Shown here one piece after another: positions 1 through 64,000 of a DNA stretch of 64,000 bases. Position 1 is the first letter of the stretch. Each line of letters opens with the position of its first letter. The position numbers and the translations under genes were made by a program. A model generated the notes under the pieces. It was given only the letters and a program-made list of their open reading frames with translations, searched no databases and was not told the origin of the DNA. This DNA comes from Vallitalea guaymasensis (GTDB lineage: Bacteria; Bacillota; Clostridia; Lachnospirales; Vallitaleaceae). The stretch is from positions 4,278,001 through 4,342,000 of the forward strand of contig NZ_CP058561.1 in NCBI RefSeq assembly GCF_018141425.1, in the 5' to 3' direction.

Positions 1-534
1 GAAAATATGCAATTTGCTTCATTAACAGCAGCATTGCAAACAGGAAAAGTTGATTTTGTTGCAGCTGGTATGACAAATACACCAGAAAGAGCTGAAGAAG
101 TTAATTTCTCAGAAGATTATTTTACTGCTTCACAAGTAATAATCGTTAAAAAAGATAGTGACACAGTTAAATCAAAAGAAGATTTAGTGGGTAAAAAGAT
201 AGGTGTTCAATTAGGAACAACTGGTGAAATTGAATCTAAAGAAATCGAAGGTGCAACTGTTGAATCTTATGACGCAGGTTATTCAGCTGTTATGAGTCTA
301 GTTAATGGTAAATTAGATGCAGTAGTTATTGACCAAAAACCTGCTGAAAAATTTGTTGAGCAAAATGATAAGATCATGATTCTTGATGAAGAATTAACTA
401 AAGAGAATTATGCAATTGCTGTAAATAAAGAAAACGAAGAATTATTGAAAACAATTAATGAAGTAATCAAAGAGATACAGGAAAATGGCGAATATGACGC
501 CTTATATGAAAAATACTTCGGTGAAAAAGAGTAA
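1..534 (+). CDS. Amino-acid ABC transporter substrate-binding protein, 5' truncated
   Basis: The reading frame is open from base 1, so the signal peptide and first lobe lie outside the window. The visible 177 codons are the second half of a family 3 periplasmic-type binding protein. It has the usual FxSLxxALQxGKVD stretch near the start, the AGMTxTxER motif (about residues 23-31 here), then the GKKIGVQLGTTGE hinge segment and a C-terminal YxALYEKYFG end. Such proteins capture polar amino acids outside the membrane and deliver them to a permease. The permease and ATPase follow at 862 and 1577 on the same strand, so this is the binding component of that importer. The substrate cannot be told from sequence. 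A 327-base structured gap separates it from the permease. Confidence 0.9.
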   Translation, partial: ENMQFASLTAALQTGKVDFVAAGMTNTPERAEEVNFSEDYFTASQVIIVKKDSDTVKSKEDLVGKKIGVQLGTTGEIESKEIEGATVESYDAGYSAVMSLVNGKLDAVVIDQKPAEKFVEQNDKIMILDEELTKENYAIAVNKENEELLKTINEVIKEIQENGEYDALYEKYFGEKE

Positions 535-591
535 AAAATTATTATGCAAGTTAGATAAAGAGAGCTAGCCTTTCTTTATTATAACAATTAT

Positions 592-722
592 ATCCTTTCA
601 ACCTTACTTTCAAATATATTTGAGAGTATGAGTTTAGTAGTTATTACTACTTACCCAAATAGGAAAGTGGACTTCCCATCTGCTTTCCTAACTCCTTGTA
701 TATGGGTTGAAAATGATAGGAT
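592..722 (+). ncRNA. Candidate multi-helix structured RNA between binding protein and permease
   Basis: A closing stem can be drawn from 592-603 with 705-722 (TTCAACC against GGTTGAA, and ATCCT against AGGAT, with a 6-base bulge). It encloses three separate hairpins: 606-627 (9 bp, loop TATA), 636-651 (6 bp) and 660-690 (AGGAAAG with CTTTCCT plus an inner TGG/CCA). This three-hairpin junction looks like a folded RNA, perhaps a riboswitch or an attenuator that lowers permease expression relative to the binding protein. It matches no riboswitch consensus I know. Pairing was read by eye; conservation is untested. Confidence 0.4.
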
Positions 723-755
723 GTTTTTCTTGATTTGATAAGAATAAGTTAAGGG

Positions 756-828
756 ATTGCAAAATTATAACTAAATATGCAAAGAATTTTATGAATATAC
801 ATTGGTATGGATAGTTTGATTTTGCAAT
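756..828 (+). other. Long imperfect hairpin just before the permease gene
   Basis: ATTGCAAAAT at 756-765 pairs perfectly with ATTTTGCAAT at 819-828, and AACTA (769-773) pairs with TAGTT (812-816). The loop is about 38 bases. There is no T tract after it, so it is not a standard terminator. It ends about 24 bases before the permease ribosome binding site and could affect message stability or translation. Confidence 0.4.
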
Positions 829-861
829 TTCTTAAGAAAAAATAGGAATGTAGGTGATCAG

Positions 862-1590
862 GTGAATTTTTCATTAATTTATATGTCAGAGATAACTAAC
901 TACTTTGAACACTTTTTTAAAATAGTTTTCGGACCTGAAAAGGGAGCGGGAAGTTATCCACGATATTTGTATTGGCTAAATGGTATCAAATTTTCATTGG
1001 AGGTTACTCTATTAGCTGCACTTATTGGTATAGCAATCGGAATATGTATTGCTATGTGTAAGCTATCAAAGCATAAGATTGTTAGAGCGCTTGCTTCTGT
1101 ATATACTGATTTGATTAGAGGAACTCCTGTACTTATACAAATTTTATTTATTTACCTAGTTGTTTTTTCAGCTAGTGATTTGCCGAAGCTTGTTATTGGG
1201 GCAATAGCCTTTGGTATTAATAGTGGAGCCTATGTAGCAGAAATCATTAGAGCTGGTATACAAGGACTGGATAGAGGACAGATGGAAGCTGCTCGTTCAT
1301 TAGGTATGCCATATGGAATGGCTATGAAACATATAATTATTCCCCAGGCAATAAGAAATATTTTGCCAACATTAGTTAATGAGTTTATTGTACTTTTAAA
1401 AGAGACATCTGTTATAGGATATATTGCAGGGAATGATATTTTAAAAGCTACGAATACTATTATAAGTCAAACTTACTCGCCTGTTGAACCGTTAATTACT
1501 TCAGCAGTCATTTATCTAATATTAACATCAATATTTACATTTATTATGAGAAAAATCGAGAGGAGGTTAAGAGCTGGTGATATACGTTAA
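862..1590 (+). CDS. Amino-acid ABC transporter permease (HisM/GlnP type)
   Basis: This 242-residue integral membrane protein forms the channel of a polar amino-acid importer. Evidence is the RGTPVLIQI motif (about residues 83-91), the EAA loop with [13 protein letters not shown] around 140-152 that docks on the ATPase, and four to five hydrophobic segments. The start is GTG 862, preceded by AGGTGAT at 852-858. ATG 883, seven codons on, is an alternative. It follows the binding-protein gene after a structured 327-base gap and overlaps the ATPase gene by 14 bases, so the last two are translationally coupled. Confidence 0.93.
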
Positions 1591-2299
1591 TGATTTACAT
1601 AAAAAATTTGGTGAATTACATGTATTGAAAGGGATTAATACCCATATTAAGAAAGGTGAAGTGGTAGTAGTTATTGGACCTAGTGGTTCAGGTAAAAGTA
1701 CTTTTTTAAGATGTCTTAACCTACTGGAAGTTCCTACTGAAGGTAGTATCATATTTGAGGATGTAGATATTACAAGCAAAAGAAATAATATTAATGTTCA
1801 GAGACAGAAGATGGGAATGGTTTTTCAACAGTTCAATCTTTTCCCTCATATGACCGTTCTTGATAATATAACTCTTTCACCTATAAAAGTTAAAAAGATA
1901 CCTAAAGGGGATGCAGAGAAAAAAGCTATGGCTTTATTGGCTCGTGTAGGATTAGAAGATAAAGCTGACGCTTATCCAAAACAATTATCTGGAGGTCAAA
2001 AGCAAAGGATTGCCATTGTTAGGGCATTGGCAATGGAACCTGATGTTATGCTGTTTGATGAACCTACATCAGCTCTTGACCCTGAGATGGTAGGAGAAGT
2101 ATTGGATGTTATGAAGCAATTGGCTTCTGAAGGCATGACTATGGTTGTAGTTACTCATGAAATGGGATTTGCTAGAGAAGTGGGTACAAGATTGTTCTTT
2201 ATGGACGAAGGGATTATAGCAGAAGAAGGTAATCCAAGAGAAATTTTTGATAATCCTAAGAATGAAAGGACTAAGGAATTTTTTAGTAAAGTCCTATAG
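1577..2299 (+). CDS. Amino-acid ABC transporter ATP-binding protein (GlnQ type)
   Basis: The 240-residue ATPase drives amino-acid import with the permease encoded just upstream. It has Walker [10 protein letters not shown] at residues 34-42, the Q-loop [13 protein letters not shown], the ABC signature LSGGQKQR and the Walker B/D-loop [11 protein letters not shown], followed by the H-loop VTHEMGFA. Length and motif order are typical of the GlnQ/HisP family. The start is GTG 1577, with AGGAGG at 1561-1566 lying inside the end of the permease gene (14-base overlap). A terminator at 2416 probably closes the operon. Confidence 0.95.
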
Positions 2300-2415
2300 G
2301 ATGGTATTAGATTATTTGTTATAGTCAGTGTATAATGTTATTGGCATAAAGAAAAATAATGGATAATGGATAATTTTTACTAGATAAGCAATTTTATGTA
2401 GATTTTTGTTTGTTG

Positions 2416-2444
2416 GCACCTTATAATATAATAGGGTGCTTTTG
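2416..2444 (+). terminator. Rho-independent terminator after amino-acid ABC operon
   Basis: GCACC (2416-2420) pairs with GGGTGC (2434-2439) across an AT-rich extension, followed by TTTTGTGTT. It lies 117 bases after the ATPase stop codon. Confidence 0.65.
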
Positions 2445-2510
2445 TGTTATAGTATTTTGCAAGTAAGTCAGAAAAAGTGTTTTGCATCAATCTAACTAAA
2501 GGGGGATTAT

Positions 2511-4103
2511 ATGAAAAAAGTATTTGTGTGGTGTAATATCGTAATTATAACAATAACGCTGCTATGTAGTTCTAGTAATATATATGCAGAGGATAATATT
2601 ATACAGGAATTGAGAGTCGGGTTAAGACAATTATATGAGGAGAAAGAGTCTATTACAGTTAGTAATAAAGTTTTGAATATGGGGTATGTTGTGCAGGATG
2701 AATATATATCTGAACAGGTGTTCATGTCAAATGATGGTTTCGTATTCAGGGCTGCTACTTTTGACTACTTAATATCTATAAATAGTTTTGATACTTATGA
2801 TAAGGCTAATGAGAGTGTTAAGTCTTTAAAGGGTCAGGGTTATAAAGCTTATGTTGGGAATGCTTCAAAAGGTATATGGAAGATATATATTGAGGCGCAA
2901 AATAGTGATGAAGCTAGGATTTTTTTATCAAAGTTGAATGGAAAAGATGGATTAACTTATGAAAAAGTAGCTGATAATGGTTGCAGGACAATCATGGAGT
3001 TATCAGCAGGTGAATGTCTTGTTATGGAAAACACATATCAATATCCTCAGTTTTCTTCTATGAGCAATGATGAAGATACTAATTTTATTGATTTGGGAGA
3101 TAGACAATACAGAGGTAGATTAGAGTTCGGCAGATATGATGAGTCTGGTATTACAGCAATTAATATAGTTCCTATGAATTATTATCTATATAGTGTGTTA
3201 GCATCGGAAATGTCACCATCTTGGCCTATTGAAGCTTTGAAAGCCCAAGCTCTTGCAGCAAGGAATTATGCTGTTTATTATATGCAGAGAGACAGCAAAT
3301 ATCCTAATAAGCCATATGTAGTGTGTGACAAAACCAATTCTCAAGCATATAAAGGATGTTCGGTTGAACACCCCAATACTATAATAGCTGTTAATGAGAC
3401 AGCAAATGAGTTGATTTATTATCAAGGTGAAGTTATTCAAGCTACGTTCTTTTCCACAAGTGGTGGACATACTGAGAATAGTGAAAATGTATGGAATGGT
3501 ACAGTGCCATTTATGAAGGGGGTATCTGATATCTATGAAATGCAGCCAGCTAAGAAGCCGTGGATTGTAGAGCGTACTTCTGAAGAAATAAAGCAAAGAT
3601 TGGCAAATTATAGTATTGATATAGGAGATGTTACAGATGTTATTCCTATGGGTTATACAGACAGTAAGCGAGTTATTGACCTTAAGATAGTAGGAACACA
3701 GGGTGAACATATAATTAATAAAGAAACTATTAGAATATGGTTAGGATTATATAGTAGAAAATTTACTCTAGTAAAAGAAGACTATTCCAATAAAAAAATG
3801 TTTAATGTTATGGCAGCAGGTTCATTTGTAAAAGTTAAAAATATTAACAACGTGTATGTTGCTACTGGTTCTAATAGCAGCAGAAAGCTATCGGTCAATG
3901 ATGAACAGTTGATTGTCGTTAGTGGACATAATATTGATAGTATTCCAACCATAGCTGGTAAAAAAGATACTTATATATTTGTGGGACAAGGTTATGGACA
4001 TGGAGTTGGAATGAGCCAATCAGGTGCTAAAGGGATGGCGTTGGAAGGTTTTACATATGATGAAATTCTAAAATATTATTATAAAGGTGTAGATATTAAG
4101 TAA
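2511..4103 (+). CDS. SpoIID/LytB-domain secreted protein with SPOR-like repeat
   Basis: The 530-residue protein starts with a signal peptide (hydrophobic residues about 5-22, then SSNIYAED). Residues about 84-145 resemble a SPOR peptidoglycan-binding domain. The SpoIID domain follows from about residue 205 (MNYYLYSVLASEMSP, EALKAQALAARNYA). The C-terminus carries the family's GQGYGHGVGMSQSGAKG near residue 490. SpoIID enzymes are lytic transglycosylases acting on denuded glycan strands during engulfment; LytB-type relatives modify amidases. This gene is not beside spoIIQ, so it is better called a SpoIID-family cell-wall enzyme than SpoIID itself. AAGGGGGA precedes ATG 2511. It appears monocistronic. 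Confidence 0.85.
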   Translation: MKKVFVWCNIVIITITLLCSSSNIYAEDNIIQELRVGLRQLYEEKESITVSNKVLNMGYVVQDEYISEQVFMSNDGFVFRAATFDYLISINSFDTYDKANESVKSLKGQGYKAYVGNASKGIWKIYIEAQNSDEARIFLSKLNGKDGLTYEKVADNGCRTIMELSAGECLVMENTYQYPQFSSMSNDEDTNFIDLGDRQYRGRLEFGRYDESGITAINIVPMNYYLYSVLASEMSPSWPIEALKAQALAARNYAVYYMQRDSKYPNKPYVVCDKTNSQAYKGCSVEHPNTIIAVNETANELIYYQGEVIQATFFSTSGGHTENSENVWNGTVPFMKGVSDIYEMQPAKKPWIVERTSEEIKQRLANYSIDIGDVTDVIPMGYTDSKRVIDLKIVGTQGEHIINKETIRIWLGLYSRKFTLVKEDYSNKKMFNVMAAGSFVKVKNINNVYVATGSNSSRKLSVNDEQLIVVSGHNIDSIPTIAGKKDTYIFVGQGYGHGVGMSQSGAKGMALEGFTYDEILKYYYKGVDIK

Positions 4104-4184
4104 TAAATAGTAGTATAATAGGATAGGATTTTAATATCATGAATGATATTTAGTAAATATATTTAGAAGGAATAGGAGACATTA

Positions 4185-5210
4185 ATGAAACGTAAAGATT
4201 TTGATTTTAATTTACCAGAGGAATTAATTGCACAGGATCCTTTGAAGGACAGGTCAAGTTCAAGGATGTTAGTACTTAATAAAGAAACAGGGGAAACTAA
4301 GCATAAAATATTCAAGGATATTATAGATTATTTAGATAAAGGTGATTGCTTAGTATTGAATAATACAAGAGTAATACCAGCAAGATTAATTGGAAGTAGA
4401 GAAAAAACTCATGGAAAAGTTGAGTTCTTATTATTAAAAAGACTAGAAAATGATAATTGGGAAGTAATGGTAAAACCAGGTAGGAAAGCAAAACCTGGTG
4501 ATAGAATAGAATTTGGTAATGGTTTATTGAAGGCAGAGGTCTTAGAAGTTGTTGAGGGTGGAAATAGAATAGCTAGATTTGAGTATGAAGGTATATTTGA
4601 ACAAGTATTGGATGAACTAGGACAAATGCCTCTACCACCTTATATAACACATCAATTGGAAGATAAAGAGAGATATCAAACTGTTTATGCAAAACATAGA
4701 GGATCTGCGGCAGCGCCAACGGCAGGATTACATTTTACACCTGACCTATTGAAGGCAGTTGAAGATAAAGGAATAAAGATTGCTTATGTAACTCTCCATG
4801 TAGGACTCGGAACTTTTAGACCAGTAAAAGTTGATGATATACTAGAGCATACAATGCATTCTGAATATTATTGGATTGAAGAGGAAGAAGCAGATAAAAT
4901 TAATGAAACCAAGAAAAACGGTGGAAGAGTTATTGCAGTTGGGACAACCAGTAGTCGTACTTTGGAATCTGTTGCTGACGATAACGGTTATGTAAAAGCA
5001 TCAAAAGGATGGACAGACATATTCATTTATCCAGGTTATAAATTCAAAGTGGTAGATGCTTTGATTACTAACTTCCATTTGCCAGAATCAACATTGATTA
5101 TGTTAGTTTCAGCGCTAGCAGGAAGAGAAAATGTATTAAATGCTTATAAAATTGCAGTATATGAAAGATATAGATTCTTTAGTTTTGGAGATGCGATGCT
5201 TATTAAATAA
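4185..5210 (+). CDS. queA: S-adenosylmethionine:tRNA ribosyltransferase-isomerase QueA
   Basis: The enzyme transfers the ribosyl part of SAM onto 7-aminomethyl-7-deazaguanine in tRNA to make epoxyqueuosine. The 341-residue product has the full family signature: N-terminal [28 protein letters not shown] (about 58-70), [33 protein letters not shown] and the C-terminal [29 protein letters not shown]. Its usual partners (tgt, ruvB, yajC) are not adjacent. It ends at a good terminator, so it is probably transcribed alone. An 18-base palindrome (AATATCATGAATGATATT, 4133-4150) lies upstream, function unknown. ATG 4185 follows AATAGGAGAC. Confidence 0.96.
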
Positions 5211-5277
5211 CAAAAATAGTAAGTAAGAACTTTTGTTTAGAAATATAATAGATAAAAACACGCAAAGCAACAACAAG

Positions 5278-5313
5278 ACAGGGTTACTGATGTTTACAGT
5301 AAGTCTGTTTTTT
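5278..5313 (+). terminator. Rho-independent terminator after queA
   Basis: ACAGGGTTACTG (5278-5289) pairs with CAGTAAGTCTGT (5297-5308) with one mismatch and one wobble, followed by a run of six T. Confidence 0.85.
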
Positions 5314-5522
5314 ATAACTAAAATTAGAAACTATTATATAGCTGTTTTATATTGGAAAAAATAAGAATATAATATAGAAAAATTGTTAATAAACTGTTAA
5401 TTTCATAAATAATTTAGTAAATAATATGGACTAATAACTGTAAATGTGTTAAGTTAATAAGATAGTAAGGATAAAAGTAACTAAGCAGATAGTTGTTTGT
5501 TTTTATATAGGAGATGATATAT
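5314..5522 (+). other. Leader region of the clpE-like gene, no recognised operator
   Basis: About 200 bases of AT-rich sequence precede the Clp gene. I looked for the tandem CtsR heptads (GGTCAAA-like) expected for clp genes and for a CIRCE element and saw neither. The ribosome binding site TAGGAG is at 5508-5513. Confidence 0.5.
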
Positions 5523-7898
5523 ATGAAGTGCTCAATTTGCCATAAAAATACAGCAGTTGTTTTTGTTTCAAAGATAGTTGATGGAAAGCAAGAACGTTTA
5601 GGTATGTGTCTTCCATGTGCACAAAAAAGTGGTATCGCACCTCTAGACCAGCTAATGGGTCAAAGTGGTATGAGTCCAGAAGAATTTGAGAATGTTAATC
5701 AACAGATGATGACTATGTTTGAAAATGTGGATATGGATGAATTAACATCTTCAATGAGCGATCCTGATGGAGCGGAAGGCGGTAATTCTTTTATGAATTT
5801 ATTAAATAGTGCCTTTTCTGGATTGAAAAATAGTAATAAATCAGAGTTTCAACCTGAAGAAGATATAGAACAGGAACAGGATCAAGAACAAATACCTAAT
5901 ACAAATAATCCTTCTGGTTCTGGTGTTAGAACTAAGAAGAAAAAGGCTGCCAAGAAAAATAAGCGTAAATATCTTGATACTTATGGTATTAATTTAACAG
6001 AAAATGCCATTAATGGTAAAGTAGATAGAATTATTGGTAGAAATAGAGAAATAGATAGAGTTATACAGATATTGAACCGTCGTTCTAAAAATAATCCTAT
6101 TCTCATTGGAGAACCAGGGGTAGGTAAAACGGCAATTGCTGAGGGGCTTGCAGTAAGGATAGTGGAAAATCAAATACCTGCAAAACTAATTGGTACCGAA
6201 ATCTACTTGTTGGATTTGACCGCTGTTGTTGCTGGTACACAATTTAGAGGACAGTTTGAATCTAGAATGAAAGCTATAATCAACGAAGCAAAAGAGTGTG
6301 GTAACGTAATACTTGTTATAGATGAAGTCCATAACATTGTTGGAGCTGGTGAAGCAGAAGGCGGTTCAATGAATGCTGCTAATATTTTAAAACCTGCTTT
6401 AGCTAGAGGTGAAATACAAGTAATAGGTGCTACAACCCTTGATGAATACAGAAAACACATAGAAAAGGATACAGCATTAGAAAGAAGATTCCAGCCTGTT
6501 AAGGTTGATGAACCTAGTGCTGAAGATAGTATAGAGATACTAAAAGGGATTAAGAATTATTACGAGGATTTTCATAAGGTTAAGATATCAGATGAGATTA
6601 TAGAATATGCAGTAAACCTTTCAGAAAGATATATCAACGATAGATTTCTACCTGATAAGGCAATTGATGTCATTGATGAAGCTGGTTCTCGTGCTAATTT
6701 ATTAAATCTAGGATTAGTTGAATTAGAAGCATTAAGAAGAGAATTAAGCAAAGTCATTGATGAGAAAGAAGAAGCGGCAGCAAATGATGATTATGAAAAA
6801 GCTGCTAGGTGTAAAGTAAGTGAGTTTGAATTGCTTTCTAAGATTGAAAAGATAGAGAAACAATGTAATAACGTAGCTATTAATAAGGAAGATATCGCAT
6901 ATGTTATTGAAGCATGGACTAAGATTCCTGTTCAAAACATATCTGAATCAGAAGCTAAGAAACTTCTTAACTTAGAAGATAGATTGCATGAGAGAGTTAT
7001 AGGACAAGAGAATGCAGTTGTTAGGTTATCTAAATCAATTAGAAGAAATCGTTCTGGATTCAGAAAGAGGAAAAAACCTTCATCATTTATTTTTGTAGGT
7101 CCTACTGGTGTAGGTAAGACTGAATTGACTAAGGCTTTGGCTCATGAATTATATGGTACAGAAGATGCTATGATCAGATTTGATATGTCAGAGTTCATGG
7201 AGAAACATACTGTATCCAAATTGATTGGAGCACCTCCAGGATACGTAGGATTTGATCAAGCTGGTCAGCTTACTGAAAAAGTAAGACGTAAACCATATTC
7301 AGTTATATTGTTAGATGAAATTGAGAAGGCTCATGCTGATGTTTTTAATATTCTACTTCAGATATTAGAAGATGGAAGACTGACTGATAATACTGGACGT
7401 GTGGTAAGTTTTGAAGATACTGTAGTTATTATGACATCTAATGCAGGTACAGCTCAGAAAACTAATGGTATTGGTTTTGGTAAAAATGATTTTGACAGTC
7501 TTGAACGTAAATGCAAAGAAGCTTTAGAACAGGTATTTAGACCTGAATTTCTTAATAGAGTAGATGAGACGGTAGTATTTACTGAGTTGAATAAGGATGA
7601 ACTTAGAGATATTATTGATTTGATGTTGAATGAAGTAATTACAGAAGCAAAACTTAAGAATATTACTATTAAGATTGCTGAGGACATCAAAGAATTCATC
7701 TTGGAAAAAGGTTATGATGCAAAATATGGTGCTAGACCATTAAGAAGAACGATACAAAGATATATTGAAGATGAGATTGCCGAAAGTTACATTAAGGGTA
7801 ATATAAAAGATGGTTGTACGGCAATTCTTAATTTGAAAGATGATAAGATTGTGATTAAAGTAAAGGATAAAGATATAGATACAATTGAACATGAATAA
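5523..7898 (+). CDS. clpE: ClpE-like AAA+ unfoldase with N-terminal zinc finger
   Basis: This 791-residue Clp/HSP100 ATPase unfolds proteins and probably feeds ClpP. The N-terminus has C3-x2-C6, 22 residues, then C29-x2-C32, the zinc-finger spacing described for ClpE, instead of the ClpC N-domain repeats. A Q/E-rich, lysine-rich linker follows (about 110-150). D1 has Walker A GEPGVGKT at about 196-203 and VIDEVHN. A UVR-like coiled coil lies near 413-445. D2 has GPTGVGKT at about 526 and LLDEIEKAH. I chose ATG 5523, not ATG 5514, because TAGGAG ends at 5513, leaving 9 bases to 5523 and none to 5514; starting with MKC also fits the family. The mcsA/mcsB/ctsR genes are not beside it. Confidence 0.88.
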   Translation: MKCSICHKNTAVVFVSKIVDGKQERLGMCLPCAQKSGIAPLDQLMGQSGMSPEEFENVNQQMMTMFENVDMDELTSSMSDPDGAEGGNSFMNLLNSAFSGLKNSNKSEFQPEEDIEQEQDQEQIPNTNNPSGSGVRTKKKKAAKKNKRKYLDTYGINLTENAINGKVDRIIGRNREIDRVIQILNRRSKNNPILIGEPGVGKTAIAEGLAVRIVENQIPAKLIGTEIYLLDLTAVVAGTQFRGQFESRMKAIINEAKECGNVILVIDEVHNIVGAGEAEGGSMNAANILKPALARGEIQVIGATTLDEYRKHIEKDTALERRFQPVKVDEPSAEDSIEILKGIKNYYEDFHKVKISDEIIEYAVNLSERYINDRFLPDKAIDVIDEAGSRANLLNLGLVELEALRRELSKVIDEKEEAAANDDYEKAARCKVSEFELLSKIEKIEKQCNNVAINKEDIAYVIEAWTKIPVQNISESEAKKLLNLEDRLHERVIGQENAVVRLSKSIRRNRSGFRKRKKPSSFIFVGPTGVGKTELTKALAHELYGTEDAMIRFDMSEFMEKHTVSKLIGAPPGYVGFDQAGQLTEKVRRKPYSVILLDEIEKAHADVFNILLQILEDGRLTDNTGRVVSFEDTVVIMTSNAGTAQKTNGIGFGKNDFDSLERKCKEALEQVFRPEFLNRVDETVVFTELNKDELRDIIDLMLNEVITEAKLKNITIKIAEDIKEFILEKGYDAKYGARPLRRTIQRYIEDEIAESYIKGNIKDGCTAILNLKDDKIVIKVKDKDIDTIEHE

Positions 7899-7904
7899 TA
7901 TTTG

Positions 7905-7927
7905 TAGGCTGCCTAATGGGTGGCCTA
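7905..7927 (+). terminator. Probable weak terminator after clpE
   Basis: TAGGCTGCC pairs with GGTGGCCTA (two wobbles, loop TAATG), followed only by a T-rich stretch (TAATATTGTTT). Confidence 0.5.
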
Positions 7928-8003
7928 TAATATTGTTTAAAATATTTTGTATACACATATTGACATTTGTAAAAAAAAATGATAATCTTATAATACATTT
8001 AAA

Positions 8004-8022
8004 TCCTAGTATTCTACTAGGA
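8004..8022 (+). promoter_or_regulatory. Perfect palindrome before iscR, probable IscR operator
   Basis: TCCTAGTA-TTC-TACTAGGA is a perfect 8-bp dyad 20 bases before the iscR start. A TTGACA (7960-7965) with GATAAT (7981, 15-base spacer) or TATAAT (7989, 23-base spacer) lies just upstream. The position suggests autoregulation by the Rrf2-family product. The exact promoter is unclear because neither spacer is ideal. Confidence 0.6.
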
Positions 8023-8041
8023 ATTGAATTGAGGTGTTAGT

Positions 8042-8461
8042 ATGAAATTATCGACGAGAGGTAGATATGGTTTGAGAGCTATGGTAGATCTAGTTGTGAA
8101 TAGCAAGGAAACCAATATCTCGTTAAAAAGCATATCCCAGCGGCAAGGTATTTCCATGAACTATCTTGAACAAATTATTTCTGTTCTTAAGAAATCAGGG
8201 TATGTTAAAAGTGTAAGAGGTGCAAAAGGTGGATATTCATTGGCAAAATCGCCCAAGGATATTTCTGTTGGAGATATTTTAAGAGCACTAGAAGGTGACC
8301 TTAATCCGGTGGATTGTGCTTTGGTTAATGAAGATAAACAATGTGATGAAGCTGATTGCTGTATTACAAAGGTTGTTTGGAAAAAAATTAGTGATAGTAT
8401 TAATGACGTCGTTAATAATATATCATTGCAAGATTTGGTAGAAGGTCATAATGATTTATAG
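8042..8461 (+). CDS. iscR: Rrf2-family transcriptional regulator IscR
   Basis: The 139-residue protein begins MKLSTRGRYGLRAMVDL, the Rrf2 winged-helix start, with the recognition helix region ISMNYLEQIISVLKKSGYV around residues 37-55 and the RGAKGGYSLA wing. The C-terminal third has cysteines (VDCA, KQCD, DCC) that in IscR-type members hold a [2Fe-2S] cluster. It heads iscS-iscU-mnmA, so it probably senses Fe-S supply and controls the operon from the palindrome at 8004. A CymR-type role is possible, but the cysteines and neighbours favour IscR. ATG 8042 has GAGGTG upstream. Confidence 0.88.
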   Translation: MKLSTRGRYGLRAMVDLVVNSKETNISLKSISQRQGISMNYLEQIISVLKKSGYVKSVRGAKGGYSLAKSPKDISVGDILRALEGDLNPVDCALVNEDKQCDEADCCITKVVWKKISDSINDVVNNISLQDLVEGHNDL

Positions 8462-8514
8462 TAAAATCTAGAAGAATATGATTAATAAAATATACAGTAA
8501 AAGAGGAGATAAAG

Positions 8515-9696
8515 ATGGATAGAAGAGTATATTTTGATAATGCTGCTACAACTAGTGTTCATCCAGAAGTGTTGGAAGCAATGTTACCATATTTTACACA
8601 AAATTTTGGTAATCCTTCAAGTATATATGAAATAGGACAAATTAATAAAAATGCTATAGATGATGCAAGAGAGCAAGTTGCGAAATTAATAGGTGCCAAG
8701 CCAGTAGAAATATTTTTTACTAGTGGAGCGACAGAAGCTGATAACTGGGCTATAAAAGGTATAGCAGAGAGTTATAAGAATAAAGGAAATCATATTATAA
8801 CTTCAACTGTTGAACATCACGCTGTTTTACACACATGTGAATATCTTGAGAAAAATGGATTTGAAGTTACTTATTTACCTGTTGATGAAAATGGATTGAT
8901 AAGTATAGACGATCTTAAGAATGCAATAAAAGATACAACAATCCTAATAACAATTATGTTTGCTAATAATGAGATAGGAACTATTCAGCCAATAAAAGAG
9001 ATTGGTGAAGTAGCTAGAGAAAATAAAATTATTTTCCATACTGATGCTGTACAAGCTATCGGACAGGTTCCAGTAGATGTAGAAGATATGAATATTGATA
9101 TGTTATCATTGACTGGTCATAAGCTCAATGGACCAAAAGGTACAGGTGCCTTGTATGTTAAGAAAGGGATTAAGCTTAAGGCTTTCATTCACGGTGGAGC
9201 TCAAGAGAGAAGACGTCGTGGTGGAACAGAGAATGTTCCAGGTATTGTTGGATTAGGTAAAGCATCAGAGATTGCTGAATCCAACATGGAAGAAAAGACT
9301 AAGAAATTAAATAAATTAAGAGATAAATTGATAAAAGGCATTAAGGAAGAAATACCATATTGCAAGTTGAATGGTGACCCAGTAAAAAGATTACCTAACA
9401 ATGTTAATTATAGTTTTGAATTCATTGAAGGAGAATCCTTACTTATTATGTTAGACATGAAAGGTATAAGTGCATCTAGCGGTTCTGCCTGTACATCAGG
9501 TTCACTTGATCCATCTCATGTATTATTAGGTATTGGTCTTCCTCATGAAATAGCACATGGTTCATTAAGATTAACTTTAGGAATTGATAATACAGAAGAA
9601 GATGTAGATTATATTATTGAAGTATTACCAGGAATAGTTAAGAGATTAAGAGATATGTCACCTTTATATGAGGATTTTGTAAAAAACAATAAATAG
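8515..9696 (+). CDS. iscS: Cysteine desulfurase (IscS/NifS)
   Basis: This PLP enzyme removes sulfur from cysteine to give an enzyme-bound persulfide for Fe-S clusters and tRNA thiolation. The 393-residue product shows the N-terminal [14 protein letters not shown], the PLP lysine K203 in [12 protein letters not shown], and the persulfide cysteine C326 in [10 protein letters not shown] on a flexible loop. It lies 53 bases after iscR and 51 bases before iscU, matching the clostridial iscR-nifS-nifU-trmU order. RBS AGAGGAG precedes ATG 8515. Confidence 0.96.
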
Positions 9697-9747
9697 AGTA
9701 AATAATTAGGTACTTATTAATAAATAAAAAAAATTGAGGTGTTAGTT

Positions 9748-10188
9748 ATGTATACTAAAAAAGTAATGGATCATTTTGTTAATCCTAGAAATATGGGAGA
9801 ACTTGAAAATGCAGACGGTGTTGGTACTGTTGGAAACGCTAAATGTGGGGACATTATGCGTATCTACCTAAAAGTGGAAGATGAAATTATCAAAGATGTA
9901 ACTTTTAAAACTTTTGGATGTGGTGCTGCAGTAGCAACAAGTAGTATTGCAACAGAATTAGTTAAGGGAAAATCAATAAAAGATGCTTTGAAAATTACTA
10001 ATGATGCAGTTGTAGAAGCGCTAGATGGATTACCAAAAGCTAAAATACACTGTTCATTATTAGCTGAGGAAGCTTTACATGCAGCTTTATGGGATTATTC
10101 TAAGAAACATGGTATTGATATAGAAGGGTTAGAGCCACCAAAGGCAGATATACATGATGACCATCCTATTGATACAGATGATGAATAG
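9748..10188 (+). CDS. iscU: Fe-S cluster assembly scaffold IscU/NifU N-terminal type
   Basis: The 146-residue scaffold receives sulfur from IscS and assembles the nascent cluster. The three ligand cysteines are C33 (KCGD, with D35), C58 (GCGAA) and C102 (HCSLLAEEAL). The start at ATG 9748 is preferred over the in-frame GTG 9739, because the GTG lies inside the ribosome binding site GAGGTG (9736-9741) and the family starts MYTxKVMDHFxNPRN. The acidic tail (DDHPIDTDDE) extends past the core domain. It is co-transcribed with iscS and followed by mnmA, which uses the same sulfur. Confidence 0.96.
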   Translation: MYTKKVMDHFVNPRNMGELENADGVGTVGNAKCGDIMRIYLKVEDEIIKDVTFKTFGCGAAVATSSIATELVKGKSIKDALKITNDAVVEALDGLPKAKIHCSLLAEEALHAALWDYSKKHGIDIEGLEPPKADIHDDHPIDTDDE

Positions 10189-10273
10189 AAAATATTAATA
10201 GGGCTATTCAATGATAAAACTGATTTATGAATAATACTTAAAAAGTTGTGTAATATATAGAACAGGTGATTAA

Positions 10274-11356
10274 ATGGACAGAGAAAAAGTAGTAGTTGGT
10301 ATGTCAGGTGGAGTTGATAGCTCTGTTGCGGCTTATCTACTAAAGGAACAAGGTTACGATGTTATCGGAGTAACAATGCAGATATGGCAGGATGAAGAAA
10401 CAGATATTCAAGAAGAAAATGCTGGATGTTGTGGCCTTAGTGCTGTAGATGATGCGCGTCGTGTTGCAGATGCTCTTGGAATTCCCTATTATGTTATGAA
10501 TTTCAAAGGAGAGTTCAAGGATAGCGTTATAGATTATTTCGTTGATGAATATCAGAAAGGTAATACGCCTAATCCTTGTATTGCATGTAATAGATATGTA
10601 AAATGGGAATCAATGCTTAAAAGAAGTCTTGCTATAGGTGCTAAGTATATAGCAACAGGGCATTATGCCAGGGTTATAGAATTACCTAATGGAAGATATA
10701 CATTAAAGAAAGCTGTTGGTATAAGAAAAGATCAGACTTATGCATTATATAACCTAACTCAAGATCAATTAAAACATACACTTATGCCAGTTGGTGAGTA
10801 TTCCAAAGAAGAAGTAAGGAAAATTGCAGAAAAGATAAATGTAAGAATTGCCAATAAACCAGATAGTCAAGAAATTTGTTTTGTCCCTGATAATGATTAT
10901 TCAGCTTTTATAGAAGAGTATACTAATAAAAAAGTCCCTGAGGGTAATTTTGTAGATATGAATGGAAAAGTCTTAGGTAGACATAAGGGGATAATTAATT
11001 ATACGGTAGGTCAACGCAAGGGGCTTGGATTATCTTTAGGGAAACCAGCTTTTGTTGTAGAGATAAGACCTGATACTAATGAAGTTGTTATCGGTGACAA
11101 TAGTGATGTATTCAGTGATACGCTATATGCTGATAATGTTAATCTAATGGCAATAGAAGAGATAGAAGGCAAGTTGAAGGTAGAAGCGAAGATTCGTTAT
11201 AGTCATAAACCTGCTTTGTGTACTATAGAGATGGTTGATGAAGATACATTGAAATGTGTATTTGATGAACCCCAGAGAGCTATAACACCGGGGCAAGCAG
11301 TGGTGTTTTATGATGGGGATATTCTTATTGGTGGAGGAAATATAATAAGAAGATAG
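10274..11356 (+). CDS. mnmA: tRNA-specific 2-thiouridylase MnmA
   Basis: The enzyme thiolates U34 of Lys, Glu and Gln tRNAs, taking sulfur from IscS. The 360-residue product has the PP-loop GMSGGVDSSVAAYLL (residues 9-23) and the two catalytic cysteines, C102 in NPCIACN (with C105) and C202 in SQEICFVPD. It also has the GQRKGLGL segment and a C-terminal beta-barrel ending in GGGNIIRR. It is the last gene of the isc cluster, 85 bases after iscU. ATG 10274 follows CAGGTGAT. Confidence 0.97.
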   Translation: MDREKVVVGMSGGVDSSVAAYLLKEQGYDVIGVTMQIWQDEETDIQEENAGCCGLSAVDDARRVADALGIPYYVMNFKGEFKDSVIDYFVDEYQKGNTPNPCIACNRYVKWESMLKRSLAIGAKYIATGHYARVIELPNGRYTLKKAVGIRKDQTYALYNLTQDQLKHTLMPVGEYSKEEVRKIAEKINVRIANKPDSQEICFVPDNDYSAFIEEYTNKKVPEGNFVDMNGKVLGRHKGIINYTVGQRKGLGLSLGKPAFVVEIRPDTNEVVIGDNSDVFSDTLYADNVNLMAIEEIEGKLKVEAKIRYSHKPALCTIEMVDEDTLKCVFDEPQRAITPGQAVVFYDGDILIGGGNIIRR

Positions 11357-11399
11357 GGAATTTTTATAAAAATCAAGTGGACAACGGTAGTATAATTAA

Positions 11400-11501
11400 A
11401 ACCATATATAGTGATAATCACTTTCATTACGTTTGTTGTTTTATCTGTTTTAGTAAGGATACAACAAGCCGTAAAAGGCGTTTTTATCACTATATATGGT
11501 T
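11400..11501. repeat. Fold-back element with 18-bp perfect inverted arms
   Basis: AACCATATATAGTGATAA at 11400-11417 is exactly inverted at 11484-11501 around a 66-base centre. The centre contains a second dyad (TTGTTGT with ACAACAA) and GCC-GTAAAA-GGC followed by T5. It sits between the convergent mnmA and patatin genes. It may act as a two-way terminator or be a small non-autonomous element. No clear target-site duplication is visible. Confidence 0.6.
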
Positions 11502-11620
11502 ATTTATTTGTCGTACAACATTGAGTAAAATATGATTTGGATGCAACTTTTAGCAAGGGATATATTGAACTTATTGAAATGGGGAATAGATGATTAGGTT
11601 CAATATATATAATTAGACTG

Positions 11621-12619
11621 TTAGATATTTAGTAGTTTGACTAGTTGATTTATTTTGTGTCTGTTTAGTAGGATAAGTTCGGCGGCTTTTCCTTTTAGGA
11701 AGTCTATATTTCTTTCTGATGAATCGTCTAATTCGGAGGATATTCCATTGAGGGATATTTCAAATCTATATTCTTTGACGTCATCCATGCTGTTGATGAT
11801 GTAGTTGTCGCTTTCCATTTGGGAATCCATGTATGCAGTTAGTAGAGGGATTCCGTTGATAGGGTTCATCCATCCTAGGACTCCCCATTTTTTTACTTTT
11901 TTACATTCGTAGGTTCTTACATATTCGCCGGTACCCAAGGATACAATTATGTATTGTTTTGCATGGGGGTATAGTTTTTTGGCGTATGTATAGGCGCATA
12001 GTGAAGGGTTATTGCAGAATATTCCTCCATCTACAAAGCAGTAAGATTCACCTGATGTTATGGATTTCACATTAGCAGGAGGTAAGTATGTAGGTGCAGC
12101 TGATGATGATAGACCAACGTCTTTTAGGAAAAAATTATGGTAGTAATCTTTTACGTCTATACGATGTTTGAATAAATATGGTCTCATGGATATCATATCA
12201 TAGGCAGGTATAATTAAATTGGATAGAGAATCTTCCAGTGTAAGGTTCTTGAAGTTTTGTCGCAGTAATCTGCGCAGTGGTCTGCCATTGTATTTAGGTC
12301 GAAAGAAGTGTTTGATTGTTTGACATATTTCACATTTTGCTTCTGGAAATATTTCTTTTGTTTTGTTTTCGTACAAGTCCAATAATAGATCCAGTCTTTC
12401 GTGATCCGTATAATCTTCTGGTGGTTTTATTAACATTAATGATATTAATGAGCCAGTAGAAGTTCCTGATATTACATCAAATAAATCGTAAAAAGGTGTT
12501 TTATTACCAAAACTATCTAATTCATTTCTAAGATGGTCTAGAAATATACATGGAATTAGACCTCGTACACCTCCGCCATCAATAGAGAGAATCTTAACAA
12601 TATCTTTTTTATTAATCAT
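11621..12619 (-). CDS. Patatin-like phospholipase (CBASS-unlinked)
   Basis: The 332-residue protein is a patatin-fold acyl hydrolase. The oxyanion-hole loop IDGGGVRGLIP is at residues 13-23. The nucleophile Ser54 sits in GTSTG (52-56). The catalytic Asp is in VDGGIFCNNPS near residue 200. There is no signal peptide, so it acts in the cytoplasm, perhaps on phospholipids or storage lipids. Patatins of this class can be CBASS effectors, but no cyclase, Cap2/Cap3 or NAD-sensor gene lies nearby. A role in ordinary lipid turnover is therefore just as likely. It faces mnmA convergently and is upstream-adjacent to a PHP gene on the same strand (142-base gap). Confidence 0.85.
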   Translation of the reverse strand: MINKKDIVKILSIDGGGVRGLIPCIFLDHLRNELDSFGNKTPFYDLFDVISGTSTGSLISLMLIKPPEDYTDHERLDLLLDLYENKTKEIFPEAKCEICQTIKHFFRPKYNGRPLRRLLRQNFKNLTLEDSLSNLIIPAYDMISMRPYLFKHRIDVKDYYHNFFLKDVGLSSSAAPTYLPPANVKSITSGESYCFVDGGIFCNNPSLCAYTYAKKLYPHAKQYIIVSLGTGEYVRTYECKKVKKWGVLGWMNPINGIPLLTAYMDSQMESDNYIINSMDDVKEYRFEISLNGISSELDDSSERNIDFLKGKAAELILLNRHKINQLVKLLNI

Positions 12620-12761
12620 GTCAACACCTAAAGAGTTTCTTACTTAAATTATATATGAAACTTCTTGTCTTTTATAACTAAATAAGAAAAAGCATTTTGC
12701 TTCCTAGTAATCTTAAACATAATCACAAAATTCTTTTTCTTCTAATAGCTTACTGTTGACT

Positions 12762-13574
12762 TTAATCAGGTATTTTAATGAATTCAGGTTTTCTTTGTTC
12801 AAATACTGTAAAATATTTGAAACCGCATTCTTTTAAAACTTTATAAGCCCCATCAAAGTTATATGCAAGATGTTCAGGAAAGTGAGCGTCGGAACCCACT
12901 GTTATTATTTCGCCCCCTAATTGTCTGTACCTTTGTAAAATCTCTATATTAGGATGTGGTTCGTTTAGATTTTTGCGATAACCGGAGGTATTAAGTTCTA
13001 TTCCATGACCTGTTTCTATAATTTGCATTAATATTTTATCGATAAGTTCACTATAATTATAGTAGTATAATTTTTTATCTTCATAATGTCCATAACGAAT
13101 TATATAATCAAGGTGACCGTATACATTATAATTGTCGTAGTTGGTTACATTGTGTAGAATGTCTTCTAAGTACCTGGTATAAGCTTCTTTTTTTGTTTTA
13201 TTGGAATAGTACGAACCAAAATATGGGTCAAGTTTATCTACAACATGTGTGGAAGCGATAACAAAATCAAAAGGGTAATCATTGATGACTTTATTGACAG
13301 TATCATATATATGTGGTTGCAGACCTAATTCTATACCAAACAATAATTGGATTTTATCTTTATATTTTTCTTTTAGTTCAAGAAATGTTTTGTAGTAATT
13401 AGGTAAGTCAATATCAAAGGCTAACTCAGGTGTGCTGGGATAATCATAGTCATAATGATCTGTAAAGCATAATTTAACAAAGTTGTGTTGGATAGCATGT
13501 AGAATCTGTGTTTCCATTGGATATTTGCAATCACCTGAAAACGATGTATGTGTATGGAAATCATAGTAACTCAT
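12762..13574 (-). CDS. PHP-domain histidinol-phosphatase-like protein
   Basis: The 270-residue PHP metallophosphoesterase has metal ligands in YDFHTHTSFSGD, FTDHYDYD, STHVVD and the terminal GSDAHFPEHL. It resembles HisJ/HisK histidinol phosphate phosphatase, the eighth step of histidine synthesis. No other his gene is near, so the substrate is uncertain. The start at 13574 (MSYYDFHTH) is better than the in-frame GTG nine bases upstream, because that GTG is part of the ribosome binding site AAAGGTG. Its mRNA runs towards the patatin gene. Confidence 0.82.
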   Translation of the reverse strand: MSYYDFHTHTSFSGDCKYPMETQILHAIQHNFVKLCFTDHYDYDYPSTPELAFDIDLPNYYKTFLELKEKYKDKIQLLFGIELGLQPHIYDTVNKVINDYPFDFVIASTHVVDKLDPYFGSYYSNKTKKEAYTRYLEDILHNVTNYDNYNVYGHLDYIIRYGHYEDKKLYYYNYSELIDKILMQIIETGHGIELNTSGYRKNLNEPHPNIEILQRYRQLGGEIITVGSDAHFPEHLAYNFDGAYKVLKECGFKYFTVFEQRKPEFIKIPD

Positions 13575-13905
13575 ATTTGACACCTTTCTTTCTATAAATA
13601 AATTTATGAAAATAATTACTTAATAAAATTAATGGTTTTTAATAATAATATATAATAAGTGAATTATTAAATAATTGGAAATGATTAAGATTAGTAATTA
13701 TTAAAATCGTGTAGTAAAAAATGTATAAATCTTTATCTGAATATTATACTAAAAAACAATAAAAACAACAAGAGCTGTAAGTATATTGTTCAGTTATCAC
13801 AGGTATATTTGGCATAATTACTAAAAAACGAGAGAAAAAAAATAATTATTGATAAATATTTTTGCTTGTTTTTGATGAAATGATTATGATACTATTAATG
13901 TGTTG
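13575..13905. other. AT-rich divergent intergenic region
   Basis: About 330 bases separate the start of the minus-strand PHP gene from the Pho-box-like array ahead of the phosphate transporter. The sequence is very AT-rich with many short A/T runs. I saw no convincing ORF, RNA fold or clear -35/-10 pair. Confidence 0.5.
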
Positions 13906-13944
13906 TTAATAATAAATTAACATTTTATTTACATAATATTTAAA
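13906..13944 (+). promoter_or_regulatory. Pho-box-like hexamer array before Na/Pi cotransporter
   Basis: Four TTAACA-like hexamers occur at an exact 11-base period: TTAATA (13906), TTAACA (13917), TTTACA (13928) and TTTAAA (13939). The PhoP response regulator of Gram-positive bacteria binds TT(A/C/T)ACA repeats spaced about 11 bp. Placement 80-118 bases before a phosphate transporter start fits. The AT-rich background makes chance matches easier. Confidence 0.5.
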
Positions 13945-14023
13945 TCTGTTATTTATTTTTAAGTTTCACTCTATTTATTCATCTAAGACAAAATATATAT
14001 CACAATTAGGAGGAAATATCTAA

Positions 14024-15694
14024 ATGAATTGGCTAACAAAGGAATACATATTTATATTTTTTGCATTTATTGGCGGTTTTGGTATGTTCCTATACGGTAT
14101 GCACATTATGGCTGAAGGTCTTCAAAAATCAGCAGGTAATAAGATGAAAAGTCTTCTTGGTGCATTGACCAACAATAGATTTTTAGCAGTAACAGTTGGT
14201 GCACTGGTTACAGCCATTATTCAAAGTAGTTCTGCTTGTACTGTAATGGTAGTTGGATTTGTTAACGCAGGCTTATTCAATCTATCACAAGCTGTAGGAG
14301 TTATAATGGGAGCAAACATTGGTACAACCATTACTTCATGGATAGTATCAAGTCAAGAATGGTTAGTATTCTTGAAACCATCAAAATTAGCGCCATTAGC
14401 TATTGGAATAGGTGCCTTGTTATTATTTTTTGCAAAAAATCAACGTAAAAAACAAATTGGTGAGATTATCATTGGGTTTGGTCTATTATTCATAGGTCTT
14501 GAATATATGAAAGATGCAATAGAACCTTTCCAAGATTCACCAGCATTTACAGAAGCATTTAGAATGTTTGGAAGAAATCCAGTCTTAGGTATATTAACAG
14601 GTGCAGTCGTAACAGCTATCATTCAAAGTAGTTCGGCATCAGTTGGTATTTTGCAAACAGTAGCAACAGTAACTTTTGTTCCATGGAGCGCAGCTGTATA
14701 TATTATTCTTGGACAAAACATTGGTACTTGTGTAACAGCAATGTTATCAAGTATTGGAGCTAATAAAACAGCTAAAAGAGCTGCTTATATCCATTTACTA
14801 TTCAATGTCCTTGGTACAGTGATATTTGCAATACTATGTGTGGTATATTTTACATTCATTAATTCTAATTTTGGTAATAATGTAGCTGTCAACATGGTAG
14901 GTATCAGTATATTCCATACGGTTTTCAACATCAGTAATACAGTCCTTCTCTTCCCATTTGCAGATAAGCTTGTATCACTATCCAAGAGAATCGTAAGAGG
15001 TAAAGATGACGAAGATCAAACTGAAGAGCAGGTAGCCTTGAGACACCTTGATGATAGAATACTTGAAACTCCTAGTTTCGCTGTGGAAAATGCAATCAAA
15101 GAAGTTATACACATGGGCGATTTAGCTGTAGAAAATGCTAAACGTGCTACAACGGCTATTATAGAAAAAGATATGGAAAAAGTTAAGAAGGTCTATGAAG
15201 AAGAAAAGAACATTAATTCTTTAGAAAGACTTATCACTGAGTATTTAATCAAGATAAGCAACTCAGTTATCAACGAAAGGCAAAATGAGATTGTAACTAA
15301 TCTATTCCATACAGTCAATGATATTGAACGTGTTGGAGACCATGCTGAGAATATAGCCGAACTTGCAGAGTACTTTATCGAAAATAATCTTACTTTCTCA
15401 GATAGTGCGAACCAAGAACTGTTGGATATATCAAATAGAGCTACTGAAACAATAGAACTTGCAATAAAGTCAAGAGAAAATGATGATGTTGACCTTGTTA
15501 GGAAGGTTGAACAAAACGAAGACCTAGTAGATGAATTAGAGGATGAGTTAAGAGAGAAACATATCAGGAGATTAGCTCAAAACATATGTGATTCAACTAC
15601 TGGTGTGGTATTTCTAGATCTAATAAGCAATTACGAAAGAATATCAGACCATGCACTAAATATTGCTTATTATGTAAGAGATGAATTATTATAG
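14024..15694 (+). CDS. Na+/phosphate cotransporter with C-terminal PhoU-like domain
   Basis: The 556-residue protein imports phosphate with sodium. Its membrane part has the inverted-repeat QSSSA motifs typical of NptA/NaPi-II, at residues 67-70 (TAIIQSSSACT) and 201-204 (TAIIQSSSASV). Both are preceded by GALVTA/GAVVTA, with about eight membrane segments up to about residue 325. The rest (about 340-556) is cytoplasmic and helical, with PhoU-like repeats (TVNDIERVGDHAENIAELAE and ISNYERISDHALNIAYY). The Pho-box-like array upstream suggests induction by phosphate starvation. It is flanked by its own RBS (TTAGGAGG) and a strong terminator, so it is monocistronic. Confidence 0.92.
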   Translation: MNWLTKEYIFIFFAFIGGFGMFLYGMHIMAEGLQKSAGNKMKSLLGALTNNRFLAVTVGALVTAIIQSSSACTVMVVGFVNAGLFNLSQAVGVIMGANIGTTITSWIVSSQEWLVFLKPSKLAPLAIGIGALLLFFAKNQRKKQIGEIIIGFGLLFIGLEYMKDAIEPFQDSPAFTEAFRMFGRNPVLGILTGAVVTAIIQSSSASVGILQTVATVTFVPWSAAVYIILGQNIGTCVTAMLSSIGANKTAKRAAYIHLLFNVLGTVIFAILCVVYFTFINSNFGNNVAVNMVGISIFHTVFNISNTVLLFPFADKLVSLSKRIVRGKDDEDQTEEQVALRHLDDRILETPSFAVENAIKEVIHMGDLAVENAKRATTAIIEKDMEKVKKVYEEEKNINSLERLITEYLIKISNSVINERQNEIVTNLFHTVNDIERVGDHAENIAELAEYFIENNLTFSDSANQELLDISNRATETIELAIKSRENDDVDLVRKVEQNEDLVDELEDELREKHIRRLAQNICDSTTGVVFLDLISNYERISDHALNIAYYVRDELL

Positions 15695-15701
15695 ATTAGT
15701 C

Positions 15702-15736
15702 AGGGGCAGATAACTGCCCCTTGTTATTATTTTATT
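15702..15736 (+). terminator. Strong terminator after Na/Pi cotransporter
   Basis: AGGGGCAG (15702-15709), loop ATAA, CTGCCCCT (15714-15721), then a T-rich tail (TGTTATTATTTTATT). Confidence 0.93.
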
Positions 15737-15753
15737 AAAAACACAAAAAAAAC

Positions 15754-15782
15754 TTGAAATTATATACTACATTGTTTATAAT
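15754..15782 (+). promoter_or_regulatory. Sigma-A promoter of the glycolytic operon
   Basis: TTGAAA (15754-15759), 17-base spacer, TATAAT (15777-15782), about 100 bases before cggR. This is the best-formed promoter near the operon. Confidence 0.75.
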
Positions 15783-15830
15783 ATAAATTGGGATGAATTG
15801 GTGGTTTAATTCCTTTTTTTTGAAGCAATA

Positions 15831-15866
15831 GGGACTATAATTGTTCATAGGGCCCGAGAAGGTACC
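15831..15866 (+). promoter_or_regulatory. Candidate CggR operator
   Basis: The sequence reads GGGAC-6 bases-TGTTC-ATAG-GGCCC and onwards. The Bacillus CggR operator is two CGGGAC-N6-TGTC blocks joined by ATAG. The left block and the ATAG linker are recognisable here; the right block is degenerate (GGCCCGAGAAGGTACC). It lies about 40-85 bases downstream of the predicted start site, consistent with repression by roadblock. Confidence 0.5.
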
Positions 15867-15881
15867 GAAAGGTGATTTGTA

Positions 15882-16913
15882 ATGGAAAATACCTTGTTAA
15901 CACTTAAGAAAATTATTCCAAAAGAGATTGATATATTGCAACGAAGATACGAAATACTAAAGGGAATACATATTTATCAACCAATAGGAAGACGAAGCTT
16001 ATCCCAAAAATTATCAATATCAGAAAAAATTATTAGGAATGAAACGGAATATTTGAAATCACAAGGTTTTATACTAGTATCAAGTGTTGGTATGAGTACT
16101 ACTGATTCTGGAGATACTATACTGGATGATTTGAAAGAGATTATGCATCATGTTAAGGGTCTTAACTATATGGAAGAAGAAGTTAAGAGACTTATAGGTT
16201 GCAAAGAGGTAGTTGTCGTACCTGGTAATTCATCTGAATATGAAGAGATAAAAGAAAATATTGGAAAAGCTGCTGTTGATGTTTTATTAAAACACATAAA
16301 AGATAATACTATCATTGCTCTTACTGGTGGAAGTACAGTTTACAATGTAGTGAAATCTTTGAATAATAAACCAAATACATCCTATGAAAATGTGCTGGTT
16401 GTTCCAGCTAGAGGTAGTTTAAGGAATAATGTTGAATATCAAGCTAATACTATAGTATCTAAGCTTGCTAGGAAGCTAAATGGAGATTATGAACTTCTTA
16501 ATATACCAGATAATCTAAGTAAAAAGGCACTAGACAGTGTAAGGAAAGAACCTGAAATCGAACAAACAATATCTAATATACTGAAAGCTAATATAATACT
16601 TTTTGGTATAGGTAATGCTTATGAGATGGCTGGAAGAAGGAACTTGCCTGAACCAGTTATGGATTTTCTTCATAGAAGACAGGCTGTCGCTGAAGCACTG
16701 GGTTATTATTTTAATAAAAATGGTGAAATAGTGTATACATCAAGGTCAATTGGTATAAAATTAGAACATATGACTAAGACTCCTTATCCTATAGCTGTAG
16801 CGGGAGGAGCAAAAAAGGCAGAAGCTATAATGGCTGTAAAGAATATTATTAAAAACGGTTCACTGATAATTGATGAAGATGCAGCCAATAGAATTATTGA
16901 GATTATGAAGTAA
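15882..16913 (+). CDS. cggR: Central glycolytic genes regulator CggR (SorC family)
   Basis: The 343-residue repressor has an N-terminal winged helix (LQRRYEILKGIHIYQPIGRRSLSQKL, described as residues about 19-45, with the SEKIIRNE recognition helix). The C-terminal sugar-phosphate sensing domain has ITIALTGG-like IALTGGSTVYNVVKSL and VVPARGSL, and ends in AGGAKKAEAIMA. CggR senses fructose-1,6-bisphosphate and represses gap, pgk, tpi, pgm and eno when glycolytic flux is low. Its position as first gene of exactly that operon supports the call. The candidate operator at 15831 implies autoregulation. The start is ATG 15882 after GAAAGGTGAT. Confidence 0.93.
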   Translation: MENTLLTLKKIIPKEIDILQRRYEILKGIHIYQPIGRRSLSQKLSISEKIIRNETEYLKSQGFILVSSVGMSTTDSGDTILDDLKEIMHHVKGLNYMEEEVKRLIGCKEVVVVPGNSSEYEEIKENIGKAAVDVLLKHIKDNTIIALTGGSTVYNVVKSLNNKPNTSYENVLVVPARGSLRNNVEYQANTIVSKLARKLNGDYELLNIPDNLSKKALDSVRKEPEIEQTISNILKANIILFGIGNAYEMAGRRNLPEPVMDFLHRRQAVAEALGYYFNKNGEIVYTSRSIGIKLEHMTKTPYPIAVAGGAKKAEAIMAVKNIIKNGSLIIDEDAANRIIEIMK

Positions 16914-16981
16914 AACTAAAAATGTTTATTAACTGTTATACAGTTTAATATAAAAATTATAATTTTAGGAGGAACAAGAAT

Positions 16982-17971
16982 ATGGCAAAAATTGCAATTA
17001 ATGGATTTGGACGTATCGGACGTAACGCATTTAAAGTAGCTATGGAACAAGGAGTTGACATCGTAGCTATTAATGATTTAACTGATGCTAATACATTAGC
17101 TCACTTATTAAAATATGATTCATGCTTTGGTAGATTTGAAGGAACTGTAGAAGTTGGAAACGGAACTTTAGTAGTTAATGGAAAAGAAATCAAAGTATTA
17201 GCAGAAAGAAATCCTGCAGATCTTCCTTGGAAAGAATTAGGTGTTGATATTGTTATTGAGTCAACTGGTTTATTCAGACAAAAAGAAAAAGCTCAATTAC
17301 ATATTGATGCTGGTGCAAAGAAAGTAATCATTTCAGCTCCTGGTAAAGGAACAAAATCAATTGTAATGGGTGTTAACGAAGAAGATTATAACCCAGCAGA
17401 AGATAATATCATTGATAACGCTTCTTGTACAACTAACTGTTTAGCACCATTCGCTAAAGTATTAAATGATACTTTCGGAATCAAAAGAGGTATCATGACT
17501 ACAGTTCACTCATACACTAATGACCAAAGAATCTTAGACTTACCTCACGAAGATTTAAGAAGAGCTCGTGCAGCAGCTGAGTCTATTATCCCAACAACTA
17601 CTGGAGCAGCTGAAGCAGTAGCTAAAGTTATCCCTTCATTAAAAGGTAAATTAACTGGTATGGCTATGCGTGTACCTACTCCTACAGTATCTGTTGTTGA
17701 CTTAACAGTAGAATTAGGAAAAGAAGTAACAGTTGAAGAAGTTAATGGAGCTTTAAAAGCTGCATCAGAAGGAAGTAACGTACTTGGATATTCTGATGAG
17801 CCATTAGTATCAATTGATTACAGAAAAGATTCACGTTCATCAATCGTTGATGGATTAGCAACACTTGTTATGGAAGGAAGCTTAGTTAAAGTAGTTTCTT
17901 GGTATGATAACGAGTGGGGTTATTCAAACAGAATTATTGACTTAGCAAAATATGTAGCTGAAAGACTTTAA
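16982..17971 (+). CDS. gap: Glyceraldehyde-3-phosphate dehydrogenase, type I
   Basis: The enzyme oxidises glyceraldehyde-3-phosphate to 1,3-bisphosphoglycerate with NAD. The 329-residue product shows the Rossmann start [15 protein letters not shown], catalytic C149 in [11 protein letters not shown], the HSYTNDQ histidine segment and the C-terminal [21 protein letters not shown] precedes ATG 16982. Codon choice is strongly biased (GGA, AAA, TTA), as in a highly expressed gene. A hairpin at 18011 after it may allow only partial read-through, so gap would be made in excess of the genes downstream. Confidence 0.98.
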
Positions 17972-18010
17972 TTAATATAAGTTTGAATAGATTTATATAA
18001 GGTCCATATG

Positions 18011-18049
18011 GTCCTCTCTTGTAGGTCAGACTATAGGGAGGACTTTTTT
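18011..18049 (+). terminator. Terminator or attenuator between gap and pgk
   Basis: GTCCTCTC (18011-18018) pairs with GGGAGGAC (18036-18043), followed by TTTTTT. It sits inside the glycolytic operon, so it probably terminates part of the gap transcripts. Confidence 0.7.
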
Positions 18050-18070
18050 AATACTCATATGAGTATTAAA
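18047..18070. promoter_or_regulatory. 24-bp perfect palindrome before pgk
   Basis: The palindrome is centred between 18058 and 18059 in CATATG, with arms reading TTTAATACTCAT and ATGAGTATTAAA. It directly follows, and shares three T with, the attenuator after gap. It lies 92 bases before the pgk start. It could be a protein-binding site for an internal promoter or an RNA hairpin that protects a processed 5' end. Confidence 0.6.
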
Positions 18071-18161
18071 GTTGATTAGAAAAGTTAGAAAATTTCAAAA
18101 TAAACTAGTTATATTGAGATTAACTAACATAAATCAAGTATTAGAAGGGAGACGACTACCA

Positions 18162-19355
18162 ATGCTTAATAAAAAGACAGTTGACGATATAAATGTACAA
18201 GGTAAAAAAGTCTTAGTAAGATGTGACTTTAACGTACCTTTAAAAGATGGTGTAATTACAGATGAGAACCGTTTAACAGCAGCATTACCTACAATTAATA
18301 AATTAATTAAAGATGGTGCAAAAGTTATTCTTTGCTCACACCTTGGAAAACCAAAAGGAGAACCTAAGCCAGAGCTTTCACTTGCTCCAGTAGCAAAAAG
18401 ACTTGCAGAATTATTAAATAAAGAAGTTGTTTTTGCAGCAGACGACAATGTAGTTGGTGACAATGCTAAAAAAGCAGTTGCTGACATGAAAGATGGAGAT
18501 GTGGTACTTCTTCAAAATACTCGTTATAGAAAAGAAGAAACAAAAAATGGTGAAGATTTCAGTAAAGAATTAGGAAGTCTAGCTGAAATATTTGTTAATG
18601 ATGCATTCGGAACTGCTCATAGAGCACATTGTTCTAATGTTGGAGTAACTAATTATGTTGATACTTGTGTAGTAGGTTATTTAATGCAAAAAGAAATTGA
18701 TTTCTTAGGAAACGCTGTAAATAATCCAAAGAGACCTTTTGTAGCTATTCTTGGTGGAGCAAAAGTATCTGATAAAATAAATGTTATCAATAACCTTCTT
18801 GATAAAGTAGATACTCTAATCATAGGTGGAGGAATGGCTTATACATTCTTAAAAGCTATGGGTAATGAAGTTGGATTATCTTTACTTGAAGAAGATAAAA
18901 TTGATTATGCAAGAGAAATGATTGAAAAAGCAAAAGAAAAAGGTGTTAATTTCTTATTACCAGTTGATAATGTAGTAGCACAAGAATTCAAGAATGATAC
19001 ACCATTCAAAACTGTAAAAAGAGGAATGATCGAACCTGATTGGGAAGGTCTTGATATTGGAGAAGAAACTAGAGAGATATTCGCTAATGCTGTAAAAGAC
19101 GCTAAGACAGTTGTATGGAACGGACCAATGGGTGTATTCGAATTTGAAAACTTTGCAGGTGGAACAATTGCTGTAGCAAAAGCATTAGCTGAAACTGATG
19201 CAACAACTATCATAGGTGGTGGTGATTCAGCAGCAGCTGTTAACCAACTTGGATTCGGAGATAAAATGACTCATATTTCTACAGGTGGCGGAGCTTCACT
19301 TGAATTCTTAGAAGGAAAAGAATTACCAGGTGTTGCAGCAGCAAACGATAAATAG
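18162..19355 (+). CDS. pgk: Phosphoglycerate kinase
   Basis: The kinase makes ATP and 3-phosphoglycerate from 1,3-bisphosphoglycerate. It has the N-terminal [13 protein letters not shown], the CSHLGKPKG substrate loop, AHRAHCSN, and the C-terminal nucleotide site WNGPMGVFE plus GGGDSAAA and [13 protein letters not shown]. The start at ATG 18162 gives 397 residues, the usual length. An open frame runs 30 codons further upstream, but AGAAGGGAG at 18143-18151 and the family start MLNKKTVDD fix this ATG. Third gene of the operon. Confidence 0.97.
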
Positions 19356-19384
19356 TTATAACAATATAAATGGAGGTTTTGATA

Positions 19385-20131
19385 ATGCGTAAGATGATTA
19401 TTGCAGGAAACTGGAAAATGAACAAAACTCCAAGAGAAGCATTAGCTTTAATTGAAGAGTTAAAACCATTAGTTAAAAATGATGATGTAGATGTTGTATT
19501 TTGTACACCTTATGTTTCATTAGTATTAGCTGTTGAAGCTACAAAAGATTGTAACATTGAAATAGGTGCTCAAAATATGTACTTTGAAGAAAGTGGAGCA
19601 TACACTGGAGAGATTGCTCCAAACATGTTAACTGAAATTGGAGTTAAATACGTTGTATTAGGTCACTCCGAAAGAAGAGAATATTTTGGAGAAACTAATG
19701 AAATAGTTAATAAAAAAGTACTTAAAGCTATAGAACATGGCTTAACACCAATTATTTGCTGTGGTGAAACATTAGAGCAAAGAGAACAAGGAATAACAGT
19801 AGATCTTATAAGAGCACAAATCAAAGTTGCACTTAAAGACGTTGCAAAAGAAGATGCAAAAAATGTTGTTCTTGCTTACGAACCAATATGGGCTATAGGA
19901 ACTGGTAAAACTGCTACATCAAAGCAAGCTGAAGAAGTTTGTGCAGCTATACGTCAAGTAGTTAAAGAAGTTTATGACCAAGAAGTAGCTGATGCAGTTA
20001 GAATTCAATATGGTGGAAGTGTTAATGCAGGCAATGCAAAAGAACTCTTCGCAATGGAAAATATTGATGGTGGATTAGTTGGTGGAGCTAGTCTGAAGGC
20101 TGATTTCGGTAAGGTAGTAAATTACAAATAA
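19385..20131 (+). CDS. tpiA: Triosephosphate isomerase
   Basis: The enzyme interconverts dihydroxyacetone phosphate and glyceraldehyde-3-phosphate. The 248-residue product has catalytic K11 in AGNWKMN, H94 in LGHSERRE and E166 in [11 protein letters not shown], and the phosphate loop YGGSVNAGN. The start is ATG 19385: an upstream in-frame ATG at 19370 overlaps the ribosome binding site TGGAGG. It lies 29 bases after pgk in the glycolytic operon. Confidence 0.98.
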
Positions 20132-20146
20132 TAATGATTATTAGAT

Positions 20147-20172
20147 AAGGTTATGAATTTATTCATAACCTT
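20147..20172 (+). other. Perfect 11-bp hairpin between tpiA and gpmI
   Basis: AAGGTTATGAA, loop TTTA, TTCATAACCTT, without a T tract. It is too short-tailed for termination. It is more likely a processing or mRNA-stability element inside the operon. Confidence 0.6.
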
Positions 20173-20209
20173 CTAATCTATTATAGATTTGATAAGAAGG
20201 AGTTATGAA

Positions 20210-21748
20210 ATGTCAAAAAAACCAACAGTATTAATGATATTAGATGGATTTGGACTCAATGAAAAGACTGAAGGTAATGGAGTTAAACTTGCAAATACAC
20301 CTATAATGGATAAAATAATGAAAGAATATCCTTGTGTTGAAGGATTTGCTAGTGGATTAGATGTTGGATTACCTCATGGACAAATGGGTAATTCAGAAGT
20401 AGGGCATCTCAATATTGGTGCAGGAAGAATCGTATACCAAGAGCTTACTAGAATCACTAAAGAAATAGAAGATGGTGATTTCTTTAAAAATACAGCATTA
20501 CTTGCTGCAATAGACAATTGTAAAGCAAATGATTCAGCATTGCATTTATATGGTCTATTATCAGACGGGGGCGTACACTCACATAATACACATTTATATG
20601 CTTTATTGAAATTAGCAAAAGAACATAATGTTGAAAAAGTATATGTACATGCATTTTTAGATGGTAGAGATACACCACCAGCTTCAGGTAAAGATTATAT
20701 TGAAGAGTTAGAAGAAAAAATGAGAGAAATAGGCGTAGGTAAAATAGCTACTATAATTGGTCGCTATTACGCTATGGATAGAGATAATCGTTGGGAAAGA
20801 GAAAAACTTGCATATGATGCAATGGTAAAAGGTGAAGGAAAACTTGCTAAGAGTGCTTTAGCTGCTATACAAGGCTCATATCAAGAAGAGGTATATGATG
20901 AATTCGTACTTCCAACTGTTGTTTTAGCAGAAGGAGAACCAACTGGTAAGATTAGTGAAAACGATTCAATAATATGCTTTAACTTCAGACCAGACAGAGC
21001 TAGACAAATCACAAGAGCTTTTTGTGATGAAGAATTTGATAAATTTGAAAGAGAATTCTTCAAATTAACTTATGTTTGTTTTACAGATTATGACGTTACT
21101 ATACCTAATAAAATAGTAGCATTCCATAAGGTTATGCTTGAAAATACTTTAGGTGAATATTTAGCTGATAAAGGATTAAAACAACTTAGATTGGCAGAAA
21201 CAGAAAAATATGCTCATGTTACATTTTTCTTTAATGGTGGTATTGAAGAACCTAATGAAGGTGAAGATAGAATATTAGTACCATCACCAAAAGTTGCTAC
21301 TTATGATTTACAGCCAGAGATGAGTGCTAATGAAGTGTGTGACAATCTAGTAAATGCTATTAAATCAGATAAATACGATCTTATCATCGTTAACTTTGCT
21401 AATCCTGATATGGTTGGACACACAGGAATAGAAAAAGCGGTAGTTAAAGCAGTTGAGACAGTTGACAGTTGTGTCGGAAGAACACTTGATGCTTTGATTG
21501 AAGCAGATGGTCAAATGTTCATCTGTGCTGACCATGGTAATTCAGAACAATTGATTGATTACAAAACTGGAGATCCATTTACAGCACATACAACTAATCC
21601 GGTTCCATTTATCTTAGTTAACTATAAAGATAGTGTAACACTCAGAGAAGGTGGAAAGTTAGCAGATATTGCACCTACACTACTTGAATTAATGGAAGTT
21701 GAGAAACCAGCTGAAATGACTGGAGAATCCTTATTAAAGGAAAAATAG
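20210..21748 (+). CDS. gpmI: 2,3-bisphosphoglycerate-independent phosphoglycerate mutase
   Basis: This Mn-dependent enzyme converts 3- to 2-phosphoglycerate. The 512-residue product (family about 510) has the first metal motif LMILDGFG, catalytic S62 in MGNSEVGH, the substrate loop HAFLDGRDTPP and RYYAMDRDNRW. It also has NFANPDMVGHTG and ICADHGNSEQ from the alkaline-phosphatase-like domain. ATG 20210 is chosen because AAGGAG is at 20197-20202 and homologues start at MSKKPTVLMILDG. It sits between tpiA and eno. Confidence 0.97.
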   Translation: MSKKPTVLMILDGFGLNEKTEGNGVKLANTPIMDKIMKEYPCVEGFASGLDVGLPHGQMGNSEVGHLNIGAGRIVYQELTRITKEIEDGDFFKNTALLAAIDNCKANDSALHLYGLLSDGGVHSHNTHLYALLKLAKEHNVEKVYVHAFLDGRDTPPASGKDYIEELEEKMREIGVGKIATIIGRYYAMDRDNRWEREKLAYDAMVKGEGKLAKSALAAIQGSYQEEVYDEFVLPTVVLAEGEPTGKISENDSIICFNFRPDRARQITRAFCDEEFDKFEREFFKLTYVCFTDYDVTIPNKIVAFHKVMLENTLGEYLADKGLKQLRLAETEKYAHVTFFFNGGIEEPNEGEDRILVPSPKVATYDLQPEMSANEVCDNLVNAIKSDKYDLIIVNFANPDMVGHTGIEKAVVKAVETVDSCVGRTLDALIEADGQMFICADHGNSEQLIDYKTGDPFTAHTTNPVPFILVNYKDSVTLREGGKLADIAPTLLELMEVEKPAEMTGESLLKEK

Positions 21749-23284
<1,536 letters not shown>

Positions 23285-23294
23285 TTAAATTAAT

Positions 23295-23324
23295 AGACCT
23301 CGATTCGTCGGGGTCTTTAATTTT
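23295..23324 (+). terminator. Terminator after eno
   Basis: AGACCTCGA, stable loop TTCG, TCGGGGTCT, then TTAATTTT. Confidence 0.92.
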
Positions 23325-23344
23325 GCGATAAGTAGGTGAATATT

Positions 23345-24013
23345 ATGTATAAATATGATTTACATGTTCATACAAAAGAGACTAGCCCCTGTGCTCACGT
23401 AGCAGCAGCTGATATGATAGCGGTTTATAGAGATAATGGTTATTCTGGTGTTGTAATTACTGACCATTATAGACCAGTGTTCTTTAACACTAGTGAATTT
23501 ACAACTTGGGAAGAAAAAGTAGAGGACTTTTTAAGAGGATATAGGAACGCAAAATACCAAGGTGATAAATATGGTATGGATGTACTACTAGGAATTGAAT
23601 TTGCTTTTAATAATACAAAAACAAATGATTTTCTTATATATGGTATCACTGAAGAAATGTTAATGAAATCTACAGATCTATTTAATTTGGGCTTTGAAGG
23701 TTTGAGTAAATTTTGTAAAGAAAATAATTTATTATTCTTTCAAGCACATCCATTAAGGGGATATTGTAATTTAGAGGATATAGCATTTTTGGATGGTGTT
23801 GAAGTACATAATGGAAATCCGCGTCATGATTCACATAACGATGAAATAGAAGTAATAGCTAGTGAAAATGATCTATATATGATTTCAGGTTCTGATTTCC
23901 ATGAATATGGAGATGAAAATAATGGGGGAATTATTACTAGTAATAGAATAAAAACCAATGAGGATTTGATTGAAGTTTTAAAAAGTAAAGATTATACATT
24001 ATTCAGAGGATAA
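23345..24013 (+). CDS. PHP-domain phosphoesterase
   Basis: The 222-residue protein has PHP metal-binding motifs: DLHVHTKETSPCAH near the N-terminus, VITDHY, the internal QAHPLRG and the late SGSDFHEYG. The class includes phosphatases and nucleases acting on small phosphoesters; the substrate here is unknown. It is not close to the PHP protein at 12762. ATG 23345 is used because AGGTG lies at 23333-23337, and an in-frame GTG upstream is inside that site. It stands alone between eno and secG, with a ragged hairpin after it (AGCTG/CAGCT, about 24014-24053). Confidence 0.8.
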   Translation: MYKYDLHVHTKETSPCAHVAAADMIAVYRDNGYSGVVITDHYRPVFFNTSEFTTWEEKVEDFLRGYRNAKYQGDKYGMDVLLGIEFAFNNTKTNDFLIYGITEEMLMKSTDLFNLGFEGLSKFCKENNLLFFQAHPLRGYCNLEDIAFLDGVEVHNGNPRHDSHNDEIEVIASENDLYMISGSDFHEYGDENNGGIITSNRIKTNEDLIEVLKSKDYTLFRG

Positions 24014-24148
24014 AGCTGTACTTGCACTTTGCTTTTTGCAGACTGCAGCTACTTTTATTGGTATATAAAAATTTAACTAGAAAAAAATAGTTGAATTAAT
24101 ACATAGTTTGTGCTAAAATACTAGTGTTAAACTTTAGGAGGTGTAACC

Positions 24149-24397
24149 GTGGGAGCATTAATAATAATTGTTGAAATAGTATATTTCATATTATGTTTAG
24201 GACTAATTGCTGTAGTGCTTTTACAAAAAGGAAAAGCTGCAGGATTATCAGGTGCAATTGGTGGAGCTGCTGAAACTTATTGGGGTAAAAACAAGGCTCG
24301 TTCTATGGAAGGTAAATTAGAAAAATTTACTAGATTAGGAGCAATACTTTTTATTGTTTTATCTGTAGTATTAAGTTTATTAATTAAATACCAATAA
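24149..24397 (+). CDS. secG: Protein translocase subunit SecG
   Basis: The 82-residue membrane protein has two hydrophobic segments (about 2-25 and 58-80). Between them is the conserved LLQKGKAAGLSGAIGGAAETYWGKNKARSMEG loop region (about residues 25-56). SecG assists SecYE during protein export. The start is GTG 24149, with TTAGGAGGTG upstream. Its place before rnr, smpB and ssrA is the standard clostridial order. Confidence 0.95.
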   Translation: MGALIIIVEIVYFILCLGLIAVVLLQKGKAAGLSGAIGGAAETYWGKNKARSMEGKLEKFTRLGAILFIVLSVVLSLLIKYQ

Positions 24398-24407
24398 TAA
24401 AAGTAAA

Positions 24408-24437
24408 GCACTTTGCATCAAAGCAGGGTGTTTTTTT
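24408..24437 (+). terminator. Terminator after secG
   Basis: CACTTTGC pairs with GCAGGGTG (two wobbles), followed by seven T. Confidence 0.8.
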
Positions 24438-24604
24438 ATTCTATAGTAAACTATACATTCAGTTCCTTTCCTGTTAGTTTAATTTTATATAAATAATAAT
24501 AATTGATTTAACAAATACTATAGGTAAAAAATATATTAGTTTAATATATAAGCTATAATGGTTATATGAAGATGCTATAAAAAATAAATTTTTGAAGGTG
24601 AAAT

Positions 24605-26758
24605 ATGGAAAATACATTAGAAGAAAAAAAACAGGTATTGTTGGAGATAATTAATCACAAAGATTATAAACCAATGAAGATCAAAGAGCTAGGAATACTA
24701 TTAAGTATTAATGGTGATGATGAAAAAAGAGCTATGCTAGAAGAAACATTAGAACAATTGATAGCTGAAGGAAAGATCATTAAAACAAAAAGAGGAAAAT
24801 ATGCAAGACCAGAAGCTGTAAATATGATTGTTGGAAAGTTCATAGCTCATGCTAAAGGTTTTGGATTTGTTGAAATTGAGGGTGAAGAGAATGATATCTT
24901 TATACCTGCCCCATATGTTAATGGTGCTTTTAACAATGATACAGTAGCCATAAAGCTTATTAGAAGAGATTCTAAGGGGAAACGTAAAGAGGGAGAAGTA
25001 ATAAAGATAATCAAACGTAATGACAGCGATGTTATAGGAACATACCAAAAAAGCAAAAATTTTGGATTTGTTGTTGCGGATAACAAAAAGTTTACCAAGG
25101 ATATTTTTATTTCCAAGAACAAGAGTAAAGGAGCAGTATCAGGTCATAAAGTAGTTGTAAAAATCACTGATTGGGGTAATGAAAGAAGAAATCCAGAAGG
25201 TGAGATTATTGAGATTATAGGACATATCAATGATCCTGGGACAGATATATTATCAATTGTAAGGAGTTATGAATTGCCAATGCAATTCCCTGATGCAGTT
25301 ATGAACCAACTTGATTATATTCCATCTGAAGTAACAGAAGAAGATAAAGCAGGTAGGTTAGACCTTAGAGAAATTCAAATGGTAACAATAGATGGAGAAG
25401 ATGCTAAAGATCTGGATGATGCAATAACCATTCAAAGAAATGAAGACGGTACATTTACTCTAGGTGTCCACATAGCTGATGTAACTAACTATGTTACAGA
25501 AGGGTCACCCCTTGATGTTGAGGCGTTAAGAAGAGGTACTAGTGTTTATTTAGTTGATAGGGTTATACCTATGTTGCCACACAAATTATCAAATGGTATT
25601 TGTTCTCTTAACATGGGAACAGACCGTCTAGCACTATCATGTCTTATGGACATTGATAAAAAAGGTAATGTAGTTAATCATAAAATTGCTGAAACCCTTA
25701 TAAATGTAGATAGAAGAATGACTTATACCAATGTCAGGAAAATCCTATCTGACAAGGATCAGGAAGTTATAAGTGAATATAAAGATTTTGTAAAAATGTT
25801 TGAAGAGATGGAAGAATTAGCGGCTATTCTTAGAGATAAGAGAAAAAGAAGAGGTTCTATTGATTTTGATTTTGCAGAAACAAAAGTTATCCTTAATGAG
25901 AAGGGTGAGCCAATAGACATCATTCCTTATGATAGAAATGTAGCTACAAAAATTATTGAAGAGTTCATGTTATTAGCTAATGAAACTATAGCAGAAGATT
26001 TTTTCTGGCAGGAGCTTCCTTTTGTATATAGAACACATGAAGAACCAGACCCAGAAAGACTTGCTACTCTTGCCTCTTTTATTCACAATTTTGGTTACAA
26101 TATAAAAGGCGAAGGAGAAATACATCCTAAGGAAATTCAAAAACTATTAATTGAAATTGAAGGAAAACCAGAAGAAGCTATTATCAGCAGATTAGCTCTT
26201 CGTTCAATGAAAAGAGCTTGTTATACAGTAACAGGTGATGGACATTATGGACTTGCAACCAAATACTACACTCATTTTACTTCACCTATTAGAAGATATC
26301 CAGACTTACAGATTCACAGAATCATTAAAGAAAATCTAAATGGTAAAATGGAAGAAAAAAGAATCAGGCATTTTAATGCTATATTGCCTAATGTTGCAAA
26401 ACAAACATCTGAAACAGAAAGAACTGCTGAAGAGGCAGAAAGAGAAACTATTAAACTTAAAAAAGTTCAATATATGGAAAAACACATAGGTGAAAAATTC
26501 GAAGGGGTTATCTCTGGTGTAACAGCTTGGGGCTTATATGTAGAATTACCTAACACTGTTGAAGGACTTGTTCATGTCACAACTCTAGATGATGATTATT
26601 ATATTTTTGATGAAAAGAAACATATTTTCATAGGTGAAAGAACAAGTAAGATATATAGAATGGGTGAACCTGTCAAGATAGCAGTTCTAAGTGTAAACAA
26701 AGTGGAGAGGACTATTGATTTTGAATTAGTTAGCGAAGATACAGAGGAAGAAGAATAG
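24605..26758 (+). CDS. rnr: Ribonuclease R
   Basis: This 3'-5' exoribonuclease degrades structured RNA and helps remove non-stop messages with tmRNA-SmpB. The 717-residue product has an N-terminal winged helix (about 1-60) and two cold-shock-type domains (KGFGFVEIEGEENDIFIP, then NFGFVVADNK). The RNB catalytic core has IDGEDAKDLDDAIT near residue 264 and the AYxVTGDGHYGLAxxYYTHFTSPIRRYPDL-like end around 545-575. A C-terminal S1 domain (EKFEGVISGVTAWGLYVEL) closes it. It precedes smpB and ssrA, its functional partners. ATG 24605 follows GAAGGTGAAAT. Confidence 0.97.
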   Translation: MENTLEEKKQVLLEIINHKDYKPMKIKELGILLSINGDDEKRAMLEETLEQLIAEGKIIKTKRGKYARPEAVNMIVGKFIAHAKGFGFVEIEGEENDIFIPAPYVNGAFNNDTVAIKLIRRDSKGKRKEGEVIKIIKRNDSDVIGTYQKSKNFGFVVADNKKFTKDIFISKNKSKGAVSGHKVVVKITDWGNERRNPEGEIIEIIGHINDPGTDILSIVRSYELPMQFPDAVMNQLDYIPSEVTEEDKAGRLDLREIQMVTIDGEDAKDLDDAITIQRNEDGTFTLGVHIADVTNYVTEGSPLDVEALRRGTSVYLVDRVIPMLPHKLSNGICSLNMGTDRLALSCLMDIDKKGNVVNHKIAETLINVDRRMTYTNVRKILSDKDQEVISEYKDFVKMFEEMEELAAILRDKRKRRGSIDFDFAETKVILNEKGEPIDIIPYDRNVATKIIEEFMLLANETIAEDFFWQELPFVYRTHEEPDPERLATLASFIHNFGYNIKGEGEIHPKEIQKLLIEIEGKPEEAIISRLALRSMKRACYTVTGDGHYGLATKYYTHFTSPIRRYPDLQIHRIIKENLNGKMEEKRIRHFNAILPNVAKQTSETERTAEEAERETIKLKKVQYMEKHIGEKFEGVISGVTAWGLYVELPNTVEGLVHVTTLDDDYYIFDEKKHIFIGERTSKIYRMGEPVKIAVLSVNKVERTIDFELVSEDTEEEE

Positions 26759-26833
26759 AAAATTATTACAAATTGTGAAAAAAATGTCCAAAGTATATAT
26801 AAAATAACATTTAAGATATAAATTTCATCATCA

Positions 26834-26887
26834 CATTACTTGCAATAATTATAATTTATGTTATAATATATCTCACGGCAAGTAATG
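26834..26887 (+). promoter_or_regulatory. smpB promoter framed by a 10-bp inverted repeat
   Basis: TTGCAA (26840-26845), 16-base spacer, TATAAT (26862-26867). CATTACTTGC (26834-26843, overlapping the -35) is exactly inverted as GCAAGTAATG (26878-26887, just after the expected start site). The layout suggests a repressor site spanning the promoter. GCAAGTAAT recurs a third time as codons 2-4 of smpB. Confidence 0.6.
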
Positions 26888-26898
26888 GTGGTGATATT

Positions 26899-27360
26899 AT
26901 GGCAAGTAATTATAAATTAATAGCACAAAATAAAAAAGCAAGGCATGATTATTTTATTGAAGATACTTATGAGGCAGGTATTGTTCTTGTAGGTACTGAG
27001 GTGAAATCCCTTAGAATGGGTAAATGCAGTATTAAAGAAAGTTTCATAAAAAATGTTGATGGTGAGTTATTTATATTGAATATGCATATTAGTCCTTATG
27101 AAAAAGGTAACATATTTAATAAAGACCCACTTAGAACAAGAAAACTTTTATTGAATCGTTATGAAATCAATAAGATTCAAGGTGCTGTTACAACCAAAGG
27201 TTATACTATCGTTCCAATAAAGGTCTATCTAAAAGGTGGTCTTATGAAAATGGAAATTGGTATAGCAAAAGGTAAGAAAAAGTATGACAAACGCCAAGAT
27301 ATTGCTAAGAAAGACCAACGTCGTGAAGCAGAAAAAAGGTTCAAAGTCAGTAACCTGTAA
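26899..27360 (+). CDS. smpB: SsrA-binding protein SmpB
   Basis: SmpB carries tmRNA to stalled ribosomes. The 153-residue product has the OB-fold core [32 protein letters not shown] (described as residues about 8-39). The [33 protein letters not shown] region (about 105-133) follows, with a basic C-terminal tail that mimics the decoding helix. It is followed 85 bases later by the tmRNA gene itself. GGTGGTGAT upstream is the ribosome binding site. Confidence 0.97.
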
Positions 27361-27445
27361 TAAATCCTAGTTAATAATTAAAGATTCTAAGCTTACTGAG
27401 CATTTTATATGCATATTGTAGCTGAAAATCTTGATTATCATATAC

Positions 27446-27805
27446 GGGGGTGTACTGGTTTCGACGGGGACATCAGAAGTACGAGCAGCCATTCGCAGAT
27501 CACTGGGCCTGCGTCATCAACCTGGTAAATTAAATTAAACGCAGACGAAAATAATAATAATTTCGCATTTGCTGCCTAATTAGGTAGCTGTCTCACCTTA
27601 GTGACCCGTAGCTAGGGCTGAGGCACCAAATTAAACGGGGAACTTCACTTCCAAAGCTTTGAGGGAGAGGAAGACACTATGAAGCTACTAAAGTCTACAG
27701 CCTGTCGTTAGGCGTTAGATGGAGGGAATGTTAAAATAGCGACTGTAATGGGAGATACTCGGATGGATGGGTTTTCGGACAGGGGTTCGACTCCCCTCAC
27801 CTCCA
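27446..27805 (+). ncRNA. ssrA: Transfer-messenger RNA (tmRNA)
   Basis: The 5' GGGGGTGTACTGGTTTCGAC and 3' GGGTTCGACTCCCCTCACCTCC form the tRNA-like domain, with a 7-bp acceptor stem GGGGGTG/CACCTCC and discriminator A at 27805. CCA is not encoded. The resume codon is GCA 27541, and the tag frame GCA-GAC-GAA-AAT4-TTC-GCA-TTT-GCT-GCC-TAA encodes ADENNNNFAFAA. This ends in FAA instead of the usual LAA. Pseudoknot stems follow (27580-27760). Transcription ends at a strong terminator at 27812. Confidence 0.97.
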
Positions 27806-27811
27806 TTAGTC

Positions 27812-27846
27812 AAATCCACGACAGGAAGATGTCGTGGATTTTTTAT
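27812..27846 (+). terminator. Terminator after tmRNA
   Basis: AATCCACGACA, loop GGAAGA, TGTCGTGGATT, then TTTTAT. Confidence 0.95.
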
Positions 27847-27947
27847 ATATTTGGAAGAAGAGTGAATATATAGGAAATCATAACCAGAAAAGGCACTTAG
27901 GTATAATTGACCTTTTGTGATTTTCGTAGAAAGGAACGGTAATAATA

Positions 27948-28889
27948 ATGAAAGATTTGAAAGTAATATTTATGGGTACACCTGAATTTAGTGTAAATGT
28001 ACTTAATAGTTTAATTCGTAATACTAATGTAATAGCAATAGTAACTAAACCAGATAAATTAGTTGGGAGAAAACAAGTATTGACAGAATCAGCTGTAAAA
28101 AAGGTCGCACTTGAAAACAATATAAAAGTAATGCAACCAACTAAAATAAGAAATGAATATCAAAGTGTAATAGATTTAAATCCTGATATCATTATAACTT
28201 GTGCATATGGTCAATTTCTCCCAAAAGAAATATTAGATTATCCTAAATATGGTTGCATAAATGTCCATGCATCACTTCTTCCAAAATTAAGAGGAGGAGC
28301 ACCTATTCATAGAGCGATTATTGATGGATATACCACTACAGGTATAACCATAATGTATATGGGGCAAAAAATGGATAATGGTGATATAATAAGCCAAAAA
28401 AGCATTGAAATAGAAAAAACTGATAATGTAGGTACGTTACATGATAAATTAAGCTTTTTAGGTGCAGGATTATTAATAGAAACATTACCAAATATTATAA
28501 GTGGACATATAAATAGAATAGTCCAAAATGAAGAAGAAGTAACATTCGGTTATAATATATCAAGAGAAGATGAACATATAGATTTTAATAAAACAAAAAT
28601 AGAAGTACTTAATAAAATAAGAGGGCTTAATCCATGGCCATCATCTTATGCAATTTTAGATAATGTAGAAATAAAAATATACGAAGCTATTATAGGTGAA
28701 GATATTTATAAAGAAAAATCAAACGGAGAAATAGTAAAATTATACAAGGATGGAATAGTAATTAAAGTATCCGATGGGGAAATTATTTTAAAAACAATAA
28801 AACCTTCAGGTAATAAAAAAATGAGTGTGAAAGATTATCTTAATGGTTATAAAGAAAAAAACAATCTAATTGGTAAGGTGTTCAGGTAA
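27948..28889 (+). CDS. fmt: Methionyl-tRNA formyltransferase
   Basis: The enzyme formylates initiator Met-tRNA using 10-formyl-THF. The 313-residue product has VIFMGTPEFSVNVL at the N-terminus, VTKPDKLVGR, and the catalytic segment CAYGQFLP through INVHASLLPKLRGGAPIHRAI. Then come GITIMYMGQKMDNGDI and a C-terminal tRNA-binding domain (FNKTKIEVLNKIRGLNPWPSSYA onward). Normally fmt is beside def and priA; here it stands alone after ssrA, so it could be a second copy. The C-terminal domain is slightly divergent. ATG 27948 follows GAAAGGAACGG. Confidence 0.9.
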   Translation: MKDLKVIFMGTPEFSVNVLNSLIRNTNVIAIVTKPDKLVGRKQVLTESAVKKVALENNIKVMQPTKIRNEYQSVIDLNPDIIITCAYGQFLPKEILDYPKYGCINVHASLLPKLRGGAPIHRAIIDGYTTTGITIMYMGQKMDNGDIISQKSIEIEKTDNVGTLHDKLSFLGAGLLIETLPNIISGHINRIVQNEEEVTFGYNISREDEHIDFNKTKIEVLNKIRGLNPWPSSYAILDNVEIKIYEAIIGEDIYKEKSNGEIVKLYKDGIVIKVSDGEIILKTIKPSGNKKMSVKDYLNGYKEKNNLIGKVFR

Positions 28890-28998
28890 TTTATGAATAG
28901 TCCCTCATCGAGTGTGGTTAACCTCCACTTACCACAGCCATGTCCGCTTAATAGGGATATGTGTCTGGTTATCGGTTGGTAAATATTAATAAAATAAT
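28890..28998 (+). ncRNA. Structured leader-like sequence after fmt, function unknown
   Basis: This stretch is richer in G+C than its surroundings. GTCCCT (28900-28905) can pair with AGGGAT (28953-28958), enclosing TGTGGT/ACCACA (28913-28918 with 28931-28936). GTGG (28914) can instead pair with CCAC (28925), so two exclusive hairpins exist. It runs straight into the terminator at 28999. It looks like a 3' UTR-derived small RNA or an orphan regulatory RNA. It matches no riboswitch consensus I know. Confidence 0.35.
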
Positions 28999-29036
28999 AA
29001 TAGGGTAAAGGTATAAACCTTGAACCCTATTTTTTA
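28999..29036 (+). terminator. Terminator downstream of fmt
   Basis: AATAGGGTAAAGGT pairs with ACCTTGAACCCTATT, followed by TTTTTATTT. Confidence 0.9.
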
Positions 29037-29180
29037 TTTATGATATTATCTTAAAATAAGTAGTGAATTAATAAGAACAACTAAATTAAATATAAGGTAA
29101 TAATATGTCGAAAAAACTACAATATTTAATTATACTACCTAATATTAGTAATTATAAGGCTATATATTAATTGAATAGTA

Positions 29181-29189
29181 TGGTATAAT
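29181..29189 (+). promoter_or_regulatory. Extended -10 promoter of the FN3 protein gene
   Basis: TGG-TATAAT lies 35 bases before the start codon. It sits inside a small dyad TATGG...CCATA, which may be a repressor site. No clear -35 box. Confidence 0.45.
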
Positions 29190-29223
29190 TTGCCATATTA
29201 AATGAAAAAAAGGATGAGATATT

Positions 29224-30258
29224 ATGAAAAATATTAAGAAGTTAGTTTTATTTATTACAATGTTGATAGTAATTAGTGGGGTTAATGTATATGCTGCAAC
29301 AGTGGGAAATCAATTAACTAAACCAGAGGCTGGATGGAAAAGAATAGAACAATCTGATAACTATATTGTATTTAAAGGAGATAATTGGACATTAAATTAT
29401 CCTGCACCAACAAAATCTGGGGGAACCACAACATTTATAAAAGAAGGTGTATCTTCAGAAGATATTCTTGAAGCATCTGTATCTTTTGCTTTTAAAGGAA
29501 GTAAGTTGAGAATAATAAGTGATAGCTATTATCAGAGAAGTAAGGAGATTGGAGTAAAGATAGATGGACAACTTGTTACTACATATCAAGAATATATAAG
29601 TGGCGACAGTTTATTAGAACAAGCTTTAGTTTGCGAAATAACAGGATTAGAATTTGATTATCATTCAGTGGAGATTTATTCTATAGACGGAGTAAGGTAT
29701 GGTTTAGATTCAATAGATATTGACGAAAATGGCATTTTGCTTGATCCAACATTACTTGAATCACCATCAAACCTTATAGCATCACCAAGTAACGAACACG
29801 TAAAGCTTACATGGAATGCAACAGATAAAGCTGAAAGTTATACTATATTGAAATCAACTACATCAAGTTCAATAGACACAGTTATTGCTTCTAATGTAAC
29901 AGATACAACTTACATAGACAATGATGTTGAACCAGGAGTAACTTATTACTATGTAGTAAGAGCAGTAAAAGATGGTGTGGAAAGTACAGATTCAAATGTA
30001 GCATCGGCTATGATTGAGAAAAATAATAATAGAGCACTTTTACTAATTAAACTATTAGATGAAAATGATAAAGAGTATGACTTACCTATAAGTGACGTAG
30101 ATACTTTCATGAATTGGTATTTTGAAAGAGGCGAGGGACAAGGACCAGCGTATTATGTTTTTAATAAAAGCTTTAATGTAGGACCTTATCTAAGCAGAAA
30201 AGATTATATTACTTATAATAAAATAATTTGTATTGAAGTAAATGAATATGAAGAGTAA
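29224..30258 (+). CDS. Secreted fibronectin type III domain protein
   Basis: The 344-residue protein has a signal peptide (residues 1-24, ending VYAA). Residues about 25-175 form a beta-rich carbohydrate-binding-like module (WKRIEQSDNYI, FKGSKLRIIS, VKIDGQLV, VEIYSIDGVRYGLDSIDI). One fibronectin III domain follows (about 180-265: PSNLIASPSNEHVKLTWNA, YYYVVRAV). The C-terminus (about 270-344) is a module found in clostridial surface proteins, with TFMNWYFERGEGQGPAYYVF and a KDYITYNKI end. It is probably an extracellular adhesin or glycan-binding protein. It is monocistronic with its own promoter and terminator. Molecular function is unknown. Confidence 0.75.
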   Translation: MKNIKKLVLFITMLIVISGVNVYAATVGNQLTKPEAGWKRIEQSDNYIVFKGDNWTLNYPAPTKSGGTTTFIKEGVSSEDILEASVSFAFKGSKLRIISDSYYQRSKEIGVKIDGQLVTTYQEYISGDSLLEQALVCEITGLEFDYHSVEIYSIDGVRYGLDSIDIDENGILLDPTLLESPSNLIASPSNEHVKLTWNATDKAESYTILKSTTSSSIDTVIASNVTDTTYIDNDVEPGVTYYYVVRAVKDGVESTDSNVASAMIEKNNNRALLLIKLLDENDKEYDLPISDVDTFMNWYFERGEGQGPAYYVFNKSFNVGPYLSRKDYITYNKIICIEVNEYEE

Positions 30259-30293
30259 TGTATATATGCTTAAATAGATGTTGATACATATAT

Positions 30294-30331
30294 AGAACTT
30301 GCTTTCTTAATTAAAAGTGGGTTCTTTTTTA
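30294..30331 (+). terminator. Terminator after FN3 protein gene
   Basis: AGAACTTGCTTT pairs with AAAGTGGGTTCT (wobbles in the middle), followed by a run of T. Confidence 0.85.
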
Positions 30332-30429
30332 TTGATTATTATTAAATTATCTGCTAATATTAACTGGTAATATCGGGAAAATACTATATACTATAACATT
30401 ATTAAAAATATGTTTAAAGGAGAAAATGG

Positions 30430-30831
30430 ATGAAACTAAATAAGTTATTAATAACAAGTATCCTGATTCTTTCAGCGGCTATAATTTTTGGTTCTGTTTG
30501 GATAGGAAATGCTATAAAAAGTACAAACAAAGAGTCTGATAGTAAAGTAGGTAATAAAGCACAAGAGTTAGAAGGTCAGGTAGTCAGCTTGAATATTACT
30601 GACAAAGCATTATTAACAGAGAAAGAGGTTGCCCAATATTTAGGTATCCATCAAGATAAGCTTAATATAATATTACAGAAAGAAAAGATAGAAAGGCAAA
30701 AATTGAGTAGTTACGATACTTATAGATATATGCCTTATATTGAAATTGATGATGAAAAATATTTTTTGAAAAATGAAGTAGATGAATGGTTACAATATCA
30801 TTCGAGTAATAGAAGTAAATTTAATACATAG
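30430..30831 (+). CDS. Membrane-anchored helix-turn-helix (excisionase-like) protein
   Basis: The 133-residue protein has one N-terminal transmembrane segment (about residues 6-28). A polar linker follows, and then a MerR/excisionase-type HTH_17-like domain: LLTEKEVAQYLGIHQDKLNIIL (described as residues about 60-80), IPYIEI-like YMPYIEIDDEKYFL and KNEVDEWLQYH at the end. HTH_17 domains normally bind DNA; here one is tethered to the membrane. It could be a membrane-linked regulator, or the fold may now serve protein binding. AAAGGAG lies before ATG 30430. It forms no clear operon. Confidence 0.6.
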   Translation: MKLNKLLITSILILSAAIIFGSVWIGNAIKSTNKESDSKVGNKAQELEGQVVSLNITDKALLTEKEVAQYLGIHQDKLNIILQKEKIERQKLSSYDTYRYMPYIEIDDEKYFLKNEVDEWLQYHSSNRSKFNT

Positions 30832-30952
30832 GATTATTTGAGATAAATACCTTGTCTTTTTTTGCGAATTCTATATTCAGAAATTTACAAAAAATTTATC
30901 ACCTAAATGTTAATATATGTACTGAGTTAATCAAAAATGAAAGGAGGATTTT

Positions 30953-31291
30953 ATGAGTAAAAAGGTAGTAGCATTATTTTTAGTGATGGGAGTTATATTA
31001 ACATTTAGTCAAAATACTTTTGCAAAAGACACTATGAATAATTCAAAGAATAATATGATCTTAACTGAATCAATTGGACAAGAATTTATATCAGATGGAT
31101 ACGTATATGGTGATAATGTATATTTTAGAGAAGAACCTAATCCATCTTCAACTATATTAGGAGTGTTTGATAAAGGAGAAAGAGTAGCTTACTATGGTAA
31201 TGATGGAGCTTATCAATATGTATACAGATATAAGACTGGACAATTTGGATACGTTCATTTCAGGTATCTATACTTTGTTAACGAATACTAA
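30953..31291 (+). CDS. Small secreted SH3b-domain protein
   Basis: The 112-residue protein has a signal peptide (about residues 1-25, ending TFAKD). A short Asn-rich linker leads to one bacterial SH3 domain (about 50-112): VYGDNVYFREEPNPSSTILGVF, then KGERVAYYG and GYVHFRYLYFV. SH3b domains usually bind cell-wall peptides. With no catalytic domain, it may be a wall-binding or signalling protein. AAAGGAGG precedes ATG 30953. Single-gene unit. Confidence 0.75.
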   Translation: MSKKVVALFLVMGVILTFSQNTFAKDTMNNSKNNMILTESIGQEFISDGYVYGDNVYFREEPNPSSTILGVFDKGERVAYYGNDGAYQYVYRYKTGQFGYVHFRYLYFVNEY

Positions 31292-31313
31292 GAACTGATT
31301 AATACATATTTCA

Positions 31314-31358
31314 AAATAAGCCTATAAATATAATTTTTATGTATATAGGCTTATTTTT
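31314..31358 (+). terminator. Terminator between convergent SH3b and gdx genes
   Basis: AAATAAGCCTATA is inverted as TATAGGCTTATTT, with T runs on both sides, so it can serve both strands. Confidence 0.88.
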
Positions 31359-31409
31359 ATGTAATATTATTAACTATATCCTAATTAATTAAGAAAAGTA
31401 TAATTATAA

Positions 31410-31733
31410 TTAATGATTAATAGACGTTATTTTAAGTCCAATAATACCTATCAAGATTAATAGTAGGAAAAAAATACGTGTTAAACTACAAGGTTCTTTA
31501 AATAATAATATTCCTATGATTATTGAACCTAGGGCACCTATTCCAGTCCATATAGCATATGCTGTACCCATTGGTAGTACTTTAGTGGCTATGGATAGAA
31601 AATAAAAACTTATTATCATTCCTAATACAGTAATTATTGATGGGTATAATCGGGTAAAGCCGTTAGAATATTTTAAGGCAGTTGCCCAAACTACTTCAAA
31701 TGCACCAGCAATAATTAGATAAAACCAAGACAT
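31410..31733 (-). CDS. gdx: Small multidrug-resistance family guanidinium exporter (Gdx/SugE)
   Basis: This 107-residue protein has four transmembrane helices. It begins MSWFYLIIAGAFEVVWATALKYSNGFTRL, described as residues 1-29, carrying the conserved Glu (E13) that binds the cation, followed by the LPMGTAYAIWTGIGALG helix-3 segment. SugE-type members export guanidinium in exchange for protons. The guanidine-I riboswitch directly upstream on the same strand makes this role very likely. AAAGGAGG precedes the ATG at 31733. Confidence 0.93.
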   Translation of the reverse strand: MSWFYLIIAGAFEVVWATALKYSNGFTRLYPSIITVLGMIISFYFLSIATKVLPMGTAYAIWTGIGALGSIIIGILLFKEPCSLTRIFFLLLILIGIIGLKITSINH

Positions 31734-31757
31734 TTTATTACCTCCTTTAGTATAAAA

Positions 31758-31806
31758 ACAAAAAAATAAAACCCAGAAAGATATTAAAATAATATCCTCC
31801 CGGGTT
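31758..31806 (-). terminator. Riboswitch-controlled terminator before gdx
   Basis: Read on the minus strand, AAACCCGGGAGGATATT pairs with AATATCTTTCTGGGTTT, followed by TATTTTTTT. The left arm overlaps the last conserved part of the aptamer (ACCCGGGAGG). Ligand binding should therefore block terminator formation. Confidence 0.85.
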
Positions 31807-31886
31807 TTTGTCCCTCCGTGTACATAGTTACCTATGCGTTTTCTCTTGGACCAGACCAGTCTATGAACTGCGGAACCCTAGAAAAC
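31796..31886 (-). promoter_or_regulatory. Guanidine-I (ykkC) riboswitch
   Basis: The minus strand carries the ykkC signature in order: CTAGGGTTCCG, ACTGG then TGGTCCAAGAG, a variable hairpin (GCATAG/CTATGT), ACGGAGGGACAAAA and CCCGGGAGG. These are the guanidine-I aptamer core elements. A transcription terminator follows, so guanidine should switch the exporter on. Confidence 0.95.
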
Positions 31887-31899
31887 ATTTATCTGCTAT

Positions 31900-31928
31900 A
31901 TTATGAATCATATACTCCAAAGTGTCAA
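31900..31928 (-). promoter_or_regulatory. Promoter of gdx
   Basis: On the minus strand: TTGACA (31923-31928), 17-base spacer, CATAAT (31900-31905). It starts transcription just ahead of the aptamer. Confidence 0.8.
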
Positions 31929-31950
31929 TAGAAAATTATAAATTAGATTA

Positions 31951-31979
31951 TTGACATGTGGTATAAATTAAAGTATACT
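31951..31979 (+). promoter_or_regulatory. Promoter of the TetR gene
   Basis: TTGACA (31951-31956), 17-base spacer, TATACT (31974-31979). The divergent gdx promoter is 22 bases away. Confidence 0.85.
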
Positions 31980-31985
31980 TAACTG

Positions 31986-32005
31986 GTAAGTGATTACTCA
32001 CTAAA
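31986..32005 (+). promoter_or_regulatory. Candidate TetR operator 1
   Basis: GTAAGTGATTACTCACTAAA is a quasi-palindrome (AGTGA/TCACT) seven bases after the -10 box. It matches 15 of 20 positions of the site at 32611. Confidence 0.6.
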
Positions 32006-32020
32006 TTAGTGTTGTAGGAG

Positions 32021-32593
32021 ATGATTAAAATAAATACTAGACAAAAATTATTAAAAGCTACAATGGAATTAGTTAATGAATTTGGATTACACAACACACC
32101 AACCTCAAAAATAGCCAAGTCAGCAGGATTTTCTGAAGCTACAATATATAAAAATTTTTCAAGCAAAGATGAATTGATTATTGAAGTATACCTAGAAATC
32201 AAAGCTGACTTAAACCAAGCATTTTCAGTAGGTGTTGATCATAGTATTGCATTTGAAGAAAGAACAAAAAAAGCATTAACTAATTATTTGAACTATTTTT
32301 TAAGTCACCCTGATGAATTAATGTATTTTCTTCAATTCAGTAATTCATTTTACATGAATAAAGTAGTACATGAAATGGGTAAGACTAAGTTAGAATATGT
32401 TAACCAATATATTACTGAGAATATTGAAAAAGGGTATATAAAGAATATGCCATTCGCATTTTATGAAGCATTTGTTAATGCACCTATTCTTGAAGTTGCT
32501 AGGGCTTGCCATATGGGAGGATTAGAAATTTCTAATGAATTAAGAGAGATGGTAATTACAAATGTAATAGATATAATGCTAGTAAATAAATAA
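32021..32593 (+). CDS. TetR/AcrR-family transcriptional regulator
   Basis: The 190-residue protein has a TetR DNA-binding domain: RQKLLKATMELVNEFGLHNTP, then TSKIAKSAGFSEATIYKNFSSKDELI (together described as residues about 7-54). An all-helical ligand domain without recognisable signature follows. It probably represses itself and the hydrolase gene at 32674, since near-identical operators precede both. The start is odd: TAGGAG abuts ATG 32021 with no spacer, yet a stop codon lies just upstream in frame and no later ATG is plausible. It may be poorly translated, as is common for repressors. Confidence 0.88.
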   Translation: MIKINTRQKLLKATMELVNEFGLHNTPTSKIAKSAGFSEATIYKNFSSKDELIIEVYLEIKADLNQAFSVGVDHSIAFEERTKKALTNYLNYFLSHPDELMYFLQFSNSFYMNKVVHEMGKTKLEYVNQYITENIEKGYIKNMPFAFYEAFVNAPILEVARACHMGGLEISNELREMVITNVIDIMLVNK

Positions 32594-32610
32594 ATTTTTT
32601 TTAATCTTAG

Positions 32611-32630
32611 GTTAGCAATTACTTACTAAC
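32611..32630 (+). promoter_or_regulatory. Candidate TetR operator 2
   Basis: GTTAGCAATTACTTACTAAC, a quasi-palindrome with GTTAG/CTAAC ends, lies 44 bases before the hydrolase start. It resembles operator 1 at 31986. Confidence 0.6.
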
Positions 32631-32673
32631 AATTTATTTTATAAAAATTACAATAAAAGAGAGAATGATTTTT

Positions 32674-33648
32674 ATGTCTAATTTATCAAAAGTAAAAGTT
32701 TCTTTATGGAGTAGATTCAATGCTAGTGCTTTTTTAACGATAACACCTGAATATTTTTCGATTAAAAAAAATCAAAGCAAGAGGCAAGACAAGCAACCTA
32801 CTTTTAGAAAGTTAACCCAACTTCCACTAAAATATAAGGAAATAGATGGGGTTAAAATACGTTATGCTCATGAAGTTAAACCCAATAGACCTACAATTAT
32901 TTTATTAAGTCCCCTTCCGCAAAGTATAGTAGCATACGCTCCTATTTGGAATAAACTAAAATCAGATTATAATATTTATGCTTATGATATGCCAAGTTTT
33001 GGTCGCAGTGAAGGTGGAGAAGAATACATGAATTTTAAAATGCAAGGTATATTCTTGGAAAAATTCATTGATCATTTTAATATAAAAAAACCTCATATTG
33101 TGGGACCTGATGTTGGTATGGCAGCAGCACTATATTATGTGTGTAATTTGCCTAACGAAGTAGAAAGCCTGATTATTGGAGATGGTCCTGGTGTAAGTCC
33201 TTCTCAAAATGGTAGTCTAATAAATAAAATTGTAAAGTCTGGATTTTGGAGAAAGGTATTTAGTATAGTTGGTTCAGAAACATTTGTTTTTGTAGGTAGT
33301 CGATTAGGTTATGTTAATTATCAGCCTAATCAAGAAGAGATAGATGACTATAATTTATCATATAAAAATAGAGTGGGTACGATTACTAAGTGGTTCAAAA
33401 ATTATCCTGACAGTCTTGCAACTGTTGATCCAAAATTAGAAAAGATAGACAAACCTGTTCTTGTTTTTTGGGGAAATGATGATAAGTTATTATTACCAGA
33501 CAATGCAAGAAATTTGCATAAGAGATTAAAGCGTAGTAAATTACACATTTTTAAAAATTGTGGTCATTTCTCTTATCAAGATAAATATGAAGAATTCAGT
33601 GAAATGTTACATGAGTGGATAAGTAAAGATTATAATCACAAGAAGTAG
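32674..33648 (+). CDS. Alpha/beta hydrolase with Asp nucleophile
   Basis: The 324-residue protein has a cap-type alpha/beta hydrolase fold: TIILLSPLPQSIVAYAPIW, YAYDMPSFGRSEGG, and the nucleophile elbow GPDVGMA with Asp146 in place of Ser. The late acid region is in VLVFWGNDDKLL, and the catalytic His is in NCGHFSYQD. An Asp nucleophile is typical of haloalkane dehalogenases and epoxide hydrolases, so it may act on such small electrophiles. The N-terminal 50 residues are basic and unusual. It is downstream of the TetR gene, with a matching operator between. ATG 32674 is preferred over ATG 32665 for spacing to AAAGAGAG. Confidence 0.8.
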   Translation: MSNLSKVKVSLWSRFNASAFLTITPEYFSIKKNQSKRQDKQPTFRKLTQLPLKYKEIDGVKIRYAHEVKPNRPTIILLSPLPQSIVAYAPIWNKLKSDYNIYAYDMPSFGRSEGGEEYMNFKMQGIFLEKFIDHFNIKKPHIVGPDVGMAAALYYVCNLPNEVESLIIGDGPGVSPSQNGSLINKIVKSGFWRKVFSIVGSETFVFVGSRLGYVNYQPNQEEIDDYNLSYKNRVGTITKWFKNYPDSLATVDPKLEKIDKPVLVFWGNDDKLLLPDNARNLHKRLKRSKLHIFKNCGHFSYQDKYEEFSEMLHEWISKDYNHKK

Positions 33649-33660
33649 AATGCTCTGAAA

Positions 33661-33698
33661 AATCTATGTTCAGAAAAATGGATATAGGTTTTTGTTTG
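33661..33698 (+). terminator. Terminator after alpha/beta hydrolase
   Basis: AATCTATGTTCA pairs with TGGATATAGGTT (three wobbles), then TTTGTTTG. Confidence 0.75.
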
Positions 33699-33798
33699 CA
33701 TATAAATAAATAATTTGATATTATAAAATAAGATAATTTTATAACTAAATATAATATTTATTTAATTATCTAATATAACTTAAAAGGAGAATAAAAGA

Positions 33799-34239
33799 AT
33801 GGAAAATGTACGTATTTATGAAATACCTTCTTGTAAAATGGTTTCTTCTCAAGTAGGAATGTTTGGGGATGGTAAACTTGAGAAATTTGATGAATGGTTC
33901 AGTACTTTACCAAGACCTATGTTCCCAAAAGATTTTTTGTGGTATGACGAGAAAAAAGGTGGTTTTGTATGGTATTACATTTACAGCGAAGATATGACTA
34001 TACCAGATGAATTTGAAATCATTGATTTCCCTGGAGGACTATATGCTGTTGCTACAGATATTGATGGACAGGATAATTCCAAGGTATTAAATGCAATAAA
34101 AGAATTTATCAAAGAAAAAGAATGTTATGACGAAGATTCCACTAGAGCATATCTGGGAAATATAATAACTCCACCATCAGCTAATACAGCTATGGGATAT
34201 AACCAAATGGATTATTATATACCAATTAAAATTGTATAA
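33799..34239 (+). CDS. GyrI-like effector-binding domain protein
   Basis: The 146-residue protein is a stand-alone GyrI-like/AraC effector-binding (SOUL-type) domain: IYEIPSCKMVSSQVGMFGDG at the N-terminus, the FVWYYIYSED strand and DFPGGLYAVATDIDGQD. It ends in NQMDYYIPIKI, the family's terminal strand, with a putative ligand-facing Glu nearby. Such domains bind hydrophobic or cationic small molecules, and some hydrolyse them. No DNA-binding domain is attached. AAAGGAG precedes ATG 33799. It is a single gene with no clear link to its neighbours. Confidence 0.75.
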   Translation: MENVRIYEIPSCKMVSSQVGMFGDGKLEKFDEWFSTLPRPMFPKDFLWYDEKKGGFVWYYIYSEDMTIPDEFEIIDFPGGLYAVATDIDGQDNSKVLNAIKEFIKEKECYDEDSTRAYLGNIITPPSANTAMGYNQMDYYIPIKIV

Positions 34240-34608
34240 TAGAATAAATAAAATCTTTAAAGTATCTATTGTTTCAGTACATAATATAACCCTATCTAAA
34301 ATCATAAGCTGAATATTACCTTATCTATTACTCCAAGTTAGATTATTAGCTTAAGATCACTTTCAATTTTATTTTCCAAAATAGATGTATAGACAACTAA
34401 ATAAGAGTATCCATAATTCTTAATACATTAAGGAGGAAGGAAATGAATCATTTTTATAGTAAATGAGTTAAAAATAGACAATGACAAAATAGAACACTAT
34501 AATTTTATTTGAAATAAACTATTATTTCTGATAGTATTATAACACCAATAGCAATAAGGATATATTGTTACTGGTAATAATAATTTATAGTAAATGGAGG
34601 ATGTATAT
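34240..34608 (+). other. Intergenic region with a seven-codon ORF
   Basis: About 370 bases lie between the GyrI-like and creatininase genes. It is AT-rich, with no evident terminator or strong promoter. The notable item is the mini-ORF at 34443. The motif TTTATAGTAAATG occurs both inside the mini-ORF and just before the creatininase RBS. Confidence 0.4.
34443..34466 (+). CDS. Putative leader peptide or decayed gene start
   Basis: A very strong ribosome binding site (AAGGAGGAAGG, 34430-34440) is followed by ATG and the frame MNHFYSK, stop at 34464. Such an RBS on seven codons suggests either a leader peptide controlling the creatininase gene 143 bases on, or the start of a gene lost by deletion. 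No attenuator hairpin is obvious, so function is unproven. Confidence 0.35.
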   Translation: MNHFYSK

Positions 34609-35427
34609 ATGAACAACAAATCTATCTTTGATAAAACTATGGCAGATATGACATACCAAGAAATTGAAGAATTCATAGAAAAAGAAGCAGTAGTATTATT
34701 TCCAATAGCAGTCATTGAGGAACATGGACCTCATTTACCATTGGGAACAGATACATATTTAACATATTCAATGTTAAGATATATACAGGAAGATTTGAGT
34801 AAAATGAATATTGATTCTATAATAGCGCCTCCGTTCTATTGGGGAATAAATAAGGCAACAGGTGGGTTTGTAGGGTCTTTCACTGTAAAAGTGGATACGA
34901 TGAAAGCAGTACTAAAAGATACCATTGAATGTCTTGATAGATGGGGTTTCAAAAAAGTCTTTTTCATCAATCTGCATGGAGATTCATTACATTGTAAGAC
35001 GATTTTAGATGTAGCAAAAGAAATATATGAATCCCATATGAAAATAGATGCTTACGATATAATTCCAGAGTTTTTTAAAAATGCATGTGGACTAGACGGT
35101 AAGGAGCCATACATATTAGTTCAAGAGGATGATGGAGATTTTGATGATAAACAAGAATATATAGATATACATGCTGGCGGTTTTGAAACAAGTCTAATGT
35201 TAATAGACTTTAAAGAGTTAGTGGATGAAGATAAAGCAAGAAAGCTTAAATCATCAAAAACAACTTTTCAGGATTTAAGGAAATGGCAGCAAGGAGGGGA
35301 AAGTGCTAAAGAAGTAACTCCCCTAGGGTACTGTGGTGATCCTTCAAATATTAATTTGAAAGATGCTGCAGGGTTCATAAAGGGTTTTTCAGATATAACT
35401 GCTAGACTAATAAAAAATACTTTATAA
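34609..35427 (+). CDS. Creatininase-family amidohydrolase
   Basis: The 272-residue protein has the creatininase metal motif IEEHGPHLPLGTDT (E37/E38, H39, D48), INLHGDSLHC and the glutamate motif DIHAGGFETSL. Family members hydrolyse cyclic amides (creatinine, or formamides in riboflavin/F420-like pathways) using two metal ions. The real substrate is unknown here; no creatine genes are adjacent. The start is ATG 34609, with GGAGG at 34596-34600; the ATG 15 bases upstream overlaps that site. It ends at a good terminator and is probably alone. Confidence 0.85.
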   Translation: MNNKSIFDKTMADMTYQEIEEFIEKEAVVLFPIAVIEEHGPHLPLGTDTYLTYSMLRYIQEDLSKMNIDSIIAPPFYWGINKATGGFVGSFTVKVDTMKAVLKDTIECLDRWGFKKVFFINLHGDSLHCKTILDVAKEIYESHMKIDAYDIIPEFFKNACGLDGKEPYILVQEDDGDFDDKQEYIDIHAGGFETSLMLIDFKELVDEDKARKLKSSKTTFQDLRKWQQGGESAKEVTPLGYCGDPSNINLKDAAGFIKGFSDITARLIKNTL

Positions 35428-35441
35428 TATAATAAGATTGA

Positions 35442-35476
35442 GGGCTTGCTTGATTAATAGAAGTAAGTCCTTTTAA
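35442..35476 (+). terminator. Terminator after creatininase gene
   Basis: GGGCTTGCTT pairs with AAGTAAGTCC (two wobbles), followed by TTTTAATT. Confidence 0.82.
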
Positions 35477-35583
35477 TTGATTATTAAGATATTATTAGCT
35501 AACATTAAATATATTGATTTTATCTTAATTATAGGCTAATGGACTATAGCTAGTTGTATTTAGAAATAATTAAAAGGGGGAAG

Positions 35584-36141
35584 ATGTTGAAACTAATAAA
35601 TAACGAAGTAAAAAAGCTTATTGATAATATAAGAAAAAACAGCAGTTCGGATGTTGCACATAAAATAGCTTTAGGAATTGATTTACCAGTCAATCCTACA
35701 CCCATTGAAAAAAGTGAATGGGTAAGATATATATCAACTGAACTTGAAAAGCATTTTGATGAAAAAACCATAAAGAAGATCAGGATGGGGTGTTATTGTA
35801 CAGAAAATGGGAAATTAGAAGAATCTAAAACATTTATAAAGAAAATTTATGATAATTCTGTATCGATGACAGATTTCGTTAACAAAATGAATGAGTATCA
35901 AGCAGGATGGTATATAAAAGATGGGAATTTACATACAAAATATTATTTGTGTCCATGTCCAATGCTTGAAGCTGTTAGTAGTCTACCAACTAAGACTTGG
36001 TGCTATTGTACAGTAGGATATAATAAGGAAATATTTGAATATGTTTTTAATTGTGAAGTTGATATTGAACTATTAGAAAGTATTAAGATGGGTGATAATC
36101 AATGTCTAATGAAGATTATTCCGCTTTCTAAAAAACAATAA
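35584..36141 (+). CDS. Protein with three Cys-x-Cys motifs (possibly DUF6144)
   Basis: The 185-residue soluble protein has cysteines paired as C70-x-C72 (MGCYCTENGK), C123-x-C125 (YLCPCPMLEA) and C140-x-C142 (TWCYCTVGYN), plus C157. I associate this pattern with the uncharacterised DUF6144 family, from memory. The cysteine pairs suggest binding of a metal or Fe-S cluster. Neither membrane segment nor signal peptide is present. ATG 35584 is close to the RBS AAGGGGG (35574-35580); TTG 35587 is an alternative. Single gene, convergent with 36182. No function is assigned. Confidence 0.6.
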   Translation: MLKLINNEVKKLIDNIRKNSSSDVAHKIALGIDLPVNPTPIEKSEWVRYISTELEKHFDEKTIKKIRMGCYCTENGKLEESKTFIKKIYDNSVSMTDFVNKMNEYQAGWYIKDGNLHTKYYLCPCPMLEAVSSLPTKTWCYCTVGYNKEIFEYVFNCEVDIELLESIKMGDNQCLMKIIPLSKKQ

Positions 36142-36159
36142 TAAATAAGATTTGTATAG

Positions 36160-36188
36160 TATAAAAAAGTAGCATATACAGCTACTTT
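36160..36188 (-). terminator. Terminator of the minus-strand small membrane protein gene
   Basis: On the minus strand AAAGTAGC, loop TGTATAT, GCTACTTT, then TTTATA. It overlaps the last codons of the gene at 36182. Confidence 0.75.
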
Positions 36189-36409
36189 GAAGGATTTGTA
36201 GTACTTAATGATTTTGATATCTTGACTATACCAAAGATAAAAAGAGCCATCATTAATACAGAACCGATAGTAGAGCCAATAGCAAAACCTGAATCAAAAT
36301 TCAATTCGTTAGATTGAATAAATATTAGAAATATGGTACCTAATAACTTAAAGAAGTTAATTAGTGTCAAAATTGAAAGTACTATTATTCCAATAATTTT
36401 GGGTGCCAT
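36182..36409 (-). CDS. Small two-helix membrane protein, unknown
   Basis: The 75-residue product has two hydrophobic helices (about 4-32 and 44-66) joined by a short polar loop (QSNELNFDSG). A strong AAGGAGG lies 12 bases before the start, and a terminator overlaps its end, so it looks like a real gene. I recognise no family. It is divergent from the lectin gene. Confidence 0.6.
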   Translation of the reverse strand: MAPKIIGIIVLSILTLINFFKLLGTIFLIFIQSNELNFDSGFAIGSTIGSVLMMALFIFGIVKISKSLSTTNPSK

Positions 36410-36639
36410 CTTGAATGTACCTCCTTTATATCATATTAATTCATATTATAACATTTTTCTGAATAAATTGATATAATATTTGTTGAAATTTCTCAAAATA
36501 TAGATAAAATACAGTGATTAAATAAGAAGAATAAGAAAAAAATTACTTTAATATATAAAATAATTATATGTATTTTTGAAATTGTGTGATATAATTCAAA
36601 ATATACACAAATTAGAAAATTATATACAGGAGGGTATTA

Positions 36640-37122
36640 ATGAGAAAAAGAAGTTTTGTAGTAATCTTAACTCTTTCAATTATGTTGTTATTAAATGGTA
36701 TGACTTGTTTAGCGGCTCATGGCGAAAATACTTTAAGACCTGGTGAATCTCTAAGTATGTGGCAGTGGATTGAATCCAGTAATCATGAATATTTACTTCA
36801 AATGCAAACAGGTGGAAAAATGGTTCTATATAGTAAAAGTAGAGGTGTACTTTGGACATCACCAATATCATATTATCCAGGATATAATCATAGACCTAAT
36901 AGATTTATAATGCAACACGATGGTAATTTGGTTATGTACCATAATTTGTTTCCTAGTAAACCAGATCCTGGTGACATAGGTGATCAGACTTTGTATGATA
37001 TGCCAGTCTGGGATTCCAAAACATATAATAACCCTGGTGCACATCTTATACTTCAAGATGATGGTAATCTAGTGATTTACCAAGGAACTCAACCACTTTG
37101 GGCAACAGGAACTAATCTATAG
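36640..37122 (+). CDS. Secreted bulb-type (mannose-binding-like) lectin protein
   Basis: The 160-residue protein has a signal peptide (about 1-26, ending CLAAHG) followed by one B-lectin beta-prism domain. The mannose-site signature QxDxNxVxY appears twice exactly, as QHDGNLVMY (about residue 90) and QDDGNLVIY (about 140). A degenerate first copy (QMQTGGKMVLY, about 50) makes the third side of the prism. Each is followed by a VW/LW tryptophan. This fold binds alpha-mannosides in plants and occurs in bacterial lectin-like bacteriocins. An extended -10 (TGATATAAT, 36587-36595) lies upstream. It may be an adhesin or a bacteriocin; no immunity gene is recognised, though the small membrane protein at 36182 is divergent from it. 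Confidence 0.82.
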   Translation: MRKRSFVVILTLSIMLLLNGMTCLAAHGENTLRPGESLSMWQWIESSNHEYLLQMQTGGKMVLYSKSRGVLWTSPISYYPGYNHRPNRFIMQHDGNLVMYHNLFPSKPDPGDIGDQTLYDMPVWDSKTYNNPGAHLILQDDGNLVIYQGTQPLWATGTNL

Positions 37123-37190
37123 CACTTAATAAGCATTTTAGTTTTTTGACTCCAATATGAAATAATTTGTGTATATAAATAATGGGAAAT

Positions 37191-37239
37191 AGGATTTCAT
37201 AATAATGGATTCATTCTTTATTAAGGAGTCCTTTTTTTC
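37191..37239 (+). terminator. Probable terminator after lectin gene
   Basis: AGGATTTC (37191-37198) can pair with GGAGTCCT (37225-37232), followed by a long T run; a shorter GGATTC/GAGTCC alternative exists. Confidence 0.6.
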
Positions 37240-37307
37240 AAGTATCCAATTACTTGTAACTTATCTATTTAAAATATATAATTTAATGATGGTAGTTTTG
37301 TAGGTAA

Positions 37308-38066
37308 CTAAAAATTCATTTCTATGTCTTCACTTTTAATGATTTTCGTTTTAACTATTTCTCTATAAGGGTTATCTTTATAATTAGTATCAAAGAACTT
37401 GCATAGATAACGAATTTCCTCATTGCTTTTAACAATGATAAAGTTTATATCTTCTAATTCAAAGTTAAGGACATGATAATTTTTCATGGTTTCATTATAT
37501 TCTTCAATCTTTTCTTCTTGTATTTCTGAACATAAATACAATTGCTTAATATTATCTTTTTTTATTATAATAGAGTCTTTTTCTTCTTCCAAAGGAATAT
37601 ATCTCCATTCTCTTTCGTTATAATAATCTTTAGCACCTGCTTCAATACGCACAGGTTTATAATTCATAAAAGTGTACTCGAGTGCTTTTTTTAGTCTATT
37701 TAAATCAAAATTGTCAAAGTTGATACTTTTGTTGTTGGTTATCATATCAATACATGCATCATATTGTATTTTAATTGCGTGAATGAAGTTTGAGTTTTCA
37801 TTATAATAGTTTATTGGATTAATTCTATTAGTCATTCCCCATTTTTTGTTGAATCCAATAGCATAACAGCCGTATTGTTCTATATGTTTTTTTACTAAAG
37901 ACAATGGAATATCACAAAAACATTTCATCAGAATATAGACCGGTTCATTAAAAAACACGGATTGTTCTTTATAATATCTAGGAGAAAATTTATTGTTTAA
38001 GATATCTTCCAAGAAAGAAAATTCCTTCATAAAATGAAATAAGGTTTCTGCACTAATAATACTCAT
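37308..38066 (-). CDS. AbiGi-like abortive infection protein
   Basis: The 252-residue protein resembles the AbiGi family (antitoxin partner in AbiG-type phage abortive infection). It begins SAETLFHFMKEFSFLEDILNN, then KFSPRYY, MKCFCDIPLSLVKKHIEQYG, CYAIGFNKKWGMTNRINPI and a late NEREWRYIP. This LFHF/CFCDIP/YGxYxIGFxKxWG order is what I recognise. In AbiG the neighbour abiGii encodes a nucleotidyltransferase-like toxin. None is seen within 2 kb on either side, so the gene is an orphan. Homologous domains also occur alone. GGAAG precedes the ATG at 38066. The surrounding accessory genes fit lateral gain. Confidence 0.68.
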   Translation of the reverse strand: MSIISAETLFHFMKEFSFLEDILNNKFSPRYYKEQSVFFNEPVYILMKCFCDIPLSLVKKHIEQYGCYAIGFNKKWGMTNRINPINYYNENSNFIHAIKIQYDACIDMITNNKSINFDNFDLNRLKKALEYTFMNYKPVRIEAGAKDYYNEREWRYIPLEEEKDSIIIKKDNIKQLYLCSEIQEEKIEEYNETMKNYHVLNFELEDINFIIVKSNEEIRYLCKFFDTNYKDNPYREIVKTKIIKSEDIEMNF

Positions 38067-38372
38067 ATATTAAGCTTCCTTTTCTGTATTTTAATATCTA
38101 AGGGCACAATTGTATAAGTTGAATTATATAATGACCTACAGTTCCCTTTGAGACTAAAATAGTTTGTAGTGGTATGATGTTATTTTATACAATGCAAACA
38201 AGATATATACAGAATATTTTGCTCGATATTGTTGCTTATTCCCGAATTATCTGTTAATATTAAATGAGAATTTAAACAAGATTGTATATAATCAAGTAGA
38301 AAAAATCTATGTAATAAATAAGTTTATACAATTAAAAAAGAAAAATAACATTAATAAAAAAGGTGATTATGC
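38067..38372. other. Divergent promoter region, nothing specific
   Basis: About 300 bases between the AbiGi-like gene (minus) and the next plus-strand gene. TTGAGA (38148) and TATGAT (38173) could form a weak promoter with a 19-base spacer. I see no repeat, RNA fold or ORF. Confidence 0.4.
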
Positions 38373-38885
38373 ATGAAGAAAAAGTACTATTTAATATTTA
38401 TACCCATTATTTTGTTCTTATTAATATATTCATTAAGAGTAAATACTAATTTAAATAAGATGAAAGAAACATATGACAATAAACAGAAGATGATTATGAA
38501 TGATCATATACTCAGCTTTAATATTATTGGCGATTTATATGGTGATGAAATATTAGAAACTGAATTTCCACAGATTGAAATACAGAACATAATAAATGCT
38601 CTAAAAAAAGCTGATATAAGTAATATGCATTTATTTGAAGATGATAGTTTGGACATTAGTAAATTCTATAGAGAATATACACATCTATTGGAACAATACA
38701 AAATGGAACAAATTAGAGAGGGCGTCATTGAAGAGGAACAAAAGTTCAAAGATGTTATTAACGACCTTAACATTATAAAAGGTTGGTTAGAAGATAGATA
38801 TCATGAAGATAACTACCAGCCATATACATATCAAGAATTGAAAGAGCAGTTAAATGATAAGTTGAAATATGCAAATTTTGAGTAA
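38373..38885 (+). CDS. Membrane-anchored protein of unknown function
   Basis: The 170-residue product has one N-terminal hydrophobic segment (about residues 5-22, IFIPIILFLLIYSL) and an otherwise hydrophilic, helical body rich in Glu, Lys and Asp, with coiled-coil potential from about 95 to 165. The topology is a signal anchor with the body outside. No family is recognised. AAAGGTGATT precedes ATG 38373. It is followed 26 bases later by the AraC-family gene, so the two may share a transcript. Confidence 0.55.
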   Translation: MKKKYYLIFIPIILFLLIYSLRVNTNLNKMKETYDNKQKMIMNDHILSFNIIGDLYGDEILETEFPQIEIQNIINALKKADISNMHLFEDDSLDISKFYREYTHLLEQYKMEQIREGVIEEEQKFKDVINDLNIIKGWLEDRYHEDNYQPYTYQELKEQLNDKLKYANFE

Positions 38886-38911
38886 GACTATGAGTATTAA
38901 CAAAGTTAGAG

Positions 38912-39637
38912 GTGATAAATATTTCCAATATCCATTATCTAAAAGACCATATATTATTATTTTCTGAAAAAACTCCTAACAAACATAAACATTTTGCCAA
39001 ACATCTTATATATGGAGTAGATGGAAATCTTGAATGTGCTATTGGAGATAAAAAGGTAATTTGTAGGGGAATATGTATTGAATCAAATGTCCTTCATACT
39101 GTACTAACTCAAAATACAAAAAGGATAATATTATTAATTGATGAAACAAGTGAAATTGCACGTTCAATCAGCTATAAGTTTCTCAAAGGTCAAAAATATA
39201 AAATAATAGATGAAGAAATTGTTAATCAAGTTTCAACTTATTACTATAAGTGTAAAGATACTGAAGAACTTGATGAAAAAATATTATCAATATGCGATAT
39301 TCAAAATTTTAACCAAATAACTTATGATGATAGAGTAATTAAAGTTATTGATGAAATTGATAGAACTGAAAGCATACAGAAAGATATTTTTGATAAGCTA
39401 AGTAATATTGCATATCTATCACAGAGTCGTCTTTCACATCTTTTTAGAGAGCAAGTAAAGATATCTTTAGCAAGTTTTTTAGTAATGGCAAAAATGCATA
39501 AGACCTATAATTATTATATGCGTGGAGAAAATTTAACTACAGCTTCTATACATGCAGGATTTGATAGTTCATCACATTTTTCTGCAACGTGTAAAAAGAT
39601 GTTTGGATTATCATTTTCGGATTTTAAGAGAGATTAA
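38912..39637 (+). CDS. AraC-family transcriptional regulator
   Basis: The 241-residue protein has a degenerate cupin-like N-terminal half (FAKHLIYGVDGNLECAIGDKK) and a C-terminal AraC DNA-binding domain (about 145-241). The two helix-turn-helix units are LSNIAYLSQSRLSHLFREQV and TTASIHAGFDSSSHFSATCKKMFGLSFSDFK, described at about 163-182 and 208-238. It lies directly before the hydrolase pair at 39711 and is a likely regulator of it. The start is uncertain: GTG 38912 overlaps its own SD-like GAGGTG, and a non-standard ATT nearby would be better spaced. No ATG is available. Confidence 0.85.
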   Translation: MINISNIHYLKDHILLFSEKTPNKHKHFAKHLIYGVDGNLECAIGDKKVICRGICIESNVLHTVLTQNTKRIILLIDETSEIARSISYKFLKGQKYKIIDEEIVNQVSTYYYKCKDTEELDEKILSICDIQNFNQITYDDRVIKVIDEIDRTESIQKDIFDKLSNIAYLSQSRLSHLFREQVKISLASFLVMAKMHKTYNYYMRGENLTTASIHAGFDSSSHFSATCKKMFGLSFSDFKRD

Positions 39638-39710
39638 GTTAGCGTTTATTTAAAAGTTTCCTTTTTTACAGTGAGATATAATACACACAAAAAAAGGAGA
39701 TTTTTATATA

Positions 39711-40886
39711 ATGAAGAAAATAGAACTCAAAAAAGGGTCATATAGACTTAACAAACAGGATAACTTCAATTTTCAGCTTAATAGGGTTATTATGTGGGAT
39801 GGTGGAAGACTAGAAGATGTTGAACCTATTTCAAATAAAATTACTGATAGTAAAAGCTGGAAAGAACAACTTATTAAACTTGGTGATATAGCAATAAAAG
39901 AAAATCGTACAGAGAATGCAATAGCTTATTATCGTATGAGTGAATTTTTTATGTATGACGGAGATGAAGATAAACTAAAATATTATCAGCTTGCTACAAA
40001 GCTTTTTTATGATTATTACCAAGATCATTTTTCAAATAATAAAGTAAAAAGGTTAAAGGTAGACTATGAAGGGGTTGCGCTACCGGTTATGTATACGAAG
40101 GCTATTGGAGAGAAGAAGGATACGATTCTTCTTCATGGAGGCAATGATTCATACTATGAAGAGTTTTTCTATCCAATGCTTTATTTTGCTGAGAATGGTT
40201 TTGATGTCTATTTATTTGAAGGTCCCGGTCAAGGCGGGGTAGTAAGAGAACAAGGAAAACATTTCACACCATATTGGGAGAAACCAGTAAAGGCAATTCT
40301 TGATGCATTAAAACTTGAGGATATAACCATAATTGGAGCATCTCTTGGTGGTATGCTTGCTCCACGAGCCGCTGCATTTGATAAAAGAATAAAAAGGGTA
40401 ATTGGATGGTCTATATTCCCAAATTTTCTTAGCGTTGCTCTTTATTCATTTCCAAAATCAGCTAGAGGGATTGTTAAATGGATGCTTAACAATAACTTCA
40501 AGTGGATTATAAATTCTAAAGTAAAAAAGCTAATGAAAAAAGATCCAACAGTTGATTGGGGAATAAAACATGGTATGTATGCATATGAAGTTGAATCCCC
40601 ATTTGAATATCTGAAGAAGCTGAACACCTATCAAATGGTTGATGTTGGTCATAGAATTAATCAGGATATGTTAGTAATAGGTGCTGAAAAAGACCATTTT
40701 ATCAACAAGGAACTCTATAAAGAAGAGTTGGATTCATTAGTTAATGTACGTTCTCTAACTTACCGATTATTTACTGAGAAAGAATATGGTGAAGGACACT
40801 GTAATGTAGGATGCTCAAAACTTTGTTTTGATACAATGATTAATTGGATAGAGCAGATGAAGAAGAGAGATTCATATATGGGGTGA
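39711..40886 (+). CDS. Alpha/beta hydrolase, FrsA/esterase-like
   Basis: The 391-residue protein has an N-terminal helical lid of about 125 residues, including a TPR-like stretch IAIKENRTENAIAYYRMSEF. A Ser hydrolase core follows: TILLHGGNDSYYEEF, YLFEGPGQGG, the elbow IGASLGGML with Ser211, the acid in MLVIGAEKDHF and His in EGHCNVG. This is the layout of FrsA/DUF1100-type esterases acting on acyl or carbon-carbon bonds. The substrate is unknown. AAAAGGAG precedes ATG 39711. The following gene starts 9 bases after its stop codon, so they form an operon next to the AraC regulator. Confidence 0.82.
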   Translation: MKKIELKKGSYRLNKQDNFNFQLNRVIMWDGGRLEDVEPISNKITDSKSWKEQLIKLGDIAIKENRTENAIAYYRMSEFFMYDGDEDKLKYYQLATKLFYDYYQDHFSNNKVKRLKVDYEGVALPVMYTKAIGEKKDTILLHGGNDSYYEEFFYPMLYFAENGFDVYLFEGPGQGGVVREQGKHFTPYWEKPVKAILDALKLEDITIIGASLGGMLAPRAAAFDKRIKRVIGWSIFPNFLSVALYSFPKSARGIVKWMLNNNFKWIINSKVKKLMKKDPTVDWGIKHGMYAYEVESPFEYLKKLNTYQMVDVGHRINQDMLVIGAEKDHFINKELYKEELDSLVNVRSLTYRLFTEKEYGEGHCNVGCSKLCFDTMINWIEQMKKRDSYMG

Positions 40887-40895
40887 TTATATTTC

Positions 40896-41546
40896 ATGCT
40901 AAATACAAAAGATATATATCGTGATTATTTAAATTCGTTAATTAAAGAATCAGTACATACTATTGAAAATGATTTATTGGGTTTAATTACTCAAAACGAT
41001 TTCTTGACAAAAGTAAGAATAATGCTTTTGAAAGAACAAAGATACAATGAATTAGCATCTATCTACGAACTTATTGGAATGAACTATAAAAGTGCTAATA
41101 AACTATTTTTCAATAATTATCTTACTTATAATTATCAAGCCCATAGTTTGCTTAATGTAAGTTGTTACTATTATAAATATATAAATAGTGAATACTCAAA
41201 TTTACTAGCACAATTAATTGCTTTCTCACAGAAAAAGGTATTGAATCAAAATGTTAATATTAGGCTTGCCAATGAATATGCAATGAATGTTGAATTACTG
41301 GGTGATATATATTTATTGCTTGATAATAATAAATCTAAGAAATATTATAGTAAAGCAAAAGTTTTGTATGAAGATGTTGACCGCTATGACCAACTTTCTA
41401 GTGGTAATGAATATTGGTGTGCTGATGTATTAAGAGAAACAAGTATAGCATTAAAAGAATGCTTTAATATTGAACTGAATTTTAGTGATTTAGGAATAGA
41501 ACGAATACAACAAAAAAGTGAGTTATTCAATATAATAAATCAATGA
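40896..41546 (+). CDS. Helical protein of unknown function, paired with hydrolase
   Basis: The 216-residue protein is soluble and predicted mostly helical, with TPR-like pairs (YNELASIYELIGMNYKSANKLFF, and NVELLGDIYLLLDNNKSKKYYSKAKVLYEDV in pieces around 115-155). It has no signal peptide, metal motif or catalytic signature I can name. It begins 9 bases after the hydrolase stop, with GGGGTGATT as RBS, so the two are co-expressed and the products may interact. A 7-bp hairpin follows its stop (ACAAAAT-GCAT-ATTTTGT). Confidence 0.6.
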   Translation: MLNTKDIYRDYLNSLIKESVHTIENDLLGLITQNDFLTKVRIMLLKEQRYNELASIYELIGMNYKSANKLFFNNYLTYNYQAHSLLNVSCYYYKYINSEYSNLLAQLIAFSQKKVLNQNVNIRLANEYAMNVELLGDIYLLLDNNKSKKYYSKAKVLYEDVDRYDQLSSGNEYWCADVLRETSIALKECFNIELNFSDLGIERIQQKSELFNIINQ

Positions 41547-41612
41547 TTTTAACAAAATGCATATTTTGTATATTGTAGAAGGTGTTTAAGACTTTAAGGA
41601 ATGGTGTTAATT

Positions 41613-42035
41613 ATGAGAAGATATAAGAAAATAATAATATTACTCTTAATATTAGTACTTATTATCTTAGTGGTTAAATATATATCAACAAAGCCTACGC
41701 TACATGAAGAAAATATAAAAAGCATAACCATAGCTACCCTTCCATCTCCGCCAAAAGTTAAGAAAATAACCAGAAAAGAAGATATAGCCAAATTCGTTAA
41801 CTACTATAATCAAATAAAAGGTAAACCATTAATATTAAGAGCTTTTCAAAGTCAGAAAGGTTGGGAACTGCTAATTAAGATTAATAAGGGTTCACATACC
41901 TTAACATTCATAGGAAACGAAATTGAAGTAGATGGTCATTGGTTTGTGGTTGATGATGAAGTAAAAGAGAATGTTAAAAAGTTATATAATGATTTTAATT
42001 ATGAAGAAATGGATTATATAATGTATGAGCAGTAA
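41613..42035 (+). CDS. Membrane-anchored protein, possibly DUF5301
   Basis: The product (140 residues from ATG 41613) has an N-terminal transmembrane segment (RRYKKIIILLLILVLIILVV, about 2-21). A small alpha/beta domain follows: SITIATLPSPPKVKKI, KEDIAKFVNYYNQIKG, WELLIKI, LTFIGNEIEVDGHWFVVDD and KKLYNDFNYEEMD. The domain resembles the uncharacterised DUF5301 family, from memory. ATG 41601 is an alternative start, but AAGGA at 41596-41600 abuts it; 41613 leaves 12 bases. Outward-facing domain, role unknown. Confidence 0.55.
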   Translation: MRRYKKIIILLLILVLIILVVKYISTKPTLHEENIKSITIATLPSPPKVKKITRKEDIAKFVNYYNQIKGKPLILRAFQSQKGWELLIKINKGSHTLTFIGNEIEVDGHWFVVDDEVKENVKKLYNDFNYEEMDYIMYEQ

Positions 42036-42084
42036 TTGATAACTAATGCAAGAGATAAGGATATAATATATGAGGAGTAATTAT

Positions 42085-42909
42085 ATGAACAAACGTTTAA
42101 AAATGAGTGTAATATGTATATTGACCGTAATTGTTGTTATTTTGATAATAGGATATAGAGAATATAGTTATAGTATAAGGTGTGACAATAATATAAATGA
42201 ACTAATTGATAAATCATTAGCAGTTTTAAAAGAAAATATTGATTTAGAAGATTTTAGCATTTTTAATAGTTTTAATGATGATGAAATCGATAAAGTGAAG
42301 CCAAATTATTTTGCATCTCTGATTATATCAATAAGTGTAGATGTTATATTGATTGGTCTACTATGTTTTTGGGGAATAATGTATTTGTTAAATAGAGGTA
42401 AAAAAAATATTGATTATAAAGATAATCAAATACAAGAAAAAGTTTTGGAATTTTCGCTAATATGGTTAAATATATATAACATAGTTTTTGTGACTATAAC
42501 ATTTTTATTTCACCAAGGATTTTCATATTATACTAAAACCCTATATGAATTTGTGTATTTCCAAGATTATCGTATAATTATTTATAGTGTTATAATGTTG
42601 ATTTCCAGTATAATAGTAGTTGTTGCATACAAAAGAAAATTAAATATTTTTTGGTATGCTAATATAATTGGATTGATTTATATTTTAATAATCAAAATAG
42701 GTGAAGTCATTAATAAATATGACTATATTGGGAATATTAATATACATTTGACTGAGTTAACAAGCATCTTAATACTAAGCGTTTTATTATATAAATCCAT
42801 TATACATATAAAAAATAGTTTTAATAATGAAGACAAGAAAAATATGCTGACAGTAAGTGGATTCATATTTTGTGGAATCCTGTTACTAATGTTTTTAGAA
42901 GTTATTTAG
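42085..42909 (+). CDS. Multi-pass membrane protein, unknown
   Basis: The 274-residue product has about seven hydrophobic segments (near 5-25, 88-110, 130-150, 165-185, 190-212, 225-245 and 255-272) with a soluble loop at 30-75 between the first two. No transporter or enzyme motif is visible. ATG 42085 is chosen because AGGAG (42073-42077) is 7 bases upstream; ATG 42070 overlaps that site. It may be co-transcribed with the preceding small membrane protein (49-base gap) and ends at a strong terminator. Confidence 0.55.
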   Translation: MNKRLKMSVICILTVIVVILIIGYREYSYSIRCDNNINELIDKSLAVLKENIDLEDFSIFNSFNDDEIDKVKPNYFASLIISISVDVILIGLLCFWGIMYLLNRGKKNIDYKDNQIQEKVLEFSLIWLNIYNIVFVTITFLFHQGFSYYTKTLYEFVYFQDYRIIIYSVIMLISSIIVVVAYKRKLNIFWYANIIGLIYILIIKIGEVINKYDYIGNINIHLTELTSILILSVLLYKSIIHIKNSFNNEDKKNMLTVSGFIFCGILLLMFLEVI

Positions 42910-42945
42910 CCTATTTATTAAGATAATAAAATATTTATGCCACAT

Positions 42946-42980
42946 AAATCACAGGAATTAATTATTTCCTGTGATTTTTA
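42946..42980 (+). terminator. Terminator before the glycan locus
   Basis: AAATCACAGGAA and TTCCTGTGATTT form a 12-bp perfect stem, followed by TTTAT. Confidence 0.93.
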
Positions 42981-43102
42981 TATGCCATTTTATGAGATTT
43001 ATTAATCCTTTTGTTGGAATAAAAATTGACAATATGAGGGATACTCAAATATAAAAGAATAAAAAAGTAATAGAGCTAAAAGAGGATAAATCAGATGAAA
43101 AA

Positions 43103-43116
43103 ACCTATATATAGGT
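43103..43116. other. 14-bp perfect palindrome upstream of glycan operon
   Basis: ACCTATATATAGGT, immediately beside the distal LacI-type operator (43118). It may be part of the same regulatory region. Confidence 0.4.
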
Positions 43117-43117
43117 G

Positions 43118-43129
43118 AAACGTATCGAA
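43118..43129 (+). promoter_or_regulatory. Candidate distal LacI-family operator
   Basis: AAACGTATCGAA matches the proximal site at 43310 in 11 of 12 positions and contains the central CG typical of LacI-family operators. It lies about 120 bases upstream of the promoter. Confidence 0.55.
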
Positions 43130-43243
43130 TAAAAATATAATCTTGAATATAATATTGCTCAAAATAAAACATAGAATGAGGCAAAATATAACAATATAAA
43201 TTCAAATAAAATAAAAAAAATATACAAATTATAAAAAATAAAC

Positions 43244-43272
43244 TTGAAAAATATAAAATAAGATGTTATTAT
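43244..43272 (+). promoter_or_regulatory. Promoter of the glycan utilisation operon
   Basis: TTGAAA (43244-43249), 17-base spacer, TATTAT (43267-43272), 84 bases before the binding-protein start. Confidence 0.65.
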
Positions 43273-43305
43273 ACTTACAAGCTAATAAAATTTTTTTGGC
43301 TAACA

Positions 43306-43322
43306 GTTTAAACGTTTCGAAA
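43306..43322 (+). promoter_or_regulatory. Candidate proximal LacI-family operator
   Basis: GTTTAAACGTTTCGAAA holds three overlapping palindromes (GTTTAAAC, AAACGTTT, TTTCGAAA) about 30 bases after the expected start site, where a bound repressor would block transcription. The AAACGT(A/T)TCGAA core recurs at 43118. Confidence 0.65.
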
Positions 43323-43355
43323 ACATTATATTGATAATTAAAGGAGGAAATAATT

Positions 43356-44621
43356 ATGAGTAAGAAATTTTTAGCAGGAGTTCTCTGTATGTTATTGACT
43401 GTATCACTTTTTGTAGGATGCGGTTCAAAAGATGATAGTACTCCAAAAGAAAATGACTCGAAAACAGAAGGTGTAGATGAAAAAGTAACTTTAAATATAT
43501 GGGGTATGGGTGAAGAAGCAAAATTATTATCAGAGATTGAAAATGATTTTGAAACAAAAAATCCTAATATTGATATGGTTGTACAAGCTATTCCTTGGGA
43601 TCAGGCACATGATAAATTATTAATGGCAGTTGCTTCAGGTAAAGGACCAGATGTTGTTCAATTAGGTACAACATGGATTCCAGAATTTGCAGAAGCTGGA
43701 GTATTAAAAGATCTAACACAATATATTGACGAGTATCCTAATCTAGACCCTGCTAATTACTTTGATAGTTCAGTAGGTACTACAAAATTTGATGGTAAAT
43801 ATATAGGGGTACCTTGGTATGTTGATACACGTGCTATGTTCTACAGAACTGACTTATTAGAAGAAGTAGGATATCCTGAAGGACCTAACACATGGGATGA
43901 ATTAAAGGACGCAGCGACTAAGCTATCAGCAAGAGGAGATGAGTACTACGGAATAAGTTTTGACTTAGCAGACCAAGTATTCTCAATTCCTTACGGATGG
44001 CAAAATGGTTCAGAAATAATAAAAGATGGTAAACCTCTATTTAATGAGCCAGAATATGTTGAAGCAGTAAAATATCTTAATAGTTTCTTTGAAGAAGGAT
44101 TAGCACCAATTCAGGATGATATGGATTTAATCCAAGCTTTCAAAGAAGGAATCAAACCAATGTTTGTAAGTGGACCATGGATGATAAACATTATCAAGAA
44201 TCAAGTTCCAGAGATAGATGGAAAATGGGCTGTTCGTACTGTTCCAGCTAAAGAAAATAATACATCATCTGTAGGTGGTTCCAATCTTGTTATTTTTGAT
44301 AATACTAAAAATGAAGAAGCAGCTTTGAAATTCATTTCTTATATGACAGAAGTAGAAACACAAGTAAAATGGTTTGACGTAGCGAAATGCTTACCTGCAA
44401 GAACAGAAGCATGGAATGATGATAGCCTTGTAAGTGACCCATTCTTCAGTGCTTTTGGAGAACAAATGAAAAATTCAAAAATAGCACCATTTATTCCAGA
44501 GTGGGAATCTATAGCAATGGAAGTTAAGAAAAGCCTCGAAGAAATTAGTATCGGTGGAGCTGATATTGAAACAGAATTAGATGAATTGAACAAGACAGTT
44601 GAAAAGATGCTTGATAAGTAA
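43356..44621 (+). CDS. Sugar ABC transporter substrate-binding lipoprotein
   Basis: The 421-residue protein is a family 1 extracellular solute-binding lipoprotein. It has a signal peptide with lipobox FVGC (lipidated C22), then VTLNIWGMGEEAKLL, the MAVASGKGPDVVQLGTTWIPEFA and PWYVDTRAMFYRTDLL segments, and FVSGPWMINI. It binds an oligosaccharide outside the cell for the permeases at 44724 and 45649. The neighbouring GH94 phosphorylase and GH3 glucosidase suggest a beta-glucan oligomer, most likely a 1,2-linked sophoro-oligosaccharide. The hairpin after it may keep its mRNA in excess of the permeases. Confidence 0.93.
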   Translation: MSKKFLAGVLCMLLTVSLFVGCGSKDDSTPKENDSKTEGVDEKVTLNIWGMGEEAKLLSEIENDFETKNPNIDMVVQAIPWDQAHDKLLMAVASGKGPDVVQLGTTWIPEFAEAGVLKDLTQYIDEYPNLDPANYFDSSVGTTKFDGKYIGVPWYVDTRAMFYRTDLLEEVGYPEGPNTWDELKDAATKLSARGDEYYGISFDLADQVFSIPYGWQNGSEIIKDGKPLFNEPEYVEAVKYLNSFFEEGLAPIQDDMDLIQAFKEGIKPMFVSGPWMINIIKNQVPEIDGKWAVRTVPAKENNTSSVGGSNLVIFDNTKNEEAALKFISYMTEVETQVKWFDVAKCLPARTEAWNDDSLVSDPFFSAFGEQMKNSKIAPFIPEWESIAMEVKKSLEEISIGGADIETELDELNKTVEKMLDK

Positions 44622-44650
44622 TTAGTTTTAATTACTTATACATAAAATAA

Positions 44651-44700
44651 GGGGCTGTCGGATAATACATTTTTTTGGATGGCTATCCGACAGCCCCATT
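44651..44700 (+). repeat. Fold-back element 1: 14-bp perfect hairpin inside the ABC operon
   Basis: GGGGCTGTCGGATA (44651-44664) is exactly inverted at 44684-44697, with a T-rich loop and ATTTT after. It would terminate or protect the binding-protein mRNA. Its left arm plus loop (GGGGCTGTC...AATACATTTTTT) is shared with the elements at 59873 and 60996, so it belongs to a dispersed family and is not a one-off terminator. Confidence 0.8.
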
Positions 44701-44723
44701 TTAATCAGAAATCAGGTGACTAA

Positions 44724-45623
44724 ATGAAAAATTTTATCAGTAAATTGAATAAATACAAATATCCTTACTTATTCATAGCTCCAGCTATTATATTGCTATT
44801 TATGTTTTCTATCATTCCAATTTTTGTTTCTGTAGGAATAAGCTTCACAGACATGAATATCAAAGGATTAGCTAACTTTAATAATATTGATTTTATTGGA
44901 CTTGAAAACTATATTGAATTATTGAAAGATGCTGATTTTCATCAAGCGATTCGTAATACAATATTTTATGTTGTGATTGGTGTACCTTTTGTAGTTTTCT
45001 TATCTCTTACATCAGCACTTTTGATAAATTATGGTACAGAAAAGATATTTTCCTTTTTTAGAGTAGTATACTATGCCCCTGCCGTTACTAATATCGTTGC
45101 AGTAGCAGTTGTATGGGGATTCTTATATAATACAAATTACGGTCTTTTGAATAATATCTTAAATGGATTAGGATTAGAAGGACTACGATGGTTGCAAGAT
45201 CCTATACTTGCAAAGATATCACTTATTATTTTAGCTGTGTGGAAAGCTATAGGAATAAATATGTTGATATTTTTAGCTGCCCTAAAGGGTATACCAAAAT
45301 CATATTATGAAGCAGCTAAAATTGATGGAGCTAAGAAATTCCAGACTTTACGTTATATCACATTACCTCAGTTAAGGTTTTCTACATTCTTTGTTACTAT
45401 AACGACTTTAATAGGTTGGATACAATTTTTTGAAGAACCAATGGTCATGACAAGCGGAGGACCTCTGGGACAAACCAATTCAATGGCATTATTCATCTAT
45501 CAGAATGGATTTAAGCAAAGTCAGTTTGGATATGCTGCTGCAGGTTCATTTGTATTATTTGTAATCATTATTATAGTAACGCTTATACAATTTAGAATGA
45601 ACAAACAAGATGCATGGGAATAA
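44724..45623 (+). CDS. Sugar ABC transporter permease (MalF/UgpA type)
   Basis: The 299-residue integral membrane protein has six hydrophobic segments. Its EAA loop YYEAAKIDGAKKFQTLRYITLPQL (about residues 194-217, named in part) is the ATPase contact. YLFIAPAIILLFMFSIIPI starts the first helix and GGPLGQTNSMALFIYQ marks the family. It pairs with the second permease at 45649. No dedicated ATPase gene is in the locus, so a shared MsmX-type ATPase encoded elsewhere probably powers the importer. The start is ATG 44724 with CAGGTGACTAA. Confidence 0.93.
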   Translation: MKNFISKLNKYKYPYLFIAPAIILLFMFSIIPIFVSVGISFTDMNIKGLANFNNIDFIGLENYIELLKDADFHQAIRNTIFYVVIGVPFVVFLSLTSALLINYGTEKIFSFFRVVYYAPAVTNIVAVAVVWGFLYNTNYGLLNNILNGLGLEGLRWLQDPILAKISLIILAVWKAIGINMLIFLAALKGIPKSYYEAAKIDGAKKFQTLRYITLPQLRFSTFFVTITTLIGWIQFFEEPMVMTSGGPLGQTNSMALFIYQNGFKQSQFGYAAAGSFVLFVIIIIVTLIQFRMNKQDAWE

Positions 45624-45648
45624 AACTATGATAACTGAGGTGAGAAAA

Positions 45649-46473
45649 ATGAAAAAAGATAAAATGAAAATAGATAAGATTATTGTGATAATATTACTTA
45701 CCATAGGTGGTATTTTAATGTTGACACCATTCATTTGGATGATTTTTTCTTCATTCAAACATGCAAATGAAGCTATGCTTGTACCGCCAACTTTATTTCC
45801 CAAAGTACCAACATTAGAAAATTATATAAAATTATTTGAAGAATTGAATTTCTTGGTTTACTTGAAAAACACTTTAATAGTAGTTGCCATATTCTTTATT
45901 GGATTATTATTCAATGCTATGGCAGGATATGCCTTTGGTAAATTTAAGTTTCCTGGGAAGAAGTTTCTATTCTATATGGTACTTGCAACAATGATGATTC
46001 CCTCACAGGTTACTATGATTCCAGTTTATCTCATACTTAATAAGATGGGACTTATTAACACTATGTTAGGTATTGTGCTTCCAGGTCTTGTAGGTGCATT
46101 TAATATATTCCTCTTCAAGCAGTTCATGGGAGGAGTTCCTAATGAACTAATGGAAGCTGCCAGAATAGATGGCGCAGGGGAATATTATATATTTTTTAAA
46201 TTGATTATACCAATATCAAAACCGATTTTAGCAGTACAGGGAATATTGACATTCATAGCAGGATGGAATAATTTTTTATGGCCGTTGATAATTGCCAATG
46301 ATGAGAAATTCTATACATTATCCGTAGGATTATCTTTATTAAAGGGACAAAATGTAACCAACTTCGCTTTACAGATGGCAGGTGCTTCAATAATGGTAGT
46401 ACCTATAATGATTATTTTTTGCATATTCCAGAAACACATCATGGAAGGATTTGTGACTTCAGGAATAAAATAG
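45649..46473 (+). CDS. Sugar ABC transporter permease (MalG/UgpE type)
   Basis: The 274-residue partner permease has TPFIWMIFSSFKHANEA near the N-terminus, the EAA loop ELMEAARIDGAGEYYIFFKLIIPISKP (named in part, about 170-197) and FIAGWNNFLWPLI near the end. The start is ATG 45649 with GAGGTGAG at 45637-45644; an open frame extends upstream over the end of the previous gene without a ribosome binding site. The gap to the first permease is 25 bases. Confidence 0.93.
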   Translation: MKKDKMKIDKIIVIILLTIGGILMLTPFIWMIFSSFKHANEAMLVPPTLFPKVPTLENYIKLFEELNFLVYLKNTLIVVAIFFIGLLFNAMAGYAFGKFKFPGKKFLFYMVLATMMIPSQVTMIPVYLILNKMGLINTMLGIVLPGLVGAFNIFLFKQFMGGVPNELMEAARIDGAGEYYIFFKLIIPISKPILAVQGILTFIAGWNNFLWPLIIANDEKFYTLSVGLSLLKGQNVTNFALQMAGASIMVVPIMIIFCIFQKHIMEGFVTSGIK

Positions 46474-46486
46474 GAGGATGCACATA

Positions 46487-49400
46487 TTGAGATTAAGACA
46501 AGAAAATAATCTTATAAGTATTAAAAAAGATAGTACGCAATTTGCTTTTTTAGATACAGGAGATTTAAGAGAAATAAGAAACAATGAAATAATGATCAAT
46601 CAGATGATAGGTGACCCTATCTATGGTTCAATAAATAATATATATCTTCGTATTTACAAAGATACTAAGATTGAAAACTATAAATTGTTAGGTATAAATT
46701 CTAATAGTTTATTTTCCTATAATGATGAAAGTGTTAGATGGGAAGGTAATATTGAAGGAATAATATATAAAATAACACTTACTCTAGTTAATGAAAGTAC
46801 ATGGTGTTACGATATCATACTGGATGGAAATAATGAAACGGTAGATATAGTATATGGACAAGATATAAGTATTGCAGATAAAGGTGGAGTATTAGCCAAC
46901 GAATTGTACATCAGTCAATATATAGACCATAAAGTCTTAAAAGGAAAGTGTGGATATATTATAAGTTCCAGACAAAATCAAAAACAATCTTGTGGATATC
47001 CATATATTCAACAGGGAAGCAAAGATATAGAAATTGTAGGTTATTCAACAGATCAGTCACAGTTTTTTGGAAAGTCATATAAAAAGAATAATCAAGAAGT
47101 AGCTTTAGAAGGTAATCTTGAAAATGAGAATTATCAATATGAATTAAGTTATATTGCTCTTCAAACTGAAAAAATAACACTGGACAAACCAGTAAATTTC
47201 GGATTTTATGGAGTATTTCAAATGAACTTCAAAAAAGCTGTTAGTGCAATTGAATTTAATGAAGAAAAAGAAAATGCATGGAAGTATATTGATAAGGCAA
47301 AAAAAGATGATTTTATAAGAGTCAAAAAAGTTAGTTTATCTAATAGTATAGGTGAACCTTTATATAGTGATGCATTTAGTGACCATGAGTTAGATAAATA
47401 TTTTCCTACACGAATTCTAGAAGAAAGAGCTCAAGATAAATTGCTTTCCTTTTTCAGTAATGGGCATAGGCATATTGTTTTACAAGAAAAAGAATTGCTG
47501 GAAGAAAGACCTAGCGGACATATCATTGCAAATGCCATAGATGAGAAAAAAATAAGTAAAGAGACTATAACGTCTACTAATTATATGTATGGTGTTTTTA
47601 ATTCACAGCTTGTAGCAGGTAATACCTCTCTTAACAAGATGGTGTCTCAAACAAGAGGAACATTGAATATACAAAAGAATTCAGGACAACGCATTTATAT
47701 AAAATGTAATGGAAGATACCGTATTTTAACTCTACCTGCTGCATATGAGATGGGACAGAACTTTGCAAGATGGTACTATAAAGTTGATGGAGATATGTTG
47801 ATTGTTACTAGTTATGTAGCGGCTGATTCTTCAGATGTTATATTAGAAATTAAATCTGAACTTGATAGAGCATATGAGATGCTTATTACTAATCAATTGG
47901 TAATGGGAGAGCATGAATTTCAAAATCAATGTGAAGCTGAGATAGATAATAATAGAATAGTCCTTAGACCAGATTCTAATAGTTTCACAGCAGGAGTTTA
48001 CGAGAAGCTTCATTATACTATTAAGTTGAATGGTTCACAAATGGATGTTATACAAGATAATATATTCTTTGAAGATGACAAGGTTCGTAATGGTACATTA
48101 TTAACACTGAAAATTATGCCTTCGTCATCTGTACAGTTAATTATATCAGGGAATCTTGGATATAGAGAAGACAAAACATATAATTATAGTTTTGAAACAG
48201 AGAAGAAAAAATATGATGAATTCTACGAAAGACTTACTTGTGGTTTCAGCTTAGATTTACCAGGGAAAGATAATTCTGACTTAGTTAAGATAAATGAGAT
48301 TTTCTGGTGGTACACACATAATGCCATGGTACATTATGCTGTACCTCATGGATTAGAACAACCAGGTGGAGCAGCTTGGGGAACTAGAGACATCTGTCAG
48401 GGACCTATTGAATATTTTATGGCGACTCAGCATTATGAAGTGGTTAGAGATATAATCATTGAAATATATTCACATCAGTTTTTTGAAAATAAAGAATGGC
48501 CTCAATGGTTCATGATTGATGATTATCATATACAACAGGAAGATTGTCATGGAGATGTAGTGCTTTGGCCGTTGAAAGTAGTTGGAGATTATCTAAGAGT
48601 TACAGGTGATGTGGATATTCTGAATAAATCAATTGGTTTTAGAAATATTGATGGTAGCATAGCTAATGAGCAAAGAACACTTTTAGAACATATGAAATAT
48701 GCTGTAGATACCATAAAACAGCGTTTCATGCATGATACAACTTTAATCTCTTATGCTGGAGGAGATTGGGATGATACACTTCAACCTGCCAGTGAAGAAT
48801 TAAAAGAGAAATTAGTAAGTTCATGGACTGTAGCACTTACATATCAGGTAATTAAACAACTTGGTGAAGTTCTTGAACAAGTAGATAAGGACTGGTCCAA
48901 AGAACTTATAGGATTGTCAGAAGCGATCAATAAAGATTTTAATGAATTATTGATAAAAGGTGAAGTGATTGCAGGATTTGCGTATTTTGAAAATGAAAAA
49001 GATATGGAATATATGCTTCATCCAGAAGATAGTAAAACAGGTATTGAATATAGATTGTTGCCTATGACAAGAAGTATAATTTCGGAATTAGTATCAAAAC
49101 AGCAAGCTGATATGAATATAAGCATTATAGATGAACACCTTAATTGTACTGATGGAGTTAGACTCATGAATCGTCCTGCAAGTTACAAAGGTGGAGTCAT
49201 TGAATATTTTAAAAGAGCTGAACAAGCATCTAATGTTGGAAGAGAGATAAGTCTAAATTATATTCATGCTCATATTAGATATATAGAGGCTGTGGCTAAG
49301 TTAGGATTGGCTCAGGAAACATGGGAAGCAATGATGAAGATAAATCCCATACTTATAAAAGAAAAAGTTCCAAATGCAGAAATAAGACAGAGCAACACAT

Positions 49401-49834
49401 ATTTCAGCAGTTCTGAAGGAATGTTCAATGATAGATATATATATCAAGAGAACTTTGATAAGCTTCGTAATGGTGATATAGGTGTAAAAGGCGGATGGCG
49501 TATATATTCAAGTGGCCCTGGAATATATCTGAATCAAATTATAAGCAATATCCTTGGTATAAGGATGACATCTGATTCAATAATTATTGATCCTATTCTT
49601 AGTAAGGATTTGGATGGATTGATTATGAATTATAATTATATGAGAAAACCTGTTAAATGGATCTATCATATAAAGGGTGATACAGGTACAATAAGAAAAG
49701 TTATTGTAAATGATAAAGAAATAGATTTTGACATAATTGATAATGAATATCGTCAAGGTGGAGCTATCATCGATAAGAATATTTTTGAAGATATTTTGAA
49801 GCAAGAAGGTATTGTTAATATCTACGTTGAGTAA
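46487..49834 (+). CDS. GH94-type phosphorylase, probable 1,2-beta-oligoglucan phosphorylase
   Basis: The protein (about 1,115 residues) has an N-terminal beta-sandwich region and a C-terminal (alpha/alpha)6 barrel of the GH94 kind: GLEQPGGAAWGTRDICQGPIEYF, WPQWFMIDDY, EDCHGDVVLWPLKVVGDYL (each named in part, about 625-705) and GGDWDDTLQPA near residue 758-768, where the acid/base Asp is expected. Cellobiose phosphorylases are shorter (about 800). The 1.1-kb-residue class is 1,2-beta-oligoglucan phosphorylase, which in Listeria also sits with an ABC importer and GH3. The predicted reaction is sophoro-oligosaccharide plus phosphate to glucose-1-phosphate. The start is taken as TTG 46487, 9 bases after AGGAGG; ATG 46478 abuts the SD. 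The cytoplasmic location fits the importer. Confidence 0.78.
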   Translation: MRLRQENNLISIKKDSTQFAFLDTGDLREIRNNEIMINQMIGDPIYGSINNIYLRIYKDTKIENYKLLGINSNSLFSYNDESVRWEGNIEGIIYKITLTLVNESTWCYDIILDGNNETVDIVYGQDISIADKGGVLANELYISQYIDHKVLKGKCGYIISSRQNQKQSCGYPYIQQGSKDIEIVGYSTDQSQFFGKSYKKNNQEVALEGNLENENYQYELSYIALQTEKITLDKPVNFGFYGVFQMNFKKAVSAIEFNEEKENAWKYIDKAKKDDFIRVKKVSLSNSIGEPLYSDAFSDHELDKYFPTRILEERAQDKLLSFFSNGHRHIVLQEKELLEERPSGHIIANAIDEKKISKETITSTNYMYGVFNSQLVAGNTSLNKMVSQTRGTLNIQKNSGQRIYIKCNGRYRILTLPAAYEMGQNFARWYYKVDGDMLIVTSYVAADSSDVILEIKSELDRAYEMLITNQLVMGEHEFQNQCEAEIDNNRIVLRPDSNSFTAGVYEKLHYTIKLNGSQMDVIQDNIFFEDDKVRNGTLLTLKIMPSSSVQLIISGNLGYREDKTYNYSFETEKKKYDEFYERLTCGFSLDLPGKDNSDLVKINEIFWWYTHNAMVHYAVPHGLEQPGGAAWGTRDICQGPIEYFMATQHYEVVRDIIIEIYSHQFFENKEWPQWFMIDDYHIQQEDCHGDVVLWPLKVVGDYLRVTGDVDILNKSIGFRNIDGSIANEQRTLLEHMKYAVDTIKQRFMHDTTLISYAGGDWDDTLQPASEELKEKLVSSWTVALTYQVIKQLGEVLEQVDKDWSKELIGLSEAINKDFNELLIKGEVIAGFAYFENEKDMEYMLHPEDSKTGIEYRLLPMTRSIISELVSKQQADMNISIIDEHLNCTDGVRLMNRPASYKGGVIEYFKRAEQASNVGREISLNYIHAHIRYIEAVAKLGLAQETWEAMMKINPILIKEKVPNAEIRQSNTYFSSSEGMFNDRYIYQENFDKLRNGDIGVKGGWRIYSSGPGIYLNQIISNILGIRMTSDSIIIDPILSKDLDGLIMNYNYMRKPVKWIYHIKGDTGTIRKVIVNDKEIDFDIIDNEYRQGGAIIDKNIFEDILKQEGIVNIYVE

Positions 49835-49908
49835 GTTATATTAGTTTTAGTATATTAATGTGATATGTTATAATAGGTAAAAACAGGGATAGAAGAGGGT
49901 GATGATAA

Positions 49909-50895
49909 GTGCCTACAATAAAAGATGTAGCAAAATTAGCAGGTGTTTCTATATCCACAGTATCATATGCTCTAAACGGAACAAGAAGCATAAGCGAAGA
50001 AACCAAGAAAAAAGTCTATGCTGCTGTAAAAGAATTGGATTATAAACCTAGTGGTATTGCAAGAAGCTTAAAAATGAAAAGAAACCAAATGATAGCAGTA
50101 GTGGTAAATGAATTCATTGGACCTATATATCAAGAAATCATGCACGGTGTAAGTAAAGCTGCTAAAAAATATGGGTATGAAGTTATTGCAGCTGAATGCT
50201 TTTCAGAGAAAAGTGAAATAACAAAAGTATTATCTGAAAGATTTGTGGATGGCGCTGTTATTTTGGCTTCATATCTAAGTGATAATATGATAAAAGACCT
50301 AGCAGGGGATAATTTCCCTATAGTAGTTTTAGATAGAGAAATAAAAAATAAAAATATAACTAGTATTCTAATTAATAACGAATCAGGAGCTTATGAGGCA
50401 ATTAACTACTTTTATGAAAATGGACACAGAAAAATTGGTTTCCTAGGAGGTCCAAACAATTCTTATGATAACAATACACGTTATAAAGGATTTAAAAATG
50501 CTATGGATAAATTTAATTTGGATTTTCCAAAACAGTGGTGTCTAACTTCTAATTTTACAGAAGAAGGAGGATACCAAGTTGTTAGAGAGTTCTTGGAAAA
50601 TATTCCTTTAGAAGAGTTGCCTAGTGCTTTTTTTGTTAGTAATGATGAAATGGCAATAGGTGCCATGCGTGCTTTTAAAGAGTGCGGAATCAGTATTCCA
50701 GAGCAAATGGCAATTATCGGGTTTGATGATATAGAGCTATGTAAATATGTTACTCCTAATCTAAGTACTGTACATAGACCATGTTTTGGACTAGGGACAA
50801 TGGCTGCCAACAGTCTTATAAGTAAATTAGAAGGAGAAAAGGTTTCTAATTTAATAAGTCTTTCATCAGAACTTGTTATCAGGGAAAGTTGCTAA
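49909..50895 (+). CDS. LacI-family transcriptional regulator
   Basis: The 328-residue repressor starts PTIKDVAKLAGVSISTVSYALNG, a standard LacI helix-turn-helix, with the hinge helix KPSGIARSLKM (about residues 47-57). A periplasmic-binding-like effector domain follows (IAVVVNEFIGPIYQEIMHG, GFLGGP, AIIGFDDIELCKYVTPNLSTVHRP). It lies between the GH94 and GH3 genes on the same strand and most likely represses the operon through the paired AAACGT(A/T)TCGAA sites at 43118 and 43310 until an oligosaccharide is present. The start is GTG 49909 with AGAGGGTGAT. Confidence 0.92.
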   Translation: MPTIKDVAKLAGVSISTVSYALNGTRSISEETKKKVYAAVKELDYKPSGIARSLKMKRNQMIAVVVNEFIGPIYQEIMHGVSKAAKKYGYEVIAAECFSEKSEITKVLSERFVDGAVILASYLSDNMIKDLAGDNFPIVVLDREIKNKNITSILINNESGAYEAINYFYENGHRKIGFLGGPNNSYDNNTRYKGFKNAMDKFNLDFPKQWCLTSNFTEEGGYQVVREFLENIPLEELPSAFFVSNDEMAIGAMRAFKECGISIPEQMAIIGFDDIELCKYVTPNLSTVHRPCFGLGTMAANSLISKLEGEKVSNLISLSSELVIRESC

Positions 50896-50932
50896 CAGTT
50901 AATGATATAATTATTCCATGTGAGGTGTAATA

Positions 50933-53089
50933 ATGAATAAAGAAGTTGATATAAATGAGTTATTGAAAGAACTTTCTCTATCAGAAAAAATTGGACAATT
51001 ACAGCAATTAGCTTCCCAATTTTATATAAAAGATTCTGAAGGAGAACTTACTGGACCCTTAAAAGACCTAGGGATATCAGAAGAAAAAATATGGGTTTCA
51101 GGTAGTGTTCTAGGAGTAAAAGATGCTGAAGAAGCTCGGAGGATTCAAGATAAATACCTAGATAAAAGCAGTACAAAGATTCCTCTATTATTTATGGCTG
51201 ATATCATTCATGGATACAGAACCATTTTTCCTATACCCCTTGCAATAGGATGTACATGGAATCTTGATAATGCTGTGTTGTGTGGACAAGTATCTGCCAA
51301 AGAAGCAGCTCTTTCAGGGGTGCATGTGACTTTCTCACCTATGGTAGATTTGGTTAGAGACCCTAGATGGGGTAGAGTGATGGAGTCTACTGGAGAAGAT
51401 ACATATCTTAATAGTGTCTTTGGTAAAGCTTTTGTAGAAGGATATCAGGGAGATTTATCTTCTAATTATAATATAGCTTCTTGTGTAAAACACTTTGCAG
51501 CTTATGGTGCGGTAGAAGCTGGGAGAGAATACAATACAGTTGATTTATCCGATAGACAATTAAAAGAATACTATCTTCCTTCATATAAAGCATCTATAGA
51601 TGAGGGTGCTAAGATGGTTATGACTTCTTTTAATACAATTCATGGTGTACCTGCTTCTGGCAGTAAATATCTTATGCAAGATATTCTAAGGGATAACTTC
51701 CAGTTTGATGGTGTTGTTATCTCCGACTGGGGTGCTGTTGGAGAATTGCAGGTTCACGGTGTTGCAGCAGATGATGAAGAAGTGGCTGAAAAAGCTATAA
51801 GTGCAGGGGTAGACGTTGAAATGATGACTTCTTGTTATATTAACAATCTTGAAAACCTTGTAAAAGAAGGCAGGGTACAAGAAGAATTAATAGATGAAGC
51901 TGTACTTAGAATACTGCAGTTGAAAAAAGATCTAGGATTATTCAGTGACCCGTACAGAGGTATGGATGGAGATAAAGCAAAACAAATGTTTATGTGTAAT
52001 GAACACAAAGAAGCCGTAAGAAAAGTTGCTAGAGAATCAATAGTACTCTTGAAGAATGATAATGTATTACCTCTATCTAAGGATAAGAAAATAGCTGTTA
52101 TAGGACCAAAAGGGGATAGCACTGATTTACTTGGAGGTTGGTCATGGCAAGGAAGAAAAGAAAAAATTACAACTCTAAAAGAAAATCTGATTAATGAAAT
52201 TGGAAATAACCTTATATCATATGCAAAGGGTTGTGATGTCAATGGTCATGATGAAAGTGGTTTTGAAGAAGCTGTAAATGTAGCAAAAGAAGCTGACGTT
52301 GTTATATTAGCCTTAGGAGAAAGTTCAGAGATGAGTGGTGAAGGTGGAAGTAGAGCATATATAGGATTACCTGGAGTACAGGAAAGACTTGCAGAAGAAA
52401 TTTTAAGACTAAACAAACCTACTGTAGTTTTATTATTTAGCGGTCGTCCACTAGAAATAACAAATCTCAGTAAAAAAGCTCCTGCAATAATAGAAGCCTG
52501 GTTTCCTGGTACAGAAGGTGGATCAGCTATTACTGAAGTGTTATACGGAGACTTCAATCCTTCTGGCAGACTGACAACGAGTTTTCCTTATGCTACAGGT
52601 CAAATACCAGTATATTACAATTCCTATAATACAGGCAGACCAAAAACAGCTAATACTGCTGAAACAAGGTATGTTTCTCAGTTTATAGATATTCCCAATG
52701 AACCTCTTTATCCTTTTGGATATGGACTTAGTTATACACAGTTCCAATATAAAGATTTCACTTTAAGTTCTGATAAAATGACTAAGGATGATAAAATAAC
52801 TGCTTCTGTAACAGTAAAAAATATTGGTGATAGAAAAGGAACAGAAACAGTACAATTCTACATAAGAGATTTGGTAGGAAGTACTGTAAGACCAGTAAAA
52901 GAGCTAAAGGGATTCAAAAGAATAGAGCTTGAACCACAGGAAGAATCAAAAGTTGAATTTGTGATAACAGAAGAAATGTTAAGATATTATAATATAGATT
53001 GTGAATTAGTAAGTGAACCAGGAGATTTCCACGCAATGGTAGGATGTAATTCAGCAGATACTTATACTAAAAAGTTCACTTTGCTATAA
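50933..53089 (+). CDS. GH3 beta-glucosidase (BglX-like)
   Basis: The 718-residue glycoside hydrolase has the (beta/alpha)8 domain with FMADIIHGYRTIFPIPLAI, FSPMVDLVRDPRWGRVMESTGED (named in part) and KHFAAYGA. The nucleophile Asp265 is in GVVISDWGAV. The second domain has LLKNDNVLPL, IGPKGDS and GESSEMSGEGGSRA, and it ends in a C-terminal fibronectin-like domain (TASVTVKNIGDRKGTETVQFYI). No signal peptide: it acts in the cytoplasm, splitting the short beta-glucosides left by the phosphorylase. In Listeria the GH3 of the equivalent cluster cleaves sophorose. GTGAGGTG upstream of ATG 50933. Confidence 0.93.
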   Translation: MNKEVDINELLKELSLSEKIGQLQQLASQFYIKDSEGELTGPLKDLGISEEKIWVSGSVLGVKDAEEARRIQDKYLDKSSTKIPLLFMADIIHGYRTIFPIPLAIGCTWNLDNAVLCGQVSAKEAALSGVHVTFSPMVDLVRDPRWGRVMESTGEDTYLNSVFGKAFVEGYQGDLSSNYNIASCVKHFAAYGAVEAGREYNTVDLSDRQLKEYYLPSYKASIDEGAKMVMTSFNTIHGVPASGSKYLMQDILRDNFQFDGVVISDWGAVGELQVHGVAADDEEVAEKAISAGVDVEMMTSCYINNLENLVKEGRVQEELIDEAVLRILQLKKDLGLFSDPYRGMDGDKAKQMFMCNEHKEAVRKVARESIVLLKNDNVLPLSKDKKIAVIGPKGDSTDLLGGWSWQGRKEKITTLKENLINEIGNNLISYAKGCDVNGHDESGFEEAVNVAKEADVVILALGESSEMSGEGGSRAYIGLPGVQERLAEEILRLNKPTVVLLFSGRPLEITNLSKKAPAIIEAWFPGTEGGSAITEVLYGDFNPSGRLTTSFPYATGQIPVYYNSYNTGRPKTANTAETRYVSQFIDIPNEPLYPFGYGLSYTQFQYKDFTLSSDKMTKDDKITASVTVKNIGDRKGTETVQFYIRDLVGSTVRPVKELKGFKRIELEPQEESKVEFVITEEMLRYYNIDCELVSEPGDFHAMVGCNSADTYTKKFTLL

Positions 53090-53393
53090 ATTCCATATGA
53101 GCAAGAATAAGTAGAAGGATTATCTCTCTAATATATTTTTATTTTATATTCCAGATAGAAAGGTCTATGTTGGCATTGAATAGAATTATATTGGGGGATA
53201 TTCCTTTTTGAATTATATGGAATTTTTTATTGCTCTATGTCTTATTATCTGATATCATTATAATAATATAATTAAAGAAAATTTAAATTATATTATTATT
53301 TGCATTATTTATACCATATTTATGAATTAATCTGAATAAGAAGTATAAATAACTTACATATGTGATTATTTACTTAGGACAAAGGAGGAAGAA
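53090..53393 (+). other. Intergenic, possible weak terminator only
   Basis: ATTCC (53199) with GGAAT (53219) and a T run make a poor terminator after the GH3 gene. The rest is AT-rich with no recognisable feature until AAAGGAGGAAG at 53382-53392. Confidence 0.35.
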
Positions 53394-54689
53394 ATGAAGA
53401 ATTATAAACATTTTATTTTAGGATTTGTTACTGCAACTTTTTTATCAGCTGCTGTAATAGGAGTCTCAGCTAGTGGGTTAGTAAAAGATATAACCGCTAA
53501 GATATCTTATGAGATCAAAACAGTATTGGACGGTGAAGAATTTAGTCCAAAAGATACTGATGGAACTGAATTAGAACCAATCATATATAATGGAAGAACT
53601 TACTTACCTGTTCGTTCATTATGCGATGCTCTTGGTGTATCAGTAGGGTGGGAAAATGATACCAAATCAATTATATTATCTACACAACCTAATAATAATA
53701 ATGAAGATACTATAGTTACTATAAATGGAGAAAATAAGATTACCCTTGGTGAAATCAATCTATATTTAGGACAAATAAAAACTCAATATGAATCATATTT
53801 CGGACCTAATGTATGGGAACAGACAACAGAAGATGGGCAATCTGTAGAACAGGTAGCTAAAGATAATGCCATTAGTGCAGCTCAATCTAGTAACCTTATA
53901 GGTTTAATAGCCAAACAAAAGGGTATAAAATTGACTGATGAACAACAAAAAGGTATTGATAGCCAAGTTAATAGTTTTATGAGCGCATTGCAGAAAGAAA
54001 GTACTGGCAAAAGTGGTATTACTCAAGAAATTGTTAAGAAAACAATGGAAAATCAAGAGTTATATAAATTATTATATAATAAAGAAATGAAGGATTATAC
54101 TGTTGATGAAGAGAAACTAAACGCTATATTAGACCAAAATGTACAATATAAGAGATATCAAGAAAATGGTTATGAATATTATGCTAAAAAAGTTAGAGCA
54201 AGACATATATTAATAAAAACAGTAGATGATAGTAATCAACCTTTGTCAGAAGACAAAAAGGTAGAGGCTAAAAAAGAAGCTGAGAAAATATTAGCTAAAG
54301 CTAAAGCAGGAGAAGATTTTGCCGCTCTAGCAAAAGAATATTCACAAGATCCTGGTTCTAAAGATAATGGTGGAGAATATACTTTTGCAAGAGGAGAAAT
54401 GATATCAGAATTTGAAGAAGCTGCTTTTAATCTCAAGCCAGGAGAAATAAGTAAAATTGTTGAGACTGGTTATGGATACCATGTCATAAAATTAGAAGAA
54501 GTGATAGAACCTACTGAGGAAGATATTAAAGCGATAAAAGATAATGAAGCTAATATAAAAGCTCAAGCCATTGAACAATTAAAGCTACAAGCATTTAATA
54601 AAAAAGTTGAAGAATGGCAAGCTGATTATAAAATAGAAATTAATGATGAAATTTGGAAGAATGTTAAAATTTCTGAATTTGAATTTTAG
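53394..54689 (+). CDS. Parvulin-type foldase (PrsA-like) with N-terminal stalk domain
   Basis: The 431-residue exported protein has a signal peptide or anchor (about 8-28). A copper-amine-oxidase-like 'stalk' domain follows (about 55-102: IIYNGRTYLPVRSLCDALGVSVGW). A SurA/PrsA-like helical region (about 105-260) comes next, then a PpiC domain (about 266-370: RARHILIKT, AKEYSQDPGSKDNGGEY, GYGYHVIKLEE). It ends in a helical tail. PrsA proteins fold secreted proteins outside the membrane. There is no lipobox, unlike classical PrsA, so the anchor is the N-terminal helix or the wall. The stalk-domain fusion is common in clostridia. Confidence 0.88.
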   Translation: MKNYKHFILGFVTATFLSAAVIGVSASGLVKDITAKISYEIKTVLDGEEFSPKDTDGTELEPIIYNGRTYLPVRSLCDALGVSVGWENDTKSIILSTQPNNNNEDTIVTINGENKITLGEINLYLGQIKTQYESYFGPNVWEQTTEDGQSVEQVAKDNAISAAQSSNLIGLIAKQKGIKLTDEQQKGIDSQVNSFMSALQKESTGKSGITQEIVKKTMENQELYKLLYNKEMKDYTVDEEKLNAILDQNVQYKRYQENGYEYYAKKVRARHILIKTVDDSNQPLSEDKKVEAKKEAEKILAKAKAGEDFAALAKEYSQDPGSKDNGGEYTFARGEMISEFEEAAFNLKPGEISKIVETGYGYHVIKLEEVIEPTEEDIKAIKDNEANIKAQAIEQLKLQAFNKKVEEWQADYKIEINDEIWKNVKISEFEF

Positions 54690-54700
54690 ATTGAATGTTT

Positions 54701-54724
54701 AGCATCCGAAAGGATGCTTTTTTT
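54701..54724 (+). terminator. Terminator after parvulin gene
   Basis: AGCATCC, loop GAAA, GGATGCT, then a T run. Confidence 0.95.
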
Positions 54725-54814
54725 ATACTAACTAATAGTGATTATTAAAAACATACCCCTTTTAATTTATTGGTTTTAATATTATACTATTTAATAATAG
54801 AAGGGAGTAGTATC

Positions 54815-55132
54815 ATGAAAAGATTAAGAAATATTTTTTTGAGTCGTTTATTTCCATTATTTGCGTTTTTAATTACAACTATAGGTACAATAATAATAAT
54901 TTACAGTTTGGCTTCCATAGATGAGTATAATGGTGGAATAACAGTTAATATATTATTAATTGTGTTACACATTTTACCTATTGCTGGGGTAATATCTTCA
55001 ATAATGCATTTAATTATAACAAGGACTAACATAGTTTCAACAATAATATTAATGCTTTTTAATGTTATTTGGATTACTATTGATGCCATAGTTATTATTG
55101 CATATTTCATTTCCTCACCAATGAATTTGTAA
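54815..55132 (+). CDS. Small three-helix membrane protein
   Basis: The 105-residue product has three hydrophobic helices (about 10-30, 44-62 and 75-98) and little else. GAAGGGAG lies 9 bases before ATG 54815; an open frame extends 15 codons upstream but without a ribosome binding site. No family is recognised. It lies ahead of the ECF sigma gene, but the sigma promoter at 55171 separates them. Confidence 0.5.
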   Translation: MKRLRNIFLSRLFPLFAFLITTIGTIIIIYSLASIDEYNGGITVNILLIVLHILPIAGVISSIMHLIITRTNIVSTIILMLFNVIWITIDAIVIIAYFISSPMNL

Positions 55133-55170
55133 ATTTTAAAATATATAAGAAATTAAATAATTTTTTTTTC

Positions 55171-55194
55171 GAACCTTTTACTATCTCGCTCGTA
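55171..55194 (+). promoter_or_regulatory. ECF-type promoter before the sigma gene
   Basis: GAACC (55171-55175), 15 bases, CGTA (55191-55194). This is the GAAC...CGT(A/C) pattern of ECF-dependent promoters in Firmicutes, positioned 41 bases before the sigma factor start, and suggests self-activation. Confidence 0.65.
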
Positions 55195-55234
55195 ATAATA
55201 AATGTAGGCAGACAAGAGCAAAAGGGGTGAGGAC

Positions 55235-55795
55235 TTGGATGAAAAAATAATCATTGAAAGATGTAAAAATGGATATAGTGAATATTTTGAAATACTTATT
55301 GAAAAATATGAAGGCATGCTATATAAATATTGTTTCTATCTAACCGGTTCCCAAGAAGAGGGAAAAGATCTTTTTCAAGAAACATGGTTAAAAGCTTATT
55401 CAAAAATAAAACTGTATTCAGACAAATATCTTTTTAAAAATTGGTTACTATCTATTGCATCAAATACGTATAAAGATTGGTATCGTAAACAAAAAAGATG
55501 GTCCAGTAAAATCAAAAATTATTTTGCAGAAGATAAAATGAATAAAGAATTAGCATCCATACCCTCAAAAGATCCTTTGCCAGAAGAAGAATTTTTATTC
55601 AAAGATATTTCTAAGGAATTAAAAAAATCAGTGTTAGAACTAAAACCACATTATAAGGTAGTTATTCTTCTTTTCTACTTTGAAGAAAAGACTATCAAGG
55701 AAATAAGTTATATACTTAGTGTTCCTGAAGGAACTGTAAAATCTAGATTGAATCAGGCTAAAAAAATATTAAAAGAGAAGTTGGAGGTGAAATGA
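55235..55795 (+). CDS. ECF RNA polymerase sigma factor
   Basis: The 186-residue sigma factor has region 2 (about 8-80: YFEILIEKYEGMLYKYCFYLTGSQEEGKDLFQETWLKAY in parts, KNWLLSIASNTYKDWYRKQKR). Region 4 follows (about 120-182: LKPHYKVVILLFYFEEKTIKEISYIL, VPEGTVKSRLNQAKKILKEKL). It redirects RNA polymerase to stress genes. The start is TTG 55235; an ATG four bases later is out of frame, and AAAGGGGTGAGG precedes. The next gene overlaps its stop codon, and the operon is probably self-activated from 55171. Confidence 0.93.
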   Translation: MDEKIIIERCKNGYSEYFEILIEKYEGMLYKYCFYLTGSQEEGKDLFQETWLKAYSKIKLYSDKYLFKNWLLSIASNTYKDWYRKQKRWSSKIKNYFAEDKMNKELASIPSKDPLPEEEFLFKDISKELKKSVLELKPHYKVVILLFYFEEKTIKEISYILSVPEGTVKSRLNQAKKILKEKLEVK

Positions 55796-56145
55796 TGAGC
55801 CATAAACCAGATGAAAAACATAATATTGATATTGACAAGGAACTTAAAAAATTAAGCAAGCAAGAAATAACAATACCCAAAAATTTATCTATAAAGACTT
55901 ATGAAAAAATACAAAAGGATAATGAAAGAAAAGATGGTGCTGTTCCTTGGATTGCTGCATTTGCTATAGGAATAAATTTTATTATAACAGTTGCTTCAAT
56001 ACTCGGTATAGGTTTTTACTTTACTCTTGAGCTGTATCAATGGATCATTATTTTATCTGTTACAATGACTATTAATGTGAGTATTTTAGCAGTAGTTCTA
56101 ATTTTCAAAGATGTAATTGTTAAAGAAATATCTCGACTGTCATAA
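55795..56145 (+). CDS. Candidate anti-sigma factor, two-helix membrane protein
   Basis: The 116-residue product has a hydrophilic N-terminal half (about 1-48, with KELKKLSKQEITIPKNLSIKTYEKIQK) and two transmembrane helices (about 52-78 and 83-108). The stop of the sigma gene and the start overlap (TGATG), which indicates coupled translation and a stoichiometric partner. A cytoplasmic domain plus membrane helices is the usual anti-sigma layout, though no HxxxCxxC zinc anti-sigma motif is present. ATG 55795 is used because GGAGG is 7 bases upstream; ATG 55792 is an alternative. Confidence 0.65.
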   Translation: MSHKPDEKHNIDIDKELKKLSKQEITIPKNLSIKTYEKIQKDNERKDGAVPWIAAFAIGINFIITVASILGIGFYFTLELYQWIIILSVTMTINVSILAVVLIFKDVIVKEISRLS

Positions 56146-56164
56146 TTATTAGGAGGTTAATTGT

Positions 56165-56638
56165 ATGAACGAGAATACTAATAAGTTTAAAATAATATTT
56201 TGGATTATTACTTCAGTTATAATATTAGGTATAGGGAGTATGGTATTTATTGTAATCCTAAGTGGTACAATCAAAGAGCAGGATGTTATTCCTTCAATTA
56301 TAGTGGGTGTGTTTGGTTTATTTATTTCATTAATTCCAATTATCATGGGTATATTAGTTCATAAAGATGCTAAGAGATTACAGATGGACCCTTGGATGTG
56401 GACTTTAATTGTTATGTATGTTCCTTATTTCATAGGGTTAATCATTTATTTGGTAGTTCGAAGCAATGAAAAAAATAAATCAAGATGTATTAATTGTGGT
56501 AGTGCAGTAGAATCAGATTATAATATTTGTCCTAATTGTGGACATCAATTAGCTGATGTATGTTCCAATTGTAGTAGGTACGTAAAGAAAGAATTTTCCA
56601 TATGTCCTTATTGTGGAAAAGATATAGAAAAAAAGTAG
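56165..56638 (+). CDS. Membrane protein with C-terminal double zinc ribbon
   Basis: The 157-residue product has three hydrophobic segments (about 10-30, 40-62 and 76-97). A cytoplasmic tail with two zinc-ribbon-like units follows: RCINCGSAVESDYNICPNCG (about 108-127) and VCSNCSRYVKKEFSICPYCG (about 132-151), eight cysteines in all. It is 19 bases after the putative anti-sigma gene and shares its transcript, ending at a strong terminator. It may modulate the anti-sigma factor or be an envelope effector of the stress response. AGGAGGTTA precedes the start. Confidence 0.7.
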   Translation: MNENTNKFKIIFWIITSVIILGIGSMVFIVILSGTIKEQDVIPSIIVGVFGLFISLIPIIMGILVHKDAKRLQMDPWMWTLIVMYVPYFIGLIIYLVVRSNEKNKSRCINCGSAVESDYNICPNCGHQLADVCSNCSRYVKKEFSICPYCGKDIEKK

Positions 56639-56680
56639 TATAATGAAATTAGTTATACCAATAACAATAATACATTAATA

Positions 56681-56723
56681 AAAAATCCATGTGACTAATA
56701 TTTATAGTAGCATGGATTTTTTG
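56681..56723 (+). terminator. Terminator after the ECF cassette
   Basis: AAAATCCATG and CATGGATTTT with a 19-base loop and a run of T. Confidence 0.9.
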
Positions 56724-56875
56724 TTTAGCCTAATCTTCATCTATAGTTAAAAAGTACATAGTGCACAATTATATTTGTGTTTTATCTGAATATGAAATAT
56801 AATTGTAATTAACACACAACAAAATATGATATAATTCTTGTATGTATAAATATTAAGTAATACGATGGTGATATA

Positions 56876-58093
56876 ATGAGGATTGGTAAATTTGCAGAAC
56901 ATAATAAAGTTAGTAAAGATACAATTAGACATTATATGGACTTAGATTTGATAGTTCCTAATAAGAAATCGGGTCAATACTACTTTGATGAAAAATGCCA
57001 AACAAGTTTAGAACAAATACTAATGTTAAAAAACATGGAGTTTTCATTAAATGAGATTAGAAATATATTTCGAATGCAATTATTAGGAAAATATTCAGAT
57101 TATCAAAAGAATGACTACTATCAAAAGTTATTTATAGATAAGCATAATAACATTGAAAAAGAAATAGAACATCTTATTAATGTGAAAGTCAGTCTGGAAA
57201 AAGAAATACAAAAACTAGCAAATGAAAATCGACAAAAGCCCTATAAAAGGGGTATCAACATTAGGTTTTTGGATATGTTTACTTGTAGAAGCTGTAAAGG
57301 AAATCTAACACTTAATGATGGAATAATAAATAATAATGAGATAATTCAGGGAAAGCTTAAATGTAAATGTGGACAAGAATATTCTATTGATGATGGTATA
57401 CTCATAGTAGATGGCAATTATGATAAAGATTATAGCGATAATCCATATAGCATCAGTAATTATATTATAAATACAGACCAACATTTTATTGATAATTTAT
57501 ATAAAGGTATTGAATTGGTGCGTCAAAAGATAGATTGGCATGGTTTTAAAGATAAAGTTATACTTGAAGTAGGTTCGGGATTAGGATTTATTTTAAGGAA
57601 TATTCTAAATGATCTCTCGGATGATGTGATATATATTGCAGTTGACCATAATATTACGATGCATAGATATCTTAAAAAAATGCTTGAAAAAGCTAAATGT
57701 GATAAGAATATTATTTTTATTTGTTCTGACTTTTTACAGATACCTATCAAAAACGAATCTGTTGATATACTTCTAGATATAGCTGGTACCAGTAATTATG
57801 GTTTTAACAATAAAGAATATTTATTGAATTCTATTAATCATTATATTAAGAAACAAGCGTCGTTAATTGGTGCTTATATCTTATTTCAAAACTTCAGTAA
57901 TTCAAGTTTGATTAATGTAGAGTATAGAAAGAATTTCATCAAGGATAATATCAAAAAGGATATTAAAAGTCTGGGATATGAGAAAAAAATGGAAGATTAT
58001 ATATATGATTACATTGAAACTGCTGGAGAATATGAAAATTATTTTACAAAAGGTGAAAAAGTCTATTTATACGCTTTTTATGGCAAAAGGTAA
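56876..58093 (+). CDS. MerR regulator fused to zinc ribbon and SAM methyltransferase
   Basis: The 405-residue protein starts with a MerR helix-turn-helix (MRIGKFAEHNKVSKDTIRHY, YYFDEKCQTSLEQILMLKNMEFSLNEI, about residues 1-62) and a coiled coil (about 80-118). A zinc ribbon follows (CRSC at about 139-142, CKCG near 162, then QEYSIDDGILIVDG), as in RlmA/Trm112-type proteins. A class I methyltransferase completes it (VILEVGSGLGFILRNIL near 225, VDHNI, FICSDFLQIPI, VDILLDIAGTSNYG). It may bind and methylate a compound or RNA while controlling the MFS pump gene downstream. GATGGTGATATA is a weak RBS for ATG 56876. Fusion is clear; target unknown. Confidence 0.8.
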   Translation: MRIGKFAEHNKVSKDTIRHYMDLDLIVPNKKSGQYYFDEKCQTSLEQILMLKNMEFSLNEIRNIFRMQLLGKYSDYQKNDYYQKLFIDKHNNIEKEIEHLINVKVSLEKEIQKLANENRQKPYKRGINIRFLDMFTCRSCKGNLTLNDGIINNNEIIQGKLKCKCGQEYSIDDGILIVDGNYDKDYSDNPYSISNYIINTDQHFIDNLYKGIELVRQKIDWHGFKDKVILEVGSGLGFILRNILNDLSDDVIYIAVDHNITMHRYLKKMLEKAKCDKNIIFICSDFLQIPIKNESVDILLDIAGTSNYGFNNKEYLLNSINHYIKKQASLIGAYILFQNFSNSSLINVEYRKNFIKDNIKKDIKSLGYEKKMEDYIYDYIETAGEYENYFTKGEKVYLYAFYGKR

Positions 58094-58115
58094 GGTGGGG
58101 TTAACCCTATCTTTT
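58092..58115 (+). terminator. Terminator overlapping the end of the MerR-methyltransferase gene
   Basis: AAGGTGGGGTT pairs with AACCCTATCTT, then TTCAAAA; centred on GGGTTAACCC. It starts within the stop codon. Confidence 0.65.
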
Positions 58116-58213
58116 CAAAAATATTGATTATAAACAGTTAATATAATCACTTGACATAGGCTCAACTCCATTTATTAAAATGATTATATTATAATTTACT
58201 GGAGGAATTTTAC

Positions 58214-59470
58214 ATGTTTAAAAAGATACTCAATATGTTTTCTCAATACAAAGGTCTATCCAAATCAGCATATGTTATATTTTATGCTAGAATCATAACT
58301 AATATGGGTGCTTTCATCTGGCCTCTATTAACCCTTATTCTAAGTAGAAAGATAGGATATTCTGCCTTAACTATATCATACATTTCAGTAGGTATAGGAG
58401 TATTGTTTATACCAGCTAATATAATAGGTGGTAAACTTGCTGATAAGTATAATCGTAAAAAATTAATAATAATATTTGACTTGATCAGTGTTACCTTCTT
58501 TATATCCTGTGCATTCGTGAAACCTGGTAATTTAATGACTATATTATTTGCTGCGGCAGGTATTTTTGCTAATATAGAAGGTCCTGCTTTTGAAGCATTG
58601 ATTGCGGACGTATCTAAACCACAAGAGAGAGAAAAAGTATATTCATTATCCTATCTAGGACATAATCTGGGATTTATGGTTGGAGCCGCTATAGGAGGAT
58701 TTTTATTTGAAAACTATCTAAGTCTAGCCTTTATTATTGATGGATTAACAACACTTACATCTACAATATTGATTATTGTTTTTGTAAAGACAATCAATAT
58801 TCAAGATATCAAAGAAGAAGAAAAAAATGAATATGAAAATGATGAAGATGAAAAAATGACTTCATTCTCGATTCTGAAACAACGAAAATCAGTATTGATT
58901 CAACTCATAGTATTTATATTTGCAGCTTTCATATACGAACAATGGAGCTTTTCAGTACCACTATATATGGAAACTTTATTTCTAGAAAAGGGAGGAAAAT
59001 ACTTCGGGTTCATATCGAGCTTTAATGGATTGGTTGTAATAATCTTCACACCATTGATGACCTGGCTATTAAAATCATTGCATGAATTACAGAAAGTGAT
59101 TATAGGTATATTTTTATACTCATTCAGCTTTCTCATCATAAGAGATTCACCAGCATATCCTCTGTTCTTTGTAATGATGTTTGCCTTTACTCTAGGTGAA
59201 GTCATTAATATGTTGGGAGCTTCACCTTACCTAAGCAGAAGAATCCCAGCTTCTCATAGAGGAAGAATAAATAGTTATCGTAATATTGGCGCTTTCATAG
59301 GAGCAGTTGGAGGACGTGTATTGATGGGATGGCTTATCGATGCTTATTCATATTCCGTAGCCTTTACTGTAGTCACTTGCGTAGGAGCTGTAATTGTGAT
59401 TATTATAGCATATAACTATAAGTTGGATAAAAAAATATTCCCATTGCTGTATAAGGAAGATAATGAATAA
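58214..59470 (+). CDS. Major facilitator superfamily efflux transporter
   Basis: The 418-residue protein has 12 predicted membrane helices. It contains the MFS motif A region GGKLADKYNRKKLIIIF (about residues 74-90), LGHNLGFMVGAAIGGFLFE (motif-C-like) and the central cytoplasmic loop (EEEKNEYENDEDEKM). The class includes drug and peptide exporters of the DHA1/MdtG kind. It lies downstream of the MerR-methyltransferase gene, which probably regulates it; a TTGACA at 58151 has no well-spaced -10, as in MerR-type promoters. ATTTACTGGAGG precedes ATG 58214. Confidence 0.85.
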   Translation: MFKKILNMFSQYKGLSKSAYVIFYARIITNMGAFIWPLLTLILSRKIGYSALTISYISVGIGVLFIPANIIGGKLADKYNRKKLIIIFDLISVTFFISCAFVKPGNLMTILFAAAGIFANIEGPAFEALIADVSKPQEREKVYSLSYLGHNLGFMVGAAIGGFLFENYLSLAFIIDGLTTLTSTILIIVFVKTINIQDIKEEEKNEYENDEDEKMTSFSILKQRKSVLIQLIVFIFAAFIYEQWSFSVPLYMETLFLEKGGKYFGFISSFNGLVVIIFTPLMTWLLKSLHELQKVIIGIFLYSFSFLIIRDSPAYPLFFVMMFAFTLGEVINMLGASPYLSRRIPASHRGRINSYRNIGAFIGAVGGRVLMGWLIDAYSYSVAFTVVTCVGAVIVIIIAYNYKLDKKIFPLLYKEDNE

Positions 59471-59601
59471 TAGTAGAAAATTAAAATCAATTATTTCAAA
59501 AGTTGTATAATTTATATATGGGTTGACTAAAACTAAACACATAGGTTATTATAAACATAATTGGTTTCACCAATAAAATGTAGACTAGAGGAGATTTAAT
59601 T

Positions 59602-59826
59602 ATGAAAGATAAAGTAGAACAAGTATTAGATCAAGTTCGTCCAGGATTACAAAGCGACGGCGGCGATGTACAATTAGTAGAAGTAACAGAAGATGGTATT
59701 GTAAGAGTAGAACTACAAGGCTCATGTAAAGGATGTCCATTCTCTCAATTAACAGTTAAGAATTTTATTGAGAAAGCCCTAAAAGAGCAAATACCTGAAA
59801 TTAAAGAAGTCCAAGCAGTAAACTAG
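59602..59826 (+). CDS. NFU-type Fe-S carrier protein
   Basis: The 74-residue protein is a single NifU C-terminal domain: VLDQVRPGLQSDGGDVQLVEV, then the CxxC ligand pair in GSCKGCPFSQLT (C41 and C44 or close). The pair holds a [4Fe-4S] cluster between two subunits. It delivers clusters to target proteins, complementing the isc operon at 8-11 kb. GAGGAGATTTAATT precedes ATG 59602. The fold-back element 2 follows and may terminate it. Confidence 0.95.
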   Translation: MKDKVEQVLDQVRPGLQSDGGDVQLVEVTEDGIVRVELQGSCKGCPFSQLTVKNFIEKALKEQIPEIKEVQAVN

Positions 59827-59872
59827 TAAATTAAAGGTAATATTACCTAAAATTATATATTAAGTTTACATT

Positions 59873-59986
59873 AAGGGGTTGTCTAACAATACATTTTTTA
59901 GGTAATCAGCTTTAGTAATATAGAGCTTAACATAAGCCATATTACTGAGTTGCCATCATCTAAAATATATTGTGAGCCAGCCCCTT
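59873..59986. repeat. Fold-back element 2 (related to 44651 and 60996)
   Basis: AAGGGGTTGTCTAACAATAC and onwards at the left is matched by an inverted copy ending in GAGCCAGCCCCTT at 59986. The imperfect stem is about 27 bp. A second hairpin is nested inside (AGTAATAT...ATATTACT). The left end GGGG(C/T)TGTC..A.AATACATTTTTT is shared with element 1 at 44651. No ORF is inside. It follows the nfu gene and could serve as its terminator (CCCC-TTTATTTT). Confidence 0.75.
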
Positions 59987-60013
59987 TATTTTACAACTAT
60001 ACATCAGTATATA

Positions 60014-60139
60014 TGAACGAGTGTAGGTAGTATAGGGGAATATGAAGCAGTGAGCCATGGACGGCGAACTCAGTCATTTAAACACGGACGTTTAATTGAC
60101 TGACGTAATATTCCCCTATACTACCTACACGACCGTTCA
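60014..60139. repeat. Fold-back element with 23-bp perfect inverted arms and nested hairpin
   Basis: The 23-base arms are at 60021-60043 and 60108-60130 (GTGTAGGTAG...CTACCTACAC), with TGAACG/CGTTCA flanking outside. Inside, TCAGTCATTTAAAC (60070-60083) pairs with GTTTAATTGACTGA (60090-60103), 13 of 14 positions. The element is less AT-rich than its surroundings and encodes nothing convincing. It lies about 100 bases upstream of the GntR gene. Mobile element remnant, structured RNA or nuclease/recombinase substrate are all possible. Confidence 0.8.
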
Positions 60140-60235
60140 CCATTACATTTATTAAATTTAAAATTAGACATCCAACACTATTATATGGTAATATTATTAA
60201 TGGATAATCATAAGTAACAAGATAGGAGGATGAGT

Positions 60236-60958
60236 ATGCAGTATAATCCATCATTACCAGTATATATTCAAATAAAAGAAGATATAATAAGAAAAATACG
60301 CTTGGGAATTTGGAAAGAAAACGAAAAAATCCCATCAGAATTAAAGCTAATGGAAGAATATCATTCAGGACGTGGAACAGTAAGAGAAGCTATTAAGTTA
60401 ATTATAGACGAAGGCTATTTATATATAAAAAAAGGTATTGGAACTTTTGTAGCTCAAAGAGAAGTTGGAATATCTATTGAACCATTTGTAAGTTTAACAT
60501 ATTTCATTAAGATGCGAGGCTTGAACATAAGTACTAAGATACTAGATAAAAAAGAAATTATAATAGATGCAGAAATAGCTGAAAAAACAGGCATAAAAGA
60601 AAATACAAAATGCCTTTTTGTAAAACGACTCAGGATGATGGATGGACGACCCATTGGGCTGGAAGTCTTTCATTTTGTATATGAAGAGGAGAATTTCTTC
60701 AAAGATTTTAACTTTGAAAATGGTATATCTCATTACTTATTTGAAGAACTGAAAGTTTCTGTAACCAAAATGAATATGGACTTGGAAATTGTAAAAGCTG
60801 TAGGTGAAGAAAAAGAATTACTTCAATTGAATGATGACAGTAAAATGATGATTTCTAATAGAGTTGTCTATGTGAATGATAAAAAAGATATACTCTATCA
60901 CTTAAAATTCTATTGTGGAGAAAAACTCAGTAAAATAGGTATGGATAATTTTGTATAG
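60236..60958 (+). CDS. GntR-family regulator with UTRA sensor domain
   Basis: The 240-residue protein has an N-terminal GntR winged helix (LPVYIQIKEDIIRKIRLGIWKENEKIPSE in parts, GRGTVREAIKLIIDEGYLYIKKGIGTFVA, about residues 6-72). A HutC-type UTRA ligand domain follows (about 90-238). ATG 60236 is used because AGGAGG (60224-60229) abuts the ATG at 60230. It lies about 1.4 kb before the lysine-fermentation genes, with one minus-strand gene between, so control of them is possible but unproven. The convergent neighbour is separated by fold-back element 3. Confidence 0.88.
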   Translation: MQYNPSLPVYIQIKEDIIRKIRLGIWKENEKIPSELKLMEEYHSGRGTVREAIKLIIDEGYLYIKKGIGTFVAQREVGISIEPFVSLTYFIKMRGLNISTKILDKKEIIIDAEIAEKTGIKENTKCLFVKRLRMMDGRPIGLEVFHFVYEEENFFKDFNFENGISHYLFEELKVSVTKMNMDLEIVKAVGEEKELLQLNDDSKMMISNRVVYVNDKKDILYHLKFYCGEKLSKIGMDNFV

Positions 60959-60995
60959 AAAAATCTATATTGTGAGAATAGATTTATAAAAATAA

Positions 60996-61051
60996 AGCTG
61001 TTTGGTAATATATTTTATTAGCACTGACATAAAATATATTACTAGACAGCT
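60996..61051. repeat. Fold-back element 3: 23-bp hairpin between convergent genes
   Basis: AGCTGTTTGGTAATATATTT (60996 onward, 23 bases) pairs fully with the 23 bases ending at 61051, with only two wobbles, around a 10-base loop. T-rich flanks on both sides make it a bidirectional terminator. The left arm resembles elements 1 and 2 (GCTGT..., AATA(C/T)ATTTT). Confidence 0.75.
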
Positions 61052-61078
61052 ATTTTACTTTTATAGAATACTTAATCT

Positions 61079-61621
61079 TCAACTTTTAGGAGGTATTCCA
61101 TAATATCCTGTTGTAGAATCTTTAAAGAAATCACACTGCAAAGGTCTAAAGGTAAATAGAGTAATTACCAAAAACAGTAATAGAAAAATATAATAACCTA
61201 TAAGATTTTTGCATTTACTTCTTTTTGGAGATTTTAATATAAAATAACTTACCAATTGACCAACAAAAGCTCCAATAATATATGTTACTACATGAAGTAC
61301 CATTTCACCTTCGCCAAAAATGCACTCATATAAGAATATCAATAAATAAGTAGTTCCAATAAAAACTAGTACTGACATAGCTTTTGCGAACACAAAATTA
61401 TTAACATCATATCTTACGAAAAAATATTCAATGATGCTTACTAAAATAACAGGATAAAACATTATTTTGATATGTTCCCACTGGCTTTCATTAACTGGAC
61501 TGAATATTCCTATAAACGTACATTCTGTCCACTCATATAAGAAGTGAAATAAACTTCCTACTAGTATTATTGCAATTGCCGATACAATTTCAGCTATAAT
61601 AACCTTTTTATGGTCATTCAT
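61079..61621 (-). CDS. Multi-pass membrane protein of the DUF6512 type
   Basis: The 180-residue protein has about five hydrophobic helices. It carries the segment LFHFLYEWTECTFIGIFSPVNESQWEHIKIMFYP (named in parts, about 25-57), which I associate with the uncharacterised DUF6512 family. It ends in a short polar tail (FKDSTTGYYGIPPKS). It lies on the minus strand between the GntR and lysine genes, reading away from the latter. GAAGGTGGTGG is the ribosome binding site before the start at 61621. Function unknown. Confidence 0.65.
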   Translation of the reverse strand: MNDHKKVIIAEIVSAIAIILVGSLFHFLYEWTECTFIGIFSPVNESQWEHIKIMFYPVILVSIIEYFFVRYDVNNFVFAKAMSVLVFIGTTYLLIFLYECIFGEGEMVLHVVTYIIGAFVGQLVSYFILKSPKRSKCKNLIGYYIFLLLFLVITLFTFRPLQCDFFKDSTTGYYGIPPKS

Positions 61622-61980
61622 AAAACCACCACCTTCATATGTCTATAGTATATGTCAATGAACTTTAAAAAATAGTCATATCTTAAAAAAAGTTAATAAA
61701 ATATACAGTTTTATTTTATTATAATTATTAAACCATAAAAAAATATTTCGAATGATAAAAGTATTATCAGAATAATTGAATATTAAAATAGAAGATGATA
61801 ATATAAAAACATACCCCTAAGTCTTCTAAAAATAATTATAATAGTAATCTTAAATATTATAATGTAATAAGTCTAATAACAAACTAAAATGACCCCAAGC
61901 TAACTATATCATGATTATATTATAACTATATGAAATAGTAATTTGACAAACACAATTAAATAATAAATTGAATATGATTA
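61622..61980. other. AT-rich region upstream of the lysine riboswitch
   Basis: About 360 bases of very AT-rich DNA with no ORF, repeat or fold that I can support. A TTGACA at 61943 exists, but no -10 box lies at a proper distance. Confidence 0.4.
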
Positions 61981-62010
61981 TTATATAGATTCATATAACA
62001 ATCTATATAA
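61981..62010. promoter_or_regulatory. 11-bp perfect dyad just before the lysine riboswitch
   Basis: TTATATAGATT (61981-61991), 8-base centre, AATCTATATAA (62000-62010). It lies where the promoter of the riboswitch RNA must be, 14 bases before the aptamer P1 stem, and could be an operator, for example for the GntR protein. Confidence 0.5.
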
Positions 62011-62023
62011 ATATTATATAAAA

Positions 62024-62215
62024 CATGAATAGAGGCGCGAAGGAGAGGGTAATCTTTAATTGTTAAGGAGAAGAACCTCCAATATTAAAGATGAATGGTT
62101 CCTTTGCCGAAAGAGTATGTTGGTTCTTAAATATATTCTTGGTGATAATGACAATACATTATCACTGCCATAAGGGATGATTAGATATCCTAAGTTTTAT
62201 GGAGAGCTATTTATG
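62024..62215 (+). promoter_or_regulatory. Lysine riboswitch (L-box) aptamer
   Basis: The order of conserved blocks fits the lysine aptamer: AGAGGCGCGAAGGAGAGGGTAA, read in two parts from 62031, an arm with CCTCC, GGTTCCTTTGCCGAAAGAG (62098-62115), TTGGTTCTT, the hairpin GTGATAATG...CATTATCAC with CTGCC, then TTTATGGAGAGCTAT (62196-62210). P1 forms from CATGAATAG (62024-62032) and CTATTTATG (62207-62215). It leads the kal-kce-atoD genes. Confidence 0.9.
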
Positions 62216-62293
62216 TATTGAAAATAAGATTTCATTACATAAATAGCTTTTATTTACGAAAAGCATTGAAATCTTATTTTCAGTGCTTTTCTT
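62205..62293 (+). terminator. Expression platform of the lysine riboswitch (predicted ON switch)
   Basis: Hairpin A: AGCTATTTATGTA (62205-62217) with TACATAAATAGCT (62236-62248), followed by TTTATTT. Terminator B: AAAAGCATTGAAA (62259-62271) with TTTCAGTGCTTTT (62278-62290). Antiterminator: 62219-62234 (TGAAAATAAGATTTCA) is an exact complement of 62267-62282. Hairpin A uses the 3' strand of aptamer P1, so lysine binding should prevent A, free the antiterminator and stop B. Confidence 0.75.
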
Positions 62294-62405
62294 GCGTTAT
62301 GTGACTGGATTTAGGGTGGAAAATTGAGAAAAAGGGAGTTGATAGTAAACGTTTTAAGGTTATTACTTAGAAGTAACTTAGGTTTGGGAGAAAGGAGTTA
62401 GGTAG

Positions 62406-62786
62406 ATGAAATCATTAATAAGAGTAAGAATGAGTTGTCATGACGCTCATTATGGGGGAAATCTAGTTGATGGAGCTAAGATTTTACAGCTTTTTGGCGA
62501 TGTAGCAACAGAATTATTGATTAAAAATGATGGGGACGAAGGATTATTCAAAGCATATGACAATATTGAATTTATAGCTCCTGTATATGCTGGTGATTAC
62601 ATAGAATGTGAAGGACAGATTACTGGTTTTGGAAACACTTCAAGGAAAATGGTATTTGAAGCAAGGAAAGTAATAAGACAAAGACCAGATATAAATGATT
62701 CAGCAGCTGAGGTTATGGAAGAGTCTGTTGTAGTATGCAAGGCAAGTGGAACATGTGTAGTTCCTAAGGACAAACAAAGAAAGTAG
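62406..62786 (+). CDS. kal: 3-aminobutyryl-CoA ammonia-lyase
   Basis: The enzyme removes ammonia from L-3-aminobutyryl-CoA to give crotonyl-CoA in lysine fermentation. The 126-residue hotdog-fold protein has the family signature [24 protein letters not shown] (residues about 8-31, named in part), [26 protein letters not shown] and [13 protein letters not shown]. It is the first gene after the lysine riboswitch and is followed 10 bases later by kce, the enzyme making its substrate. GAAAGGAGTTAG precedes ATG 62406. Confidence 0.93.
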
Positions 62787-62796
62787 GGAAGTAGTT

Positions 62797-63615
62797 ATGG
62801 AAAAATTAATAATTACAGCAGCTATTTGCGGAGCAGAAGTTACCAAGGAACATAATCCTACTGTACCTTACACTGTGGATGAAATTGTAAGTGAAGCCGA
62901 GAAAGCTTACAAAGCTGGAGCAAGTATCATTCATCTACATGTAAGAGAAGATGATGGAACTCCTACACAAGATAAAAATAGATTCAAAGAATGCATAGAT
63001 GGTATAAAAGAAAGATGCAAAGATGTAATCATTCAACCATCCACTGGTGGGGCAGTAGGGATGACAAATGAAGAGAGATTACAGCCAATATATCTTGATC
63101 CTGAGATGGCAACACTGGATTGTGGAACTTGTAATTTTGGTGGTGACGATATTTTTGTTAACACTGAAAACACAATAATAGAGTTTGCAGAAAAAATCTA
63201 TGGTCTAGGTATAAAGCCTGAAATAGAGGTTTTTGACAAAGGTATGGTTGATATGGCACTTAGATTATACAAAAAAGGTATTCTAAAAGCGCCACTCCAT
63301 TTTAACTTTGTATTAGGAGTTAACGGAGGAATAGCCGCAACACCTAGAGATTTAATATACTTAGTGGACAGTATTCCAGATGATGCAACTTATACAGTAA
63401 CTGGTATAGGACGAAATGAGTTCAACATGGCTACTATAAGTATTATTATGGGTGGACACGTTAGAGTAGGTTATGAGGATAATATTTACATGAAAAAAGG
63501 TGTGTTAGCAAATTCCAATGGAGAGCTTGTGGAAAAAGTAGTGACGTTAGCGAAAGAACTTGGAAGAGAAATTGCAACTCCTGATGAAGCAAGAAAAATA
63601 TTAGGTATAGGTTAA
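62797..63615 (+). CDS. kce: 3-keto-5-aminohexanoate cleavage enzyme
   Basis: Kce condenses 3-keto-5-aminohexanoate with acetyl-CoA to yield 3-aminobutyryl-CoA and acetoacetate. The 272-residue BKACE-family protein has the Zn site HLHVREDDGTPTQD (HxH around residues 46-48), QPSTGGAVG, the MATLDCGTCNFG segment, KPEIEVFDKGM and GGHVRVGYEDN near the C-terminus. The DCGTCNFG and GGHVRVGYEDN pieces favour Kce among BKACE enzymes. Neighbours kal and atoD agree. The earlier steps (KamA, KamDE, Kdd) are not in the window. Confidence 0.94.
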   Translation: MEKLIITAAICGAEVTKEHNPTVPYTVDEIVSEAEKAYKAGASIIHLHVREDDGTPTQDKNRFKECIDGIKERCKDVIIQPSTGGAVGMTNEERLQPIYLDPEMATLDCGTCNFGGDDIFVNTENTIIEFAEKIYGLGIKPEIEVFDKGMVDMALRLYKKGILKAPLHFNFVLGVNGGIAATPRDLIYLVDSIPDDATYTVTGIGRNEFNMATISIIMGGHVRVGYEDNIYMKKGVLANSNGELVEKVVTLAKELGREIATPDEARKILGIG

Positions 63616-63668
63616 GAGTCAAATAAGGAGAAGGTTTATATAAATAATATTTTAAAAGAGGTGAAAAG

Positions 63669-64000
63669 GTGAATAAATTAGTTAGTAAAGACGATTTAAA
63701 GCCTTTGTTAAAAGATGGTTCAGTCATTATGGTGGGTGGTTTCCTAGGATGTGGTACCCCAGAAACGATTATTGACTTAATAATTGAAATGGGAATCAAA
63801 GACCTTACAATAATTGGTAACGATACTAGTTATGAAGATAAAGGTATTGGTAGGTTAATAGTCAATAGACAGGTTAAAAAAGTGATAACATCACATATTG
63901 GAACTAACCCTGTTACTGGAGAATTAATGAATAGTGGCGAGCTAGAAGTAGAGTTGTCACCACAAGGAACTCTTATTGAGAGAATAAGAGCAGGTGGATT
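63669..64000 (+). CDS. atoD: Acetoacetate CoA-transferase subunit alpha, 3' truncated
   Basis: From GTG 63669 the frame stays open to the window end (110 codons). It reads [34 protein letters not shown], then [18 protein letters not shown] and [16 protein letters not shown] (all in parts), the CoA-transferase family I alpha subunit. It would move CoA between acetoacetate and butyryl-CoA, linking the Kce product to butyrate formation. AGAGGTG at 63656-63662 is the RBS. The beta subunit (atoA) is expected just outside the window. Confidence 0.92.

Follow-up and report, generated by a model that had tools for sequence, protein, structure and literature searches.

A predicted transcriptional lysine-ON riboswitch of alternating helices ahead of the lysine-fermentation operon of Vallitalea guaymasensis

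INTRODUCTION

The closest described systems are the lysine riboswitches reported upstream of kal-kce in Clostridium sticklandii, of kal in Fusobacterium nucleatum and of pspF3-kal-kce in Thermoanaerobacter, where the kal/kce genes are given as positively regulated (PMC5584792, in the passages available). These systems share with the locus treated here the aptamer family, the genes and the stated direction; the same passages give neither an expression-platform mechanism nor an aptamer subtype, and do not name Vallitalea. The initial annotation of our locus had presented its ON polarity as a surprise; the direction is supported below, and the surprise is smaller than first claimed, because those passages of PMC5584792 already report both the association and positive regulation.

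The canonical lysine-OFF riboswitch (lysC, dapA, transporters) has the five-way junction and transcriptional control in common with our locus, but its platform differs: there the P1 3′ strand and the terminator 5′ arm form the antiterminator, whereas here the hairpin that uses the P1 3′ strand precedes the terminator or is the terminator. The P2 internal loop differs as well, being mostly AGUA/ARAGG in the canonical OFF type and GGUA/GAA[GU] in the kal type. In the pbuE adenine riboswitch, an ON switch, a terminator built on the P1 3′ strand is blocked when the ligand holds P1. The same blocking is proposed for our locus, which differs from pbuE in that another terminator, with an antiterminator to itself, follows in 39 of 51 kal leaders. 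Whole lysine riboswitches have been modelled by covariation with post-aptamer lengths of 25–50 nt (PMC13273304); the two-hairpin platforms below are longer than that, and so would probably lie outside that analysis. The kal-kce association and the positive direction are already published; the literature searched, by titles and abstract openings and with subscription journals mostly uncovered, gave no earlier description of the five-strand platform, of an antiterminator specific to each locus, of the aptamer subclass or of the wider regulon.

The window analysed is a stretch of 64,000 nucleotides of V. guaymasensis (contig NZ_CP058561.1, positions 4,278,001 to 4,342,000, forward strand); coordinates below are window positions.

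RESULTS AND DISCUSSION

A variant lysine aptamer heads a complete fermentation operon

The aptamer and the genes that follow it are these:

62022..62217, + strand: lysine riboswitch aptamer (RF00168; 94 bits, gathering score 30)
62048..62051, + strand: GGUA, a strand of the P2 internal loop (AGUA in most other lysine riboswitches compared)
62094..62098, + strand: AAUGG, facing the P2 internal-loop strand (AAAGG in most controls)
62153..62155, + strand: P4 loop positions that are unlike between the kal and control groups (alignment)
62406..62786, + strand: kal, 3-aminobutyryl-CoA ammonia lyase (NF052388, 196.9 bits, cut-off 160)
62797..63615, + strand: kce, 3-keto-5-aminohexanoate cleavage enzyme (NF052387, 460.8 bits, cut-off 382)
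63669..64000, + strand: 3-oxoacid CoA-transferase subunit A (atoD-like; profile search), continuing past the window end

The lysine aptamer proposed in the initial annotation is borne out by cmscan, which matches RF00168 over the full model length at 62022–62217 (94 bits against a gathering score of 30, E 1.5e–23). All of the five-way junction strands (AGAGG.GC, GCCGAA, UGG, CUG and G..GCU) are found, and these conserved core strands we take to be the lysine site in known structures. In the alignment their columns are 96–100% conserved among 51 kal aptamers, except for the C of CUG at 62165 (78%). The canonical P2 loop-E strand AGUA with its GAAAGG partner is absent, GGUA standing in its place; that mark is common, not obligatory, in RF00168. 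In the lysine riboswitch the kink-turn is described as variable and the sarcin-ricin motif as more conserved (PMC2258182). By its score and its junction the element belongs to RF00168; its P2 and P4 mark it as a variant.

Downstream lie ten genes in one run: kal, kce, two 3-oxoacid CoA-transferase subunits, kdd, kamA, kamB, kamC and two lysine 5,6-aminomutase subunits, the known set for fermenting lysine to butyrate and acetate. Kal, Kce, Kdd, lysine 2,3-aminomutase, KamB, KamC and both lysine 5,6-aminomutase subunits score above their NCBIfam cut-offs, so that what had been claimed as a riboswitch leading kal-kce-atoD leads a complete lysine-fermentation operon, reaching about 8.6 kb beyond 63615, outside the window, to the lysine 5,6-aminomutase beta subunit (locus L004). 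No Kal relatives were found in viral contigs. The 5.6 Mb genome has three RF00168 matches, and the other two leaders, one before what is, by sequence, presumably dapA and one before a transporter of the Na+/H+-antiporter family, are both called OFF by the polarity script described below.

Five strands with two alternative sets of helices

Folding and sequence comparison divide the leader as follows:

62023..62032, + strand: P1 5′ strand (segment 1), 10 pairs with 62207–62216
62204..62217, + strand: P1 3′ strand (segment 2), doubling as the 5′ arm of hairpin A (folding)
62204..62249, + strand: hairpin A, anti-P1, −20.6 kcal/mol, with UUUUAUUU directly after; possibly a terminator alone
62219..62234, + strand: antiterminator strand (segment 3), exact complement of 62267–62282 (sequence, fold)
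62248..62255, + strand: U-rich tract 3′ of hairpin A (sequence)
62258..62291, + strand: terminator B (segments 4 and 5), core stem 62262–62287, tail UUUCUUGC (folding)
62267..62282, + strand: portion of terminator B that pairs in the antiterminator (sequence, fold)

Both structural features on which the initial annotation had built are present: the hairpin that steals the P1 strand (hairpin A) pairs 14 P1-side bases, and the 16-nt exact complement between its loop region (62219–62234) and B (62267–62282) grows to about 20 bp in the fold with G-U pairs. The strands form a chain (1, P1 5′; 2, P1 3′; 3, loop and 3′ arm of A; 4, 5′ arm of B; 5, 3′ arm of B) with two alternative states, 1-2 plus 3-4, or 2-3 plus 4-5. 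The tail of terminator B is U-poor in the window (UUUCUUGC). A generic terminator scan, which demands at least three G-C pairs and loops of 3–8, returned zero sites at the leader, and a generic promoter scan returned 4 promoter-like sites where shuffled sequence averaged 6.7.

The model that we favour, to which we give high confidence, is that lysine switches this lysine-breakdown operon on through a transcriptional riboswitch of alternating helices. When lysine is absent, strand 2 (P1 3′) would pair with the 3′ arm of A (3) to make hairpin A, which would both terminate at its own U tract and mask the antiterminator strand, and polymerase escaping A would then meet terminator B (4-5). With lysine, the aptamer would keep P1 (1-2) and hairpin A would be blocked, strand 3 would pair with the 5′ part of B (3-4) once that is transcribed, and polymerase would clear both terminators into kal-kce-ato-kdd-kam. 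Computation shows the aptamer with its operon, the folds, and a layout conserved among leaders; that lysine is the ligand, that A and B terminate and that control is kinetic we infer. Such a chain would offer a concrete, testable route to opposite polarities in one aptamer family, an extra link flipping the output.

The free leader folds with both A and B at −100.5 kcal/mol. With P1 held, the leader folds at −87.9 kcal/mol with the antiterminator, and forcing B together with P1 gives −85.5, a cost of 2.4 kcal/mol. In the partition function, holding P1 gives the antiterminator a probability of 0.945 and B 0.053, and freeing P1 gives hairpin A 0.998 and B 1.0. In these constrained folds, which are computed only, a held P1 excludes the terminator and frees the antiterminator, as a transcriptional ON switch demands. 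The calculation sustains the by-eye claim that lysine binding favours antitermination, as does the ON layout of 48 of 52 kal leaders below; the accompanying remark that activation follows whichever hairpin is the terminator is likewise upheld.

At full length the OFF fold is 12.6 kcal/mol more stable than the P1 state, so that the decision must be kinetic, lysine acting during RNA synthesis. The penalty of P1 relative to the free fold is nil up to nt 62240, 1.8 kcal/mol at 62244 and 10.9 kcal/mol at 62248, which places the choice of fold about there; lysine would have to act within roughly 25–40 nt after completion of the aptamer.

Assembly of the comparative set

A lysine riboswitch lies directly before kal in Vallitalea (the window's own genome, G003, G004 and G005) and in G035. 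In the class sample a kal-adjacent lysine riboswitch occurs in 2 of the 28 other genomes with a Kal-like match, a few of these matches being distant (G151 and G425). Among the genomes searched, drawn from 80 kal loci, the fraction was 18 of 50, a count that includes L092, recognised through L206, and L124, recognised through L363, stricter filters there losing weak matches. In the family of G425, where 51 genomes have a kal match, 27 of 28 newly fetched kal loci carry the riboswitch; of the 24 additional kal loci examined in the window's order 3 have it, one of these being in the set already. Many kal operons thus have no adjacent lysine riboswitch. An aptamer-core regular expression was tried as a detector and rejected, recovering 17 of 32 known loci.

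The main set comprised 51 kal leaders, one kamA leader and, as controls, 80 riboswitches without a Kal, Kce or KamA match in the fetched loci, these being mostly the best-scoring match per genome. An added set of 43 (33 lower-ranking matches and 10 unused) supplied L363 (kal-kce), L049 (kce with kamA) and 41 further controls. The antiterminator tests, the alignment, the aptamer tree and the folding of 39 leaders used the main set, without the added leaders. Six exact duplicates (three kal, three control) were taken out and near-identical leaders stay; repeats of one locus (L086, L253–L255 and L266) were not entered, and L220 was left out, its locus being incomplete. Three lysine-fermentation leaders among the first 86 controls (L206 and L224, kal-kce; L218, kamA) were reassigned before counting.

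Most kal leaders share the ON layout

Polarity was assigned by a script according to where the P1 3′ strand pairs, ON-I denoting an anti-P1 hairpin followed by a U-rich tract and ON-II an anti-P1 hairpin followed by a separate terminator. The 51 main-set kal leaders divided into 28 ON-I, 20 ON-II, and one each of OFF, no terminator and other; the 80 main-set controls into 48 OFF, 13 other, 8 ON-II-like, 7 with no terminator and 4 ON-I; and the 41 added controls into 17 OFF, 10 other, 6 ON-I, 4 ON-II-like and 4 with no terminator. L049 and the kamA leader were ON-I, and L363 was OFF by script. Taking ON calls with hairpin A at −11.5 kcal/mol or below and within 55 nt, a cut chosen once the kal values were known, we counted 48 of 52 kal leaders vs. 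7 of 121 controls (2 of 80 and 5 of 41), Fisher P ~ 3e–30 with kinship among leaders ignored. The contrast was 48 of 52 vs. 13 of 121 within 62 nt, 48 of 52 vs. 19 of 121 with A at 0 or better (no energy cut), and 38 of 52 vs. 3 of 121 with A at −15 kcal/mol or below and within 55 nt. ON calls were more frequent among the lower-ranking added controls than in the original 80, which lowers the contrast somewhat; the reading is unchanged. L015, the one ON-called control viewed closely, has by eye a hairpin that overlaps the terminator 5′ side and is OFF-like. The script missed four kal leaders, all counted as misses: L190 (OFF), L131 (no terminator), L227 (other) and L363 (OFF).

Repression by lysine, as at lysC and dapA, is the usual action of lysine riboswitches (PMC9495366), and the two OFF calls among the 52 kal leaders (L190 and L363) would agree with an OFF switch; we nonetheless regard that polarity as highly improbable for this operon. 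OFF calls concentrate in the controls (65 of 121), and by eye the two kal calls read as script errors, L190 having been scored on a poor-tailed hairpin and L363 having an anti-P1 hairpin that precedes a separate terminator ending in seven U, with a 10-nt complement linking the two. The pairing that makes the antiterminator of a canonical OFF switch, P1 3′ strand with terminator 5′ arm, does not occur in the window leader (class ON-I), where the helix taking the P1 strand is clear of the B 5′ arm and is itself terminator-like. Moreover, shutting down catabolism while its substrate is abundant makes little sense.

Compactness and stability of the hairpin matter to this assay. In a first run, a loose hairpin scan accepted 18 of the 23 kal leaders, as against 15 of 460 versions in which the downstream sequence had been shuffled. 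It also accepted 18 of the 86 controls as they stood before sorting (shuffled, 75 of 1,720), and discrimination is therefore limited to hairpins that are both compact and stable. The most stable control hairpins of that run were in L224 (kal-kce) and L218 (kamA), followed by L189 (57-nt span; an aspartokinase-like gene by sequence), and L206 (kal-kce) was conspicuous in the preceding scan; the presence of L206, L224 and L218 among those controls explained the strongest matches there.

A predicted locus-specific antiterminator and second terminator

A simpler ON switch, of the pbuE kind, would have hairpin A alone terminate in direct competition with P1, terminator B and its complementarity to A being incidental. 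The U tract after hairpin A in Vallitalea (UUUUAUUU; UUUUUU in L039) suits this arrangement, as do the 12 of 51 kal leaders in which no separate terminator B was found after A. We think it rather unlikely: B is found in the other 39, a good U tract is missing from many Clostridium-type A hairpins, and the complementarity of A to B is locus-specific and partly covarying. Over the 39 leaders the cognate A-B duplex averaged −14.06, vs. −9.02 (sd 0.44) when B was permuted among loci, with 0 of 20,000 permutations as low. The 29 Clostridium-type leaders gave −12.76 cognate vs. −9.46 permuted (again 0 of 20,000) and the six tandem ON-I leaders 395 of 20,000; the four Vallitalea leaders gave no signal (4,926 of 20,000) because they are almost identical. 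In the window leader (L002) the duplex of the A 3′ side with the B 5′ arm was better than in all of 300 shuffles, and in several leaders, L139, L155, L102 and L227, the A-B duplex was no better than in shuffles.

Columns of the antiterminator were compared in 30 distinct leaders, leaving out L233 (failed anchor) and the six tandem leaders and ignoring kinship. Two columns were paired in 100% and 87% of cognates vs. 71% and 49% of cross pairs, and pair swaps such as U-A to A-U are seen; one column was always mismatched and several (t = 5, 9, 10 and 12) were without excess. By stretches, t = −8..0 lay above all 20,000 permutations, t = 5..12 above all but 104, and t = 2..4 showed no signal (2,342 of 20,000), all of these statistics being inflated by the non-independence of related leaders.

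The 39 leaders were also folded under constraint. With P1 held and only the 5′ arm and loop of B made, the antiterminator forms in 35 of the 39; with B complete it persists in 8 and B forms in 30; and with the P1 3′ strand released, all 39 make B and none the antiterminator. The drop from 35 to 8 on completion of B implies that in most leaders the antiterminator is formed co-transcriptionally. In three of the four Vallitalea leaders it also wins at equilibrium, with P1 held and the leader complete. Outside Vallitalea we rejected equilibrium folding alone as proof of antitermination, since at full length B refolds in 24 of the 29 leaders of Clostridium type and in 5 of the 6 tandem ones, and there the model that we favour needs kinetic control.

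In Vallitalea and the tandem ON-I leaders, U-rich tracts end both of the OFF-state hairpins, and the first hairpin, through its 3′ part, is able to pair with the second hairpin's 5′ arm; this pairing is strong in L137, L224, L117 and Vallitalea and weak in L139, L155 and L102. Such leaders may form a double lock, in which a single lysine event would open two terminators in series. By eye, the second terminator of L137 starts with a near copy of the aptamer's P5-3′/P1-3′ end, which looks like a tandem duplication of that end together with the terminator, and the second hairpin of L224 is similar to that of L137.

An aptamer subtype accompanies the ON layout

In a MAFFT alignment of the main set, several positions that are invariant in controls differ in kal leaders, namely in the P2 internal-loop strand, its partner strand, the P4 loop and the start of P5 (62168). 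The column for the A of the P2 strand AGUA is A in 100% of controls and in 0 of 51 kal leaders. In raw sequences GGUA occurs in 46 of 52 kal leaders (45 of 51 in the main set, plus L363), in the single kamA leader and in the kce-kamA leader L049, vs. 0 of 79 parsed main-set controls and 1 of 40 added controls, that one (L052) also having the canonical strand, a chance match. Of the 119 parsed controls, 109 have AGU[AC] (73 and 36; L209 and L354 were unparsed). A tree of the main-set aptamers places 51 of 52 from kal/kamA leaders in one pure bipartition (support 0.914) with L261 outside, and the label changes twice on the tree vs. a mean of 41 in shuffles; without the P2-loop and P4-loop columns there are three changes, 51 of 52 staying together with one control inside. 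These patterns suggest that the ON type is mainly of one origin.

That the kal aptamers form one clade with altered P2 internal loop and P4 loop could also mean that the same ON platform answers to another ligand of the pathway (e.g. beta-lysine or 3,5-diaminohexanoate), or to lysine with shifted affinity. We judge this distinctly unlikely, since the core junction strands agree at 96–100% in the kal and control groups save at the P4/P5 edge (62165, 78%; 62168, 47%), and the subtype also precedes a LysE-type exporter and a transporter, which fit lysine. We conjecture that the altered P2 and P4 affect docking or affinity, and the suspected tie of this architecture to the working lysine concentration is directly measurable. 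With ON polarity tied to a recognisable aptamer subtype, the lysine riboswitches of a genome might be sorted into OFF and ON by sequence.

A broader proposal, on which we are tentative and lean slightly to the doubtful side, is that lysine-ON riboswitches are a separate structural and evolutionary subclass, with P2 internal and P4 loops rebuilt together, polarity inherited so that aptamer sequence predicts ON, docking tuned to high lysine, a regulon of fermentation, uptake and LysE-type export, and a double lock in some leaders.

The subtype outside kal operons

In the family of G425 the GGUA-subtype pattern occurs at 37 places in 36 of 206 genomes. Of these places 34 are just upstream of kal; the remaining three are L297, which precedes a LysE-type exporter, a place at the edge of a contig, and a chance match in coding sequence. 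Across 391 genomes of the class there are 20 pattern places, eight of them apparently real aptamers: the window's own, two kal leaders, L329 and L330 (class-III aminotransferase), L335 (before a short gene and an NhaC/ArcD-like transporter), and L323 and L324 (before kce-kdd without kal). The other 12 were rejected by eye as chance, and Rfam found no lysine aptamer in the three of those 12 that were searched (L318, L320 and L322). Rfam confirms L297, L329, L330, L323 and L335; L324 was absent from the cmscan results at E 0.1.

Layout was scripted for five of the six non-kal variants. L323, L329, L330 and L335 have by script an anti-P1 hairpin with a U-rich tail, and L297 has by eye an anti-P1 hairpin and a separate terminator; at L324 the script picked the wrong P1 and the layout was seen by eye only. 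The exporter and aminotransferase names rest on Pfam or sub-cut-off NCBIfam matches, L329 matching Pfam Aminotran_3 and falling under the cut-off for each of the 25 NCBIfam families shown. The L329/L330 aminotransferase is a candidate enzyme of another lysine-degradation route, and the L297 exporter a possible overflow valve for lysine. With these loci the candidate ON regulon widens beyond kal-kce.

L049 (9211–9384, − strand), from a genome in the window's family, has the GGUA subtype before kce, with kamA farther on, no kal found, and the ON-I layout.

Other elements in the window

Divergent from the riboswitch operon lies a gene for a DUF6512 membrane protein (61079–61621, − strand). A TwoAYGGAY RNA (60008–60145, + strand; 43.5 bits, cut-off 43) is upstream of a GntR/UTRA regulator at 60230; genome-wide the search gave eight such matches, two of them above the cut-off. 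A tmRNA gene is at 27446–27808 (+ strand, 159.2 bits). A guanidine-I riboswitch (31795–31892, − strand; 87.4 bits, cut-off 63) lies directly upstream of a 107-aa membrane protein (31410–31733, − strand) that we take to resemble a small multidrug-resistance-type exporter; a guanidine-I riboswitch before such an exporter is a usual arrangement.
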